DNA from: an uncultured Bdellovibrionales bacterium
Lineage (GTDB): Bacteria; Bdellovibrionota; Bdellovibrionia; Bdellovibrionales; UBA1609
DNA length: 64,000 nt
Direction of reading: 5' to 3'
Assembly: GCA_903833275.1 (NCBI GenBank)
Contig: CAILEP010000031.1
Location: 124,001-188,000, forward strand
The position numbers were made by a program, and so were the translations under genes. The notes beneath the pieces were generated by a model. The model saw only the letters and a list, made by a program, of their open reading frames with translations. It was not told where the DNA came from and made no database searches. Positions 1 to 64,000 of the stretch are shown here, in pieces (positions within the stretch are counted from its first letter, which is position 1; the number at the start of each line of letters is the position of its first letter).

Positions 1-107
1 TCGCTAGCTGTGGTTGCGGTCGCCGCTTGCGCAGTGCCGAGGCCCATCACCATAGTGGTAAGAGCGGCAGCAAGTATTCTGCTGTGTTTTGTGAGACTGG
101 ATTGCAT
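1..107 (-). CDS. N-terminus of an exported protein, cut by the window edge
   Basis: Only the first 35 codons are inside the window, so the function cannot be read. The minus-strand ATG at 107-105 follows an AGGGAGGG ribosome binding site (112-119). The peptide begins MQSSLTKHSR, followed by a hydrophobic Ala/Leu/Met core and a GTAQA-A signal peptidase I-like site near residue 28, so it is probably a Sec-exported protein. It is divergent from nuoB, with about 280 bases between the two starts. That gap must hold both promoters, but I cannot place them with confidence. Confidence 0.6.
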   Translation of the reverse strand, partial: MQSSLTKHSRILAAALTTMVMGLGTAQAATATTAS

Positions 108-387
108 GGTTCCCTCCCTGGGTCATGTAATATGCAGAACTTGATGTTCTGATCTTATATCCTAAACTTCGGAGGGCCTTCCCTCTTGCCTGACCAAAGT
201 CTCGTATGTCTTTATGTTGAAAAATTCTAGATTGAACGTTCGTTGGACGACAAACCCAAATCACAACTAATTTCAAAACTAGACCTTTTTTTTATGAGCT
301 GCGGCATCGGCGACTTTCTTTACCCTCGCTAACTTGCGTGTTAATTGTTTGATGAAAATCAAATGAAAAAGCGCACTTGGAGTACCC

Positions 388-939
388 ATGAGTCAAGAAA
401 ACGCAATCACTCCGACAAACGTCGGGCCAAATAATGCAGCGGCTGAGCTACATCAAGAATTTGGCTTCACAACGCAGCTAAAAAAAATAGCAGCATGGGG
501 CCAAAAGAATTCCTTATGGCCGATGCCTTACGGCACAGCTTGCTGCGGGATCGAACTGATGTCAGTCATGGGCCCGAAGTACGATCTTGCGCGCATGGGT
601 GCTGAAGTTGTGCGATTTTCTCCGCGGCAATCGGATCTTCTCGTTGTCGCCGGCACGATCACCGAAAAAATGGCGCCAGTTATATTGCGAATCTATCAAC
701 AGATGCTTGAGCCTAAATTTGTTCTCTCAATGGGCGCCTGTGCAAGCAGCGGCGGTTTCTATCGGGCCTACCACGTTCTACAGGGGGTCGATAAAGTGAT
801 CCCGGTCGACGTATATGTACCGGGCTGCCCGCCCACCCCCGAAGCAGTGTTAGACGGCATAATGGTCATTCAAAAAATGATTGCCGACCTCACCCCACGT
901 CCATGGAAAGACAATTGGCAACCAGGAGTATGGAAATGA
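388..939 (+). CDS. nuoB: NADH-quinone oxidoreductase subunit B
   Basis: NuoB carries the terminal [4Fe-4S] cluster N2, which passes electrons to quinone at the junction of the peripheral and membrane arms of complex I. The 183-residue product has the family's cluster ligands: the tandem pair Cys52-Cys53 (TACCGIE), Cys118 (SMGACAS) and Cys147 (YVPGCPP). The ATG follows a GGAG site. It is the first gene of a block nuoB-CD-E-F-G-I, and its stop overlaps the nuoCD start (ATGA). Normally nuoA precedes it, but here the upstream neighbour is a divergent secreted-protein gene, so nuoA must lie elsewhere. Confidence 0.97.
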
Positions 940-2615
940 CCTCACTCGAAACTCTGCGCACTGATATATCGGCGCGCTTTCCGGCCCAAGATTTTCTTTA
1001 CGACAATCAGGTTGGCGCGAATGTGCTTTCTGTTCCGAAAGAGTCTGTATTGCCGGTTCTTCGACACTTAAAACAAAACGGCCACTTCGATTTTCTAATG
1101 CACATCACCGCCGCCGATTACCCCGGTCGTCAACGCCGTTTCGATGTGGTCTATGAGCTGTTTTCTTCAAAAAACTATGCTCGTTTGAGACTCAAAACTC
1201 AGGTGGGTGAGAACGAGACTATCGAATCCGCCGTGCCGGTATGGCGTTCCGCCAATTGGTTCGAACGTGAAACTTTTGATATGTACGGGATTGTTTTCTC
1301 GGGGCACCCCAATCTTTCGCGTATTTTGGTGCACCACCAGTTTGTTGGGCACCCGTTACGTAAAGACTACGATGCCAATCAGCAGCAGCATTGCACTGAT
1401 ACTATGCCTATTTTTTTCGAAGATGAGCCGAACTACAAGCCCGACCCGAATAAAAATATGATGCCACTGAATATCGGCCCGTCGCACCCGGCCACTCACG
1501 GCACTCTGCGTGTGATGGTTGAGCTTGACGGCGAGCGCGTTAATCGGGCCAATGTCGAACTGGGGTTTTTGCATCGCTGTTTCGAAAAAATGGCTGAGAC
1601 TCACCCTTACAATCAAGTTATCCCTTACACCGATCGTCTCAATTATTGCTCGGCCCCAATGAACAACGTGGGCTATTGCAAAACTGTCGAGCGCTTACTC
1701 GGCGTTGAAATCCCGCCTAAAGCACAAGCGATGCGCATTATCCTCTGCGAACTTTCGCGAGTGATTGATCACATTGTCTGCCTCGGCGCCAACGCGGTTG
1801 ATTTGGGCGCGCTCACCGGGTTTTTTCATCTCTTTCAATATCGTGAGATGGTTTACAATCTTTTTGAAAAACTTTGCGGCGCCCGTTTGACAGTGGCGCT
1901 GACTCGCGTTGGCGGCATGGCGCAAGATGCTCCGGCCGGTTGGTATGACGAAGTTTTGGCTTTTTGCGATCAGATGGCCATCGGCATCGACGAGCTTGAT
2001 CGCTTGTTGACCGGCAATAAAATTTGGAATCAACGCATGCAGCACGTCGGTAAAATTACCCCCGATGAGGCGATCATGTGGGGTTACACCGGCCCACTAT
2101 TGAGGGCGACAGGCGTCAGTCTCGATCTGCGCAAGGCGCAGCCTTACTACGGCTATGATCAGCTCGACTTTGACATCCCTGTCGGCACCACTGGCGATTG
2201 TATGGATCGTTATCTCGTGCGCGTTGAAGAGATGCGCCAGTCACTTAAAATCATTCGCCAGGTTTGCAAAAATGTCCCGAGCGGCGATTACACGATTCGC
2301 GATAAGACGATTGTGTTGCCCGAGAAAAAAGATGTTTACGGCAATATCGAAGGCCTCATGAATCATTTCGTTTTGATTATGAAAGGCCTGCGTCCGCCAG
2401 TGGGCGAAGTTTATGACGCTACCGAAGCGGCCAATGGTGAGCTTGGATTTTATTTAGTGAGTGACGGCAGCGGTAATCCGTATCGACTTAAAGTGCGTCC
2501 GCCGTGCTTTGCGATTTACCAATCGTTTCCGTCACAAGTTGTGGGCGGTAACGTGGCTGACGTTATTGCCGTGTTGGGTACAATGAACTTGATCGCTGGC
2601 GAACTTGATCGCTAG
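936..2615 (+). CDS. nuoCD: NADH-quinone oxidoreductase fused subunits C and D
   Basis: A 559-residue fusion of the 30-kDa (NuoC, about residues 1-145) and 49-kDa (NuoD, about 175-559) subunits of complex I, joined by a linker rich in Asn, Asp and Pro. The D part has the [14 protein letters not shown] signature and the GFLHRCFEK segment that line the quinone site with NuoB. I chose the ATG at 936, which overlaps the nuoB stop as ATGA with AGGAG 8 bases upstream (923-927); an in-frame ATG at 903 lies inside nuoB without a site. NuoCD fusions are known, for example in Escherichia coli. Confidence 0.96.
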
Positions 2616-2638
2616 CACCGAAAAGGTAAGGAGCAACC

Positions 2639-3112
2639 GTGTTTAGTCTGTCAGAAGAAGGCGTCGCGTTTGTGAAGCGCGAATTAAATCGATACGAAGA
2701 CCGCAGATCCGCCGTGATCCCGGCCCTCTATCGCGTCCAAAAAGAAAATAAAGGCTGGGTGAGCCCTGAATCCGTTACGTATTTAAGTCATTTGATGGAT
2801 ATCCCCAGCGCCTGGATCGAAGAAGTTCTCACATTCTACACAATGTTCAACAAGCGCCCGGTGGGTAAATACCACGTGCAAGTCTGCTGTAACATTTCGT
2901 GCTCAATGAATGGCGGGCGCGAAATGGCCGACCATTTGTGTTCGACTCTTAAGTTGAAAGAAGACGAAGTTTCAGGCGATGGTCGCTACACAATTTCGCG
3001 TGTTGAATGTCTTGGGGCCTGCGACAAGGCGCCCATGATGCAAGTCAATGATGACTATCACGAGGGGCTTACCAACGATAAGGCCGTCGAAATTTTGCGA
3101 GGGCTTAAATAA
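2639..3112 (+). CDS. nuoE: NADH-quinone oxidoreductase subunit E
   Basis: The 24-kDa thioredoxin-like subunit holding the [2Fe-2S] cluster N1a next to the FMN of NuoF. The 157-residue product has the four ligands in CxxxxC (Cys83, Cys88, in VCCNISC) and CxxxC (Cys124, Cys128, in ECLGACD). It starts with GTG behind AAGGAGC. Its stop TAA shares one base with the nuoF ATG (TAATG), which implies translational coupling, as expected for two subunits that form a tight subcomplex. Confidence 0.96.
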   Translation: MFSLSEEGVAFVKRELNRYEDRRSAVIPALYRVQKENKGWVSPESVTYLSHLMDIPSAWIEEVLTFYTMFNKRPVGKYHVQVCCNISCSMNGGREMADHLCSTLKLKEDEVSGDGRYTISRVECLGACDKAPMMQVNDDYHEGLTNDKAVEILRGLK

Positions 3113-4410
3113 TGGAAGTCAAATTACTCACCGAACATTACGGCAAAGCTGAGTTTCAGTCGCTCGAAGGTTATAAAAAAATCGGCGACGGTTATGAGAC
3201 CCTTAAAAAAGCACTTAAAATGCAGCCCAAAGAGATTATCGAGCTGGTCAAAGCTTCGGGTCTTCGCGGCCGTGGCGGCGCGGGCTTCCCCACCGGTATG
3301 AAGTGGAGCTTTCTGCCTGAAAATGGCGAGCCTCGCTACTTACTTTGCAATGCTGACGAAGGCGAACCTGGTACCTTCAAAGATCGCATGATGATGGAGC
3401 GCGCTCCGCACCAACTTATAGAAGGCATGATTATCTCGGGCTTCGCGGTTCAATCTAAGAAGTCTTACATCTATATTCGCGGTGAATATAAAGACAGTCT
3501 GCGTATTGTCGAGAAGGCGATTCGCGAAGCTTACGACGCCGGTTTTTTGGGTAAAAATATTTTGGGCAGCAACTTTACTCACGATATGGATGTCTACTCG
3601 GGCGCCGGGGCCTACATTTGCGGCGAAGAGACCGGTATGATTTCGTCTCTCGAGGGTCAAAAGGGCCAGCCAAAATTGAAGCCGCCCTTTCCGGCACTTA
3701 AAGGTTATCTCGGAAAGCCCACGATCGTAAATAACGTCGAAACTTTGGCTGCGGTAAAATACATCGTGCGTGACGGCGCTCAAGCTTATCGTAAAAACGG
3801 TACCGAAAAATCAGCTGGCACAAAGCTTTTTTCAGTCAGTGGCAACGTGATGAAACCGGGCAACTACGAAGTGCCGCTCGGCTATCCACTAAAAGATTTG
3901 ATTTTCAATTTGTGCGGCGGTTTAAAGCCGGGTCGCAAGTTGAAAGCGGTGATACCAGGTGGTTCGTCCGCCCCAGTGCTCACCGAACCTGAGGCGATGC
4001 GAGCCACGATGGACTACGAATGTCTTGCTCAAATGGGCTCTATGCTCGGTTCGGGCGCGGTGATTGTTATCGACGATTCAAACTGCATGGTCGATTTGCT
4101 TAATGTAACGATGCATTTTTATCATCACGAGTCGTGTGGGCAGTGCACTCCTTGTCGTGAAGGTACAGGTTGGCTGCACAAGACCGTCGCAAGTATCGCG
4201 AGCGGCCATGGGCGTTTGCAAGACATACAACTGCTCGATCGTATTTCAAAAAATATGATGGGCCGTACGATTTGCGCTCTCTCAGATGCGGCTGCGATGC
4301 CGGCTATTAGTTTTGTAAATAAGTTTCGTGAAGAATTCGAATTTTTTGTGCGCGAAGGTCGCTCAAAAGTAAAAGGTGAAGGATTTAGACATGCCCAAAT
4401 GCACCATTAA
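3112..4410 (+). CDS. nuoF: NADH-quinone oxidoreductase subunit F (NADH/FMN binding)
   Basis: The 51-kDa subunit, which oxidises NADH through FMN and passes electrons to cluster N3. The 432-residue protein shows the GRGGAGFPTG nucleotide-binding loop (residues 53-62), the second glycine-rich segment GAGAYICGEETG (164-175), and the N3 ligands Cys342, Cys345, Cys348 (SCGQCTPC) plus Cys388 (TICALSD). Its last 20 bases overlap nuoG. Full length for the family. Confidence 0.97.
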   Translation: MEVKLLTEHYGKAEFQSLEGYKKIGDGYETLKKALKMQPKEIIELVKASGLRGRGGAGFPTGMKWSFLPENGEPRYLLCNADEGEPGTFKDRMMMERAPHQLIEGMIISGFAVQSKKSYIYIRGEYKDSLRIVEKAIREAYDAGFLGKNILGSNFTHDMDVYSGAGAYICGEETGMISSLEGQKGQPKLKPPFPALKGYLGKPTIVNNVETLAAVKYIVRDGAQAYRKNGTEKSAGTKLFSVSGNVMKPGNYEVPLGYPLKDLIFNLCGGLKPGRKLKAVIPGGSSAPVLTEPEAMRATMDYECLAQMGSMLGSGAVIVIDDSNCMVDLLNVTMHFYHHESCGQCTPCREGTGWLHKTVASIASGHGRLQDIQLLDRISKNMMGRTICALSDAAAMPAISFVNKFREEFEFFVREGRSKVKGEGFRHAQMHH

Positions 4411-5947
4411 CGGCAAGGCCATTGAAGTTAAACCAGGCACCACAGTGATTCAGGCTTTCAAGGCCGCTGGTGTTGAAATTGCGCACTACTGCTGGCACCC
4501 CGGCCTTTCGGTCGCAGGAGTTTGTCGTCTGTGCATGGTGCAGATTGAAGGCCAAGCCAAATTGCAGATCGGTTGCAACACGCTTGTCACTGAAGGCATG
4601 GTCGTCAATAACACCAGCGAACCAGTGAAAGAAGCCGTAAAGTGGGGCCTCGATTTTCATTTGATCAATCATCCACTCGATTGCCCGATTTGCGATCAAG
4701 CCGGGGAGTGCGGGTTGCAAGATCAATATGTTCACTTCGGCAAATATGACCCCGAAATGGCCATGCCAAAGCAGAAAAAACATAAAGTCGTCGATCTTGG
4801 GCCGACAATCGTGCTCGATACTGAGCGCTGTATTCTCTGCTCGCGTTGCGTGCGCTTTACCGACGAAGTTTCGAAAACCAATGAGCTCGGCATTTTTAAT
4901 CGTGGTGATCGCAGCGAAATTGGCACGGTCGAAAATAAACCGCTCGACAACAATTACTCTTTGAACACAGTCGATATTTGCCCAGTTGGCGCGCTCACTT
5001 CAAAAGATTTTAGATTTCGCCAGCGCGTTTGGTATCTAAAAGAGGCGGCCTCAGTTTGCACGGGTTGCTCAACGGGTTGTAACGTTAATGTTTACTACAA
5101 CGAAGAGGGCGCTTGGCGCGTGAAGCCGGTGCAAAATGAAAAAGTAAATGGCTACTGGATGTGTGACAAAGGTCGCGACATCTATAAGTTCGTCAATAAA
5201 GAAGCGCGTCTACAAACCGCCAAAGTCGGTTCAAAAGACCAATGGCGCCTTCTCGAGGGTGGTCAGGCAGCAAAGGACGTGGGCGACAGCCTTCGTCAGG
5301 TCGCTAAAACAGAAGGCGCTGACAAAATTGCGCTCGTTGTAACTGGCCAATACACCAACGAAGAGTACGATTCGTTGCTTGATTTTTTCAACGGCACACT
5401 CGCGGTGAAAAACGTCTATCACTGGGTTAATAATCCCGAAGATATGACCGGCTTTGATGGCATTCTTTTTCGCGGTGATCGCAACCCCAATACGGCCGGT
5501 CTCAAGGCACGCCTTGAAAAGCGCGGCTTGAAGTCAGATTGGCTCGATCTTGAGAAAAAAATCAAAGCCGGCGCCTACAAATATGTTGTGGTGGCAGGGC
5601 CTGAGAATAATTCTGTTTTCCCAGATCTCGAGTCAAAAGCGAAGATGATGAGCGCAGCACCGCACCTAGTTTGGTTGACGGCGGCGAAGAGTGAGGCGGT
5701 TGATTCGGCGACCACGGCGACTTACCAAATCCCGTTGAAAACATTTATTGAAAAAGACGGCACATACACGAACCATGTGGGTCTCGAGCAAAAAGTGAAA
5801 CGCGGCACCACTATTGTTGCCGGGGCTTTGACACTTTCTGAGGCCGTGAGCTTGATGTCAGGCGAAGAACTTGATTTCAGTTTGCGACCCAAGCCGCTGA
5901 CCAATTTGAAAACCAACTTTTTCACAGCTAAACGAGGCGAATTATGA
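4391..5947 (+). CDS. nuoG: NADH-quinone oxidoreductase subunit G, short form
   Basis: The 75-kDa iron-sulfur subunit. Four cluster motifs are visible: [2Fe-2S] ligands Cys34, Cys45, Cys48 and Cys62; His94, Cys98, Cys101 and Cys107; Cys147, Cys150, Cys153 and Cys197; and an extra N7-type set, Cys223, Cys226, Cys230 and Cys258, known from E. coli and Thermus. At 518 residues it is much shorter than E. coli NuoG (about 900), so the molybdopterin-oxidoreductase-like C-terminal domain is strongly reduced. I chose the ATG at 4391, with GAAGGA 7 bases upstream, over an in-frame GTG at 4376. The stop overlaps nuoI as ATGA. Confidence 0.94.
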   Translation: MPKCTINGKAIEVKPGTTVIQAFKAAGVEIAHYCWHPGLSVAGVCRLCMVQIEGQAKLQIGCNTLVTEGMVVNNTSEPVKEAVKWGLDFHLINHPLDCPICDQAGECGLQDQYVHFGKYDPEMAMPKQKKHKVVDLGPTIVLDTERCILCSRCVRFTDEVSKTNELGIFNRGDRSEIGTVENKPLDNNYSLNTVDICPVGALTSKDFRFRQRVWYLKEAASVCTGCSTGCNVNVYYNEEGAWRVKPVQNEKVNGYWMCDKGRDIYKFVNKEARLQTAKVGSKDQWRLLEGGQAAKDVGDSLRQVAKTEGADKIALVVTGQYTNEEYDSLLDFFNGTLAVKNVYHWVNNPEDMTGFDGILFRGDRNPNTAGLKARLEKRGLKSDWLDLEKKIKAGAYKYVVVAGPENNSVFPDLESKAKMMSAAPHLVWLTAAKSEAVDSATTATYQIPLKTFIEKDGTYTNHVGLEQKVKRGTTIVAGALTLSEAVSLMSGEELDFSLRPKPLTNLKTNFFTAKRGEL

Positions 5948-6468
5948 GCATCGTCAAACGACCTAAGGTTGAATCTCAGTGGTATTTGCCGGCAATTTTG
6001 TCGGGCATGGCGCTGACATTTCGCAAGTTGGTGCAAAATTTATTGCACAAAGATCGCCTGCAAACGTTGAATTACCCCGAAGAGAAATATGAATACAGCC
6101 CGCGCTTCAAGGGCAACCATGTTCTCACTGTGAAAAAAGATGGCAGTTTGCGCTGCACGGCTTGCATGTTGTGCGCCACAAATTGCCCCGCTCAGTGCAT
6201 TACGATCAAGGCCGCTCAGCACGAGGACCCCTCGGTTGAAAAGTACCCGATTAGCTACGAGATCGATATTTTACGATGCGTGTTCTGCGGTTTTTGCGAA
6301 GAGGCTTGCCCTGTTGATGCCATTCGGATGGGCCCAGAGTGGCAAACTCCAGCCATCAGTGGCAGTAACTTTCAAAACGATATTCAGCAGCTGGCCTATC
6401 GGGCAAACCTGAAGGGTGGAGTGCAAAGTCGGCTCGACGATCAAGAGCGCCACAAAGCCGGTATATAG
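5944..6468 (+). CDS. nuoI: NADH-quinone oxidoreductase subunit I
   Basis: A ferredoxin-like subunit with two [4Fe-4S] clusters (N6a, N6b) that wires NuoG to NuoB. The 174-residue protein has two full CxxCxxCxxxCP motifs: Cys71, 74, 77, 81 and Cys112, 115, 118, 122. Its N-terminal helix (YLPAILSGMALTFRKLV) is the usual membrane-facing segment. It directly follows nuoG with no nuoH between them, although nuoH is the common neighbour, so the membrane arm is encoded elsewhere. Confidence 0.96.
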   Translation: MSIVKRPKVESQWYLPAILSGMALTFRKLVQNLLHKDRLQTLNYPEEKYEYSPRFKGNHVLTVKKDGSLRCTACMLCATNCPAQCITIKAAQHEDPSVEKYPISYEIDILRCVFCGFCEEACPVDAIRMGPEWQTPAISGSNFQNDIQQLAYRANLKGGVQSRLDDQERHKAGI

Positions 6469-6470
6469 AA

Positions 6471-7505
6471 ATGCAAATCGATTTTCGCCTCCCGCGAGAG
6501 TGGGCTCAAGCGAACCAATCGGTCGCGCAATACATTACTGGCGATATAGAGCCGCGACTTTTTCAGAATATGAGCGCGGCCGTGGTCGAGACCGTTTTTG
6601 GTCTGTCACAGCTTTACCCGCTGAAGAAGAAAGTTTTTTTCATCAAGAATGCAAACCCCTTGTTTGATGCGGCCGTCATGCCCCTCGCCAAGATGGGTTA
6701 TCTTGTGACGGGTCTTGAGCTTTCAGTGCTCGACGACCCCACGGCCTTCGCCGGTATCGTCGATCGAGAATGTTTACTTATTCTATATTCGCTCGACGAT
6801 CCGATTCTGGGTCGCGCCTACCCAGTTGAAAAGCTCGAGGCGGCGTTGAAAGAAAAGGTCATCGTTCAGGTTCGCCTTTCACACAATGCGCATTTTTTCA
6901 GTAGCGACGGCGCTTTAGCAGACGGCGACCTGATCAATAGCATTCCGCGACTGGCGGCGCACATTTATACTTTGCAACCAGAGGGCGCGTTGGCTCTTTG
7001 TGGAGTGCGCGCGCGATTTGGCGTTCTTGTCGCTGATCAGCTCGCTCCACCGTCCGAGCGCAATTTTTCGTGGCTGAAAACTCCGCGCCAAAATGCAAAG
7101 CAGAAAATTCTCGATTTTGAGAAGCGAAAAGTGGCAGGCGCTCAGCCTGTTTTCGAAACGGCTCTGTTGCGCGATGGGGGTCGGGTCTACGATCGCGCGG
7201 TGGTAACGTGGCCGGATCTCGATGGCCATGCGGTGATAACTCGGTTGGCAGGGCGCCTTAATATCACGCTCGCTGAGCCTGGTCGCGAAAACCGTCTCGA
7301 ATGTACAAGCCTCTCTCGTTGGGGAGGGGTTCGCACCATGGATTTTCTTAAAACGCAGGGGCTTTCGCCCGAAGCCATCCGTGGTCTTGTTATGATTGAC
7401 GCCGATCTTCTTAACGCCGAATTTGAAAAACATTTGCTTGCCGTTAGAGACAGTTTGCTTGCCGATCAATTCGGAGGTGCCACATGGTCGACCCCGACCG
7501 CGTGA
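6471..7505 (+). CDS. Unrecognised protein, possibly a degenerate PLP-enzyme fold
   Basis: A 344-residue protein starting 2 bases after nuoI and overlapping recO by 22 bases, so it is part of the same transcript. I do not recognise it by motif. Its layout faintly recalls class V aminotransferases/cysteine desulfurases: a VFFIKNANPLFD segment, a middle AAHIYTLQPEGALALCGVR segment where those enzymes carry the His-Lys PLP site, and a C-terminal CTSLSRWGG...GLSPEAIRGLV followed by a helix. No lysine stands where PLP would bind, so if the relationship is real the protein should be catalytically dead. No signal peptide or membrane helix is seen. The fold suggestion is inference. Confidence 0.8.
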   Translation: MQIDFRLPREWAQANQSVAQYITGDIEPRLFQNMSAAVVETVFGLSQLYPLKKKVFFIKNANPLFDAAVMPLAKMGYLVTGLELSVLDDPTAFAGIVDRECLLILYSLDDPILGRAYPVEKLEAALKEKVIVQVRLSHNAHFFSSDGALADGDLINSIPRLAAHIYTLQPEGALALCGVRARFGVLVADQLAPPSERNFSWLKTPRQNAKQKILDFEKRKVAGAQPVFETALLRDGGRVYDRAVVTWPDLDGHAVITRLAGRLNITLAEPGRENRLECTSLSRWGGVRTMDFLKTQGLSPEAIRGLVMIDADLLNAEFEKHLLAVRDSLLADQFGGATWSTPTA

Positions 7506-8086
7506 TTTGCCTTAGTAAACAAAAATACGGTGAGGCCGACCTGATTTTGCGGTTTATTTCTTCAGGCGGCGATGTGTTTTCGGCTATCGCGAAATCAGCG
7601 CTCAAAAGCCGTCGTCGCTTCGGCGGCGGGGTGCTCGAGCCGACTCATCATATGACGATCACACTTTCGCGGCCGCTCAGCCACTATACAGGCGGCAACA
7701 ACGATCGTTTGCCAGTACTGACCGAGGCGCAACTGATCGACGATTTTGCCGCTCTCAAAACCGACTACGATCGTCTGTCTCTGGGTATTGAGTTCGTTCG
7801 TTGGGTGGGTATTGTGGCCCGTGAAGGCGACGCTCATCGCGAAGTGTTTAATCTTCTTGGCCATGCCCTTAAGGCAGCCGAGCAAAGTCAGCAACTGAGT
7901 TTGCTTAAGCTTCACTTTCAAATTAAGTTTTTGCATTTACAGGGCATGCTGCCGCTTGAAGAGCGGTTTGTGCCCTTTGCCAAAACTCCTATTCGCGAGC
8001 ACGAATTGCTGGCCGAGCGCTGGCCACAATGGCGTAGTATGATGTCTGATGCTCAGGGCTTTCTTGATTCATATATGAATATTTAA
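7484..8086 (+). CDS. recO: DNA repair protein RecO
   Basis: RecO loads RecA on SSB-coated DNA together with RecR. The N-terminus (VICLSKQKYGEADLILRFIS...GDVFSAIAKSALKS) is the OB-fold signature of the family, followed by a helical domain. At 200 residues it is shorter than typical RecO (about 240) and contains only one cysteine, so the four-Cys zinc site found in many homologues is absent. The ATG sits behind TCGGAGG inside the preceding gene. Its stop lies within a triplicated 12-base repeat. Confidence 0.85.
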   Translation: MVDPDRVICLSKQKYGEADLILRFISSGGDVFSAIAKSALKSRRRFGGGVLEPTHHMTITLSRPLSHYTGGNNDRLPVLTEAQLIDDFAALKTDYDRLSLGIEFVRWVGIVAREGDAHREVFNLLGHALKAAEQSQQLSLLKLHFQIKFLHLQGMLPLEERFVPFAKTPIREHELLAERWPQWRSMMSDAQGFLDSYMNI

Positions 8087-8112
8087 CTGAATATCTAACT
8101 GAATATCTAACT
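8077..8112. repeat. Three tandem copies of a 12-base unit across two convergent stops
   Basis: The unit GAATATCTAACT occurs three times head to tail (8077-8088 with one mismatch, 8089-8100, 8101-8112). The first copy contains the recO stop TAA (8084-8086) and the third contains the stop of the convergent DUF1304 gene (8107-8109). No terminator hairpin is seen between the two genes. Confidence 0.9.
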
Positions 8113-8469
8113 GAACAAAACTAACAACAAGCCGAGCGCTGCCGGCGCGCCTTGCACGAAAAGAATTTTTCGACTCACGCTAAAGGCGCCATAGAGACCG
8201 GCCACTAATACGCAACTCAAAAAATAAATCTTAAGCTGCGCAGAAAATTCAGCGATCGGGCAGGCGAGGCCCCAGATTAACCCAGCAGCTAGAAATCCGT
8301 TGTAAAGCCCCTGATTGGCAGCAAGGGTTGCTGACGATCGGGCCTTCTCAAGAGAATTGCCAAACACCCGAAGGCCGCGTGGCTTAGTCCAAAAAAACAT
8401 TTCTAAGACTAGAAAATAAATATGCAAAAGGGCAACCAGGGCCACAACAATGTTGGCTAAGATATTCAC
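8107..8469 (-). CDS. DUF1304 family small membrane protein
   Basis: A 120-residue protein with four hydrophobic segments. It has the conserved pattern of DUF1304: an ALLHIYFLVLEMFFW segment early on, then FG(N)S, AANQGLYNGFLAAGLIWG in the middle and a C-terminal hydrophobic helix. The biochemical role of the family is not established. It starts at GTG with AAGGA upstream, 24 bases after the end of the TPR/barrel gene on the same strand, so it is probably the last gene of a FecR-TPR-DUF1304 transcript. Confidence 0.85.
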   Translation of the reverse strand: MNILANIVVALVALLHIYFLVLEMFFWTKPRGLRVFGNSLEKARSSATLAANQGLYNGFLAAGLIWGLACPIAEFSAQLKIYFLSCVLVAGLYGAFSVSRKILFVQGAPAALGLLLVLFS

Positions 8470-8493
8470 GTGCCATCCTTCGATTTTTTACTT

Positions 8494-10674
8494 TTAGTCT
8501 TTCGGAGCATCATCCCAATTAAACGACATCGTCGTCGTCAGCGAGTACTTGTCGTACCCAAACGCGGCTTCATTCGAAGCGTTGTTTGTGTAGCTTGCGT
8601 TGTTAGCCCAAGTCCAACGTTCGCTTAGCACTTTGCTCACGCCCAGCGCTAAGCTGAGATCGGTGTCTTTGCGGTTTCCATTACCTAGGTAATTCGGGTA
8701 GCTCATGACGTAGGTGGTGAGCGCCGTATTCCATGTCATATTCTTAAATCGTTCAATCGGTGCAGAGTAAATCACACCCAGGTCGACTTTGGTGTAGCGT
8801 TGTTGCGAACCCACTGCAATGTTATCAACAAAATCAACGTAGCCAATCAAAGCTCGTTTTTTGCTCTCGTCGACAAAGAGGGTTTCCATTTTCTTAAATG
8901 TGTACTTGATGGCACTCATGTCTTGGTCAACGGCCGACGGCATTTTTGATTTATCGTCGCGAACGTTGAAGTTGTATGACGAAAACCAGCGCTCGTTCAT
9001 CACCAGCATGAGATCAAAGTCACCAGTCATCGAATTCACTAATTCTTGTCGACTGCCTGAACTGTTGTAGTCCATGTATATTGTATCGTAGCCAGGGGTC
9101 GCGGTGAATTTGTAGCCGCGCTTGCCCATTGTGCCCTTTAGCGAAAAGGGTGCTGTTAGTGTCAGCCCGGCGGGGTCAGCCGAAGTAAATTTAGAATCAA
9201 AAGAGTAAAGGTACATGGTGGCGACTTTGACGCTCATATCAGAGGTGTCTTTATAGAAAAGACGACGTTCAACATTGGCGCTGCCGCTGGCTCGCACACC
9301 GCCTGCATTAGAGGGTGTCGACTGGCTGAGGTTAGGCAGAAGCAGGACGTTCGAATCGTAATTCAGCCCGGCTGAGGCATCGAGAATCCATTTTTTTGCT
9401 GCCATTTTTTTCGCCGCTATAAGGGCGGCGATCTGTTCGATATATTCTTCTGACTTCTTATCCATCACAGCATCGCTCGAATTGTCGATAACAAATTCAA
9501 AAGATGCCTGGGCGGCTTTGTAATTTTCTTCTGATAAATAAATGAGGCCTTCATAGAAGGCCGCTGACGGCGCCAAGGTTGGGTTTTTCGAACCTTTCAC
9601 TTGGCCAAACATGTCTTTGGCCTGGGCAAACTCTTTTAGTTTGTAATGAATAAGGCCCATATAATATTTCTTTTCGAGTTCAGTTTGCCCGTCGACCTTG
9701 GCGGTCTCAAGAATCACCAATGCCTCAGTCAATTTATCGAGGCGATAAAGAGTGACGCCGTATTGAAAGTGGTACGATCGGTTGTCGGGGTCCAACTCGG
9801 TGGATTGCTTAAACGGAGCTTCGGCTTGAGCGTACTCGCCCTTTGAATAATGTGCCAAGGCCTGTTGGCCCAAAGCGGCCGCTTGCGCTCTTCGTTTTGC
9901 TTGGTCGGCAGCTGCCAATTTCGCCATCGACTTTCTTTCTTGATCCATTTTCTGCTGTTCGATTTGTTGAAGGCGAAGTCGATCGGCCTCTTTGTTTGCC
10001 GCATCTTTTGCCAGTTTGGCCATCATTATTTGTTGCGCCGTCATTTGCGCTACTTGCAGGGCTGCATCCGAGGCCTGCGGTTTTACTAACTTGGATTGGT
10101 CCGATTTGTTTTTAGCGTCTTTTTCTTGCTCGTAGGCCTTTTGGGCCTTCGCCAATTGATCATTGGTGTCGAATACATCATATTCGGCAACGTTGCCTTC
10201 TTGTCGAATGAGCAGCGGCTGCGGGGTCACCTTTTTGTCTTTCATTAAGGCATGGTACTTCGCCTCAGCTTTGGGGTCGTTGCGCAAATTTTGCGGCGGA
10301 ATATATATTTCTGGTTCTGCAAGGTCGCCAGTCCAGCTCAATGAGTATTGCCCTTGAAAAATCGAAGAGTCGGGCGCGGTTTCTTCGAGCGTAATTTTGG
10401 CCATTTTGTCTGAGCGTTTGTCGTGCACAAACATGATGGCTGAATCGATCTGTTCGCTATTTTTATTCCACGCTGTCGAGCCGTAAGTCACGCGAATGGG
10501 CAGTGCCTTCGATGTTGGTGGCGAGTCCTTTGCCTTAAGCAATGGCGATTTTTTTTTGCTGCTCGCAGCTGTTGCCTTCGGCGCATCAACAGCCGAGTTA
10601 TCAGTTGAGCTCGTATTTTGAGCATAAGAAGGCGACGCAAAACTCAGTAGGATTATCAAATTTAATATTTTCAC
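8494..10674 (-). CDS. Exported TPR protein with C-terminal outer-membrane barrel
   Basis: A 726-residue protein with an N-terminal signal peptide (GTG start, hydrophobic core, cleavage near SYAQ-N). Next come a low-complexity linker, a beta-rich region (about 55-150), a long Lys/Gln/Ala-rich probable coiled coil (about 170-265) and TPR repeats (about 265-420: GEYAQAEAPFKQSTELDPDN, then KEFAQAKDMF, then ENYKAAQASF). The last 300 residues alternate polar and hydrophobic positions with many Tyr/Trp/Asn and begin with AGLNYDSNVLLLP, typical of TPR-plus-barrel outer-membrane proteins such as Slam/DUF560-like or PgaA-like families. I infer an outer-membrane protein with a periplasmic TPR arm. The specific function and substrate are unknown. 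It lies downstream of a FecR-domain gene. Confidence 0.8.
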   Translation of the reverse strand: MKILNLIILLSFASPSYAQNTSSTDNSAVDAPKATAASSKKKSPLLKAKDSPPTSKALPIRVTYGSTAWNKNSEQIDSAIMFVHDKRSDKMAKITLEETAPDSSIFQGQYSLSWTGDLAEPEIYIPPQNLRNDPKAEAKYHALMKDKKVTPQPLLIRQEGNVAEYDVFDTNDQLAKAQKAYEQEKDAKNKSDQSKLVKPQASDAALQVAQMTAQQIMMAKLAKDAANKEADRLRLQQIEQQKMDQERKSMAKLAAADQAKRRAQAAALGQQALAHYSKGEYAQAEAPFKQSTELDPDNRSYHFQYGVTLYRLDKLTEALVILETAKVDGQTELEKKYYMGLIHYKLKEFAQAKDMFGQVKGSKNPTLAPSAAFYEGLIYLSEENYKAAQASFEFVIDNSSDAVMDKKSEEYIEQIAALIAAKKMAAKKWILDASAGLNYDSNVLLLPNLSQSTPSNAGGVRASGSANVERRLFYKDTSDMSVKVATMYLYSFDSKFTSADPAGLTLTAPFSLKGTMGKRGYKFTATPGYDTIYMDYNSSGSRQELVNSMTGDFDLMLVMNERWFSSYNFNVRDDKSKMPSAVDQDMSAIKYTFKKMETLFVDESKKRALIGYVDFVDNIAVGSQQRYTKVDLGVIYSAPIERFKNMTWNTALTTYVMSYPNYLGNGNRKDTDLSLALGVSKVLSERWTWANNASYTNNASNEAAFGYDKYSLTTTMSFNWDDAPKD

Positions 10675-10695
10675 CCAGTTAGGTTATCGAATGGC

Positions 10696-10722
10696 GTGAT
10701 GTGCGGTCAACCCACACATCAC
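10696..10722. other. Perfect 8-base-arm hairpin between FecR and TPR/barrel genes
   Basis: The arms GTGATGTG (10696-10703) and CACATCAC (10715-10722) pair perfectly, with a further GGT/ACC pairing inside the 11-base loop. The hairpin lies about 20 bases upstream of the TPR/barrel start and has no T-run after it on either strand, so it looks like a leader element, processing site or operator rather than a terminator. Confidence 0.6.
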
Positions 10723-10772
10723 TAGCTAAAGGTCTATTGTTTACGCTTTTCTAGCGTTCGGGCCCGACTTAG

Positions 10773-12176
10773 CTAGGGGCCACCATTGATTACAATCGAC
10801 AACTTTCGATTCTGGTTGCTGATGACGTTGTTGATAAACGTATTCGTTGGGGGCGGAAGCGCCGTTACCGGTATCGGCGGCGGAGCAATCGGCGCAACCA
10901 TTGTTGGTACTGCAGCGACCGTTGGTATCGGCGCTGACGGTAGATCTGTCGAGATAATCATTGTTGGCGGAGGCGCGGCCATCGGAGGCATACCCGGGGC
11001 TGGCGCTGGCATTGGCGGCGCCAAAGAGGCTGGCATTGGAGGTGCGGCGCCCCCTGGTGGTGGCGCATTTCCGGCACTGGCTGTCGTCGGTGCTGCGGCT
11101 GTCGGTGCGGTAGCATCCATTACTGGTGGAGGAGCGCCAGCCGCAGGTGGCGGGGCCCCGGCATTGTTGTTTGCCGCAGTTGCCGGTGCTGAAGAAGTTG
11201 GCGCAGAGCCATCCGCTGAGGGGCTAGATGTTGTGGCTGATGTTCCCGCCGCAGCTGCCGGCGCACTAGCACCAGAAGAGCCACTTGAACCATTTCCGCC
11301 ACCATCTTTAGCAGCGTTTGACGCTGAGGTCTTATTTCCCCCGTCATTTTTTGCGGATTTGTCGCCTTTATCGGCTTTGTCGCCTTTATCAGCTTTGTCG
11401 CCTTTATCAGCTTTGTCACCTTTATCGGCTTTGTCGCCTTTATCCTTGTCTTTATCTTTGTCCTTATCGCCCTTGTCCTTCTTGCCTTCATCCGCCGGTT
11501 GGCGGCTATCAGTCTTTGCGCCTGATTTATCGGCGTTCGATTCTTGATCCATTTTAGCCAGCTGATCTTTGGGGACGCTGGTCGGAGGGGCAGGCGCCTT
11601 GTTGCCGCTCGCAGAAGTCATCTGCCCAGCCGCAACATAGACGGGGTTTACGATTTGGCCGTTAGGGCCGGGTTGGCCGAATGCCACCTTACCCGAAAAG
11701 GTCACAACTTGGCTCGCCTTTGAGCCCTGATCATAGCCAGTTATAAAGTCAGTACCGCGAACACCAGCTACTGCAGACGGGGTCTTAACTTGAAAGCGGT
11801 TGTCGCCCTCATATTTCTGGTTCACTTTTGAGCGAACTTTACCGTACATCACGTTTAGTAGAACGCTCTTTTTATCCTCTTCAGGTTTATAATCATAAGA
11901 CTGAATTTCAATTTTCGTATCGGGTGAAATATTCAGTTCGTTATTATCGACCATCACCACTTTGGCGCGAGAGTCTTTTCCGGCGACAATTGTGTCCTTC
12001 GGAAAGACCTTTTGGCCGATTTTGGCGGCGACAGTTTTACCGTCAGACCCTTGTATAATTTGAACATCGCCCTTCACGACTTTTAGAACGCCGTGTACGG
12101 ACTGAGCATTGGCTCCAATGCTGAGTAAAAAAACCGCACAAAATAAGCCCAAACGACCCGATAGCTGGCGGATCAT
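10773..12176 (-). CDS. Exported FecR-domain protein with DKGDKA repeats and Pro/Ala tail
   Basis: A 467-residue protein. I chose the ATG at 12176, which has AGGGGG just upstream and gives a signal peptide ending in GANAQ; an upstream in-frame ATG at 12215 would bury the signal. Residues about 25-165 form a FecR domain (GDVQIIQGSDG, then ...VAAKIGQKVFPKDTIVAGKDSRAKVVMVDNNELNISPDTKIEI, and VAGVRGTDF). Then come an acidic/basic repeat block (DKADKG units) and a long Ala/Pro/Gly-rich tail rich in PPP. FecR domains of this kind occur in periplasmic or surface proteins, not only in iron signalling, and no sigma factor or TonB receptor is nearby. The tail is likely disordered and may be cell-wall spanning. 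It is paired with the downstream TPR/barrel gene. Confidence 0.85.
   Translation of the reverse strand: MIRQLSGRLGLFCAVFLLSIGANAQSVHGVLKVVKGDVQIIQGSDGKTVAAKIGQKVFPKDTIVAGKDSRAKVVMVDNNELNISPDTKIEIQSYDYKPEEDKKSVLLNVMYGKVRSKVNQKYEGDNRFQVKTPSAVAGVRGTDFITGYDQGSKASQVVTFSGKVAFGQPGPNGQIVNPVYVAAGQMTSASGNKAPAPPTSVPKDQLAKMDQESNADKSGAKTDSRQPADEGKKDKGDKDKDKDKDKGDKADKGDKADKGDKADKGDKADKGDKSAKNDGGNKTSASNAAKDGGGNGSSGSSGASAPAAAAGTSATTSSPSADGSAPTSSAPATAANNNAGAPPPAAGAPPPVMDATAPTAAAPTTASAGNAPPPGGAAPPMPASLAPPMPAPAPGMPPMAAPPPTMIISTDLPSAPIPTVAAVPTMVAPIAPPPIPVTALPPPTNTFINNVISNQNRKLSIVINGGP
11358..11444 (-). repeat. 18-base tandem repeat inside the FecR gene
   Basis: Nearly five copies of an 18-base unit (plus-strand TTTGTCGCCTTTATCGGC with single-base variants), at 11358, 11376, 11394, 11412 and a partial copy at 11430. 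Each encodes the hexapeptide ADKGDK. The unit is a multiple of three, so copy-number change would lengthen or shorten the charged linker without a frameshift. Confidence 0.92.
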
Positions 12177-12328
12177 AATTCCCCCTAGAACGTACAACCT
12201 ATTGATTTCTAACATTTACCTATCGGTACTTAGGCGTGTGGTCTTGAAGGCGTTCTCAAAATGAGACAATGTTTTTTTGTCGGTGATTCATATTTGGGCG
12301 GACCAAAAAGAGAGCGCCGGTGCCGCCT

Positions 12329-12355
12329 AAAAAAAGGCACAGTTATGTGCCCTTT
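12329..12355 (-). terminator. Rho-independent terminator after the H1-like gene
   Basis: On the minus strand the stem GGCACA-TAAC-TGTGCC (12351-12346 with 12341-12336) is followed directly by seven T (12335-12329). It lies about 70 bases beyond the H1-like stop. On the plus strand a short T-run (CCTTTT) also follows, so it may work in both directions and insulate the FecR promoter region. A second hairpin without a T-run (GCCTTCTT-AGA-AAGAAGGC, 12405-12423) touches the H1-like stop. Confidence 0.8.
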
Positions 12356-12424
12356 TAGTAATTCTTAACTTTTTTCCTTGTCTATATAATAATAACTAGA
12401 GGAGGCCTTCTTAGAAAGAAGGCT

Positions 12425-12862
12425 CTAGAAGTAGCTACCTTCATCTTCCGATTCGTCATCGTCAGCATCGTCGTCATCAACGATGGTTTCAATTTCTTCG
12501 TTATTTTCGTCAGCTTCAATATCTTCATTTTCGGTGTCGACCATACTGTCGACCGACTCAAACTCAGCTTCGTCTGAGCGTCCCCTCTCCTCCTCCGAAT
12601 CATCGAGCTCTGACATAAAAGCAGATGTAATCGCGGCGCCACCAACGGCTCCGGCTGCAGCAGCAGCGGCTTTACCGCCTGATGATTTTTTGGGTGCACG
12701 GCCTTTTGCTTTAGCTGTCACTTTTTTTGAAGCTTTTTTAGTGGCCTTTGGAGCCGCTTTTTTCTTTGCTTTCGCGCCTTTACCTTTGGCCGGGCGAGCT
12801 TTTGCTTTCGCCTTTTTAGTCGCACGTTTTGGCGCGGCTTTTTTTGCTTTCTTCTTTGCCAT
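12425..12862 (-). CDS. Histone H1-like Lys/Ala-rich protein with acidic tail
   Basis: A 145-residue protein of two opposite halves. Residues 1-65 are almost only Lys, Ala, Pro, Arg and Gly (MAKKKAKKAAPKRATKKAKA...), like the C-terminal tail of eukaryotic H1 and bacterial H1-like proteins. An Ala/Gly hinge (about 65-80) follows. Residues about 85-145 are extremely acidic (Glu/Asp runs, ...DDDDADDDESEDEGSYF). The basic half predicts DNA or RNA binding and the acidic tail could self-mask it. Neither target nor role can be read from sequence. The start has a weak upstream GGGGT. It is monocistronic between two terminators. Confidence 0.8.
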   Translation of the reverse strand: MAKKKAKKAAPKRATKKAKAKARPAKGKGAKAKKKAAPKATKKASKKVTAKAKGRAPKKSSGGKAAAAAAGAVGGAAITSAFMSELDDSEEERGRSDEAEFESVDSMVDTENEDIEADENNEEIETIVDDDDADDDESEDEGSYF

Positions 12863-12963
12863 AAATACCCCTTGTTTCTGTTTTTTTAAAATTGCGGTTT
12901 ATAAGACCCAAAAAATAACGACACCTTAAAGGTTTTAATTATTCCCCTCGCTGGGTCAACACA

Positions 12964-12996
12964 AAAATAAAAAACCCGGTACCATTGGCACCGGGT
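12964..12996 (-). terminator. Flagellin terminator
   Basis: On the minus strand, ACCCGGTGCC-AAT-GGTACCGGGT (12996-12974) forms a 10-base-pair stem with one G-U pair and a 3-base loop, followed by TTTTTTATTTTT. It is a textbook intrinsic terminator about 25 bases beyond the flagellin stop. Confidence 0.92.
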
Positions 12997-13021
12997 CTAG
13001 GTTTCATTTTTTAGATCGCTA

Positions 13022-13858
13022 TTAACCTTTGATTAGGCTCAATGCGACTGAGTTCATTTGGTTTGCCTGCGCTAATGCGGCAGTACCAGCTTGCAACAGA
13101 ATGTTGTTGCGAGTCAGTTCAGCAGAGGTTTCTGCGACGTCTGTATCGCGAATTCGGCTGTTAGCGGCTGACAAGTTCTCTTCAGAAACGGCTAAGTTGT
13201 TGGTGGTTGACTGCAATCTGTTCTGCAGAGCACCAAGATTTGAGCGCATTCCGTTAATTTGATTTTGTGCAGCGTCAAGGGTCTCAAGACCTGATTGGGC
13301 GCCTTCTTTGCTCTTGTAGTCCAGACCAGATATTTTTAAAGCATCAGTCGTCGCTACATTCTTGCCGGCGTCAAAAGAGATTCTGTCTTCAAAACTGTTA
13401 TTAAAGATACCAACTTGAAAGTCAAAAGTCGGTGAAGTGCCATCTAACAGTTTCGAGGTGCCCCAAGTGGTCACTTTCGAAATACGCTCAACTTCGTTTT
13501 TAAGCTGCTGAATCTCTGTATCGATGAAACCGCGCTCTTTTTCACCCACTGTATCAGATGCGGCTTGGATGCCCAATTCACGCATACGTACAACGATGTT
13601 ACCGATTTCGTTCAAGCCGCCTTCTGCCACTTGCACCATCGAGATGCCGTCGTTGGCGTTGCGGTTTGCTTGACGCGCAGATCGGATCTGTGCTTTCAAG
13701 CCTTCTGAAATTGCCAACCCAGCAGCGTCATCGGCCGCTTTGTTGATGCGACTTCCGCTAGATAATTTAGCGAAACTGTCGCGTAGGTTCATTTGGCTAG
13801 TAACCAAGTTTCTCTGCGCATTTAAGGCAGCTATGTTTGTTGTAACTCGCATTCCCAT
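13022..13858 (-). CDS. fliC: Flagellin
   Basis: Filament subunit of the flagellum, secreted by the flagellar type III system. The 278-residue protein has the full conserved N-terminal D0/D1 (VTTNIAALNAQRNL, SSGSRINKAADDAAGLAISE) and C-terminal D1/D0 (NRLQSTTNNLAVSEENLSAANSRIRDTDVAETSAELTRNNILLQAG). A short central part (about 140-190) replaces the surface domains of larger flagellins. The start MGMRVTTN matches the Bdellovibrio type and has AAGGAG six bases upstream. It is a single gene here, with its own terminator and an unusually long leader. Confidence 0.96.
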   Translation of the reverse strand: MGMRVTTNIAALNAQRNLVTSQMNLRDSFAKLSSGSRINKAADDAAGLAISEGLKAQIRSARQANRNANDGISMVQVAEGGLNEIGNIVVRMRELGIQAASDTVGEKERGFIDTEIQQLKNEVERISKVTTWGTSKLLDGTSPTFDFQVGIFNNSFEDRISFDAGKNVATTDALKISGLDYKSKEGAQSGLETLDAAQNQINGMRSNLGALQNRLQSTTNNLAVSEENLSAANSRIRDTDVAETSAELTRNNILLQAGTAALAQANQMNSVALSLIKG

Positions 13859-14316
13859 TTTAAACTCCTTCGTTTAATTAAAAATTACGTTTTAAAAACC
13901 ATAAAATTCCTCCTTGTGTAAAAATCTCTCTTGGGTCAGTTGAGAGGCGGCATCCGAGCCGTTAGTTCATTCAACCCCGATATGTACTCCTTGTATCAAT
14001 TCTCCATCCGTGTCGTCCTCCTTATTACTCTTTAAACAAAATCTTTTAAACCTAACGAGAGAGTTTCGATCTTGAAGTTCTCTCGCGTGACAATCTAAAA
14101 TTCGGAGTTACCCACGCTTTCTTGACAGGACGAGAGGCTAAATTAGACTGAGGTGCCTAAAAATTGTCGCTAAGTCTGATCTAGTCTGATCGACCATCGT
14201 TTTGTTTTCAGGACTTTATGAGAGCGATTTGCCCTCTGAAAATTGACTCTCGACTCGACAAAATACGAGAGACCGAAGGCTAGAGTGCGAAAAATTTGTC
14301 ACTAAGAATGTGACGA
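13859..14316 (-). promoter_or_regulatory. Flagellin upstream region with mini-ORFs and repeated CGAGAG motifs
   Basis: A 458-base region without a normal gene. Reading on the minus strand towards the flagellin: AAGGAGG (14023-14017) precedes a 3-codon ORF M-E-N-stop (14007-13996); a second AAGGAG (13992-13987) has no start nearby; a third, AAGGAGG (13915-13909), precedes a 5-codon ORF M-V-F-K-T-stop (13902-13885); then comes the flagellin's own AAGGAG. Farther upstream the hexamer CGAGAG/CTCTCG recurs at 14056, 14080, 14131, 14247 and 14266, including an inverted pair at 14056-14062 and 14079-14085. I did not find a convincing sigma-28 promoter. Confidence 0.6.
14124..14306. repeat. Imperfect direct repeat upstream of flagellin
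   Basis: Segments 14124-14174 and 14257-14306 share ordered blocks: GACA, then CGAGAG, then GAGGTGC/GAGTGC, then a run of A followed by TTGTC(G/A)CTAAG. They are about 50 bases each and diverged. They look like an old duplication, perhaps of a flagellin control region. Confidence 0.55.
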
Positions 14317-15270
14317 TTAAACGAAAAAGCGTTGCACGGTCTCAAGAAAAAACCGCGGGTCTTCTTCCATAATCTGATGGCCACAGTTGGGCACAATCAG
14401 AAATTCAATTTGCGGGTTCATTTGCAAAAACTTTTTTAAATAACGATTTGGCATCACGCGATCGTGGTCGCCGAGCAAGACCAACGAGGGGGTTTCGAAA
14501 TTTTTTAGGCCATTTGGCAGTCGACGATCACGCAAAAGGTGGCTGTGTCGCCAAAAAATCTCCACTAACTCAGGCGATTTTTCATACGGCTGAAAGTATC
14601 CATCAATCAATGCTTCTGTGTTTGGCGGCAATCGATAGGCCACCCTCTTGGTGTAGATCCATCTTACTAAAGAGCGAGTGACGATAAATTTCTTTGTAGA
14701 ATGGATAAACCAGGCAAAAAGGCTGGGGTGGATGGCCACAAGCCAGCGGTTAAGAGCGGGGGCTAGAAAAATAATCTTCTTAGCCATACGTGGGTTTTTT
14801 TTCGCCATCATGCCGGCAATGGCGGCCCCCATAGAGTGGGCCACAATAAACGGCGAATGAAGGCCGAGTTCTACGATAAAGGCGGCCAAGCGTCGAGTCT
14901 GGTCGTCAAGATCGTATTTTACATCGAGTCTTTTGTCAGAGCGCCCGAACCCGGGCAAGTCGAGCGCGGTTACGCGAAAGTTTTTTTTTAATTCGGCAAA
15001 ATTAGTGGCCCAACTTACAATTGAAGCGCCGATGCCATGAACAAGTAAAAGGTCGGGGCCCTGGCCTTCTTGAATGTAATGAATGCGACTGCCTTCGATC
15101 TCAATAAATTTAGAGGGTGAATAGTTAAGAACATCAAACGGCGCAGCTGGGGGTAAAACTTGGCGCGCCCGTCGATCCCGCAGCTGAATAACGATGAGCC
15201 AGCCGGCAATAATAAACCCAATGGCAATCATAAATACGAGAAAGGGGTTGCTCAGCAAGTTAGAACTCAA
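14317..15270 (-). CDS. Membrane-anchored alpha/beta hydrolase
   Basis: A 317-residue alpha/beta-hydrolase. The N-terminus (residues about 8-30) is one hydrophobic helix, probably an anchor. The fold then shows the oxyanion segment LLVHGIGAS (76-83), the nucleophile Ser146 in AHSMGA, an acid in LLGDHDRVMP (Asp268/270) and His298 in NCGHQIMEEDP. All three catalytic residues are in place, so it should be an active esterase, lipase or similar; the substrate is unknown. It overlaps the stop of the upstream Cys-rich gene (ATGA type), so the two are translationally coupled. Confidence 0.88.
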   Translation of the reverse strand: MSSNLLSNPFLVFMIAIGFIIAGWLIVIQLRDRRARQVLPPAAPFDVLNYSPSKFIEIEGSRIHYIQEGQGPDLLLVHGIGASIVSWATNFAELKKNFRVTALDLPGFGRSDKRLDVKYDLDDQTRRLAAFIVELGLHSPFIVAHSMGAAIAGMMAKKNPRMAKKIIFLAPALNRWLVAIHPSLFAWFIHSTKKFIVTRSLVRWIYTKRVAYRLPPNTEALIDGYFQPYEKSPELVEIFWRHSHLLRDRRLPNGLKNFETPSLVLLGDHDRVMPNRYLKKFLQMNPQIEFLIVPNCGHQIMEEDPRFFLETVQRFFV

Positions 15271-15545
15271 TCAATTTCTTGAGAGCGACAAAGGGCCAGC
15301 TTACCGGTTAGATCGTAGAGGCGAAGTTGATTTTCTCTCATGTGCTTCGCAACGTGAAAGCCCATTGCGCACGACGCAAGTCGGGAATCGAAATAACTGC
15401 ATTGTTCGCAACAATAAATGATATTGAGCTCTCGAAAATCACGAGGGTTGACGGCATCTAGGATAATACTCCGACCCTCTCGCGGGGGGGTGGGGGCTGG
15501 GGCTTGCGCTGCTCTCCCAGGGTTTTTTTGTGCACTTTCGGCCAT
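15267..15545 (-). CDS. Small Cys-rich protein, function unknown
   Basis: A 92-residue protein whose first 30 residues are Pro/Ala-rich and whose core has YCCEQCSYFDSRLASCAMGF, later HVAKH and a last Cys near the end. The spacing suggests a bound metal (zinc ribbon or iron-sulfur), which is inference. I chose the ATG at 15545; an in-frame TTG at 15569 is also possible and neither has a strong ribosome binding site. It is divergent from clpB, 75 bases apart, and overlaps the hydrolase start. Confidence 0.65.
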   Translation of the reverse strand: MAESAQKNPGRAAQAPAPTPPREGRSIILDAVNPRDFRELNIIYCCEQCSYFDSRLASCAMGFHVAKHMRENQLRLYDLTGKLALCRSQEID

Positions 15546-15620
15546 TGACAATCTCGCTTTTGAACCCAACTTACTAGCATAGCCGAAGCTGAGAATCAGC
15601 TCTAATTTTGAGGTGCGAAA

Positions 15621-18221
15621 ATGCTCGATTTAAGTAAATTCACTCAAAAAAGCCAAGAAGCAATACAGGCCGCCGCGCGCCTGGCAGAAGACAATCGAAA
15701 CTCTCAAATTGAGCCCGATCATGTAATTTCTGAACTGGTTCGGCAAGATGAGGGCATTGTTCCGCAGGTCCTAGGGGCCCAACAAGCCCCGCAAAAAGTG
15801 AAAATAAGCGAATTGAGCCAAAAATTGGCAGCCCGATTGCGTGATCTGCCTCAATTGAGCGGCCCAAAAAACGGACAGATAGGGGTCTCGCAAGGCCTTT
15901 TGGCGCTACTTAAGCAGTCCGAAGTCGAGGCCAAACTGTGGGGCGATTCATTCGTTTCGACAGAGCACTTTATCTTAGCCCAGTTAAAAGAGAAGGCCAG
16001 TGAGCTCACGCGAATTCTCGAGCGTGCAGGGGTGAATTACACCAGTTTCTCAGCTACTCTTAAAGAGAAGAGGGGGTCACAGAAAGTGACTGATGATAAT
16101 CCTGAAGTAAAGTTTGATACACTTAAAAAATACGCACGAGACCTTACAGAGTTGGCGGAGTCAGGCAAACTTGACCCGGTTGTCGGTCGCGACGAAGAGA
16201 TTCGCCGCGTGATTCAGGTTCTCTCTCGCCGAACTAAAAATAACCCTGTGCTCATTGGCGAGCCCGGCGTTGGTAAAACGGCCATCGCCGAAGGCCTTGC
16301 GCTTAGAATTATTAACAAAGATGTTCCTGATGTTCTTATTGATAAGAAGCTGATGTCTCTTGATATGGGTTCGCTTATAGCGGGCGCCAAATACCGCGGC
16401 GAATTTGAAGATCGTCTGAAAGCCGTTATTAAAGAAGTCACAGAGTCAAACGGTAAAATCATTCTGTTTATTGATGAGCTTCATACTCTCGTTGGCGCCG
16501 GCAAGGGTGAGGGGTCAATGGATGCCGGCCAGTTGTTAAAACCTGCTCTAGCTCGCGGCGAGCTTCGTTGTATTGGTGCAACGACTCTCGACGAATATCG
16601 AAAATACATTGAAAAAGACAAAGCCCTTGAGCGTCGTTTTCAAACAGTACTTGTTCAAGAGCCCTCAGTTGCAGATGCGACTACGATTCTGAGGGGTCTC
16701 AAAGAGAAATACGAGGTCCATCACGGGGTGCGAATCACCGATTCGGCTATTGTGGCGGCGGTAAAACTATCACACAGATATATAGCCGATCGGTTTCTGC
16801 CAGATAAGGCTATCGATTTGATGGATGAGGCCGCCTCACGGCTCTCGATCGAAATTAATAGCGTGCCGGCTGAAATTGACGAGATCCAACGTCATATTAC
16901 TCAACTTAAAATTGAAAACGAAGCTTTGAAAAAAGAAACGGACGAGGCATCTAGAGAACGGCTGAGTGCAATCGCGCTTGAGCTGAAGGGTCTTGAGCAA
17001 AAGGTCGGTGGTCTTAAAAAGCAATGGGATAAAGAAAAAGAAGAGATTCTTGGCTCTAAAAAAACCAAAGAAGAAATTGAGAGCGTTAAAATTGAAATTG
17101 ATCGCGCAGAGCGCGATGGTCGTCTTGATCGCGCTGCAGAACTAAAATACGGGCGCTTGCCCGATTTAGAGAAAAAACTTGTATCGTTCACCGAAAAATC
17201 AAAAGCTAAAAAAGATGACAACCGATTGTTACGAGAAGAAGTAACCCCTGACGAAATCGCCGAGATCGTGGCGAAATGGACCGGGATCCCGGTCAACAAA
17301 ATGCTGCAAAGTGAAACTACGCGTTTGCTTAAGATGGAAGACCACCTTCGCGCTCGCGTAGTGGGTCAAGACAAGGCATTGACAGCAGTGGCTGATGCGA
17401 TCCGCCGTTCTCGAGCCGAAATATCAGACCCCAATCAGCCCATTGGTTCGTTTATGTTCTTGGGGCCGACCGGCGTAGGTAAGACCGAAACAGTGAAGGC
17501 TCTCGCCGAATTTCTTTTCGATACTGAAGAAGCCGTGGTTCGCATCGACATGTCAGAGTACATGGAGAAACATTCGGTATCTCGTTTAATCGGCGCGCCT
17601 CCTGGCTACGTAGGTTATGAAGAAGGTGGGCAGTTAACGGAGCGTGTTCGTCGCCGCCCGTACAGCGTGGTGTTGCTCGATGAAATCGAAAAGGCCCATC
17701 CCGAAGTTTTCAACGTTTTGCTACAAGTTCTTGATGACGGTCGGCTCACCGATGGTCAGGGTCGAACCGTTGATTTTCGCAACACGGTCTTCGTAATGAC
17801 TTCGAACATAGGCTCACAGTCGATAATGGATGAGTCTTTAAATGACGAGAAAAAACGTCAAGCCGTGCTTTCTCAACTCAAAGACCACTTTCGCCCCGAG
17901 TTTTTAAATCGGGTTGATGAAATTATCGTCTTTGATAGTTTAACTGAAAAGCTCTTGAGTCAAATTGTCGAGATTCAACTCGGCGAAGTAAATCGTCGCC
18001 TTCAGGATAAAAAATTAGAGCTAATTTTTAGTGATAAAGCAAAAGAATGGTTGGGCGCCAGAGGCTTCGATGCTGTTTATGGGGCCCGCCCCTTAAAGAG
18101 AATTATAAAAACTGAGGTTTTGAACCCGCTTGCCAAGGGCCTTATCGCTGGAGAATACGGCCCCGGGGATAAAATTAAAGTGGACGCCCATGACCTCGGG
18201 TTAAACTTCTCGAAATCGTAA
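15621..18221 (+). CDS. clpB: Disaggregase ClpB
   Basis: AAA+ chaperone that, with DnaK, extracts proteins from aggregates. The 866-residue protein is full length: Clp N-domain (1-145), first AAA+ module with Walker [10 protein letters not shown] (near 210) and Walker B LFIDELH, the ClpB coiled-coil middle domain (about 410-530), and a second AAA+ module with GPTGVGKTE (near 615), LLDEIEK and the C-terminal GARPLKR sensor-2. It has no IGF/IGL ClpP loop in the second module, which fits ClpB and not ClpA. The ATG follows GAGGTG. A small perfect hairpin AGCTGA-GAA-TCAGCT lies 24-38 bases upstream; no heat-shock promoter is clear. Confidence 0.97.
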
Positions 18222-18279
18222 ATATCTCTTATGGCGCAATGCGCGTCTGCATTTTAGCAAGAATATTCTACATAAAACC

Positions 18280-18303
18280 AAAGAAGTTTTTCAAAACTTC
18301 TTT
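18280..18303. terminator. Palindromic hairpin after clpB
   Basis: AAAGAAGTTTT-TC-AAAACTTCTTT is an 11-base inverted repeat with a 2-base centre, about 60 bases after the clpB stop. It is followed by CATTTC, not a clean T-run, but the stem itself ends in TTT. It may act as a weak terminator, separating clpB from the next gene. Confidence 0.45.
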
Positions 18304-18371
18304 CATTTCTATCATTGCATAGAGTCGATCAATAAGTTCACCGCTCAACTTAAGAGGACGTTCGAATTTCC

Positions 18372-18383
18372 GGGGGGGGGGGG
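18372..18383 (+). repeat. Run of twelve G three bases before a start codon
   Basis: Twelve consecutive G (18372-18383), then AAC, then the ATG at 18387. No other Shine-Dalgarno sequence is present, so the G-run itself must serve as the ribosome binding site. Runs of this length are prone to slipped-strand change, which here would alter SD position and spacing but not the reading frame. Confidence 0.9.
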
Positions 18384-18386
18384 AAC

Positions 18387-21300
18387 ATGATCGCACTTCG
18401 CATTTTTATTATTGCCACATTTATTGTATCGGCTGCAGCGCGGGCTGAAGAGAGCGCGGGCACCGGCGCGCCTAAAAACATTGCCACCAAGTATACAAAG
18501 AAAGAAATTGCTGACTCGAGATTTGGCGTTGGCGAAAAAGAAGAATTCATGCGTCTCGCGCACGGAGTGGCTAAAGAACTCAATAAGAAAATCTTGGGGC
18601 AAGAAAATACCACGCTCATTTTGCAAGATCGGTTGATTCAATACATCGAGTCTTACCCAAACCGAAAAGGCGAGCCGGTTGCGATCAACTTAATCGGGTT
18701 GCCAGGTATCGGAAAAACCGGAATGCTCAAGGCGTTAGAAGATGTTGGTCTGCCGGTTGTTATTTTCAATGCCCAAGATTACGTCGGCGAAAGAGGCCGC
18801 GGGTTTAAAGAAGAACTCTTTGTCGGCCTCTCGAGGCACGGCGGGCTAAGTGCGACTCCAGACGGCAAATTCAAGGTCGACAAGCCCCTCATAATTGTCA
18901 TTGATGAGCTTGATAAAGTGCCCGAAATAGACGGAAACCAGGTCGAGACGACTCAGGCTCTGGTCGGCGCGGTCAATGCCATATTGTCAGAGGGCGAGCT
19001 GTCCGCCTATGGTACGAGCATTGATGTTTCAAATGTTATGTTCGTAACAACGATGAATTTTTCAACTAAAGATATCGAGTCGTTTACCTCTGAAATCCTG
19101 GACAAAGGTAAAAACTACTATGAGTTAACGATCGAAGATTTTCAAAAATTCGATGAATGGGTGCGCAATCAACCCAGTGCTCGATTTCGAGTTCTGTCAA
19201 AAATGTTTCGGTCAAATACGGTCAGCCGCCTGGCTCCCAACACCGTCATTTTGCAGCCGCTGAGCCGAGACGTCTATCGACGTATCATTGAGCTGGTGAT
19301 CGCAGAAACGACGCAAAAAGCTGGCCAAAAATCAATTGGCGTTTCGTACGATCCGTCGCTTGTTGAATTTCTTCTTAATAATGCTGTGTTTGCTCCATCA
19401 GGCGCGCGCGAGACCATTTTTCGCGCTCGAGCCATTCTCGAGCAGCTGGTGAATTTCGGTGTAAAGGCCATCGACCCCAAGGGCGATTCGACGGTCGATC
19501 GCCCCCGTGAGCTCGCGCTTTCAGTGGTCGGCTCAAAGGCGGTGGTAAGAGTCACACCCGTCGTAAACAAAATGGGCGAGATGCACAAGCGTATGAGTTT
19601 TGAGATTGAAGCTCAATACGACGCGGGTGCAAAATTATTTATTGCCCCGACCCAACTCGAAAGCACTAAGCCGGTTTACCCCGAGCCTAAATCTCAAGAG
19701 AAGCAGATTTCCAAAAAAGAAGTAGTCGCCGCGCGCTACCCTTTGACTGCCGAAATCCCGCCTCAAGTGGCAGCAAAAATAAACTCGGTACTTATTGGGC
19801 AAGAAGAAACCGTTAACTTAATTCTCGACGACATGAAGAAATACTTGGGCCGACCGGGCCCTGCCGCAAAAGAGCCTTCGGCTCGAATTCTCAGCGGGTT
19901 TCCGGGCATCGGAAAGTCTGAACTAGCAAGACTTGTAGGCGCCAACCTCAATTTGCCAATCGTAAAAATTAACATGCAGCAATTTTCTTCGGATTCAGCA
20001 GAAACCGTAACTGATTTTCTGGCTTACCTTAACGGAAAGATTAATGAGGCAAAAGCGGCGGCCAGCGAGCAAAAAAATGGCGGCAAATATATTTTGCTTC
20101 TTGAAGAGCTCGACAAGGTTTTCGAAATCGATCCGCAAACCGGTCGTTTTGTTAACCGCCCGATTATGGCGCTTATAAAAGATTTGCTCAACGATGGGCA
20201 AATTGCAGCGTCCCTTGGCCACGGTGCCAATGTCCAAATCGATATTCGTGACGCCTTTGCTTTAGTTACAATGAATTTCTCGGTAGATCGTTTCGGTTTC
20301 GAGGCCGACCCTCGCCTAACTTCGATAGGTGACGTCATGAATGCTTGGCGCTCGCTGAACGGCACCCCGATGGCCCTCAAGCAACTCTTGAGCTCGATGT
20401 TTTTACCGGAGACTGTCAGCCGATTGATGTCTCGTTTTACAATTATGAAGCCCCTTGAAGCCGCCGATTACAAGCGTCTAATTGCGAACCAAATCGACAA
20501 TGTTGTGAAGTCGCGTCTTTTAGACCCTAAGGGTCGCAACGTCGCGAAGCTCGATGTTAAGCTGACCGGCGCTTACGAAAATTATCTTTATCAAGAAACG
20601 GTTATCCCCTCTGAAGGTGGCCGTTATACCGTCGTTTCAGTGCAAAATAAGATTGCTTCAGATCTTGAGGCTGCGATGCAAAATATCCCTCGCAAGAAGG
20701 GCATCGAGGCAGCGCCGCTTTTAATTACGCTGGATTATGACAAGGCCAATTCGCAGGTTGTAATTAGAATGGCCTTAAATAAAGATCCGAGCGTCGCGGC
20801 TCAAAATGAAGAAGAGATTTTGCGTCGTGATGTCATAGAGCAGTTTCCGTCGCCAGAGATTGACGGCAAAATTCCTGCGTTTCGTTTATTTGTATCAGCA
20901 CACGAGTTTGGTCATGCCTATATGGGCATGCGCTTGGGTTTGCCGATTGAACATGTTGTGGTGGTCTCACCAAGCCCCGGTACGGGTGGCTACGTAAAAT
21001 TCGCCGGCGATTCAAACTCCGGCCGCGATTTAATTTTTAACGTTTTCTCGGCGCTCGCTTCGCGCGCGTTTGAGCGAATCGTGATGAGCCCAAACCCGAC
21101 AGACGAAAAAAGTGTTTTGCAAATTACCAGCGGCCCGTCAGCGGATATCAGGCAGGCTACTTATCAAATGTATTTGGCAATTTACGAACTCGGCCTCGAC
21201 CCGCAAGGCGGCACGATCGACAGCAATTTTAATTTGGGCTCGGGGCGCTATGCAAGTATCGACCTTATGCCGAAAGAATTGGCCGACCAGATCGGTCGGT

Positions 21301-21686
21301 TGATGCGTGAGATGGAGAATTTTATGGTTGCCGACTTTTTGAAGTTGCATCCGCAACAGTGGTACGTCCAAAAAATCCTTGAGCTGGCCCGAAAAGGCCA
21401 TATGACAGGCAATGGTTTTGCCGACCTCGTTGGGTTCAATCTCGATAGTTCGCGATCAGCCGCCAGCGACGTGACCGACCATTTTCGAAAGCTTTTTGGT
21501 GAACATATTCTCGAGCCGAGCATTTCTGCTTCAAATAGCTCTAGCGCCAAAGCGTCGGCAGCCGAAACGCTAACGACGATTAAAGCCAACAGAGACGCCT
21601 ATCTACATGAATTTACTAAACTTCTTAAGAATAACCTGCATCCAGGCAAGGCCGATTCTTGCGCCAGCCTTTTAAAAGGAGCTTAG
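18387..21686 (+). CDS. Signal-peptide protein with two AAA+ modules and an M41 zinc peptidase domain
   Basis: A 1099-residue protein with an unusual order of domains. Residues 1-20 look like a Sec signal or single anchor (core IFIIATFIVSAAARA). Module 1 has Walker A GLPGIGKT (104-111), Walker B IIVIDELDK (169-177), a likely Arg finger (Arg281 in VSRL) and sensor-2 GAR (Arg341). Module 2 has GFPGIGKS (504-511), LLLEELDK (Walker B Asp replaced by Glu573), Arg679 and GGR (Arg746). Both resemble ClpX/ClpB-D2 modules, and both start with a GQE box. The C-terminal third has HEFGH (His839, Glu840, His843) and SGPSADIRQAT (Asp920), matching the FtsH/M41 zinc ligands. FtsH has one AAA+ and one M41 domain, so this is a distinct architecture. 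I infer an ATP-driven protease or unfoldase; the location is uncertain because the periplasm lacks ATP. Confidence 0.85.
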   Translation: MIALRIFIIATFIVSAAARAEESAGTGAPKNIATKYTKKEIADSRFGVGEKEEFMRLAHGVAKELNKKILGQENTTLILQDRLIQYIESYPNRKGEPVAINLIGLPGIGKTGMLKALEDVGLPVVIFNAQDYVGERGRGFKEELFVGLSRHGGLSATPDGKFKVDKPLIIVIDELDKVPEIDGNQVETTQALVGAVNAILSEGELSAYGTSIDVSNVMFVTTMNFSTKDIESFTSEILDKGKNYYELTIEDFQKFDEWVRNQPSARFRVLSKMFRSNTVSRLAPNTVILQPLSRDVYRRIIELVIAETTQKAGQKSIGVSYDPSLVEFLLNNAVFAPSGARETIFRARAILEQLVNFGVKAIDPKGDSTVDRPRELALSVVGSKAVVRVTPVVNKMGEMHKRMSFEIEAQYDAGAKLFIAPTQLESTKPVYPEPKSQEKQISKKEVVAARYPLTAEIPPQVAAKINSVLIGQEETVNLILDDMKKYLGRPGPAAKEPSARILSGFPGIGKSELARLVGANLNLPIVKINMQQFSSDSAETVTDFLAYLNGKINEAKAAASEQKNGGKYILLLEELDKVFEIDPQTGRFVNRPIMALIKDLLNDGQIAASLGHGANVQIDIRDAFALVTMNFSVDRFGFEADPRLTSIGDVMNAWRSLNGTPMALKQLLSSMFLPETVSRLMSRFTIMKPLEAADYKRLIANQIDNVVKSRLLDPKGRNVAKLDVKLTGAYENYLYQETVIPSEGGRYTVVSVQNKIASDLEAAMQNIPRKKGIEAAPLLITLDYDKANSQVVIRMALNKDPSVAAQNEEEILRRDVIEQFPSPEIDGKIPAFRLFVSAHEFGHAYMGMRLGLPIEHVVVVSPSPGTGGYVKFAGDSNSGRDLIFNVFSALASRAFERIVMSPNPTDEKSVLQITSGPSADIRQATYQMYLAIYELGLDPQGGTIDSNFNLGSGRYASIDLMPKELADQIGRLMREMENFMVADFLKLHPQQWYVQKILELARKGHMTGNGFADLVGFNLDSSRSAASDVTDHFRKLFGEHILEPSISASNSSSAKASAAETLTTIKANRDAYLHEFTKLLKNNLHPGKADSCASLLKGA

Positions 21687-21773
21687 TTCGACCCCTCTTG
21701 ACGAAAACACCATTTAACCTTATCATGCACCACGTCAATTTGCCGATCAAAATAGTCAGACGAATGGTGCAAG

Positions 21774-22403
21774 ATGTTTTCTGGTATCGTCGAAACCAAG
21801 GTAAATCTTTTGGAGTGGTCGTCTGTTGACCGCTCTGCACAAGTCAAAATTCAAAGGCCAAGCAATTTCAAAGATTTAAGTATCGGCGACAGTATCGCCA
21901 TCGACGGCGTATGTTTGACCCTAGAAAAATTCACGACCGACTCAGCTGATTCAGATTTTCTGCAATTTTATCTCGGAGCAGAAACTTTAAAAGTCACAGG
22001 CTGGACGGCCGAGAAACTTAAAAATAAAGCTCTCAATATCGAAAGATCCCTGCGCCTAGCGGATCGCGTTCATGGGCATTTTGTTCTTGGGCACGTTGAC
22101 GCGATGGGGAGTGTTATCGCAGCAGAGAAAACCGGCGAAAATATTCAGCTAACAATTGCATTATCGGCGCCCCTGCGCCCACTTGTTTGGCGCAAAGGCA
22201 GCGTCGCGATCAACGGCATCAGTCTCACGATTAACAACGTTCGTGATATCAGCTCGACTGACTCCGTAGAGATTGAGCTTTGTATTATTCCTGAAACAAT
22301 TCGTCGAACAAATATTTCGCATTTGAAGGCTGGCGATTTAGTCACGGTTGAGGCTGACCAATACGCGCGCGCACTTCAAAGATTTAGTGAGGCAAAGCCG
22401 TGA
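21774..22403 (+). CDS. ribE: Riboflavin synthase alpha chain
   Basis: Converts two 6,7-dimethyl-8-ribityllumazine into riboflavin plus the pyrimidine. The 209-residue protein is the usual tandem of two lumazine-binding barrels: MFSGIVET at the N-terminus, IDGVCLTL in the first repeat, [11 protein letters not shown] at the repeat boundary and INGISLTIN in the second. Its stop overlaps the ribBA start (GTGA). No FMN riboswitch fold is visible in the 87 bases upstream, and ribD is not next to it. Confidence 0.95.
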
Positions 22404-23497
22404 ATGATATTCGAGAAATTATTGAGGACATCCGCGCGGGTAAAATGGTCATCATGATTGATGATGAAAATCGCGAAAACGAAGGTGATCTTATTTTGGC
22501 CACTGACTTCGTGACTCCCGCCGCGATCAACTTCATGGCCCGAGAGGCGCGCGGTTTAATTTGTCTCTCGCTAGAGTCCGATCAGATTCGCCGCTTGGGT
22601 TTACCGCAAATGGTGAAAGACGACGTCAATCATTCGCCCAACAAAACGGCTTTTACCGTTAGCATTGAAGCGGCCTCTGGGGTCACCACGGGCATTTCGG
22701 CGGCAGACCGTGCTCACACGATTCGAGTAGCCGCCGACCCACGATCGAATTCGTCTGACATTATTGTCCCGGGGCACGTGTTTCCGATACGCGCACAAGA
22801 GGGTGGGGTGCTCAAGCGTGCCGGGCACACTGAGGCCAGCGTCGACCTTGCCCGTTTAGCAGGCCTTCGCGCAGCGGCGGTCATCTGTGAGGTTATGAAT
22901 TTAGACGGCACAATGGCCCGCACCGAAGACCTTCGTAAGTTCGCAACTCAGCACAACCTGAAGATCGGCACCATTGAATCTCTTATTAAATACCGAATCG
23001 AGAATGAGTCTTTCGTCGACGAAACGTCGCGTTCGAATTTCTCTACCGAATTCGGCTCCAATTTTCGCCAACATATTTTCAAAAATCGCCTAGATGGCCG
23101 CGAGCACCTTGTTTTTACAAAAGGTGATTTGGGCGAGAGCGACCCGATTCTGGTTCGAGTGCAAAATGAAAATATTTTGGGCGACGTCTTTGGCGAAAAG
23201 TCAGTGCCCACTCGCGAGCAAATTCAAAGCGCCCTTGAGTTGATTGATCGAGCTGGGCGAGGTGTTTTTGTTTATTTGCGCGGTGAAAATCTGACCTCGT
23301 CATTAGTCGATCAAAAGACCTACGGTGTTGGCGCTCAAATTTTGCATGTGCTTGGTGTGGCTAAAATCAAGTTGATTACCAATAGCCCGGCAAAACGCGT
23401 GGGCCTAAAGGGTTTCGGCCTTGAGATTGTCGAGACCATACCCTTTGGAGCAGCTCAAAAAACACAAAAAGAGAATCAGGCAGGGTTAGATGCGTAA
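22400..23497 (+). CDS. ribB: DHBP synthase with a degenerate GTP cyclohydrolase II domain (RibBX-like)
   Basis: A 365-residue two-domain protein. Residues 1-200 are 3,4-dihydroxy-2-butanone-4-phosphate synthase with intact [11 protein letters not shown] and [20 protein letters not shown]. Residues about 205-350 align with GTP cyclohydrolase II, but the zinc segment (normally three Cys) reads [15 protein letters not shown] with no cysteine, and the RxGRGIGL-type segment reads LRGENLTSS. The last part ([34 protein letters not shown]) is well kept. I infer that only the RibB half is catalytic. Degenerate RibA halves (RibBX) are known in other proteobacteria, so a separate active GTP cyclohydrolase II should exist elsewhere. 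It overlaps ribH by 8 bases. Confidence 0.92.
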
Positions 23498-23990
23498 TAC
23501 GACAGAAAAGAAAATAGATCCCAAATGGCGCGTCGGTATCGTCACATCTCGCTTCAATGAAGAGATTACTTCAAAGCTTCAATCAGGGGCACTCGCCGAG
23601 CTCAAGAAACGTAATTTTAATTCGAAAAATTTAGTTTCGGTTTGGGTTCCGGGCGCCTATGAAATTCCGCTCGCGGCAAAATGGTTAATTGAAAATGATA
23701 AATGTGACGGGGTTGTGGCACTTGGTGCCGTTGTTAGAGGCGAAACTTCGCATTACGACTATGTCTGCTCTGCCGTCGAGCGTGGTTGCACGTTACTTCA
23801 GCTCGAATCTGGCAAACCTGTGGTCTTCGGAGTGCTCACAACCGAAAATGAAGAGCAAGCTCTTAACCGTGCCGGTGGCTCGCAGGGTCACAAAGGGCAA
23901 GAGGCCATCGACACTCTATTTGAAATGTTACTTTTAAAAAAATGTCTTAACCCCCAAAAACCCAAGGAGAATCGCCATGGCCGAAAATAA
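23490..23990 (+). CDS. ribH: 6,7-dimethyl-8-ribityllumazine synthase
   Basis: Joins the RibB product with the pyrimidine to give lumazine, the ribE substrate. The 166-residue protein has the family motifs: RFNEEIT near the N-terminus, VPGAYEIPLAAKWL, and GAVVRGETSHYDYVC with the catalytic His. A short C-terminal tail rich in Lys, Pro and Asn extends past the core and overlaps the next gene by 14 bases. Confidence 0.95.
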   Translation: MRNTTEKKIDPKWRVGIVTSRFNEEITSKLQSGALAELKKRNFNSKNLVSVWVPGAYEIPLAAKWLIENDKCDGVVALGAVVRGETSHYDYVCSAVERGCTLLQLESGKPVVFGVLTTENEEQALNRAGGSQGHKGQEAIDTLFEMLLLKKCLNPQKPKENRHGRK

Positions 23991-24216
23991 AGAGGTTACT
24001 GTTAACCATTTTCTCGATGAGCTCAAAAAACGAGTGAGCCCATCAAATGCAAAGTTACTACTGGATTCTGCAGTCGTAAGAACCGGCATAAATTGCTCGT
24101 CTGATTCTCCGCTCAATTCGCAGGATGCCCATGCGCTTTGCATGGAAATGATCCGAAAAGGTGGACCAAGTTTTCAGGTTGGCCGCGCAGTTTACACTGA
24201 ATTTATTCGTCAATAG
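23977..24216 (+). CDS. Small protein of unknown function after ribH
   Basis: A 79-residue protein starting within the ribH end, with AAGGAG eight bases upstream (23966-23971), so it is translated from the same mRNA. No domain is recognised. It is soluble, mixed alpha by composition, with two Cys (residues 40 and 55). In many proteobacteria nusB follows ribH; this protein is too short and unlike NusB. The function is unknown. Confidence 0.75.
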   Translation: MAENKEVTVNHFLDELKKRVSPSNAKLLLDSAVVRTGINCSSDSPLNSQDAHALCMEMIRKGGPSFQVGRAVYTEFIRQ

Positions 24217-24252
24217 ACTAAATTGAGTTATTAGATTGAATTGAGTACCGAA

Positions 24253-26547
24253 ATGAACGAATTAAATCCAAGTCAAGAAACGGGTCTGAACCCCGTTGAG
24301 AAAAAGCGCCGACGTCGTGAATTGCTTGCGATCGGTGGCGTAGGGCTGCTTTTTCTAATTTTGACTTGGATTTTATTCAAAATGTTCGGTATCAGCGAGC
24401 AACTGCCGTTTCAGCAGTCTATATTTTTCTTCGGCCTCGTTAATTTCAATATTATCCTTTTTCTCCTTCTCGCTTTTTTGATTTTTCGAAACATTGTAAA
24501 GCAATTTGCAGAGCGCGAGGGCGGCCCGATTGGCAGCAGTTTGAAGAGCAAGCTGATAGCGGCTTTTGTCGGCTTCAGTTTTGTGCCAACGGCATTAATG
24601 TTCATCGTTTCTGTTTTTTACATTAATAATAGCTTTGATCGTTGGTTCAACGAGAAAATATCGGGCATTCTTAAAAGCTCTATTGAAGTAACCAATGCCC
24701 ATTATCTAACGGCCAAGCGCAATAACTACCACTTCGCGCTCGAAATCGCCAAAGACCTGGCTCGTGCAAAAGGCAATAAAAATGCCATCCAACAGAAGCT
24801 AGACGTTCTTCGCGCGCAGTATAGTCTTGATGCGCTCGAGTACTACCCGAATCTTTTTGATGATCGGATTGTGTCTTTTGCGCAAGCAGAAGGCGTGCCC
24901 GAACCACCAGCGACCAGCCTCGAATTTCGAGAGAAGGGTGTTAAAGATCACGACAATTCGAGCCTTATTCATCACTTTGCCGAAGGCGACCTCGTGCGTG
25001 TCATTGTGCCGGTTGAGGCAGGCAATGGCACAGCCGAGCATGGCGCTATCGTGGCAAGCTCTTACATTCCGATGTCGCTTGTGTCGAAAATGGATGACAT
25101 CGCCTCGGCCCTCGAAAATTTTCGCGATACAGACCCTCTCGTCTACCCAATTAAATCCATTTACTTGATTATCCTTGTGCTGATGACTTTGGTTATCTTG
25201 CTGGGCGCCACCTGGTTTGGGTTTTACTTGGCGCGCCAGTTGAGCGTGCCCCTTGAGCGGCTTATGCAAGCAACCCAACGGGTTCTTAAGGGCGACTACC
25301 AGCAGGTTACAATCACTTCGGGTTCGCCCGAGATTAATCGTTTGATCGTGAATTTTAACACCATGACCAATCATTTGGGTCGCTCCGAAAAATACGTTCA
25401 AGAGGCCAATCAGAGTTTGCAAAAAACTTTGTCGCAGCTCAACGAGCACAACCGATACGTTGAGATTGTGCTTGAGCATGTGACAACTGGCGTGATTTCC
25501 GTTGATCAAAAGAATCAGGTCACAATGGTGAACCGCCACGCCGAGCGCCTGTTAGATCTTGATGCGGACAAACATATCGGGCGACACATTCACGAAGTTT
25601 TGAGCCCTGAGTACTTTGATCTATTTGACGGGCTTGTCGGTCTTATGAAGGCCAATAACAACGCTCGAACATTGCAAAAAGAAGTGCAAATTTCAGTAAA
25701 GGGGCGACCGCTACTTTTATCGATGACGATCTCTTTGTTGACCGACGAAAGTGGGCAAGAGCTTGGCAAGATACTTGTTTTTGATGATCTAACTCCGATG
25801 ATTTCAGCTCAGCGGGCCGCCGCATGGACTGAAGTGGCTCGTCGAATCGCCCACGAAATAAAAAACCCATTAACGCCAATTAGTTTGGCCGCCCAACGAT
25901 TGCAGCGAAAATTTGGCGACGGTGTTTCAGACCCAGCCTTTCGCGATTGCACTAAGATGATTATTGATCAGGTCGATGATTTGAAAAACCTGGTTAATGA
26001 ATTCAGTCAGTTCGCACGTATGCCTAGGTCAAAGCCTGTTTTGGCTAATTTCAATCAGATGATTGCCGATGCCCTTCAGCTTTTTCACCAGAGCGAACGA
26101 TCGTTTAGGCTGCGCTTTGAGCCCGATTTGGCCTTACCCGATTTTCTATTTGATCCCGATCAAATTCGTCGGGCCCTAACCAATTTGGTCGATAATGCCG
26201 TTGAAGGGGTCAAAGGTATTACTGGCGGTGAAATTGTTGTCGGCACCCAGTTTGACCCGCTGACCAAGATCGTCCGTATGACTGTGGCCGATAACGGTAA
26301 GGGCATTCCAACTTTTCTTAAAAATCGTGTTTTTGAGCCCTATGTAACGACCAAAAAGCAGGGCACGGGCCTTGGTTTGGCAATAGTGAAGCGCACAGTC
26401 GAAGATCACAATGGCTACGTGAGAGCACTTGATAACCCGCCCCGGGGCTCTCGATTTGTCATTGAGTTACCGGTTATTCTATCTAATACTGCAAGCGAAG
26501 TTGTGGTTTCAAATGCTGATAAAAACGATCGAGAAACTTCGATTTAA
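24253..26547 (+). CDS. ntrY: NtrY-like sensor histidine kinase
   Basis: A membrane histidine kinase of about 764 residues. It has an N-terminal basic stretch, two membrane helices close together and a third near 110-130, and an extracytoplasmic segment of about 170 residues. A membrane helix near 310 leads into HAMP, then PAS (VEIVLEHVTTGVISVDQKNQVTMVNR), then HisKA with the phospho-acceptor His534 (RRIAHEIKNPLTPISLAAQRLQ), then HATPase (LVDNAVEG, VADNGKGIP, GTGLGLAIVKR). This order is that of NtrY. I chose the ATG at 24253; an in-frame TTG lies at 24241. It is followed 28 bases later by an NtrX-type regulator, its likely partner. Confidence 0.9.
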   Translation: MNELNPSQETGLNPVEKKRRRRELLAIGGVGLLFLILTWILFKMFGISEQLPFQQSIFFFGLVNFNIILFLLLAFLIFRNIVKQFAEREGGPIGSSLKSKLIAAFVGFSFVPTALMFIVSVFYINNSFDRWFNEKISGILKSSIEVTNAHYLTAKRNNYHFALEIAKDLARAKGNKNAIQQKLDVLRAQYSLDALEYYPNLFDDRIVSFAQAEGVPEPPATSLEFREKGVKDHDNSSLIHHFAEGDLVRVIVPVEAGNGTAEHGAIVASSYIPMSLVSKMDDIASALENFRDTDPLVYPIKSIYLIILVLMTLVILLGATWFGFYLARQLSVPLERLMQATQRVLKGDYQQVTITSGSPEINRLIVNFNTMTNHLGRSEKYVQEANQSLQKTLSQLNEHNRYVEIVLEHVTTGVISVDQKNQVTMVNRHAERLLDLDADKHIGRHIHEVLSPEYFDLFDGLVGLMKANNNARTLQKEVQISVKGRPLLLSMTISLLTDESGQELGKILVFDDLTPMISAQRAAAWTEVARRIAHEIKNPLTPISLAAQRLQRKFGDGVSDPAFRDCTKMIIDQVDDLKNLVNEFSQFARMPRSKPVLANFNQMIADALQLFHQSERSFRLRFEPDLALPDFLFDPDQIRRALTNLVDNAVEGVKGITGGEIVVGTQFDPLTKIVRMTVADNGKGIPTFLKNRVFEPYVTTKKQGTGLGLAIVKRTVEDHNGYVRALDNPPRGSRFVIELPVILSNTASEVVVSNADKNDRETSI

Positions 26548-26575
26548 CGACGGTCGACTTTAGCAAAGGCAAAGC

Positions 26576-27931
26576 ATGAAAAATGAAGAAATCAAAATAT
26601 TGGTGATCGACGACGAGCCTGCAATTGGCGCTGTACTCTCGGATTCTTTGAAAGATGAGGGCTACAAGGTTTTTGTTGCGGCTGACGGAGTCGCAGGCCT
26701 TGCCGCCATTGGCGAATTTCGTCCCCACATTGTTCTTCTGGACATTTGGATGCCCGGTGAGATTGATGGAGTTGAGGTCTTGCGGCGAGCCAAGCCGAAT
26801 TATCCGGCTACCCAATTTATTATGATGTCGGGTCATGGCACAATTGAAACCGCAGTAAAGGCGACCAAGCTTGGCGCTTGGGATTTCGTCGAAAAGCCAC
26901 TTTCTATCGACAAAATTTCTATTCTGATTTCGAACATAATTTCATTTCAGGGCGAGCGTGAAGAGAAGATCGCACTTCTCAACAAATTAAGAAAAAGCAT
27001 CGCGCTAGTCGGCGAAAGCGCAGCGATGAAAGATTTAAAACAGCTTATAGCGCGAGTGGCGCCGAGCCAGTCATGGGTTTTGATCACTGGCGAAAACGGT
27101 ACGGGCAAAGAGCTCGTTGCCCAAAATATACACTATCTGAGTTCAAGGGCGAGTCGCCCATTTATAGACGTTAATTGCGCCGCAATCCCGGTCGATCTCG
27201 TTGAGAGCGAATTGTTTGGTTACGAGAAAGGTGCGTTCACTGGGGCCGATAAGGCCAAAAAAGGTAAATTTGATTTTGCCAACGGCGGTACTATTTTCTT
27301 GGATGAAATTGGCGATATGAACTTGGACGCCCAGGCCAAGATTTTACGAATACTTCAAGAAAAAAAGTTTCAGCGTGTCGGTGGCACAGAAACTATTGAG
27401 GTCGACGTGCGTGTCATTGCTGCCACCAATAAAAATCTCGACGAAGAAATTAAGCGTGGAGCATTTCGTGAAGACCTTTATCACCGGCTTAATGTGATTC
27501 CAGTTCGAATGCCTGCGTTGCGCGAGCGCGCAGACGATATCGCTGCACTTGCCACCCATTTTGGCGAGCAGTTTGCGCGCGAAAGTGGTTATGGCCGAAA
27601 GATTTTTTCTGAGCAAGCTTTTGAGCGCATGAAGTCCTATGGCTGGTCGGGCAATGTGCGCGAGCTCAGAAACTTTGTTGAGAGAATCTATATTCTAACT
27701 CCCGGCGATTTTGTTGATATACACGATTTGAAAATTGCTGGGCTTTCGGACTCCGCTAACAATCAGAGTACCGAATCATCATTTAGAAAAGCTCGAGCCG
27801 AATTTGAAAAAGATTTTCTTGTTCAAAAGATTGGCGAGTTTGGCGGCAATATAAGCAAAACCGCTGAGGCGATTGGCCTTGAGCGAAGTTATTTACATCG
27901 CAAAATTAAAACCTACGGCATTGAGGCCTAA
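26576..27931 (+). CDS. ntrX: NtrX/NtrC-type sigma-54 response regulator
   Basis: A 451-residue regulator. The receiver domain has the acidic pair in VIDDEP and phospho-acceptor Asp56 (LLDIWMP). A sigma-54 AAA+ domain follows, with Walker A GENGTGKE, the GAFTGA loop that contacts sigma-54 and FLDEIGDM. The C-terminal Fis-type helix-turn-helix is NISKTAEAIGLERSYLHRKIK. With the GAFTGA loop intact it should activate sigma-54 promoters. Pairing with the upstream NtrY-like kinase is inferred from adjacency and order. No sigma-54 promoter was recognised within the window. Confidence 0.93.
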   Translation: MKNEEIKILVIDDEPAIGAVLSDSLKDEGYKVFVAADGVAGLAAIGEFRPHIVLLDIWMPGEIDGVEVLRRAKPNYPATQFIMMSGHGTIETAVKATKLGAWDFVEKPLSIDKISILISNIISFQGEREEKIALLNKLRKSIALVGESAAMKDLKQLIARVAPSQSWVLITGENGTGKELVAQNIHYLSSRASRPFIDVNCAAIPVDLVESELFGYEKGAFTGADKAKKGKFDFANGGTIFLDEIGDMNLDAQAKILRILQEKKFQRVGGTETIEVDVRVIAATNKNLDEEIKRGAFREDLYHRLNVIPVRMPALRERADDIAALATHFGEQFARESGYGRKIFSEQAFERMKSYGWSGNVRELRNFVERIYILTPGDFVDIHDLKIAGLSDSANNQSTESSFRKARAEFEKDFLVQKIGEFGGNISKTAEAIGLERSYLHRKIKTYGIEA

Positions 27932-27978
27932 ACCCACAACCTCGCCCTCTCGCGGGCGGGTCGAAGAAAAGCTAAAAT

Positions 27979-29715
27979 ATGAAATGGTCAAAAAGTCACA
28001 TCTACACAGTAAAAGAAACTCCGGCTGATGCGGAAATACCCAGCCATCAATTGATGGTGCGCGGCGGGTACATCAAGAAAGTTTCTCAAGGCATCTTCAC
28101 CTACGGCCCACTTATTTTACGTTCAATTCGAAAATTTGAAAATATCGTAAGAGAAGAACTCAATAAAAGAGGTTGCGTCGAGATTTTAATGCCCGTGGTT
28201 CACCCCCGCGAGCTTTGGGAAGAAAGTCACCGCTGGACTGAAATGGGCAAGAATCTACTCAAATTTAAAAATCGCACTTACCAAGAGTTTTGCCTTGGCG
28301 CGACCCATGAAGAAGTCGTTACGGATTACGTTCGACGTGATGTAAAGAGCTATCGCGATTTGCCGGTAAATCTTTATCAAATTCAAACCAAGTACCGCGA
28401 CGAAATTCGTCCTCGTTTTGGTCTGCTGCGCGGCCGAGAGTTTATTATGAAAGATGCTTACAGTTTTGATCGAGACTCCGATGGGGCGATCAAAAGCTAT
28501 AAGTTGATGTACGAGGCCTATAGCGCGATCTTTAAGCGTCTCGGGGTAAAATTCGTTTCGGTAAAAGCCGACTCAGGCAATATTGGCGGTAAGATGTCAG
28601 AAGAATTTCATATTCTTGCTGATGCCGGCGAAGATGCTCTTCTTGTTTCTGAATCTGGTGATTTTGCCGCGAATGTTGAAGTTTGCCCCGCCATCGACGC
28701 GGCGATGGTCTCAACTTCTTCGGCCGAGATGCTGCCAAAAGAGAAGTTCGCAACTCCCGGTCAAAAGACAATTGCTGACTTAGCAAAGTTCACCAAGGTC
28801 GATGCAAGTGGGCTTGTTAAAACCTTGTTTTTTACTGCGACTGAAGAGGGCGCGACCGAGATTAAGCCGATTTGTGTGCTCTTGCGTGGTTCAGACGAAT
28901 TGAATCCAATCAAGTTGAAGAATCTCTTGGGGTTATCAAACTCCCCACTCATGTTGAATGATGAAGAGGTCCGCCGAGTCTGTGGCGCAAACCCCGGTAG
29001 CTGCGGCCCTGTTAATCTTAAAATCCCTATCTACATGGATAGCGGCGCGCAGGGTCTTAAGAACTTTATCGCCGGCGCGAACGAAGATGGCTTTCATTTA
29101 AAGAACGTCAACATTGATCGCGATTTCAAAGTCACTCAAGTGGCCGACCTAAGATTGGCCCACGAGGGCGACCGCAACCCGTCGGGTGAAGGTTTTCTTA
29201 AGTCGTTTCGTGGTATCGAAGTCGGCCATATTTTTTATCTCGGTTCAAAATATTCAAAAGCGATGCAGGCCAATTATTTAAGCGAAAAAGGCGAGTCGAC
29301 TCCGATCGAAATGGGTTGCTACGGGATCGGCGTATCTCGAACTGTCCAGGCTGTGATCGAACAGTGCCACGATAAAGATGGCATTATTTGGCCGACCTCG
29401 ATTGCCCCCTTTCACGTTCACATGAGTGTGCTCGACCCCCAAGACGAGGCCGTCGCAACTATGGCAAATGGTCTCTACGAGCAATTGAACGCTGTGGGCA
29501 TCGAGTGTCTTATGGATGACCGCGAAGAGCGTCCAGGTGTTAAGTTCAAGGATGCCGATTTATTAGGTATGCCCTATCGACTGGTCATTGGTAAACGCGG
29601 TTTGCAGTCGAATGAAATTGAACTTGTGGTGAGAAGAACCAAAGAAGTATTGAAATTGAACCCGGGTTTGGTAATCGCGAAAATTAAGGAGCACTTGCAA
29701 AGTGACCTCCACTAG
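27979..29715 (+). CDS. proS: Prolyl-tRNA synthetase
   Basis: Charges tRNA-Pro. The 578-residue protein is of the bacterial type with class II motif 2 (KYRDEIRPRFGLLRGREFIMKDAYSF in part), an inserted editing domain between motifs 2 and 3 (about 230-390) that hydrolyses Ala-tRNA-Pro, motif 3 (GIGVSRTVQA) and a C-terminal anticodon-binding domain (LDPQDE...DDREERPGVKFKDADLLG). It overlaps pyrF by 14 bases. Confidence 0.97.
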   Translation: MKWSKSHIYTVKETPADAEIPSHQLMVRGGYIKKVSQGIFTYGPLILRSIRKFENIVREELNKRGCVEILMPVVHPRELWEESHRWTEMGKNLLKFKNRTYQEFCLGATHEEVVTDYVRRDVKSYRDLPVNLYQIQTKYRDEIRPRFGLLRGREFIMKDAYSFDRDSDGAIKSYKLMYEAYSAIFKRLGVKFVSVKADSGNIGGKMSEEFHILADAGEDALLVSESGDFAANVEVCPAIDAAMVSTSSAEMLPKEKFATPGQKTIADLAKFTKVDASGLVKTLFFTATEEGATEIKPICVLLRGSDELNPIKLKNLLGLSNSPLMLNDEEVRRVCGANPGSCGPVNLKIPIYMDSGAQGLKNFIAGANEDGFHLKNVNIDRDFKVTQVADLRLAHEGDRNPSGEGFLKSFRGIEVGHIFYLGSKYSKAMQANYLSEKGESTPIEMGCYGIGVSRTVQAVIEQCHDKDGIIWPTSIAPFHVHMSVLDPQDEAVATMANGLYEQLNAVGIECLMDDREERPGVKFKDADLLGMPYRLVIGKRGLQSNEIELVVRRTKEVLKLNPGLVIAKIKEHLQSDLH

Positions 29716-30439
29716 CGCCGCCCCCATGAGGTCGCCATTCTTTGTTGCTCTCGATGTAGATGACGAAAAGACGGCCCTTAAAATCGTAGAAGAGACTGAA
29801 GATTTAGCTGGCGGGTTTAAAATCGGGCCGAGATTAGCCTATCGATACGGTCAAGACTTTGCGAAGCGGCTGGCTCGACACTCTGCTCTTTTTGTAGACT
29901 GCAAATTTCACGACATCCCTTCAACTGTAAAGGCCGCTCTCAAATCAGCATTTGAATCGGGGGCGACCTTTGCCACAGTTCATGCTTCGAACGGGTCTCA
30001 TTGCTTAAAAGAACTTGCGAAGCTCGAGGCTGAATTTAATCGCGAACGATTTTTTAAAATTTTGGCAGTTACAGTTCTAACAAGTTTCGAAGAAAATTCA
30101 GTTCCGCAAAATTGGGCTCCGTCGAAAACCATTGGTGAGCATGTGCAGATATTGGCAGACGAGGTTTGCAATGCCGGTCTAAGTGGGCTTGTTTGTGCGC
30201 CGACCGAAGTTCAAGCTTTACGGGCGAATCATCGCGATGCTTTTTTGGTGACCCCCGGAATCCGGGCCGACAAAACCCAAACTAAAAACTCAGACGATCA
30301 GAAGCGAACCATGAGTGCCAGCGAAGCATTGACCGCGGGTGCGACGGCCTTGGTGGTCGGGCGTCCGATTCTCGAGGCTCCAAAGCCCCGCGAAGCCCTG
30401 GCTGAGCTGATTAAATCAATAAATGGGTTCAAAAAATGA
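29702..30439 (+). CDS. pyrF: Orotidine 5'-phosphate decarboxylase
   Basis: Last step of UMP synthesis. The 245-residue protein has the VALDVDD start of the barrel, the catalytic Asp-Lys-x-x-Asp in VDCKFHDIPSTV, and VTPGIRAD and VVGRPI at the phosphate site. The start is GTG at 29702 with AAGGAG 10 bases upstream, inside proS; the ATG at 29726 has no site. Its stop overlaps the next gene as ATGA. Confidence 0.94.
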   Translation: MTSTSAAPMRSPFFVALDVDDEKTALKIVEETEDLAGGFKIGPRLAYRYGQDFAKRLARHSALFVDCKFHDIPSTVKAALKSAFESGATFATVHASNGSHCLKELAKLEAEFNRERFFKILAVTVLTSFEENSVPQNWAPSKTIGEHVQILADEVCNAGLSGLVCAPTEVQALRANHRDAFLVTPGIRADKTQTKNSDDQKRTMSASEALTAGATALVVGRPILEAPKPREALAELIKSINGFKK

Positions 30440-31209
30440 GACACAACGAGCGAAGGCCGTCTGAATCTCGAAGAATTGTAGTTGGTATTCATTCTGCTCG
30501 CGAAGCGATCCGGGTACGGCCCAATAAAATTTCAGAGATTTGGCTTAAAGAGGGCGCTGATCGGGTTCATGAGCTTAAAGAATTCGTAGAATTTGCAAAA
30601 ACGCGTCAAATAAAGACCAAAATGCAGCCAGATGGGGTTCTTTCAAAGTTTGCCACCAGCCACCAGGGAGTTTGCCTATATATAGATGAAACCCCCGAGT
30701 TTGATTTAAACGATTTGGATAATAACACCCAAGAACATTGCATTTTGGTGGCTCTTGATGAAATATCAGACCCCCACAATATTGGCGCAGCGCTTCGATC
30801 GGCCTGGCTTTTGGGGGCAAAAGCCTTAATTTTACCCGAAATGCGATCGGGCAGCCTGACCCCGGCCGCCTCAAAAGTCGCAAGCGGTGGGGCTGAACAC
30901 GTGCCAGTGGTCACCACGCACAACCTCCAAATTGAGCTAACATCTCTTAAGGACAAGGGTTTTTGGATTTATGGCTTGGCTGGGGAGGCCACGACAGCGT
31001 TAAACGAGGTTAAGTTCAATGAACGGGTGGTTTTAGTGATTGGTTCAGAAGACAAAGGCCTGAGATCCACCACCCGTAAAACTTGTGACGAATTGATAAC
31101 CATACCCCAAACAGATAAGCACGCTTCACTCAATGCTTCGGTCGCCGCGGCGGTCGCCCTCTATGAAATTCGCAGGCAACATTCCCCCCGCTCAAAGTCA
31201 TTGAAATAA
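30436..31209 (+). CDS. rlmB: TrmH/RlmB-type rRNA/tRNA 2'-O-methyltransferase
   Basis: A 257-residue SPOUT methyltransferase. An N-terminal substrate-binding domain (VVGIHSAREAIRVRP) precedes the knotted core with the three motifs NIGAALRSAWLLGA, VLVIGSEDKGLR and IPQTDKHASLNASVAAAVALYE. The N-terminal domain and length fit RlmB (G2251 of 23S rRNA) better than TrmH, but the target is inferred. Confidence 0.88.
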   Translation: MRHNERRPSESRRIVVGIHSAREAIRVRPNKISEIWLKEGADRVHELKEFVEFAKTRQIKTKMQPDGVLSKFATSHQGVCLYIDETPEFDLNDLDNNTQEHCILVALDEISDPHNIGAALRSAWLLGAKALILPEMRSGSLTPAASKVASGGAEHVPVVTTHNLQIELTSLKDKGFWIYGLAGEATTALNEVKFNERVVLVIGSEDKGLRSTTRKTCDELITIPQTDKHASLNASVAAAVALYEIRRQHSPRSKSLK

Positions 31210-31221
31210 CAAATAATTATT

Positions 31222-31250
31222 TTGACTCCGAATTATCACATCCGTATATG
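31222..31250 (+). promoter_or_regulatory. Sigma-70 promoter of the tRNA-tuf operon
   Basis: TTGACT (31222-31227) and TATATG (31245-31250) are separated by exactly 17 bases and lie about 105 bases upstream of the first tRNA, in an otherwise gene-free gap after rlmB. This fits a housekeeping promoter for the tRNA cluster and tuf. Confidence 0.75.
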
Positions 31251-31354
31251 TGTGCGTTACGTGTCAAGCTGACAAGCATTCAATTGCATTTTCGATTTGC
31301 AACAGCAAATTGTTTCGCGATTGGTTGAGTTTGTTTGTGCGTGTGATTTGTGTG

Positions 31355-31429
31355 CTGGGTTAGCTCAATTGGTAGAGCAACTGATTTGTAATCAGTAGGT
31401 TGCGGGTTCGAGTCCCATACTCAGCTCCA
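31355..31429 (+). tRNA. thrU: tRNA-Thr (TGT)
   Basis: The acceptor stem GCTGGGT pairs with ACTCAGC, the D-arm TAGCTCAATTGGTAGAGCA is normal, the anticodon loop is TTTGTAA (TGT) and CCA is encoded. One T-stem pair is imperfect. First of four tRNAs in the order Thr-Tyr-Gly-Thr, the same as in front of tufB in E. coli. Confidence 0.95.
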
Positions 31430-31441
31430 CTAGTTGGTGAT

Positions 31442-31527
31442 GGAGAGATGCCCGAGTGGCTAAAGGGGGCAGACTGTAAATCTGCTGGCTCACGCCTACG
31501 AAGGTTCGAATCCTTCTCTCTCCACCA
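31442..31527 (+). tRNA. tyrU: tRNA-Tyr (GTA)
   Basis: An 86-base class II tRNA with a long variable arm. The acceptor GGAGAGA pairs with TCTCTCC, the anticodon is GTA in CTGTAAA, the T-loop is TTCGAAT and CCA is encoded. Confidence 0.96.
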
Positions 31528-31594
31528 AAGAACCTACTTGTGAGGTTCGGCGTGTGTGTTCGTGGTTTTTGGTGCGTGGCTTGTGAAGAGGAAT

Positions 31595-31671
31595 GCGGGA
31601 GTAGCTCAATTGGCTAGAGTATCAGCCTTCCAAGCTGAGGGTTGCGGGTTCGAGACCCGTCTCCCGCTCCA
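31595..31671 (+). tRNA. glyT: tRNA-Gly (TCC)
   Basis: The acceptor GCGGGAG pairs with CTCCCGC, the anticodon is TCC in CTTCCAA, the T-arm GCGGG-TTCGAGA-CCCGT is normal and CCA is encoded. Confidence 0.96.
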
Positions 31672-31680
31672 AAATTATGC

Positions 31681-31755
31681 GCCCATATAGCACAGGGGTA
31701 GTGCACACCCTTGGTAAGGGTGAGGTCGTCAGTTCAAGTCTGACTATGGGCTCCA
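31681..31755 (+). tRNA. thrT: tRNA-Thr (GGT)
   Basis: The acceptor GCCCATA pairs with TATGGGC, the anticodon is GGT in TTGGTAA, and CCA is encoded. Nine bases after tRNA-Gly and 117 before tuf. Confidence 0.96.
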
Positions 31756-31872
31756 GACTTTGAGTGTGAGCAAGAGTGAACGAGAAGAATGAGATAGAAG
31801 AAGTAGAAGAGAAATTTAGTTTTTAAAAAAAAGTTAAACGTTTAAACAACATCCGATTCAGGAGGAAACAAA

Positions 31873-33063
31873 ATGTCTAAAGAAAAATTCGACCGTAGTA
31901 AGCCGCACGTAAACATCGGCACGATTGGTCACGTCGATCACGGTAAAACAACATTGACTGCCGCGATTACAAAAGTCATGGCTGACACCTATGGTGGTCA
32001 GGTTCTTGCGTATGATCAAATTGATAAAGCTCCTGAAGAGAAAGAGCGTGGTATTACAATTTCAACGTCGCACGTTGAATATCAAACATCGAAGCGTCAC
32101 TACGCGCACGTTGATTGCCCCGGCCACGCCGATTATGTGAAGAACATGATCACAGGTGCCGCTCAGATGGATGGCGCGATTCTTGTTGTGTCAGCTGCTG
32201 ACGGTCCGATGCCGCAAACACGTGAGCATATTCTCTTGGCTCGCCAAGTGGGTGTTCCTGGCATGGTTGTGTTCATGAACAAAGTTGACATGGTTGATGA
32301 CCCTGAGCTTTTGGACCTTGTTGAGCTTGAAGTTCGCGAATTACTTTCTAAATACGAATTCCCTGGCGATGACATCCCAATCGTTCGTGGTTCAGCTTTG
32401 AAAGCCCTTGAGGGCGACAAAGGTGATCTTGGTGCAGTGGCAATCGTTAAATTGATGGACGCTGTTGATTCTTACATCAAGGAGCCTGTTCGCGTTATCG
32501 ACAAGCCATTCTTGATGCCCGTTGAAGACGTATTCTCGATCTCTGGTCGCGGTACAGTTGTAACTGGTCGTATTGAGCGCGGGATCGTAAAAGTCGGCGA
32601 CGAGATCGAAATCGTTGGTATTCGCCCCACTCTAAAAACAACAGTAACTGGTATTGAAATGTTCAGAAAACTTCTTGATGAAGGCCGCGCCGGCGACAAC
32701 GCAGGTTGCTTGCTTCGTGGTACTAAGAAAGAAGACGTTGAGCGTGGCCAAGTATTGGCTAAACCGGGTTCAGTATTGCCGCACAAAAAATTCAAGTGCG
32801 AAGCATACGTACTTACAAAAGAAGAGGGCGGTCGTCACACGCCGTTCTTTAACGGTTATCGCCCACAGTTTTACTTTAGAACTACAGATGTTACGGGTGT
32901 AACAACGCTTAAAAAAGGCACCGAAATGGTTATGCCTGGTGACCGCGTTGAGATGGAAGTCGAACTAATCACACCGATCGCAATGGAAAAAGAACTCCGT
33001 TTTGCGATTCGTGAGGGTGGTCGAACTGTCGGCGCAGGCGTGGTTATTGAAATTATAGAATAA
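31873..33063 (+). CDS. tuf: Elongation factor Tu
   Basis: GTPase that brings aminoacyl-tRNA to the ribosome. The 396-residue protein has the P-loop GHVDHGKT, switch [18 protein letters not shown] and the beta-barrel domains, at standard length. CAGGAGG lies eight bases upstream. It sits in the tufB position between tRNAs. No tuf follows fusA in this window, so this may be the only copy. Confidence 0.99.
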
Positions 33064-33072
33064 CTTTGCAGG

Positions 33073-33149
33073 AGGGCAGTAGCTCCAATTGGTAGAGCAG
33101 CGGACTCCAAATCCGCGTGTTGTGGGTTCGAATCCCTCCTGCCCTGCCA
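33073..33149 (+). tRNA. trpT: tRNA-Trp (CCA)
   Basis: The acceptor AGGGCAG pairs with CTGCCCT, the anticodon is CCA in CTCCAAA, and the CCA end is encoded. It starts 10 bases after the tuf stop and precedes secE, a common arrangement. Confidence 0.96.
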
Positions 33150-33226
33150 ATTTTTGAGAAATTGCAGTTCGAACTAAGGCTAAAGAACGATAGTTAAAAG
33201 AAGCGAAAGTAAGAAGAACAGGGAAA

Positions 33227-33607
33227 ATGGAAAAGCAGGCTACAAAAAAAATAATTACTCTCAGTTTTCTTGCGGCGGCGTTATTAACTTACGTCGTCGT
33301 CAACGTGCTATTTAAGTCATTTGCAGGGGCCTTTGGGCCCGTGCAGCGTCTTTATAGTGTCGATTTGGTGAGCCATGGGCTCCCGGTTGTTCTTGCGGCT
33401 TTAGTTTATGGTGTACTGCAGTTCAACGCTCGTGTTGTTGCATGGGCAGAAGATGTCATTATTGAGGTCAGTAAAGTTGTTTGGCCTTCGCAGAAAGACA
33501 CCGTTGCAATGACAATGGTTGTTTGTGTGTTCGTAGTAGTTGCGAGTCTTTTGCTAATTGTAATTGATTTTGTGGCGCACCATTTGGTGCAGCTAATTAT
33601 ACAATGA
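33227..33607 (+). CDS. secE: Preprotein translocase subunit SecE
   Basis: Part of the SecYEG channel. The 126-residue protein has three membrane helices (about 10-30, 48-66 and 95-120), with the conserved amphipathic [13 protein letters not shown] between the second and third. It is the three-helix form seen in gammaproteobacteria, not the short one-helix form. Confidence 0.95.
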
Positions 33608-33647
33608 GTGCCCAAATTATGGCCCAGAGAAAAAGCGAGTGATAATT

Positions 33648-34181
33648 GTGAGCGAATTAAAATGGTATATTGTTAATACATATTCGGGCAGCGAATCGAC
33701 AGCAAAAGCATCGATTGAAGAAAAAGCTCGCCTGAAAAAGATGGAAGAGAATTTTGGCCAGATTTTGATCCCGCAGGAAAATGTCGTAGAGCTTATTAAA
33801 GGCAAAAAGGCGACTCGTTCTCGCAAGTTTTTCCCGGGCTATATTTTTGTACAGATGAAGCTATCGGATGCCACTTGGCATTTGGTTAAAAGCGCAAGCA
33901 AAGTAACGGGCTTTCTTGGTGGCAACAATCGGCCGTCGCCTGTTCCTGAGAACGAAGTGACGCGCATTACGAAGCAAATGGAAACCGGCGCAGAACGACC
34001 GAAGGCGAAAATTTCGTTTTCAGTTGGCGAACCTGTAACCGTTGTAGATGGACCATTTAATAATTTTCAAGGGACCGTTGAAGAGATCAATGAAGAGAAG
34101 GGCAAGGTTAAAGTACTTGTTAGTATCTTCGGTAGACCAACGCCTGTTGAATTGGATTTCGTACAAGTAGAGAAGAACTAA
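33648..34181 (+). CDS. nusG: Transcription termination/antitermination factor NusG
   Basis: The 177-residue protein has an N-terminal NGN domain ([22 protein letters not shown]) and a C-terminal KOW domain ([31 protein letters not shown]). It links RNA polymerase to Rho or ribosomes. I chose the GTG at 33648 (AGCGAG eight bases upstream), giving MSELKWY; an in-frame GTG at 33639 adds three residues. A 9-base-pair hairpin crosses its stop codon. Confidence 0.96.
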
Positions 34182-34195
34182 TAGGAATTAGTTCT
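34174..34195 (+). other. Hairpin across the nusG stop codon
   Basis: AGAACTAAT (34174-34182), loop AGGA, ATTAGTTCT (34187-34195) form a perfect 9-base-pair stem that includes the nusG TAA. TTTAAA follows, not a long T-run. It could be a partial terminator or RNA processing site between nusG and the L11 operon. Confidence 0.6.
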
Positions 34196-34249
34196 TTAAA
34201 CATTAACCGGAGCTCGTAAAACAGTTCCACCTTAAACCTGGAGTGGGTC

Positions 34250-34678
34250 ATGGCTAAGAAAGTTCAAGCCCAAATCAAGCTGCAAATACCGGCAGGGAAG
34301 GCGAATCCCGCGCCACCCGTTGGACCGGCGCTCGGGCAACAAGGCGTCAACATTATGGAGTTCTGCAAGCAGTTCAATGCTAAAACGCAGAGCTTGGGCG
34401 ATACCGTTATCCCAGTGATTATCACTGTGTTTAACGATCGATCGTTCACCTTCATAACGAAAACGCCGCCCGTATCAATTTTGATAAAAAAAGCGATGAA
34501 GCTTGAGAGTGGATCGAAAAATCCGGCGCGTGAAAAAGTCGGAAAGATAACCGCGGATCAAATCAAACAAATCGCTCAGATCAAATTACCTGATCTCAAC
34601 TGCTTGACCCTTGAAGCTGCGATTTCACAAGTTACGGGTTCGGCGCGCTCAATGGGCATCGAAGTCCCGAGTAAATGA
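34250..34678 (+). CDS. rplK: Ribosomal protein L11
   Basis: A 142-residue large-subunit protein of the GTPase-associated centre. The N-terminal domain ([20 protein letters not shown] in part) binds factors and the C-terminal domain binds 23S rRNA. Nine bases separate it from rplA. Standard length. The leader upstream is the expected place for L1 feedback, but I could not identify the L1 target fold. Confidence 0.98.
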
Positions 34679-34686
34679 GGTGAGAG

Positions 34687-35382
34687 ATGGCAAAAAGACT
34701 TAAAGCCGCTTTAACAAAAGTTAAGCGCACTGAGACATATCCTGTTCAAAAAGCTGTAGAATTGGCGGTTGAAACCGCAACTGCGAAATTTGATGAAGCT
34801 ATCGACGTAGCATTTAAACTAGGCGTTGATCCAACCCAATCAGATCAGCAAGTTCGTGGCGCAGTAGCTCTGCCTCATGGCCTTGGTAAAAACGTACGAG
34901 TCATCGTGTTTGCAAAAGGGCCCAAAGAACAAGAGGCCAAAGATGCGGGCGCCGATTTCGTTGGTGCGGATGATCTCGTTGAAAAAATCAACGGTGGTTG
35001 GCTTGATTTCGACAAAGCCATAGCGACCCCAGATATGATGGCGGTTGTTTCGAAAGTTGCAAAGGTTCTTGGCCCGCGCGGTCTTATGCCCAACCCAAAA
35101 GTTGGCACTGTGACCATGAACGTAGCGGCGACTGTTGCAGCGGAGAAAAAAGGTAAACTTGCATTTCGTGTTGAAAAAGCGGGTATCGTTCATGCAACGA
35201 TCGGCCGCAAGTCGATGGGCGCACCGAAGTTGAAAGACAACTTTTTGGTTCTCATTAACGCAATTGCGAAAGCGAAACCTGCATCGAGCAAAGGTATATA
35301 TTTACAATCGATCACGGTGTCTTCAACTATGGGCCCCGGGATCAAAGTCGACGTCGCGAGTGCGCAGTCGACCGTGGAATAA
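34687..35382 (+). CDS. rplA: Ribosomal protein L1
   Basis: A 231-residue L1-stalk protein with the conserved GLGKNVRVIVFAKG and LGPRGLMPNPKVGTVT segments. It binds 23S rRNA and, in other bacteria, represses the L11-L1 mRNA. Standard length. Confidence 0.98.
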   Translation: MAKRLKAALTKVKRTETYPVQKAVELAVETATAKFDEAIDVAFKLGVDPTQSDQQVRGAVALPHGLGKNVRVIVFAKGPKEQEAKDAGADFVGADDLVEKINGGWLDFDKAIATPDMMAVVSKVAKVLGPRGLMPNPKVGTVTMNVAATVAAEKKGKLAFRVEKAGIVHATIGRKSMGAPKLKDNFLVLINAIAKAKPASSKGIYLQSITVSSTMGPGIKVDVASAQSTVE

Positions 35383-35537
35383 ACAATTTAGCATTGTCGC
35401 CGTTGGAGACAGCCGGTACGCAGAAATGCGTTTAATTGCCTGATGAGTAAAATCATCAGGGGGCCTGCCGAGACGAGAAAAAGTTTTCTCGCATTCAACT
35501 CCCGAAGAGCGATTCATCTTGAAGGAGGTGAAGAAGA
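35383..35537 (+). promoter_or_regulatory. L10 leader of rplJL
   Basis: The 155 bases between rplA and rplJ contain the typical L10-leader elements: GTTGGAGACAGCCGG near the start, the stem CCTGATGA-GTAAAA-TCATCAGG, and a final stem GAGACGAGAAAAAGTTTTCTC before the AAGGAGG site. In this family the L10-(L12)4 complex binds the leader to limit its own translation. The assignment rests on motif and position. Confidence 0.8.
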
Positions 35538-36065
35538 ATGATCACACGAGAAGCAAAGGCAGAAGAGGTTGCTGAAATATCGAAGCGTTTTGCGAAAGCA
35601 AAAGCGGCGTTCTTGGTGGATTTTAAAGGCCTAACGGTCGAAAAGGTCACCAAATTCAGAAAGCTTCTGAGCCCTGTTCAGTCTGAGCTTAAAGTTGTAA
35701 AAAACACTTTAGCTCTTCGGGCACTCAAAGATCACCAGATTTTTGAAGGGCCACTTAAAGACCATTTCACCGGTAATAACGGTGTTGTGTTCGCGTACGA
35801 AGACGTAAGTGCATCAGCCAAAGCGATCACTGGATTTGTAAAAGATAATGAAGAGTTGCAGCTAAAAACAGGTGCGATGGACGGTAAAGCGCTTAACGAA
35901 GCGCAAATTAAATACTTGGCAACATTGCCGGGTAAACCTGAATTGCAAGCGAAACTCTTGGGCACTCTGCAAGCTCCGTCACAAAGATTTGTGTCGTTGC
36001 TTAATCAGGTTCCAAGTCAGTTCGTACGTGTTTTGGCCGCATACAAAGATAAACAAGGTGCTTAA
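35538..36065 (+). CDS. rplJ: Ribosomal protein L10
   Basis: A 175-residue base of the L7/L12 stalk. The N-terminal rRNA-binding domain (FLVDFKGLTVEKVTKFRKLL) and C-terminal helix for L12 dimers are both present. AAGGAGG lies upstream. It is translated with rplL, 33 bases downstream. Confidence 0.97.
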   Translation: MITREAKAEEVAEISKRFAKAKAAFLVDFKGLTVEKVTKFRKLLSPVQSELKVVKNTLALRALKDHQIFEGPLKDHFTGNNGVVFAYEDVSASAKAITGFVKDNEELQLKTGAMDGKALNEAQIKYLATLPGKPELQAKLLGTLQAPSQRFVSLLNQVPSQFVRVLAAYKDKQGA

Positions 36066-36098
36066 TTTTAAATTTAATAGTTTCTAACGGAGGAACAA

Positions 36099-36473
36099 AT
36101 GTCACTTTCTAAAGATCAAGTAGTAGAATTTCTATCGGGCATGCCGGTTATCGAACTGGCCGAAATGATTAAAACTCTCGAAGACAAGTGGGGCGTTAGC
36201 GCTGCTGCTCCTGTTGCGGTTGCCGCAGCTGGTGGCGCACCGACAGCCGCTGCTGAAGAGAAAACTGAATTCACAGTTGTCTTGACTGACGCTGGCGCAA
36301 ACAAAATCAATGTTATTAAAGAAGTTAGAACATTGACTGGTCTTGGCTTGAAAGAAGCCAAAGATCTAGTTGAAGGCGCGCCCAAGACAGTAAAAGAAGG
36401 CGTTTCAAAAGATGACGCTGCAAAAATGAAAGACGCTCTCACCAAAGCTGGTGCAAAAGTTGAGATTAAGTAA
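36099..36473 (+). CDS. rplL: Ribosomal protein L7/L12
   Basis: A 124-residue stalk protein. The N-terminal dimerisation domain, the Ala-rich hinge (about 38-52) and the C-terminal factor-binding domain ([18 protein letters not shown]) are all present. Strong GGAGG site. Followed by an attenuator-like hairpin and rpoB. Confidence 0.98.
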
Positions 36474-36509
36474 TCTCGCGTCCGATTTTTTATTCAAAAT
36501 TTGTCTGAG

Positions 36510-36532
36510 GGCAGAGGCGTGCGGCCTTTGCC
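36510..36532 (+). terminator. Attenuator-like hairpin between rplL and rpoB
   Basis: GGCAGAGGC (36510-36518), loop GTGCG, GCCTTTGCC (36524-36532) form a 9-base-pair stem with one G-U pair, followed about 8 bases later by ATTTTTCTTT. Position and form match the partial terminator known at this junction in E. coli, which sets the ratio of ribosomal protein to RNA polymerase transcripts. Confidence 0.7.
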
Positions 36533-36571
36533 TTCAATCTATTTTTCTTTCGCTAAGATAGGGAGCAAAGA

Positions 36572-39500
36572 ATGAGCCTAACGCCAGTCACTGCCTCAAA
36601 TTTAAGATTGCGACGCAGTTTTGCTAGAACCAAACAGTACACCGAGATCCCAAACCTTATTGAGCTTCAGAAGAAATCCTACGAAAGCTTTCTCCAGAAA
36701 GACGTAGACCCTGATCGCCGTGGCGGTGATGGTCTCAATGGTGTTTTTAAATCTGTTTTTCCAATTACAGATTTCAATAATACAGCGAGCCTCGAGTTCG
36801 TCAGTTATATTTTAGAACCCCCAAAATACGATGTAGACGAGTGCCGTCAACGTGGGATGAGCTACGCAGCTCCTCTTAAAGTGACTTTGCGCCTAATCGT
36901 TTTTGATGTTGATGAAGAGACCGAAGCGCGAAGCATTCGCGATGTAAAAGAACAAGAAGTATACTTGGGCGAAATCCCTCTTATGACGGCTAACGGCTCG
37001 TTCATTATCAACGGCACTGAGCGCGTTGTTGTGAGCCAGTTGCACCGATCTCCAGGTGTATTTTTTGATCACGATAAAGGTAAAAATAATGCCAATGGTA
37101 AATTCATCTACTCAGCAAGAGTGATCCCTTATCGTGGTTCATGGCTTGATTTCGAATTTGACCAAAAAGATTTAATATATGTCCGTATCGATCGTCGCCG
37201 CAAATTTCCAGTAACTATCCTATTGAAGGCATTGGGTTACTCGACCGAAGATCTATTGAAATTTTTCTATCACATTGATGTCGTCCGAGTGACTAAAGAT
37301 GGTCGCTTCTTGCGAGATCTTGATATCGAAAAACTTTCAGGTCAGCGCGCGATTTCAGACATTAATGACCCGAAGACTGGCGAGAATATTGTTAAAGCTG
37401 GCCGTCGAATTACAAGAGCAGTTGTTAAACGCGTTCAATCAGCCGGAATTCAAGAGCTTGAAGTTTTGAAAGCAGACCTTGAAGGTAAGGCTATTGCGAG
37501 CCCTATTATCGACGAATCAACTGGCGAAATCATTGCAGACGTAAATGCTGAAATGACGATGGAAACCGTCGACGCAGCATTGGGCGCTGGGATAAAAGAG
37601 TTTAGACTCATTTTCTTTGACGGGCTTTCGGTTGGTCCATTTTTGCGAAATACTCTTCTTGTCGACAAAGTCGCAACTAAAGAAGAGTCGTTACTTGAAA
37701 TTTACAAGCGCCTTCGTCCTGGCGAGCCGCCAACCGAAGAGGCTGCAACGACATTTTTCAACCGCCTTTTCTTTGATCCAGAAACTTATGATCTGAGCGA
37801 AGTGGGTCGACTAAAGATTAACCATCGTTTCTCAATCCCGTTTGAAGAGTGCCCTGTGTCGCACAGAACTCTTACTCAGAAAGATATTCTTCAGGTTGTT
37901 AAAACTTTGATCGACCTTAAAAACGGTCAAGGCAAAACAGACGATATCGATCACCTTGGTAATCGACGTGTACGATCTGTTGGTGAGCTTCTTGAGAATC
38001 AATATCGTATTGGTTTGGTTAGAATGGAGCGCGCGATTCGTGAGCGCATGAGTCTACAAGATGTAGAAACTATGATGCCGCATGATTTGGTGAACGCTAA
38101 ACCAGTCAATGCAGTTGTAAAAGAGTTTTTCGGTTCGAGCCAATTGTCGCAGTTTATGGATCAAACAAACCCACTATCAGAAATCACGCACAAACGTCGT
38201 CTATCGGCGCTTGGGCCGGGTGGTTTGACTCGTGATCGCGCTGGATTCGAAGTTCGAGACGTGCATCCGACACATTATGGTCGTATTTGCCCAATTGAAA
38301 CGCCAGAAGGTCCGAACATCGGCCTTATTGCGTCTCTTGCGACTTATGCGCGAATTAACAACTATGGATTTATCGAGACCCCCTATCGACAAGTGACTGA
38401 AGCTAAGGTTGGTAAAGACATTCATTATATGTCGGCACTCGAAGAGCAGGGTCATTATATTGCTCAAGCCGGCCGAGGCACCAAAGAAGACAAGTTAACG
38501 GATGCCAACGTAACGGTTCGTAAAGACGGCGAATATGAAGTCGTCGATAAAGATAAAGTTTCGTTGATGGACGTTTCTCCAAGTCAGCTCGTGTCGATCG
38601 CAGCGTCTCTGATTCCGTTTCTTGAGCACGATGATGCGAACCGCGCGTTAATGGGTTCGAACATGCAACGTCAAGCTGTTCCGCTGATTCGCCCACGAGC
38701 TCCGCTCGTAGGTACCGGCGTTGAGCGTCTTGTTGCACGTGATTCTGGCACAAGCGTTGTTTGTCATAACGAAGGTGTGGTTGAACAAGTTGATGCTGAG
38801 CGAGTTGTGGTACGACGTGTCGGTAAAGGCGGCAAGCTGGGCGCCAACGTCGACATCTATAACCTAACTAAATATCAACGAACGAACCAAAACACCTGTT
38901 TTAACCAGCGCCCAATCGTGAACGTGGGCGATAAAATCCAAAAAGGCGATGTGATCGCAGATGGCCCATCAACTGAGTTGGGCGAGTTGGCTCTAGGCCA
39001 AAACATCTTGGTCGCGTTCACTCCTTGGATGGGTTACAACTACGAAGATTCTATCCTTATTTCTGAACGTCTTATCAAAGATGATGTTTACACATCGGTG
39101 CATATCGAAGAATTCGAATGCGTGGCACGAGATACTAAGCTTGGCAAAGAAGAGATCACGCGAGATATCGCCAATGTGGGCGAAGAAGCTCTTTCTGATA
39201 TTGATACGAGCGGTATTATTCGAATCGGGGCCGAAGTTGGCCCAGGCGATATTCTTGTCGGTAAAGTAACTCCGAAAGGCGAAACGCAGTTGTCGCCCGA
39301 AGAGAAGCTATTGCGCGCGATTTTCGGTGAAAAAGCCGGCGATGTTCGTGACACCTCTCTGCGTGTTCCGTCAGGCGTATACGGCACCGTTATTGATGCC
39401 CAAGTTTACAGCCGAGATGGCGCAAGCAAAGATGAGCGATTACAAATCATCATCCAACAGAAGCGTGAAAAGCTCGAAAAAGATATGAACGTCGAGCAAA

Positions 39501-40747
39501 ACGTAATTCGAAATAGTGCAATCGATAAACTTAAAGATATTCTTGTTGGCAAAAAAACCACAGGAGTATTATTGAGCGAAGATGGTTCGCAGAAATTATT
39601 GGGCAAAGACCAGATAATTACGGCGGACGAACTTGAGACGATTCCATTTGAACTATTGAGCTACGTTCCGCTTGAACAGGAGCTTGAGCACCAAATTAAC
39701 CGCATTATGGATGCCGCTCGAAATCAACTCGACGCCGTGAAAATGGTGTTTAACGAGAAGATCGATCGACTTACCAAGGGCGACGATTTGCCCCCTGGCG
39801 TGATTAAAATGGTTAAGGTCTATGTCGCCATCAAGCGAAAGCTTCAAGTTGGTGATAAATTCGCCGGCCGCCATGGTAATAAAGGTGTTATTTCGCGAGT
39901 ATTGCCTGAAGAAGATATGCCGTACCTTGCAGATGGTCGACCCGTTGACATGGTTCTTAACCCATTGGGCGTTCCGTCACGTATGAATATCGGACAGGTT
40001 CTTGAGATCCATTTGGGCTGGGCCGCACACGGTCTGGGTCAGAAACTTCAAGAGCACGTCGAAAACTTTAAAGAAGCTGAAGTTCGAAAAGCGATCAAAG
40101 AAACTTTCGATGATGCTGAGATTTCGAAAACAGTCGAAACCGCAGACTCAACGTCATTAAAAAAGATGTTGCATAGAATGCGCGACGGCGTCCACGTTGC
40201 AACACCCGTATTTGACGGCGCAATTGAGACGGATGTGAAAAGTTTGTTGAAACGAGCCGAGTTGCCATTGTCAGGTCAAACGATCTTGTTTGACGGGCGA
40301 TCAGGCGAGCCGTTTCAAAACACAGTCACAGTCGGCATTATGTACATGCTGAAACTTCATCACCTTGTTGAAGAGAAAATTCACGCCCGCTCGATTGGTC
40401 CATACTCACTTGTTTCTCAGCAGCCGCTGGGTGGTAAGGCGCAGTTTGGTGGTCAGCGATTAGGAGAGATGGAAGTTTGGGCCATTGAAGCTTACGGCGC
40501 CGCTTACTCACTTCAAGAGTTCTTGACCGTGAAGTCGGATGACGTCGCAGGCCGAACCCGAATGTACGAGAGTATTGTTAAAGGCGAAAACGTACTTGAG
40601 CCGGGGCTACCCGAATCATTCAACGTTCTCGTTAAAGAATTGCAGTCGCTCGCATTGAATATTGAGCTTATTGAATCTGATATTTTGACCGAGAAACCAA
40701 GGTTAGAAGAGTCAGGAAATATGCCCTCAACACAAATGCAACAGTAA
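36572..40747 (+). CDS. rpoB: RNA polymerase beta subunit
   Basis: A 1391-residue catalytic subunit. The rifampicin region ([30 protein letters not shown] in parts) has the susceptible-type residues at the Asp516, His526 and Ser531 positions. The C-terminal domain ([23 protein letters not shown]) is standard. GGGAGC lies upstream. The stop is 25 bases before rpoC. Confidence 0.99.
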
Positions 40748-40772
40748 TTGATTTTGATTAAAGGGAGTTAAT

Positions 40773-43700
40773 GTGAAAGATCTCTTAAATTTTTTCGACA
40801 AACCAAAAGATCCATTGTCGTTTCATGCGGTGAGAATTTCACTCGCATCTTCTGAAATGATTCGCGAGTGGTCACACGGCGAAGTTAAGAAGCCAGAAAC
40901 GATAAACTACCGAACGTTTAAGCCAGAAAGAGATGGTCTCTTTTGTGCTAAAATTTTCGGACCAATTAAAGATTACGAATGCTTGTGCGGTAAATATAAG
41001 CGCATGAAGTATCGCGGCGTCGTTTGCGAAAAGTGCGGAGTCGAAGTGACTCAGAGCAAAGTTCGCCGTGAACGTCTTGGTCACATCGAATTGGCTACGC
41101 CTGTAGCTCATATTTGGTTCTTGAGATCATTGCCCAGCCGTATTGGTAACCTCCTCAATATGACATTGAAAGATGTCGAAAAGGTTCTTTACTGCGAAGC
41201 CTATGTGGTTATTGACCCCATGGAAACAGGGTTGGAAGAGAATCAGGTACTATCGGAAGAGGCTTATCAAAATGCGCTGAATGAATTTGGCCCTAATTTC
41301 AAAGCGATGATGGGCGGCGACGCCGTTCTTGAACTTTTGAAAAAGGTCGATATTGAGTATTTGTCGAAAAAGCTACGTATGGACCTTAAAGAGACAAAGT
41401 CCGATGCGGCGACAAAGAAAATTTCAAAACGATTAAAAGTTGTCGAGGCATTTAAGGGTTCAATCAACATTCCTGAGTGGATGATGTTGTCGGCGCTTCC
41501 AGTTATACCACCAGATTTACGTCCCCTTGTACCACTTGATGGCGGCCGGTTCGCAACTTCGGATCTTAATGATCTCTATCGTCGCGTAATCAATAGAAAC
41601 AATCGTCTGCGCCGACTTGAAGAGCTGAATGCTCCGGACATTATCATTCGAAATGAAAAGAGAATGTTACAAGAGGCCGTTGATGCACTTCTTGATAACG
41701 GTCGCCGCGGTAAAACATTTACCGGACCGAACAAGCGACCCTTGCGATCTTTAAGCGATATGCTTAAAGGTAAACAAGGTCGTTTTCGCCAAAACTTGCT
41801 CGGTAAACGAGTGGATTACTCGGGTCGTTCAGTTATTGTCGTCGGCCCAGAGTTGAGATTACATCAGTGCGGTTTGCCGAAAAAAATGGCTCTCGAGCTT
41901 TTTAAGCCATTTGTTTACAACAAGCTTGAAGAGCGTGGCTTTGCTACGACAATCAAACAAGCCAAGAAATTAGTCGAGCAAGAAGAAGTCGAAGTATGGG
42001 ATATTCTTTCTGAAGTTGTGAAAGAGCACCCTGTTCTTCTTAACCGTGCGCCGACGCTTCACCGTCTTGGAATTCAAGCGTTTGAACCAGTTCTTCATGA
42101 AGGTAAAGCCATTCAACTTCACCCCCTCGTCTGTACGGCATTTAACGCCGATTTCGATGGTGATCAAATGGCCGTTCACATTCCTCTTTCCGTAGAAGCT
42201 CAGGTTGAAGCCCGAGTTTTGATGATGTCGACTAATAATATTCTTAGCCCGGCGAATGGTAAGCCGATCATCAACCCATCTCAGGATATCGTTTTGGGTA
42301 TTTATTGGATGACGCGTGTTCGAGTTGGGGCAAAAGGCACCGGCAAGATATTTGGTAGTGTTGAAGAAGTTATTTATGCAAACGAATCTGGTCACATAGA
42401 TCTTCAGGCGGCTTGCAAAGTCCGTATCAATGGTAAACTGCAAGAAACGTCAGTTGGTCGCGCCATTTTGAGCGATATCGTGCCAAGAGAAGTGCCATTT
42501 GAACTCGTCAACCGCGTGATGAACAAAAAAACCATCGCGAATTTGATCGATGCTGCATTTCGAAACGCAGGGGCGAAAGCCACTGTCATCCTGGCCGATA
42601 AATTAATGAGACTTGGCTTTAAGTTTTCAACTCAAGCGGGCATTTCTATTTGCATCGATCACATGGTGATCCCTGCAAGCAAAGAAGTTCTATTGAAAGA
42701 CGCTGAAAAACAAGTTCTTGAGATTCAGCGCCAATATGACGAAGGTTTGATCACGGATGGTGAGCGATATAACAAGGTCGTCGATATTTGGGCTCAAACG
42801 GCTGATAAAGTTGCGAAAGAAATGATGTCAAATCTTGAGACTCAAAAGTTTCAAGTGGATGGCAAAGAAGTTGAAAGCGCTAGCTTCAATCCTATTTTCG
42901 TAATGGCTGATTCTGGTGCTCGAGGTAGCGCGGCGCAGATTCGTCAGTTAGCTGGTATGCGTGGTCTTATGGCCAAGCCATCGGGCGAGATTATCGAAAC
43001 TCCAATTACGGCCAATTTTCGCGAAGGTTTGACGGTTCTTCAATACTTTATTTCGACACATGGTGCTCGAAAGGGTCTTGCGGATACAGCGTTGAAAACA
43101 GCGAACTCTGGTTATCTGACTCGTCGATTGGTCGACGTGGCTCAAGACGTGATTGTGACCGAGCTTGATTGTGGCACCACCGACGGTATGACAATCACTC
43201 CACTTCTAGAAGGTGGCGAAGTTATTCAGGCAATTGGCGAACGTATTTTGGGTCGCGTAGCGATGGAAGACATTACTGATCCATATACCAATGAAATCAT
43301 TATTCGTACTAACGACGAAGTCACAGAAGATGTGGTTAAGAAGTTAGATGAAGCCGCCATCGAGCGAGTTCCAATTCGTTCTGTTTTGACTTGCAAATCT
43401 CGTCGCGGGGTTTGTGTGAAGTGTTACGGTCGTGATTTGGCTCGTGGTAACATCGTAAATCTCGGTGAGGCGGTTGGTATTATTGCGGCCCAGTCTATCG
43501 GTGAACCCGGTACACAGCTGACGATGAGAACGTTCCACTTGGGTGGTGCGGCTTCTCGTGCAGTTGAACAATCGGTACACACAGCTCGACATGATGGTGT
43601 GGTGAAATTTCACGATGTTCATGCGGTTTCGAATCGAGCCGGAAAATTGACGGCCCTAAGCCGAAACGGTGAATTAATTATTGTAGATAATAGCGGGCGA

Positions 43701-44912
43701 GAAAGAGAGAGATTCAAACTGGTATACGGTTCGGTCTTGAACTTTAAAGATGGCGCAACCGTCAAAAAAGGCGAAGTGCTAGCTGAGTGGGATCCTTATT
43801 CAAATCCGATTATCGCTGACGTCACGGGTATCGTTCGCTTCGACAATATCGAAGAGGGCGTAACAATGGCGGAGCAGGTTGATGCTGTAACTGGCTTTTC
43901 GACAAAAGTTATTACGGATACCAAAGGCGCGGACGCAAAGCCGATGGTGTCATTGACGGACTCAAGCGGTAAGTCTTTGAACCTATTGAATAGAGAAATT
44001 CCGGCCAGATATATTTTGCCAGTTGGTGCCCAGCTTCTCGTATCTGATGGCAAAGACGTACAGTCAGGCGATGTAATTGCGAAAATCCATCGTCAGACGA
44101 CAAAAACTCGAGATATTACAGGTGGTTTGCCACGGGTTGCTGAGTTGTTTGAAGCTCGTAAGCCGAAAGAATCTGCCATTATTTCTGAAATCGATGGTTA
44201 CGTAACCTTCGGTCAGGACGTAAAAGGTAAGCAACGAGTTATTATCACTCCAGAAATTGGCGAACAAAAAGAATATTTGATCCCCAAGGGCAAGCACGTA
44301 ACTGTACGCGAGGGCGAATTCATTAAAGGTGGCGAGCCACTTATGGATGGACCAATTAGCCCCCACGACATTTTACGGGTACTTGGCGACAAAGAACTAG
44401 CAGCTTATCTTCTAAACGAAGTTCAAGAGGTTTACCGTCTTCAGGGTGTGTCGATTAACGATAAACACATTGAAGTTATAGTGCGCCAAATGCTTCGTAA
44501 AGTTGCAGTAGTTGACGCGGGCGACACTCTTTTTATCAATGGCGAAAACGTTGATAAATTTACCTTTGATGATTCGAATGCAAAGGTCGTTAAAGAGGGT
44601 GGAAAGCCGTCTACTGCCGAACCTTTATTGTTGGGTATTACGAAAGTATCGCTCAGCACTGAAAGCTGGATTTCGGCGGCATCGTTTCAAGAGACCACGA
44701 AGGTGCTCACTGAAGCGGCGATCCAGTCGCGTTCTGACAGCCTTCGCGGCTTAAAAGAGAATATTATTATGGGTCGCCTTGTGCCAGCTGGTACGGGTAT
44801 CCAAGCCTATAAACGTTGGAAAGTGATTGTAGACGAGTCAGATCTCGAATCTTCAGCCGCTCTTCCGGGTTTAGGTGGGGGAAGAACAACAAGTGCAGGA
44901 GCACACGTTTAA
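40773..44912 (+). CDS. rpoC: RNA polymerase beta' subunit
   Basis: A 1379-residue subunit with the active-site NADFDGDQM, the N-terminal zinc site ([20 protein letters not shown] in parts), the second zinc site ([13 protein letters not shown]) and the trigger-loop region. It starts with GTG at 40773 behind AAAGGGAG. The large beta'-insertion typical of proteobacteria is present by length. Confidence 0.99.
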
Positions 44913-44932
44913 CCTAATTGACAATAAATTGT

Positions 44933-44953
44933 GGCCGAGATAGGTTCTCGGCC
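44933..44953 (+). terminator. Hairpin between rpoC and rpsL
   Basis: GGCCGAGA (44933-44940), loop TAGGT, TCTCGGCC (44946-44953) is a perfect 8-base-pair stem, followed by TTATAAAG. The T-run is short, so it may be a weak terminator after rpoBC, leaving some read-through into rpsL. Confidence 0.55.
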
Positions 44954-44991
44954 TTATAAAGACCGCACTTAAGGCGCAAACAGAGGTATAG

Positions 44992-45372
44992 ATGCCAACA
45001 ATTAATCAGCTAATTCGCAGCCGACGTAGACTGCAAAGATCGAAATCAAAATCTCCGGCACTAGCAGAATGCCCGCAGCGTCGTGGCGTTTGCACGCGAG
45101 TTTTCACCACAACTCCAAAAAAACCAAATTCAGCGCTTCGAAAAGTAGCGAGAGTTCGGCTTTCGAATGGATTTGAAGTTAACTCATATATTGGTGGCGT
45201 TGGTCACAATCTTCAAGAGCACTCTGTGGTTCTTGTTCGTGGCGGTCGAGTTAAAGATTTGCCGGGCGTTCGGTATCACATCGTTCGCGGTGTGCTCGAT
45301 ACTCAAGGTGTACAAAATAGAATGAAGGGCCGTTCAAAGTACGGATCAAAAAAGCCGAAGAAGACGGCGTAA
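44992..45372 (+). CDS. rpsL: Ribosomal protein S12
   Basis: A 126-residue decoding-centre protein. The [10 protein letters not shown] loop has lysine at the streptomycin-sensitive position and [13 protein letters not shown] is present. First gene of rpsL-rpsG-fusA. Confidence 0.98.
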
Positions 45373-45404
45373 TTTACAGACAGAATAAAAACGAGGATTA
45401 AAGA

Positions 45405-45878
45405 ATGGCACGTAGAAAAAGAAATACGAAAAGAGAAGTTGCAGCTGATCCGATTTACAATGACGTCAGCGTTGCGAAGTTTATTAACAAGATTATGTAT
45501 CAAGGTAAACGCAGCGTGGCCGAAGGCATTTTCTATGGTGCACTCGATGAGCTAAAAGTAAAAATTACGGCAGAAGAGCCGATAGCCGTTTTCAAGAAAG
45601 CCCTTGAGAATTGCAAACCTTCTCTAGAAGTACGATCACGTCGAGTCGGCGGAGCCACTTATCAAGTTCCATGCGATGTTCGTCCAACACGACGTTTGGC
45701 ATTGGCAATGAAGTGGATTGTTGCTTATTCTCGCGAACGAGGCGAAAAAACGATGGAAGCTCGTCTCGCTGGCGAAGTTATCGATGCTTATAATAATCGC
45801 GGTAACGCAATTAAGAAGCGCGAAGACGTTCATAAAATGGCGGATGCCAACAAGGCTTTCTCGCATTACAACTGGTAA
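45405..45878 (+). CDS. rpsG: Ribosomal protein S7
   Basis: A 157-residue 16S rRNA head-assembly protein with [19 protein letters not shown] and the C-terminal helix. Standard length, 32 bases after rpsL. Confidence 0.98.
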
Positions 45879-45887
45879 TCTTAAATT

Positions 45888-47981
45888 GTGTCAGAGCCGA
45901 AAAACGTCGATGATCTAAAGTTCACGCGCAATATCGGCATTATGGCCCATATTGACGCCGGCAAAACAACGACGTCAGAGCGAATTCTCTTTTACACCGG
46001 AAAAAGTCATAAGATGGGCGAGGTTCATGACGGTAATACCGTTATGGATTGGATGGTTCAAGAACAAGAGCGGGGTATTACTATTACCTCAGCGGCCACC
46101 ATGTGTTTCTGGAAGAACTACCGAATTAACTTAATTGATACCCCGGGGCACGTTGATTTCACAATCGAGGTCGAGCGGTCACTGCGCGTTCTAGATGGCG
46201 CAGTCGCTGTCTTTGACGGCGTGAATGGAGTTGAGCCGCAATCCGAAACCGTTTGGCGACAGGCCGACAAGTACAAGGTGCCGCGCATTTGCTTTGTTAA
46301 TAAGATGGATCGAGTCGGAGCTGATTTTGATATGAGCGTGGGCACGATTCGAGAGAGGCTTCATGCCAATCCAATTGCGCTCCATTTGCCTATCGGTTCA
46401 GAATCTCATTTTGTCGGGGTTGTCGATTTAATCGAAGAAAAAGCCCTCATTTGGGATAACTCGGCACTCGGAGCTGATTATAAAACGTCGCCGATCCCCG
46501 AAGATCTCGTCGAAGAGGCGAAAGAGCGGCGTGAGAAACTCATTGAGCAGGTTTCAGAATTTGATGATACTTTGCTCGAAAGATATCTTAACGGCGAGTC
46601 GCTGTCGGCAGATGAAATACGTGCGGCGATTCGTAAAGCCGCTTTGCAGTTGAAACTGACCCCGGTTTTGTGCGGCTCTGCATTTAAGAATAAGGGCGTG
46701 CAGCCCCTGCTAGATGCGATTATTCATTATTTGCCGAGCCCTCTTGATGTGCCTCCAGTTGTTGGTCACGATCCGGAGAATCCTGAAAAAGAAATTATTT
46801 GTACGACAGATTACGATGAGCCTGTGGCTGCACTCGCATTTAAAATTGCGAATGATCCATTCGCAGGGTCGTTAACTTATATTCGAGTTTACTCAGGCGA
46901 ATTAAAAGTGGGGATGCAGCTCTTGGTCCCGCGAGAAAATAAGAAAGAACGCATTCAGCGATTAGTAAAACTTCATGCAAATTCACGAGAAGAAATTCAA
47001 TCTCTCAAGGCTGGGGATATTGGGGCAGCGGTTGGTTTAAAATTCACTGCGACTGGTGATACGCTTTGTGAAACCCGTAGAACTGTTTTACTTGAATCAA
47101 TTAATTTTCCAGAACCAGTAATTGCTGTGGCGATTGAAGCCAAATCACAGGCTGATCAAGAAAAGATGGTCCAGGCACTTGATAGACTGCAAAAAGAAGA
47201 TCCGTCTTGTCGCGTGCGGCCCGACCCCGATACAGGACAGATGCTTCTTTCGGGCATGGGAGAACTTCACCTTGAGATATTAGTCGATCGTCTTCTCCGT
47301 GAGTTTAAAGTACATGCCAATATAGGTAAGCCCATGGTCTCCTTCCGAGAGACAATTCTCGGCAAGAGTTCAGGAAATGGGCATTTTTTACGTGAAATTG
47401 CAGGCAAGACCCATTCCGCGAATGTCACTTTTGATATTGCACCGCTCAAGAGAGGGACTGGTTTTCAATTTAGCCCCGGGACGGTCACCGTGCAAAATAT
47501 GACAGACGAGTTACTTAGGGCCATTCGAGATGGGGCTCGCGATGGCGCTGAGATCGGTGCACTTGCTGGGTACCCGTTAATTGATGTCGGAGTAACGCTG
47601 ACCGCGGCTAAAATTGTGCAGGAAGAGGCCTCCGTGATGGCCTTCAAAATTGCGGCCGCAAATGCGTTCAGAGAGGCCCTTAAGGGCGCTAAGTCTTTGT
47701 TATTAGAGCCAATGTTTAATATTGAAGTGGTCACTCCGGAAGAGTTCATGGGTAATATTATAGGGGACTTGAGCGCAAGAAGGGGTAAGGTCACTAGCAT
47801 GACTCCTAAAGGGGCCCTGCAGGCAATTTCGGCCGAGACTCCTTTAATGACCATGTTCGGCTATGCCACAGACATCAGATCCCTCTCTCAGGGCCGCGCA
47901 ACCTTTACGATGGAGTTTCGCGAATACACCCCGGTTCCTCCTAAGGTTGAGCAAGAAATACTGTCCAAAATGGGCCGCTAA
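45888..47981 (+). CDS. fusA: Elongation factor G
   Basis: A 697-residue translocation GTPase with P-loop AHIDAGKTT, switch [19 protein letters not shown] and full domains II-V. It starts with GTG nine bases after rpsG without a visible Shine-Dalgarno, so translation may be coupled. Unlike the usual str operon, no tuf follows. Whether another fusA exists cannot be seen. Confidence 0.98.
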
Positions 47982-48011
47982 AAAATTCAGCATTTTTGAT
48001 CCTTTAACTAA

Positions 48012-48041
48012 TTGACAAGTCCTAAGGGCCAACGGCATATT
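48012..48041 (+). promoter_or_regulatory. Probable promoter of the S10 operon
   Basis: TTGACA (48012-48017) is a perfect -35 box. CATATT (48036-48041), 18 bases on, is a moderate -10. It lies in the 219-base gap after fusA, about 160 bases before rpsJ. The remaining leader contains AAAGCG-GCTTGCTG-CGCTT pairing just before rpsJ, which may be a regulatory stem. Confidence 0.6.
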
Positions 48042-48200
48042 CGCCTTCTTGCAAAGATCATTTCTTGGATTACAAAGAGTCGAATCGAAACTATGTTGAG
48101 AAACAGAAAATCGATAACGAAATCTTTCACTGTTCCACGGAAAGCGGCTTGCTGCGCTTAAAATTTGTTGAGTTATTCAAGCGGACTTTAGGAGAGTAAA

Positions 48201-48518
48201 ATGCAGAGTCAAAGAATTAGAATTCGATTGCGCGCTTTTGATCATAAACTTCTTGATCAATCGACAAAAGAAATCGTTGAGACCGCACGAAGAACTGGTG
48301 CGCGAGTGGCGGGCCCGATCCCATTGCCAACGCGAATTAATCGTTACACAGTTTTGCGTTCTCCCCACGTTGATAAAAAATCACGAGAGCAATTCGAAAT
48401 TAGAACACACAAACGAATGCTTGATATTCTCGAGCCCACACAGCAGACCATTGATCAGCTAATGAAGCTTGATCTATCGGCTGGCGTGGACGTCGAAATT
48501 AAATTAACAGCGGTTTAA
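48201..48518 (+). CDS. rpsJ: Ribosomal protein S10
   Basis: A 105-residue protein of the small-subunit head, also known as the antitermination factor Nus[16 protein letters not shown] and [27 protein letters not shown] are conserved. TAGGAGAG lies upstream. Head of the long S10-spc-alpha block. Confidence 0.98.
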
Positions 48519-48528
48519 GAGGGCGATC

Positions 48529-49206
48529 ATGAGCGAGCAAGTAGATCAGCAAACAGAAAAAACAAATACTACCGGTGGCTGCACACTAGACAGCCTATTC
48601 GCGATTAAAGTCGGAATGACATCTTATTTTGACGACAAAGGCGATATGCATGCAGCAACAATTCTTAAATATGAGGCGCTTGTTGTTTCGCAGGTAAAGA
48701 CCAAAGAAAAAGACGGCTATGAGGCTGTTCAATTGGCTTTTTGCCCGAAAAGAGAGAAAAGAACTTCGACAGCTCAAAAGACTCACTTGAAGGCAGCTGG
48801 CTTCGAAAATGGCGCTTATTATGTTCGAGAGATCCGACAGAAGCTCCCGGATGGAGTTGCGGTTGGATCTAAAGTTGATCTTGGCAGCCTTAAAGTTGGC
48901 GATGTTTTGAAAATTTCAGGTCGCACAAAAGGTAAAGGCTTTGCTGGCGTTGTTAAGCGCTGGGGCATGGCTGGTGGTCCGGCAACTCACGGTTCTGGAT
49001 TTCACCGCCGTCCGGGCTCAATCGGTAACAGAACTTGGCCGGGACGAGTTATGCCGGGTAAGAAATTTCCAGGTCACATGGGCGATCGAAACGTAACTGT
49101 TAAAAACTTGTCTATCTTAGATATTATCCCTGAAGAAAATGTAATCGTAATTGGCGGACCTGTGCCAGGCGCGATGAATTCACTTGTTCAGTTAACGAAA
49201 GTATAA
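48529..49206 (+). CDS. rplC: Ribosomal protein L3
   Basis: A 225-residue protein that nucleates 50S assembly. GKGFAGVVKRW, HGSGFHRRPGSIG and PGKKFPGHMG are present. The first about 25 residues (acidic, Thr/Gln-rich) extend past the usual start; the ATG at 48529 has only weak upstream purines. Confidence 0.97.
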   Translation: MSEQVDQQTEKTNTTGGCTLDSLFAIKVGMTSYFDDKGDMHAATILKYEALVVSQVKTKEKDGYEAVQLAFCPKREKRTSTAQKTHLKAAGFENGAYYVREIRQKLPDGVAVGSKVDLGSLKVGDVLKISGRTKGKGFAGVVKRWGMAGGPATHGSGFHRRPGSIGNRTWPGRVMPGKKFPGHMGDRNVTVKNLSILDIIPEENVIVIGGPVPGAMNSLVQLTKV

Positions 49207-49209
49207 AAT

Positions 49210-49842
49210 ATGGCAAAAGTTGATGTATTAGATTGGGAAAAGAAAAAAGTTGGTCAAGTAGAACTTGACCCTCAAATATTTGAGCAGCCGGTTAAAAAAG
49301 CTGTTTTACATGCGATTACGAAGTGGCAATTGGCCTCTCGTCGTAGCGGAACTCACAAGGCAAAAAGCAAAGGTGAAGTGCGCGGTGGCGGTAAAAAGCC
49401 ATTTAAGCAAAAAGGAACTGGTAGCGCTCGTCAGGGCTCGATCCGTTCACCCTTGATGCCTGGCGGCGGTGTGGCATTCCCTCCAAAGCCGAGAAACTAT
49501 GCGTATTCAATTCCAAAGAAAATGAAGCAAGAGGGTTTTAGATCAGCGTTATCGTACCTTCATAGTGAAGGACGCTTGATCGTGCTTGATTCGCTTGCGG
49601 CGAATGAAGGCAAAACAAAAAGTCTTCTTGCGAGCCTTAAGAATCTTGGTTTTGAAAAGGCGGTATTGATTGATGGTCAGGCGCACGCCATGACGTCTCG
49701 AGCAGCAAGAAATTTACCAAAATTTCGATACTACTCGGTCGAGGGTATGAACGTTTATGACCTTTTGAGATACAACGCGGCAGTTTTATCTAAAGATTCT
49801 TTAGAGAAGATCGCGGCTCGTTGTGGCATTGAGACTAAATAA
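49210..49842 (+). CDS. rplD: Ribosomal protein L4
   Basis: A 210-residue exit-tunnel protein with the loop KGEVRGGGKKPFKQKGTGSARQGS in parts. In E. coli L4 also represses the S10 operon. It starts 3 bases after rplC. Confidence 0.97.
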   Translation: MAKVDVLDWEKKKVGQVELDPQIFEQPVKKAVLHAITKWQLASRRSGTHKAKSKGEVRGGGKKPFKQKGTGSARQGSIRSPLMPGGGVAFPPKPRNYAYSIPKKMKQEGFRSALSYLHSEGRLIVLDSLAANEGKTKSLLASLKNLGFEKAVLIDGQAHAMTSRAARNLPKFRYYSVEGMNVYDLLRYNAAVLSKDSLEKIAARCGIETK

Positions 49843-49855
49843 AGCGGAGTAGAGT

Positions 49856-50134
49856 ATGTATCAAGTTATTAGAAAGCCCCTTATATCGGAAAAAAACAGT
49901 CTCTTAGCTGAAAGTAACGTTTATGTTTTTGAGGTCGATAAAGCGGCGACAAAGACTGAAGTTAAAAATGCTATCGAGAAGTTATTTAAAGTTAAAGTGC
50001 TATCAGTAAGAACAGCAGTTTGCCGAAGTCGAGCCACTCGAAATAAATTCGGAGTTGGCCTTGTGAAGTATTGGAAAAAAGCCCTTGTGCGTTTATCGCC
50101 AGGCCAAAAGATTTCGATCTTTGAAGGAGCATAG
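49856..50134 (+). CDS. rplW: Ribosomal protein L23
   Basis: A 92-residue tunnel-exit protein that docks trigger factor and SRP. VIRKPLISEKN at the start and EVDKAATKTEVKNAIEKLF are typical. Standard length. Confidence 0.97.
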   Translation: MYQVIRKPLISEKNSLLAESNVYVFEVDKAATKTEVKNAIEKLFKVKVLSVRTAVCRSRATRNKFGVGLVKYWKKALVRLSPGQKISIFEGA

Positions 50135-50137
50135 AAA

Positions 50138-50968
50138 ATGGGAGTGAAAACATTTAGACCCTTTACCCCATCTCGTCGTGCAATGACGGGTTTTGATTTT
50201 GAGGAAATTACCAAAAGTAAGCCCGAGAAATCGTTGACCGCGCCCTTGAGGCGAAAAGCGGCCCGTAATAACACGGGCATGATCACTGTTCGCCATAAAG
50301 GCGGCGGCCATAAGCGACGTTATCGCATTGTCGATTTCAAGCGTAATAAAACTGATGTCGCTGCTAAAGTTGTGGCTATCGAGTATGATCCGAATCGCAC
50401 ATGTCGTATCGCCTTGATTCATTACGTAGACGGTACAAAGTCGTATATTATTGCGCCTGTTGGCTTGAATGTCGGTGATTCAGTTATCTCTAGCGATACG
50501 GCAGATATTAAGCCTGGCAATTGCAAGCCGCTCCATACGATTCCGGCCGGCACGACAATTCATAATATTGAATATAGACCTGGTAAAGGCGCACAGATTG
50601 CGCGCGGTGCCGGTGTTGGTGCAGTTCTGATTGGTAAACTTGATGAATATTGTCAGGTGCGTTTGCCTTCAGGTGAAGTTCGTAAAGTTCTTTCTGTTTG
50701 CAGAGCCTCAATTGGCCAAGTTGGTAACACTGATAATGAAAATATCAATTGGGGCAAGGCTGGTCGTCGACGTTGGCTGGGTATCCGTCCATCAGTTCGC
50801 GGTATGGCAATGAATCCCATCGATCACCCGCTCGGTGGTGGTGAAGGCGTTGGTAAAGGTCACCATCCGGTTACGCCGTGGGGTCGTCCTTGCAAAGGCT
50901 TTAAAACTCGTAAAAATAAACGAACGAACAGTATGATTGTTCGACGTAGAAATGCAAAAGGCATTTAG
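50138..50968 (+). CDS. rplB: Ribosomal protein L2
   Basis: A 276-residue protein near the peptidyl-transferase centre. [16 protein letters not shown] and the C-terminal [21 protein letters not shown] (His conserved) are present. Standard length. Confidence 0.98.
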
Positions 50969-50977
50969 GAGTAATTT

Positions 50978-51274
50978 GTGGCACGTTCTGTAAAAAAAGG
51001 CCCCTTTGTTGATTATCAATTGATGAACAAAATCGAAGCGGCCGTTAAGTCTGGCGATCGTAAAGTTATCAAAACATGGTCTCGGCGCTCAACAATTTTG
51101 CCTGAGTCTGTAGGGTTAACGTTTGCGGTTCATAATGGCAAAAAATTCGTACCGGTTTATGTAAGCGAAAATATGATTGGTCACAAGTTGGGCGAATTCG
51201 CACCAACTCGACAGTTTGGTGGTCACTCAGAGAGAAAGGCCGAGGCAGTTGCTCCGGCTGCGTCGAAGGGATAA
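50978..51274 (+). CDS. rpsS: Ribosomal protein S19
   Basis: A 98-residue head protein. It starts with GTG behind [18 protein letters not shown] and [25 protein letters not shown] are typical. Three bases separate it from rplV. Confidence 0.97.
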
Positions 51275-51277
51275 TCA

Positions 51278-51610
51278 ATGGAAGTCAAAGCAAGCCTAAA
51301 ATATGCCAGAGTTGGCACACAAAAAGCGAGACTGGTTGCTGATGCAATCAGAGGCAAGGGCGTAAATGATGCGGTTAAAATCCTCACATTCATGCCGAAG
51401 AAGACCGCCTATTTTCTTAAAAAACTTGTTGAGTCTGCTGTGGCAAATGCTGAGCAGAAAAAAGTGATCGATGTAGATAACTTGTTTGTAAAAGTAGTAT
51501 TGGTTGACGAGGGCCCAGACTTAAAGCGCTTTCGTCCGCGAGCTCAAGGTAGGGCTTTTCAAATTCGCAAAAAGACAAGTCACATCAGTCTTGTTTTGGA
51601 TGAAAGGTAA
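51278..51610 (+). CDS. rplV: Ribosomal protein L22
   Basis: A 110-residue protein whose beta-hairpin lines the exit tunnel (RFRPRAQGRAFQIRKKTSHI). KARLVADAIRGK is conserved. Standard length. Confidence 0.97.
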   Translation: MEVKASLKYARVGTQKARLVADAIRGKGVNDAVKILTFMPKKTAYFLKKLVESAVANAEQKKVIDVDNLFVKVVLVDEGPDLKRFRPRAQGRAFQIRKKTSHISLVLDER

Positions 51611-51618
51611 GGTGAAGC

Positions 51619-52284
51619 GTGGGTCAAAAGGTTAATCCTATCGGATTACGACTTGGAGTTATTCGCACGTGGGACTCTCGTTGGTTTGCCAAGGGCAAAC
51701 AATTTGCGGACAACTTGCATGAAGATTTCAGGCTTAGAACTTATATCAAAGAGAAGTTGAAGCATGCTGGCGTCGCAAAAATTGAAATGGAGCGCGCTGC
51801 AAAAAAACTTAAAGTAATTATTTCGACTGCTCGCCCTGGTGTAGTTATCGGAAAAAAAGGCACGGGCATTGATGCGCTCAAAGCCGATATTCAGAAACTT
51901 ACAACAAGCGAAGTTTTTGTTAATATTCAAGAGGTGCGTAAGCCTGATCTCGATGCTCAGTTGGTGGCAGAAAATATTTCACTCCAACTTGAAAAGCGAA
52001 TTTCTTGGCGTCGTGCAATTAAAAAAGCAATGGCCGCGTCGCTTCGAAGCGGTGTTCGCGGTATTAAAGTAATGGTAGCGGGCCGATTAGACGGGGCTGA
52101 AATCGCTCGAACAGAATGGTATACGGAAAAAAGCGTTCCGCTGCATACTCTACGGGCCGACATCGATTATGGAACGGCAGAAGCTCTTACAACCTACGGT
52201 TTGATCGGTGTAAAGGTTTGGATCTATCGTGGCGACGTAATCTCAGCTAAAGAAGTTCAGGAGGCTGGTCGTGTTAAGTCCTAA
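51619..52284 (+). CDS. rpsC: Ribosomal protein S3
   Basis: A 221-residue mRNA-entry protein with a KH domain ([19 protein letters not shown]) and the C-terminal [24 protein letters not shown] start. Its end overlaps rplP by 14 bases. Confidence 0.97.
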
Positions 52285-52678
52285 GAAAGTAAAATGGCGT
52301 AGACAGCACCGTGATGGTTTTAAAGGCCTCGCATACAGAGGCAGCACTATTGATTTTGGCGACTTTGCATTGGCAGTAGTTAAGCCAGGTCGTTTAACGG
52401 CTCGCCAATTGGAAGCAAGTCGAATTGCAATCAGTCGATCAGTAAAGCGCGGTGGCCAATTGTGGATGCGCGTGTTTCCAGATCGTCCGATTACAAAGAA
52501 ACCGGCAGAAGTTCGAATGGGTAGCGGTAAGGGTGCTCCAGAGCTATGGATTGCGAATGTATTGCCTGGCCGAATTCTATTCGAAATTAACGGCGTAACT
52601 CGTAAACAAGCTGAAGATGCTTTTCGTTTGGCGCAACATAAATTGCCATTGAAAACCAAGTTTTTGGCGCGGGAGTAG
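52271..52678 (+). CDS. rplP: Ribosomal protein L16
   Basis: A 135-residue protein near the A site. [18 protein letters not shown] and [24 protein letters not shown] are typical. It starts with GTG at 52271, six bases after AGGAGG inside rpsC. Confidence 0.97.
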
Positions 52679-52680
52679 AG

Positions 52681-52872
52681 ATGAAATTTAAAGAAATATC
52701 AGATTTGACTGTTGAAGAATTACGAAAACGCGAAAAGGCCATGAACGTAGAGCTTTTTGAAATGAAAATGAAGCACTCGTTGGGTCAGGTTAGTAATCCG
52801 CTAAAAATTCGAGACATCCGTAGGGATGTAGCTCGAGTGAAAACGGCCCTAGCTTTAAAGTTATCGCACTAA
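52681..52872 (+). CDS. rpmC: Ribosomal protein L29
   Basis: A 63-residue two-helix protein at the tunnel exit (LTVEELRKREKAMNVELFEMKM). Starts two bases after rplP. Confidence 0.96.
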   Translation: MKFKEISDLTVEELRKREKAMNVELFEMKMKHSLGQVSNPLKIRDIRRDVARVKTALALKLSH

Positions 52873-52887
52873 CTGAGGTAGATATTT

Positions 52888-53202
52888 ATGGTTAAGAAAA
52901 ACACAACAGAGACGTCGGATGCAAAGGCCTTGGGCCGCAAACGCAATGAAGTTGTTGGCGAAGTTGTTAGCGACAAAATGCAAAAGACAATTTCAGTAAA
53001 GGTCTTTTCTCTTGTGCGCCATGCAAGATACGGCAAGTACGTTCGTAGCTCGAATGTATTTAAGGCCCACGATGAGAAGAATGAGGCTAAAGAAGGCGAT
53101 CTAGTTCGCATTTTTGAGACTCGCCCGCTTAGCAAAACAAAGCGTTGGACTCTTGCAGAAGTTGTTGAGAAGCGCAAACAAGTGGCAGGAGTTGACCTAT
53201 GA
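52888..53202 (+). CDS. rpsQ: Ribosomal protein S17
   Basis: A 104-residue OB-fold protein, about 20 residues longer than usual. The N-terminal extension ([18 protein letters not shown]) is polar and charged. [29 protein letters not shown] is the conserved core. Its stop overlaps rplN as ATGA. Confidence 0.95.
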
Positions 53203-53567
53203 TTCAGATGCAATCACGGCTTCTTGTGGCAGATAACTCTGGTGCAAAAGAAGTTATGTGCCTGAAAGTATTGGGCGGAAGTAAACGTCGCTATGCTTCA
53301 ATTGGTGACATTATTATTGTTTCAATAAAAGAAGCGATGCCAAATTCGAAAGTTAAAAAAGGCGAAGTCGCCAAAGCAGTTATCGTTCGAACCAAACATA
53401 AGTTGCGTCGTTCAGACGGCAGTTATTTGCGATTCGATGATAACTCTGCAGTGTTGATAAACGCGGCACTTGAGCCGATCGGCACAAGGATTTTTGGTCC
53501 GGTGGCACGTGAGCTTCGCGCAAAAAAATTCGTTAAGATTGTTTCATTGGCACCAGAAGTGCTGTGA
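53199..53567 (+). CDS. rplN: Ribosomal protein L14
   Basis: A 122-residue protein with [24 protein letters not shown] and the C-terminal GPVARELR. The gene normally next, rplX (L24), is absent: only 15 bases separate it from rplE. Confidence 0.98.
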
Positions 53568-53582
53568 AGGTGGAGTAATTAA

Positions 53583-54122
53583 GTGAGCACGTTACACGAT
53601 AGATATAAAAAAGAAGTGGTTCCGCAGCTGATGAAGCAATTGAAGTTGTCGAATATCAGTCAGGTTCCGAAGCTTGATAAAATTGTTTTGAGCGTTTCGT
53701 CTGGCGAAGTTGTGAAAAACCCTAAGATGGCAAATACCATCGTTGATGAGTTGACCGCTATTTCGGGCCAAAAAGCTGTGATTACCAAAGCGAAAAAGGC
53801 AATTTCGAACTTTAAGCTTCGTCAGGGTATTCCGCTCGGTGCGATGGTAACTCTTCGTCGCGAGAAGGCGTGGGTATTTTTGGAGAAGCTTATTCATTTC
53901 AGTTTGCCTCGAGTTCGCGATTTTCGCGGCCTCCCGTCTAAAGGTTTTGACGGACGTGGAAACTATAATATGGGCGTTAAAGAACAAATTATTTTTCCAG
54001 AAGTAGAATATGAGAAAGTGGATATGATGCGAGGGATGAACATTACTGTCTGCACATCTGGCAAAACAGACGAACAAGGTCGAGCGCTTCTTGAAGCGCT
54101 TGGCATGCCATTTAGAAAGTAA
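53583..54122 (+). CDS. rplE: Ribosomal protein L5
   Basis: A 179-residue 5S-rRNA-binding protein with GQKAVITKAKKAISNFKLRQG and RDFRGLPSKGFDGRGNYNMG. It starts with GTG behind GGTGGAG. The next gene is rpsH, with no rpsN (S14) in the 17-base gap. Confidence 0.98.
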   Translation: MSTLHDRYKKEVVPQLMKQLKLSNISQVPKLDKIVLSVSSGEVVKNPKMANTIVDELTAISGQKAVITKAKKAISNFKLRQGIPLGAMVTLRREKAWVFLEKLIHFSLPRVRDFRGLPSKGFDGRGNYNMGVKEQIIFPEVEYEKVDMMRGMNITVCTSGKTDEQGRALLEALGMPFRK

Positions 54123-54139
54123 TCGGGAGAGTATAAAGT

Positions 54140-54529
54140 ATGGATACAGTTGCTCAATTTTTAACTCGAATTCGTAACGGCGGTCTGGCAAAGCACGAAA
54201 AAGTCGACGTGCCCTGCTCAAACATGCGTGTCGGTATCGCGTCGATCCTGCAGAAGAACGGTTATATCCGTAGCTTCAAGGTCGCTCGTGATGGCAAACA
54301 GGGCATGATGCGTGTGTATCTTAGGTACAATGCGAAGGGCGAGCCGATGATTAGAAATTTGGAAAGACTGAGTTCGCCGGGCTTACGCAAGTATGTTGGC
54401 GCTCGAGAAATTCCAAGAGTTCGAAATGGTTTTGGTATTGCAGTTGTTAGCACAAGCAAAGGGATTATGAGCGGCGAAGAAGCTCAAACTCAAAATCTTG
54501 GCGGCGAATTGCTGTTTCAAGTTTGGTAG
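54140..54529 (+). CDS. rpsH: Ribosomal protein S8
   Basis: A 129-residue protein that binds helix 21 of 16S rRNA and, in E. coli, represses the spc operon. TRIRNGGLAKHEKVDVPCSNM and the C-terminal VVSTSKGIMSGEEA (STS motif) are present. Confidence 0.97.
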   Translation: MDTVAQFLTRIRNGGLAKHEKVDVPCSNMRVGIASILQKNGYIRSFKVARDGKQGMMRVYLRYNAKGEPMIRNLERLSSPGLRKYVGAREIPRVRNGFGIAVVSTSKGIMSGEEAQTQNLGGELLFQVW

Positions 54530-54538
54530 GCGGTATTT

Positions 54539-55075
54539 ATGTCACGAGTTGGTAAATCACCAGTGTATTTGCAAAAAGGGGTTCAGGCGACTGTTACTCC
54601 TAAAAATGAAGTGGTCCTTAAGGGTGCGAAGCACTCTTTGACCGTTAAAATGCGACCTGAGATCTCGGCTAAAATCGAAGATGGTAAGGTTGTTCTTAGC
54701 TGTGCGGGCATTGAAGCTGGAAAGTTTCATGGTCTTGCGCGCGCCTTGATTCAAAATGCGGCAACTGGTGTTAGCACCGGTTGGACTAAAGAACTTGAGC
54801 TTAATGGCGTGGGCTATAGAGCGAGTGTCGCGGGTAAAAAACTTGAATTAAGCTTGGGTTATAGCCATCCGATTTCTTTCGAAATTCCGGAAGGCATTGA
54901 AATTAAAGTTGATAAACAAACAAAGATTTCGATCACCGGGCCAGATCGTGCCAAAGTTGGTCAGGTTGCCGCTCAAGTAAGAGGCTTCAGACCGCCCGAG
55001 CCGTATCTCGGCAAAGGTATTAAGTATTCTGATGAACATATTCGCCGCAAAGCCGGTAAGGCAGCGGGTAAATAA
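54539..55075 (+). CDS. rplF: Ribosomal protein L6
   Basis: A 178-residue two-domain protein with RVGKSPVYL at the start and GFRPPEPYLGKGIKYSDEHIRRKAGKA at the end. Standard length. Confidence 0.97.
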   Translation: MSRVGKSPVYLQKGVQATVTPKNEVVLKGAKHSLTVKMRPEISAKIEDGKVVLSCAGIEAGKFHGLARALIQNAATGVSTGWTKELELNGVGYRASVAGKKLELSLGYSHPISFEIPEGIEIKVDKQTKISITGPDRAKVGQVAAQVRGFRPPEPYLGKGIKYSDEHIRRKAGKAAGK

Positions 55076-55087
55076 GCGAGGTTTTTT

Positions 55088-55462
55088 GTGAGATTGAGTT
55101 ATAATAATAAGTCTGCACGTAAGGTTAAGTCTCGTCTTAAAAAACGAGTCAGAATCAGAAGAAAAGTGTTCGGTACGCCCGAGCGCCCAAGACTTTCTGT
55201 GTTCAGAAGTTCGTCACATATGTACGCTCAAATTGTGGATGATTCTGCTGGCCGGACATTAGTGGCCACATCGACAAGAGTTGTCACTGGAGCAAAAAGC
55301 ACAAGCTCTATTGATGCAGCAAAGGCTGTTGGCGCTCAAATCGCTAAGCTCGCAAAAGAGAAGAACATTACTAATATAGTTTTTGATCGTAGTGGCTATT
55401 TGTACCATGGTCGTGTGAAGGCTTTGGCTGATGCAGCTCGTGAAGCAGGCATAAAATTTTAA
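55088..55462 (+). CDS. rplR: Ribosomal protein L18
   Basis: A 124-residue 5S-rRNA-binding protein. [20 protein letters not shown] and [23 protein letters not shown] are typical. It starts with GTG behind GCGAGG. Confidence 0.97.
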
Positions 55463-55474
55463 GGAGACCTCCGG

Positions 55475-55942
55475 GTGGAAAGAACAGATTCTGAATTTCA
55501 AGAGAGAGTGGTTTCAATCAGTCGTGTTGCCAAGGTTGTAAAAGGCGGGCGACGATTTTCTTTCGCGGCGCTTGTTGTTGCGGGCAATGGCAAAGGCCAA
55601 GTCGGTATAGGCAAGGGCAAAGCTGGTGAGGTGCCTGAGGCAATCACTAAGGCTAGTCGGTTGGCGAAAAAGCAGTTGCAGACCTTTAAACTTCACGAAG
55701 GTCGAACGATCGTTCATGAAGTGGTTGGTAATTTTGGCGCAACTAAAGTTATTTTGATGCCTGCGGCTCCTGGTACTGGCGTTATCGCCGGTGGCGCGAT
55801 TCGCGCTGTACTTGAGTCACTCGGCATAAAAGATATTTTGACTAAATGTGTGGGCCCAACAAACCCACGTAATGCAGTAAGAGCTACGCTTAACGGCCTC
55901 AGTCAGTTGATGGACGGCCGCCCAGAAAAAATCGAGGGCTAA
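55475..55942 (+). CDS. rpsE: Ribosomal protein S5
   Basis: A 155-residue protein with RVVKGGR-like [28 protein letters not shown] and the [16 protein letters not shown] loop. It starts with GTG, eight bases after AAGGAG. Confidence 0.97.
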
Positions 55943-55945
55943 AAA

Positions 55946-56131
55946 ATGGCAAAAACTTTTCGTGTTAAATTAATTAAAGGTCTAAGAGGCACAACACAGC
56001 GCCAGCGTGAGACTGTTCGATGTTTGGGGCTACGACGTCTTCAGTCTGAGGCGATCGTTAATGATACTCCGGCAAATAGAGGCCAAATATACAAGGTTCA
56101 TCACCTTGTGCAGGTTTTGATAGAAAAATAA
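55946..56131 (+). CDS. rpmD: Ribosomal protein L30
   Basis: A 61-residue protein, VKLIKGLRGTTQRQRETVRCLGLRRLQSEAI, at the usual position between rpsE and rplO. Not all bacteria have L30; here it is intact. Confidence 0.95.
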   Translation: MAKTFRVKLIKGLRGTTQRQRETVRCLGLRRLQSEAIVNDTPANRGQIYKVHHLVQVLIEK

Positions 56132-56153
56132 ATTAGTACTGAAGTAAATTATC

Positions 56154-56169
56154 GGTGATCGAAATCACC
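56154..56169 (+). promoter_or_regulatory. Tight hairpin just upstream of rplO
   Basis: GGTGAT-CGAA-ATCACC is a perfect 6-base-pair stem with a four-base loop, directly before the TGGAG site of rplO in a 49-base gap where neighbours have few bases. It may adjust rplO-secY translation or bind a protein. Confidence 0.55.
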
Positions 56170-56180
56170 TGGAGCTGATT

Positions 56181-56621
56181 ATGAGTATTTTAGAAAGTCT
56201 TCACCCGCAAAAAGGGTCAACCCATAACTCAAAACGTCTTGGCCGTGGTCGCGGTTCGGGTAAGGGTGGTCGTGCCGGTAAAGGTAACAAGGGTCAAAAG
56301 CAGCGTAAGAGCGGAAACATTCGCCGGGGCTTTGAAGGCGGTCAGACGCCAGTTCATCGTCGAACACCAAAGTTTGGTTTCAAAAATACTATGTTTGCAA
56401 CCCGGTACGAAATTGTGAATTTGTCGACGCTTGAGAAGCTATCAGGAGAAGTGACTCTTGAGAGCTTGCAAAAGGCTGGATGTGTAAAGCATGGTCCCGT
56501 TAAGATATTAGGTCACGGCGAGCTTAAAAAAGCTTTGACGGTTAAGGCCCACAAATTTAGCGATACAGCTAAAGCGGCTATTGAAAAGGCCGGCGGCAAG
56601 GTCGAGGTTATTAAGCTGTGA
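56181..56621 (+). CDS. rplO: Ribosomal protein L15
   Basis: A 146-residue protein with the Gly/Arg/Lys-rich N-terminus (KRLGRGRGSGKGGRAGKGNKG in part) that threads through 23S rRNA. Its stop overlaps the secY GTG. Confidence 0.97.
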   Translation: MSILESLHPQKGSTHNSKRLGRGRGSGKGGRAGKGNKGQKQRKSGNIRRGFEGGQTPVHRRTPKFGFKNTMFATRYEIVNLSTLEKLSGEVTLESLQKAGCVKHGPVKILGHGELKKALTVKAHKFSDTAKAAIEKAGGKVEVIKL

Positions 56622-57940
56622 CACAACCCCGAGTAGCAATACCTACTGAGTTACGACAACGAATTCTTTTTACGCTCATGATGGTTGTGGTTTATCGAAT
56701 TGGCGTGGCTGTACCGACCCCAGGTGTTGACGGTAGCGCCGTATACGAGTTTTTCAATTCACATAGTGGAAGTCTTTTTGGGCTATTCAACACCTTTACT
56801 GGTGGTGCTCTCAATAGATTCAGCGTTTTTGCATTGGGTATTATGCCCTACATTTCGGCCTCTATTATTTTTCAGCTTCTTCAAACGGCAGTACCACAGT
56901 TAGAAGCCTTGAAAAAAGAGGGCGAGCAGGGACGAAAGAAAGTTAATCAATACACTCGCTATGCAACTGTGGCGCTTGCGATTATTCAAGGTTATGCAAT
57001 GGCCTCGTGGTTGATCAGAAGCCCGACAGCTGGCCGTCCAATCGTAGTTACTGAAGAATTTGGTTTACCATTTTTGAGCTTTCATGTTGTTACAATTATT
57101 ACGCTAACTGCAGGTACCTGCTTTATTATGTGGCTGGGTGAGCAGATCAATGAGCGCGGAGTTGGTAACGGTTCTAGCATAGTTATTTTTTCTGGTATCG
57201 CCGCAGGTATCCCTTCAGGCGCAATGAACTTGTGGAAGATGGTAAGCTCTGGTGAAATGAGTGCCCTTATCGCATTGCTTGTGATCGCCGGTATGTTAGC
57301 CGTTATCGCGTGTATCATATATCTTGAAGTGGGGCAGCGCCGAATTCCAATTCAGTACTCACAGCGTGGGCAAGGTCGAATGGCGATGCAGGCCCCGTCA
57401 TCTCATTTGCCGTTGAAAATTAATTTTGCGAACGTGATACCTCCGATTTTTGCATCTTCGCTTTTAATGTTTCCGGCGACTTTGGCGAGTTTCGTTAATA
57501 CTCCATGGCTACGAAATTTGCAGAGTTCGCTAGTTCCATCAGGCAGTATTTATAATATTGTGTTCGTATCGCTGATCGTATTTTTCTGTTTTTTCTATAC
57601 TGAAATTGTTTTTAATCCGAACGAACTTTCCGACAACTTGAAAAAATGGGGCGGCTTTATACCTGGCATACGCGCCGGCAGAAGTACATCAGAGTATCTT
57701 GTTACCGTTTTAAATCGGCTTACCGTGGCCGGAGCAATTTATCTATCAGTTATTTGTGTGATGCCCGGTATGTTAACCGAATATTTGCACGTTCCATTTT
57801 ATTTCGGCGGCACAACAGTTTTGATTTTGGTCGGCGTTGCACTAGACACTTCGCAACAGATTCAGTCGCATTTAATTACGGCGAAGTATGAGGGTGTTCT
57901 TAAGGGCGTCCGAATAAAAAGTCGGAGGGTTCAATATTGA
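56618..57940 (+). CDS. secY: Preprotein translocase subunit SecY
   Basis: A 440-residue, ten-helix channel of SecYEG. GTG start overlapping rplO (GTGA). ALGIMPYISASIIFQLL, FIMWLGEQINERGVGNGSSI and the C-terminal QSHLITAKYEGVLKG are conserved. Together with secE (33227) both core subunits lie in this window. Confidence 0.98.
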   Translation: MTQPRVAIPTELRQRILFTLMMVVVYRIGVAVPTPGVDGSAVYEFFNSHSGSLFGLFNTFTGGALNRFSVFALGIMPYISASIIFQLLQTAVPQLEALKKEGEQGRKKVNQYTRYATVALAIIQGYAMASWLIRSPTAGRPIVVTEEFGLPFLSFHVVTIITLTAGTCFIMWLGEQINERGVGNGSSIVIFSGIAAGIPSGAMNLWKMVSSGEMSALIALLVIAGMLAVIACIIYLEVGQRRIPIQYSQRGQGRMAMQAPSSHLPLKINFANVIPPIFASSLLMFPATLASFVNTPWLRNLQSSLVPSGSIYNIVFVSLIVFFCFFYTEIVFNPNELSDNLKKWGGFIPGIRAGRSTSEYLVTVLNRLTVAGAIYLSVICVMPGMLTEYLHVPFYFGGTTVLILVGVALDTSQQIQSHLITAKYEGVLKGVRIKSRRVQY

Positions 57941-58584
57941 ACATCCTTCTCTTTGGACCGCCGGGTGCTGGTAAAGGAACTCAATCTACTTTCTTGGTTG
58001 AGCGATTGAAAATGAAGCACATTAGCACTGGAGATTTGTTTCGGGCGGCCATTAAGAACAAGACATCTTTGGGCATTGAGGCCAAGGGATATCTTGATCA
58101 GGGAAGACTAGTCCCAGACTCGGTTACGATTGGGATGGTTGACGAAGTGCTAAAGAATAATGGGCGATCATCATCGGTAATTCTTGATGGTTTCCCGAGA
58201 AATGTTCCACAAGCTGAGGCCCTTGAGAAGCTTTTGGAAAAACATGATATGCAATTGGATCGAGCTGTATTTTTAGAGGTTCCGACAAATGCACTGGTTG
58301 AGCGCCTTTCGGGACGTCGAACTTGTCGTGGATGTGGGACGGTTTATCATTTGCAATCGAAGCCATTGAAGAATGGTAAAAATTGCGATGTTTGCGGTAG
58401 CACAGATGTGTATCAACGCGAAGACGATAAGGCGGAAACGATTAAGACTCGGCTGCAGGTTTATTCGGATTCGACCAGCCCGCTAAAAGAGTTTTACAGC
58501 AAGAAGAAGAAGCTTGTTGAGATTGATGGGCAAGGCGAAGTTGAAGCGGTATTTTTGAGAGTGAGAGAGGCGTTGAAAAGCTGA
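57937..58584 (+). CDS. adk: Adenylate kinase
   Basis: A 215-residue enzyme interconverting AMP, ADP and ATP. P-loop GPPGAGKGTQ, DGFPRNVPQAE and a LID with CRGC...CDVC, the zinc-binding form. The start is TTG at 57937, overlapping the secY stop (TTGA), with GGAGGG eight bases upstream; a TTG start is uncommon but no ATG fits. map and infA, often next, are absent. Confidence 0.96.
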   Translation: MNILLFGPPGAGKGTQSTFLVERLKMKHISTGDLFRAAIKNKTSLGIEAKGYLDQGRLVPDSVTIGMVDEVLKNNGRSSSVILDGFPRNVPQAEALEKLLEKHDMQLDRAVFLEVPTNALVERLSGRRTCRGCGTVYHLQSKPLKNGKNCDVCGSTDVYQREDDKAETIKTRLQVYSDSTSPLKEFYSKKKKLVEIDGQGEVEAVFLRVREALKS

Positions 58585-58743
58585 AAAATAGTGTGGACTA
58601 ATTGAGTCCGGAAGTGATATGGTGTGCGGTCTCAGCTTTTTGTGTTGATAAAATTTGTAAAAGGCTAATGATTACAATCGGTTACGACGAATTTTAAGTG
58701 GTCGGCCGAAAGTTGAAAGAATTCTGATTTAAAGAGGTTCGTC

Positions 58744-58857
58744 ATGAAAGTAAGAGCGTCAGTAAAAAGAATATGTGACAAGTGCAAAGTGCTAAAGCGC
58801 AGAGGCACGATTCGAGTTATTTGTGAGAACCCGAAACATAAACAACGTCAGGGCTAG
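58744..58857 (+). CDS. rpmJ: Ribosomal protein L36
   Basis: A 37-residue protein, [20 protein letters not shown] then [15 protein letters not shown]. Cys11, Cys14, Cys27 and His32 make the zinc ribbon, so this is the zinc-containing form. AGAGG lies upstream. The 159 bases between adk and this gene hold no other gene; a weak hairpin GGACT-AATTG-AGTCC follows adk, and an extended -10-like TGATTACAAT is at about 58666-58675. Confidence 0.96.
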
Positions 58858-58888
58858 ATTATATTTTTCGTAAAAATACGAGGAGAAC

Positions 58889-59263
58889 ATGGCACGTATT
58901 GCAGGTGTAGATTTACCAAGAAATAAAAGAATGGAAGTAGCATTGACCTACATTTACGGAGTCGGCCGCCCGCTTGCGCGTCGTCTTTGTGAGCTTTCAG
59001 GTGTGGATTCAAATTTGCGCAGTGATCATTTAACTGATGATCAGATTATTAAGTTGCGAGCTGCGATTGATTCACAAGGTAAAATTGAAGGTGATTTGCG
59101 ACGAGAAGTTTCAATGAACATTAAGCGACTTGTCGATCTTGGGTGTTACAGAGGACAACGACATAAAAAAGGTCTTCCGACCAGAGGGCAGCGAACTCGT
59201 TCAAATGCGCGTACACGCAAAGGCCCGCGTAAGACAGTTGCTAATAAAAAACAAGTTGTATAA
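58889..59263 (+). CDS. rpsM: Ribosomal protein S13
   Basis: A 124-residue head protein with [23 protein letters not shown] and the C-terminal [22 protein letters not shown] lies upstream. First gene of the alpha operon. Confidence 0.97.
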
Positions 59264-59280
59264 GTCACAAGGGAAATAAA

Positions 59281-59703
59281 ATGGCAGAGCAAGAAAAATC
59301 CGCGGAGAAAGCTAGCGATAAAGCAGCAACCGCACCGAAGAAAAAAACGAAACGAAATGTACCCGTCGGCAAGTGCTACATTCAATCAAGTTTTGGTAAC
59401 ACTATTGTGACTTTCACAGATGGTACTGGAAACGCTCTTTGCTGGTCGTCAGCGGGCATGCAGGGTTTCAAAGGCAGTCGTAAAGGAACGCCCTTTGCAG
59501 CTCAAGTTGCGGCAGAAGATGCCGGACGCAAAGCCTTGGAAAACGGTATTAAAAGCGTTGATCTTTTCATCAATGGCCCGGGCGCCGGTCGAGAACCTGC
59601 GGTCAGAGCATTGGCGAACTTGGGTATTCGAGTGACGTCGTTGAGAGACGTTACTCCTGTTCCGCACAATGGCTGCCGTCCCCCGAAACGTCGTCGTATT
59701 TAA
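59281..59703 (+). CDS. rpsK: Ribosomal protein S11
   Basis: A 140-residue platform protein with [22 protein letters not shown] and [13 protein letters not shown] and the C-terminal [13 protein letters not shown]. The N-terminal 25 residues are Lys/Ala-rich. rpsD does not follow: rpoA starts 26 bases later. Confidence 0.97.
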
Positions 59704-59729
59704 TTTTTTAGCTTTCATTAGGAGATAAT

Positions 59730-60782
59730 ATGCAACAGCACTACTACAAATTCTGGCGCGAACTCATCAGACCAAAAGGTTTCGAAGTCGAGAAAGATAG
59801 TCTTTCTGAGACCTACGGTAAATTCACAGTTCGTCCGCTTGAACGCGGTTATGGTGTTACTCTTGGCAATTCTCTTCGTCGAATTTTATTGAGTTCAATG
59901 ATGGGTTCAGCAGTAAGCGCCGTAAAGATCGAAGGCGTTTTGCATGAATTCAGCACTGTGCCAGACGTGCTTGAGGACGTAACAGATATAGTTTTGAACC
60001 TTAAACAAATTCGGTTCAAACAATTTGATGGCGAGCCTAAGACTTTGCATATTTCAAAGCGTGGTCCGGGCATCGTGACGGCTGCTGATATCCAAGTAAA
60101 TGATCAAGTCGTTGTTTTGAACCCTGAGCAGCATATTGCAACTTTGGGCAAAGACGCTAAATTTGAAGCCGAAATTATTATTAAATTTGGCCGTGGTTAT
60201 GTTGAAGCAGAAGCCCACAAGAAAGAAATGCCTGTTGGCTATATTTCTGTAGATTCTCTTCACAGCCCAATCCGTCGAGTAAATTACTCTGTTGCTAACG
60301 CACGCGTTGGTCAGCGAACAGATTATGATTCACTTGAGTTTGAGATCTGGACTGGTGGTTCGTTGAAGCCTGAAGAGGCAGTTTCGCTTGGTTCGAAAAT
60401 TTTGAAAGAACAGCTTCAGATATTTCTCACTTTCGACGAGAATCTTGAGCCGAAAGAAGAGGAAGTTAAATCTTCTTCACCCAAGCTCAATGAGAACTTG
60501 TTTCGTTCAGTTGATGATCTTGAGCTTTCGGTTAGAAGTGCGAACTGTTTGAAGAACGCAAACATTCGTTACATCGGTGAGCTTGTAACTAAAAGTGAAG
60601 CAGAGATGTTGAAGACTAAAAACTTTGGCCGTAAGTCATTGAATGAAATTAAAGAAATACTTGTTGGTATGGGCCTTTCGCTTGGAATGAAAATTGATGG
60701 CTGGCCGCCACCAGGTTGGGACCCAAACACTGTAGTGGCTAAACCCGCGGCAAGTGTCCCTGGGCCGACTAATCCGCAGTAA
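59730..60782 (+). CDS. rpoA: RNA polymerase alpha subunit
   Basis: A 350-residue subunit. The N-terminal assembly domain ([23 protein letters not shown]) and C-terminal domain ([35 protein letters not shown]) are complete. TTAGGAG lies upstream. Confidence 0.99.
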
Positions 60783-60807
60783 GAATTTTGATTTTTAAGA
60801 GGTTGTT

Positions 60808-61320
60808 ATGAGACATAAGATACACAGTCATTCGTTTAATCGTAAGGGCGGCCCTCGCAAGGCTCTTATTAAGGGCTTAGTTATTTCGTTGGTGGAGCAC
60901 GGTCGTATTAAAACGACGCTTGCAAAGGCCAAAGAACTACGACGTCATATTGAGCGCGCGATTACCGTAGCCAAAGATGGAGATATCGCTGCCCGTCGAG
61001 TATTGTTGTCGAAAATTGGCAACGAGACTGCGGTTAATACGCTTGTTACAGACATTGGTGCTCGATTTAAGACAAGACCGGGTGGTTATACGAGAATTCT
61101 AAAGTTGAATGCTCGCCCTGGTGATATGGCTCCGATGGTATATATCGAATTCGTCGATTATGAATTGCCAGATGCGACTAAGGTAGCAGAGACAACTGTC
61201 GAAGCGGCTAAAGAAGCTAAGAGCAAAGCAAAGGCACGAGTCAAAATTGCGGCGAAGAAGAAAAAGGCGATACGCCAATTTCAATCTGCATCGCGAAGAA
61301 ATGAACGTCGCTCTAGTTAA
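60808..61320 (+). CDS. rplQ: Ribosomal protein L17 with C-terminal extension
   Basis: L17 is at the tunnel exit. Residues 1-about 118 are the standard protein (HSFNRKGGPRKALIKGLVISLVEHGRI). About 50 extra residues at the end are Lys/Ala-rich (EAAKEAKSKAKARVKIAAKKKKAIRQFQS...), likely rRNA-contacting or disordered. Last gene of the alpha operon. Confidence 0.95.
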   Translation: MRHKIHSHSFNRKGGPRKALIKGLVISLVEHGRIKTTLAKAKELRRHIERAITVAKDGDIAARRVLLSKIGNETAVNTLVTDIGARFKTRPGGYTRILKLNARPGDMAPMVYIEFVDYELPDATKVAETTVEAAKEAKSKAKARVKIAAKKKKAIRQFQSASRRNERRSS

Positions 61321-61329
61321 TAATCAAAT

Positions 61330-61899
61330 ATGAAATTGGCACCCGCTCTAAAGGCCACGTCCGTCGTGCTTCTGCTGGCGGGCGCTCTTGCCTTTGGATG
61401 GATGAACTATCGTCAATTTTTAAGCCGCGGGCGTCAAGCTCCCGACTCGGCAAAGCTTTTAAATCAGTTAGAGAAATCAGGACTGCCCAGCTTCAAGCTG
61501 GATGACCTTAAAGGTCGTGATATTTCACTAGCCACCTTTACTGGTAAGGTGGTCATTCTAAATTTTTGGGCTTCATGGTGCGATCCATGTGTTTCTGAAT
61601 TCCCGTCGTTGATCAGTCTAATTGAAAAATTCAATGGCGGCATTGTGCTTCTTGCCGTTTCAGCGGATTACGAAAGAAAAGACATCGATAGCTTTATGCA
61701 GCTTTTTAAAGTCAAAAGCCCGTTCATTCACATCTCGTGGGACAAAGACCTAAATTTGGCTAAGCAACTCGGGACTAGTCGTCTGCCAGAGTCTTATATC
61801 ATTGGCCGAGATGGCCATCTAATTCGTAAGGTTGCAGGGGTTGATGATTGGTCTTCACCCGGGGCCTTTGAATACTTCTCAGAATTATTAAAAAAATGA
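61330..61899 (+). CDS. TlpA/ResA-like membrane-anchored thiol-disulfide protein
   Basis: A 189-residue thioredoxin-fold protein with one N-terminal membrane helix (about 8-26), facing the periplasm. The active site is WCDPC (Cys84, Cys87) and the cis-Pro is in SRLPES. The domain starts with GLPSFKLDDLKGRDISL, as in TlpA/ResA. It likely reduces a specific partner (for example in cytochrome c maturation), which cannot be read here. No clear ribosome binding site; it starts 9 bases after rplQ, so coupling is possible. Confidence 0.88.
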   Translation: MKLAPALKATSVVLLLAGALAFGWMNYRQFLSRGRQAPDSAKLLNQLEKSGLPSFKLDDLKGRDISLATFTGKVVILNFWASWCDPCVSEFPSLISLIEKFNGGIVLLAVSADYERKDIDSFMQLFKVKSPFIHISWDKDLNLAKQLGTSRLPESYIIGRDGHLIRKVAGVDDWSSPGAFEYFSELLKK

Positions 61900-62888
61900 A
61901 CATCTTAATTCTGTGCCATGAGCAACTCGTGCCTGATATTCGCTATCAAGCAATGAGCGATGCCAAGATCGAGAACCAATCGTGGCGGACTGAAGGGTTC
62001 GTTGCAAAAGGTCTACGCAAGTTGGGGCACAAGTGTGCGTTTTGCGGCATAAGTGATAAAATTTCTCCTTTACGTAAAGCAATTTTTCGGTTGAAGCCCG
62101 ATGTAATTTTTAATTTGCTTGAAGAGTTTGATGATGAGGGGCTTTTTGAGCCAATAATCGTTAATTTTTTGGAAGGCGAAGGTTATTCGATCACGGGGTG
62201 CGGAGGTAATGGGCTTTTGTTCGCCCGCAATAAGGTCGCCACAAAGATCTTACTGGGTGAGCTTGGGGTGCGTGTGCCCAGCTCGCATCGATGGCCACAG
62301 ATTGTAAAATTCGTTGCTGAAGAGTCTTCGCGCGGCTTGAGCACCCGATCGATTGTAAATGACAATAAGCAACTGAAGCGCGAGATAGCCAGGCTTAAGA
62401 AAAAGGCATCTGGGCGAGTATTTTCTGAGGAATACGTAGAGGGTCGCGAACTCTATTGTGGCGTATTTAAACATCAAGATCGAATCGTTATTTCGGACCT
62501 TTGGGAAACCTCATTCGGCAACATGAGAGGGCCTAAAATATTGACCGAAAGGGCGAAGTGGGATTTTGCTTTTCGACGGCGACACGGTGTTAAAATGGCT
62601 AGGGCGAAAAATATCAATCAAGAGGTGATAGCCGAGGCTCGTAACTTTGCCGAATTGGCTACAAAAGCTCTTGAAATTCGAGGGGCGGCTCGAATTGATT
62701 TTCGTTTGAGCCCCAAAAAGGGACTCTATGTAATCGAGATTAACCCCAATCCGGACCTTGCGACCTATGATGAATATGCGGTTTGTTTGGTTGAGGCGGG
62801 TATTAAATACTCAGATCTGATGCAAATGATCGTTGACGAGGCGCTGTCTCGGGGCACGTCGCGGCCTGGTAAAGGTCTGAATTGTTAA
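61896..62888 (+). CDS. ATP-grasp ligase-like protein (D-Ala-D-Ala ligase fold)
   Basis: A 330-residue protein with a pre-ATP-grasp domain (MNILILCHEQL...) and an ATP-grasp core: EYVEGRELYCGVF, then GAARIDFRLSPKKGLYVIEINPNPDL with the metal-binding acidic/Asn residues of the D-Ala-D-Ala ligase group (IDFR, EINPNP). The segment that normally carries the ATP lysines and flexible loop is less clear (EESSRGLSTRSIV). It is probably a carboxylate-amine ligase, but the substrates are unknown and no second D-Ala gene is nearby. Its start overlaps the TlpA-like stop (ATGA). Confidence 0.85.
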   Translation: MNILILCHEQLVPDIRYQAMSDAKIENQSWRTEGFVAKGLRKLGHKCAFCGISDKISPLRKAIFRLKPDVIFNLLEEFDDEGLFEPIIVNFLEGEGYSITGCGGNGLLFARNKVATKILLGELGVRVPSSHRWPQIVKFVAEESSRGLSTRSIVNDNKQLKREIARLKKKASGRVFSEEYVEGRELYCGVFKHQDRIVISDLWETSFGNMRGPKILTERAKWDFAFRRRHGVKMARAKNINQEVIAEARNFAELATKALEIRGAARIDFRLSPKKGLYVIEINPNPDLATYDEYAVCLVEAGIKYSDLMQMIVDEALSRGTSRPGKGLNC

Positions 62889-62915
62889 CGAAAAATGTAT
62901 ACTTATGGTGACGCA

Positions 62916-63941
62916 ATGAAAAGATTTTTCGCGATCGTACTATTTGGAATGGCTTTTTGGATTCAAGCCCAAGATTGCCAGGCGCTTAATATTGACCCAA
63001 AGCAAACTTCTGTTTCGGGGGTTTCGTCGGGCGCCTATATGGCGGGCCAACTGGCTGTAGCCCACTCCGCGACGTTTATGGGCTTGGGATTGATCGCCGG
63101 CGGCCCATATTACTGCGCTCAGAGCTCTCTGTTGAGAGCCATGACGTTCTGTATGGATTATTTGCATTCGAAAATTGATGTTAGTGAATTGGTGACGAGC
63201 GCAAAAAATTTCGAGACGTCAAAAATAATCGATTCATTAGCTAATTTTAAGAGAATGCGAATCTATGCATTTTCAGGGTCGAATGACCGGGTTGTGCCGC
63301 AGGATTTGGTTGCCTCGAATTTCGATTTTTTTAAGAGCCTAGGCGTATCACCAGATCAGTTTAAATTTGATTCGGATACAGCCGCCGGCCACGCCTTTCC
63401 GACACTCGATTATGGCAATGAGTGTAGTGCACCCAGAGAGGCGCCATTTATAAGTAAATGTGGCGTCGATGGTGCGCTTCAAATTTTGACCCAGATTTAT
63501 GGCAGTCTTAAAGCCAAAACTACAGCAAAAGATGAAAACTTTTTTGAGGTTACGCAAGCAACGTCATCAATGCCTATACCAAAAGCATTTTCATTGGCCG
63601 ATTATGCGACGCTTTACGTCCCGACACAGTGTCAGGTCGGCGGCAAATGCAAACTGCATGTGGCGTTGCATGGTTGTCGTCAAACCAAAGAAGACATAGG
63701 CGATCAATTTATAAAACACACCGGCTACGCTGAGTGGGCAGAAACGAATGATATTATCGTGTTATTTCCGCAAGCGATTCGAAATGATGATTTGGGTAAC
63801 CCTAGGGGTTGTTGGGATTGGTGGGGGTATTCTTCTTCGTTTTATGCAACGAAAGAGGGCCCACAAATTAAAATGATTTATGAACTCGTACAATCAATCG
63901 GTCAGGGCAAAAGTTTAATTTTGAGTCATTTCAAGAACTAA
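62916..63941 (+). CDS. Secreted PHB-depolymerase-like esterase
   Basis: A 341-residue protein. The ATG at 62916 gives a signal peptide (MKRFFAIVLFGMAFWIQAQD in part); an upstream ATG at 62895 gives seven more residues. The lipase box is GVSSG (Ser37) in SGVSSGAYMAGQLAVAHS. An Asp in FSGSNDRVVP and His in TAAGHAFPT complete a likely triad. The C-terminal part has LHVALHGCRQTKEDIG and GCWDWWGY. This matches periplasmic or extracellular poly(3-hydroxybutyrate) depolymerases of the Rhodospirillum rubrum PhaZ1 type. In a predator it may digest prey storage polymer, but that is inference, and other esters are possible. Confidence 0.88.
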   Translation: MKRFFAIVLFGMAFWIQAQDCQALNIDPKQTSVSGVSSGAYMAGQLAVAHSATFMGLGLIAGGPYYCAQSSLLRAMTFCMDYLHSKIDVSELVTSAKNFETSKIIDSLANFKRMRIYAFSGSNDRVVPQDLVASNFDFFKSLGVSPDQFKFDSDTAAGHAFPTLDYGNECSAPREAPFISKCGVDGALQILTQIYGSLKAKTTAKDENFFEVTQATSSMPIPKAFSLADYATLYVPTQCQVGGKCKLHVALHGCRQTKEDIGDQFIKHTGYAEWAETNDIIVLFPQAIRNDDLGNPRGCWDWWGYSSSFYATKEGPQIKMIYELVQSIGQGKSLILSHFKN

Positions 63942-64000
63942 GTGCTTTTATTATCGCGGTAGAATTTCTTTAATTTTTTCAAAGCCCAGAACAATTAACA

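Follow-up and report, generated by a model that had tools for sequence, protein, structure and literature searches.

AAA+ machines of the HSP100 type placed outside the cytosol have precedents in eukaryotes. Mitochondrial Skd3 acts in the intermembrane space (PMC9934407), Torsins are HSP100-related AAA+ proteins of the nuclear envelope and the ER (PMC7175109), and Plasmodium HSP101 is an HSP100 motor of the PTEX translocon that operates at the vacuole membrane, beyond the cytoplasm of the parasite itself (PMC6550532). In bacteria the periplasm is regarded as free of ATP, and the general view is that ATP-dependent chaperones and proteases are useless there (PMC4516975). In the present study we analysed a stretch of 64,000 nucleotides of Bdellovibrionota DNA (the window), which encodes P0001, a protein with a signal-peptide-like N-terminus followed by two AAA+ modules and an M41 peptidase domain. 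We propose that P0001 is an exported ATP-driven unfoldase-protease that would act outside its own cytoplasm with ATP obtained from elsewhere, a reading to which the sequences lead us to give a probability of about 0.6.

The gene and its distribution

The ORF of P0001 (Table 1) exists exactly as originally described; it starts with ATG, encodes 1099 amino acids and occurs only once in the 3.08 Mb genome. Upstream, clpB ends at 18221, leaving a gap of 165 bp, and downstream a riboflavin synthase-like gene, so named from its sequence, starts at 21774 after 87 bp. The clpB neighbour had been taken as a hint that the modules derive from a ClpB-type ancestor; it is absent at every other locus with neighbours, and we regard the adjacency as coincidental and reject an origin from clpB argued on that ground. 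No conserved gene neighbourhood of the homologues was found beyond frequent exported neighbours, among them an exported glutamine deamidase adjoining the homologue L003 and an exported M28 peptidase adjoining L005, and such enzymes fit an effector-like setting at some loci. Just upstream, three bases separate the start codon from a run of 12 G. It is the only G/C run of at least nine in the approximately 1.1 Mb of sequence retrieved, a total that counts overlapping copies, and the next-longest G run within the window is of seven. This tract, not seen in the homologues, is possibly a slippage (phase-variable) tract or an assembly error.

The distribution of the family is sparse. Full-length homologues are encoded by 8 of the 369 Bdellovibrionota genomes searched; one genome of this phylum carries two P0001-type copies about 18 kb apart, and one match ends at a contig end. 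Contig records and a phylum search placed further full-length homologues in four Elusimicrobiota genomes, so that the restriction to Bdellovibrionota once envisaged does not hold. A phage or plasmid origin was discarded after no match was obtained in phages or plasmids; two viral contigs gave only weak matches, and none with the family profile.

Table 1. Coordinates in the window of the P0001 gene, the predicted features of its product and the preceding G run.
Feature	Coordinates	Strand	Basis
Run of 12 G, three bases before the P0001 start codon	18372..18383	+	G-run count
Gene for the predicted exported AAA+-AAA+-M41 protein P0001	18387..21686	+	ORF call, full-length homologues
Predicted signal peptide, likely cleavage after ...AAARA (residue 20)	18387..18446	+	signal-peptide-like N-termini in all readable homologues
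AAA+ module 1 (~residues 45-411), HSP100 D2-type	18519..19619	+	Pfam AAA/AAA_2/ClpB_D2-small, fold matches
Walker A, module 1 (GLPGIGKT, residues 104-111)	18696..18719	+	
Walker B, module 1 (IIVIDE, residues 169-174)	18891..18908	+	E174 invariant
Putative arginine finger, module 1 (R281)	19227..19229	+	invariant
Sensor 2, module 1 (R341)	19407..19409	+	invariant
AAA+ module 2 (~residues 455-770), HSP100 D2-type	19749..20696	+	Pfam AAA, ClpB D2 4fcv match
Walker A, module 2 (GFPGIGKS, residues 504-511)	19896..19919	+	
Walker B, module 2 (LLLEE, residues 570-574)	20094..20108	+	E574 kept in 11/12
Putative arginine finger, module 2 (R679)	20421..20423	+	invariant
Sensor 2, module 2 (R746)	20622..20624	+	invariant
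M41 peptidase domain (~residues 815-1017)	20829..21437	+	Pfam in homologues, predicted-fold matches
Zinc motif HEFGH (residues 839-843)	20901..20915	+	present in all members reaching it
Third zinc ligand D920 in SGPSADIRQAT	21144..21146	+	invariant in members reaching it
Lone C-terminal cysteine C1092, tail SCASLLKGA	21660..21662	+	

Two AAA+ modules and a zinc peptidase domain

Both modules of P0001 pass the Pfam AAA cut-off, and AAA was found in 12/12 homologues, seven of which match the ClpB_D2-small profile as well. The key ATPase residues are K110, E174, N224, R281 and R341 in module 1 and K510, E574 (Asp in L007), N630, R679 and R746 in module 2. Over 12 homologues from two phyla with 28-62% identity, neither module shows any change in the Walker A lysine, the sensor-1 asparagine, the arginine finger or the sensor-2 arginine; the catalytic Walker B glutamate is likewise unchanged in module 1, and 11 of the 12 retain it in module 2. 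The two D2-like modules with Walker A, arginine finger and sensor 2 that had been predicted are thus all present and conserved, and the retention of these residues over two phyla implies selection for ATP hydrolysis. The same residues argue against an exported peptidase or holdase with AAA+ modules that would have lost ATP hydrolysis and become a scaffold; such a protein would fit both the lack of ATP expected outside and the lack of a canonical pore loop 1, yet in view of the invariant positions we consider it very unlikely. The aromatic-glycine pore loop 1 of ClpB and ClpX is absent from both modules, in which this loop is short and polar (module 2 consensus SSDS), and for this reason substrate threading by P0001 is something that we only infer.

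The modules share 26% identity with each other (E 5e-20), indicating an internal duplication. The glutamate that stands for the first acidic residue of Walker B in module 2 had suggested that they are unequal; this suggestion fails, since throughout the family either module may have Asp or Glu there, with Glu also in module 1 of L003, L005 and L018 and Asp in module 2 of L008.

The full-length AlphaFold2 model, computed on alignment A4 (12 sequences), has a mean pLDDT of 77 and a pTM of 0.47, the latter making the arrangement of the modules uncertain. Its AAA+ part is matched overall by ClpA, ClpC and ClpB chains with large rmsd, and it is the predicted folds of single modules that are informative: ClpB D2 4fcv matches module 2 (Z 19.8, rmsd 3.5, 283 residues) and Skd3 7ttr also matches a single module (Z 19.8, rmsd 3.1, 281 residues). 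The PDB sequence search with P0001 returned ClpB D2 and, weakly, ATPase domains of the FtsH family.

The zinc-site residues of the C-terminal domain are H839, E840, H843 and D920. The Pfam M41 match of P0001 alone is below cut-off (E 0.003), and M41 is matched by 8/12 homologues (best E 7e-9). The C-terminal part was modelled separately on alignment A6 (pLDDT 72, pTM 0.67), because the match rows of the full-length model covered residues 63-800. With VIA-align the top 22 entries for this model are all FtsH-family chains (Z 9.9-14.7), the following ones dropping to 7.7 and 4.3, and Foldseek agrees with the FtsH-family match. The predicted fold makes the M41 assignment secure despite the weak sequence score. 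The original prediction, which had read HEFGH and SADIRQAT as M41 zinc ligands, is therefore borne out, and its concern that the C-terminal part might turn out not to be M41-like is answered by an FtsH-like model. Pfam and the predicted-fold matches likewise support the order AAA+-AAA+-M41, which, as had been anticipated, is absent from Pfam, NCBIfam and PDB families; the NCBIfam search of P0001 gave no family near its cut-off. A search of the literature, mostly of its open-access part, returned no report of signal peptides on bacterial AAA+ proteins and none of such a domain order.

N-terminus, C-terminal cysteine and related proteins with predicted export

The signal-like N-terminus noticed at the outset is found in all 12 members with a readable start (P0001 and 11 others), as scored by a home-made rule and not by SignalP; the same rule was positive for 0/18 cytosolic ClpA-type proteins taken as controls from the same search. 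No transmembrane-like segment was detected in the mature parts, whose best 19-residue hydropathy is 1.06-1.68 against a threshold of about 1.8. An RR pair precedes the h-region of L018, making Tat export possible for that protein. Cysteine poverty was rejected as proof of export, the organism's own ClpB having one cysteine and its FtsH two.

An uncleaved signal anchor with the body in the cytoplasm would make P0001 an FtsH-like membrane protease using cytosolic ATP. It would remove the ATP problem and recall FtsH, which is membrane-tethered with a cytosolic M41 domain, and in agreement with it only one arginine precedes the P0001 h-region and several members carry positive charge after the segment. 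The anchor is difficult to reconcile with h-regions of 9-18 residues, of which most (9-11) are short for a membrane span, with the AXA-like sites that follow them in almost all members, or with n-regions that are positive in 11/12 and would orient the remainder outward. Furthermore, the Elusimicrobiota members carry an Ala/Pro-rich low-complexity linker of about 110-190 residues between the signal and the first module, as do the exported ClpB-like proteins of that phylum, and we consider the anchor improbable. Thus, where the original prediction had allowed for either an exported or an anchored protein, the former is favoured by the twelve N-termini together with mature parts below transmembrane hydrophobicity. 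Export of the P0001 family is well supported at the sequence level, and P0001 itself would probably be both exported and cleaved.

A search for M41 and AAA showed that the P0001 genome encodes two more AAA+ proteins with signal peptides, P0002 (L070:8627-12916) and P0003 (L073:3468-6266). Both resemble P0001 as predicted exported multi-AAA+ proteins of the same phylum with a C-terminal cysteine. P0002 contains three Walker A motifs and HELGHA, and its M41 match is over cut-off (E 1.6e-10); relatives were found in 23/241 Bdellovibrionota genomes. The alignment of the P0001 family with the P0002 family spans 845 columns, running along AAA+-AAA+ and into the beginning of the peptidase region (hhalign probability 100, E 1e-39). 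The two families differ in that many P0002 members have a third, N-terminal AAA+ module and that GYVG-like pore loops are kept in the last AAA+ module of the P0002 family. P0003, in contrast to P0001, has two AAA+ modules and no peptidase; proteins of its type recur among the best matches of their search, most other matches being cytosolic ClpA. In Elusimicrobiota, at least 7 of 11 inspected long ClpB-like proteins have a signal-peptide-like start as judged by eye, and those with the signal peptide have no M41 motif. P0001 has the features by which we define a group of predicted exported multi-AAA+ proteins, namely a signal-peptide-like N-terminus and tandem AAA+ modules in which the ATPase residues are conserved, and it shares with the Bdellovibrionota members of the group a cysteine close to the C-terminus.

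This cysteine lies within the last 22 residues in 39/41 complete Bdellovibrionota members of the three families, with 1.5 expected at random, and in 2/18 of the cytosolic ClpA controls (Fisher P 2e-10, uncorrected for relatedness). All of 16 aligned P0002 members have it in the same column. The mature protein usually contains very few cysteines, often this one alone, and the residue frequently stands in a C-x-x-hydrophobic-hydrophobic context (SCASLLKGA, SCTELLKGAK, TCRFLFN, SCKKLFN, TCKTLF). In a survey of 33 exported proteins, the only non-AAA+ proteins to carry the same C-terminal cysteine were two paralogues near L004, and it is absent in the Elusimicrobiota members of the P0001 family. 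The simplest guess is a disulfide to a partner or to another copy, and the shared tail may represent an unrecognised anchoring or assembly signal.

Proposed function and comparison with known systems

Conservation of the residues of both the ATPase and the peptidase sites speaks for an active ATP-driven unfoldase-protease, and the N-termini speak for work outside the cytoplasm. What stands against this reading is ATP, of which the periplasm is regarded as free (PMC4516975) and for which no source was found. In the mechanism that we propose, the signal peptide would export P0001 through the inner membrane, and a hexamer would be expected in which the tandem HSP100-D2-type modules form two stacked rings. 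These rings would unfold a substrate and hand it on to the M41 zinc peptidase domain, so that outside its own cytoplasm P0001 would combine an ATP-driven unfoldase and a protease in one chain, while the C-terminal cysteine would probably tie the particle by a disulfide to a P0001 copy or a partner. By analogy with Plasmodium HSP101, the ATP would most likely come from another cell, whether prey, host or lysed cells.

Among the Bdellovibrionota are predators growing in the periplasm of their prey and consuming its cytoplasm (PMC7529429), which makes prey ATP a natural guess. The search for a Tlc-type nucleotide carrier found none and, having no positive control, is uninformative either way. The Elusimicrobiota carriers are not known to be predators and have no known prey, and this weakens the guess. 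It also lends something to a different proposal, a quality-control protease of the organism's own periplasm or envelope to which the lineage would supply ATP by an unknown route. This proposal would account for several unrelated exported ATPases, which include the three AAA+ families of one genome and, adjoining L008, a protein that combines MutS domain V with a signal or lipobox-like N-terminus. It conflicts with the accepted absence of periplasmic ATP (PMC4516975), no ATP exporter has been identified, and we think it unlikely, to the same degree as the signal anchor.

In a broader sense, Bdellovibrionota and Elusimicrobiota may deploy ATP-hydrolysing AAA+ machines extracytoplasmically, fuelled by the ATP of another cell or by periplasmic ATP of their own and, in Bdellovibrionota, held or assembled via the C-terminal cysteine tail; we put the chances of this general proposition at about even. 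If true, these would be the first bacterial extracytoplasmic AAA+ machines. A conserved family from two phyla with intact ATPase residues and export signals directly contradicts the view that such machines are useless in the periplasm, and it makes the use of prey or host ATP testable against ATP kept in the periplasm.

P0001 shares its M41 domain, with HExxH and the Asp ligand in SGxxxDI..AT, with FtsH and the other AAA proteases (MEROPS M41), and FtsH, AFG3L2 and YME1 match its predicted C-terminal fold (Z ~10-14). FtsH, however, has one classical AAA module and retains a membrane anchor, whereas P0001 has two HSP100-D2-type modules and a signal-peptide-like segment with no other TM-like segment; the FtsH equivalog model TIGR01241 scores 23 on P0001 against a cut-off of 600. 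The D2-like modules relate it instead to ClpB, ClpA, ClpC and Skd3, the best single-module fold matches being ClpB D2, Skd3 and ClpX. Full-length equivalog scores are far from those families (23.8 against 1232 bits for ClpB, 33 against 993 bits for ClpA), and in comparison with ClpB no N-domain or D1-type module is recognised in P0001, which adds a cis-fused M41 domain and the predicted signal peptide. The Torsin profile is matched by 7/12 homologues (best E 1e-6), P0001 itself not being among them; Torsins differ in being eukaryotic and single-module with no peptidase and, having no integral catalytic features, need cofactors such as LAP1. PTEX entries are present among the fold matches of P0001, although HSP101 has a canonical ClpB layout with no peptidase and serves translocation, not degradation, in a eukaryote. 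The AAA+ and M41 domains of P0001 are therefore of known kinds, and it is their AAA+-AAA+-M41 order, together with the signal peptide and the C-terminal cysteine, that is new in the families and literature searched.

The G tract preceding the P0001 gene

The run of 12 G residues ahead of the gene for the exported AAA+-AAA+-M41 protein P0001 is the only G/C run of at least 9 in the approximately 1.1 Mb of sequence examined, overlapping copies counted. It is possible that this tract is phase-variable, affecting either translation or transcription, or else that it represents an assembly error.

Table. Features discussed, with their coordinates
Feature	Location	Description
12-G run	window 18372-18383	ends three bases 5' of the P0001 start codon
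P0002 gene	L070:8627-12916, own genome, contig C35	signal peptide, triple AAA+ and M41
P0003 gene	L073:3468-6266, own genome, contig C28	signal peptide and double AAA+, without peptidase
M41-only protein gene	L071:7953-8567, own genome, contig C34	204 aa
MutS domain V/III ATPase gene	L044:4881-6512	Bacteriovoracia
Paralogous exported protein pair	L043:15737-16732 and L043:16719-17705	adjoining, each ~330 aa
Gln_deamidase_2 protein gene	L040:3739-4623	signal peptide; domain match E 1.8e-24
L160	G440:C5 49500-54500, Elusimicrobiota	segment of open frame reported at 17,755 codons

Further AAA+ and M41 proteins of the same genome

P0002, of about 1400 aa and ending in ...KTCADELK, has relatives in 23 of the 241 Bdellovibrionota genomes, and the C-terminal end of P0003 is ...SCTELLKGAK. 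The M41-only protein carries an HEAGHA motif and matches Peptidase_M41 above the cut-off, an AAA+ domain being absent.

Neighbours of exported AAA+ genes

The MutS domain V/III ATPase, whose gene has an exported AAA+-AAA+-M41 gene two genes upstream, shows a signal- or lipobox-like N-terminus with its sole Cys at residue 18. Close to another exported AAA+ gene lies the paralogue pair, neither protein having a Pfam match and the mature part of each containing a single, C-terminal Cys. The Gln_deamidase_2 gene is located immediately upstream of the P0001 homologue L003.

ClpB-like proteins of Elusimicrobiota

In Elusimicrobiota, L150-L152, L154, L156, L158 and L159 are double-AAA+ proteins of the ClpB-like type that have a signal-peptide-like N-terminus, several of them with long low-complexity linkers and a Cys count of 0 or 1. 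In the open frame of which L160 is a segment, a ClpB-like AAA+ pair adjoins a zinc-carboxypeptidase-like stretch.
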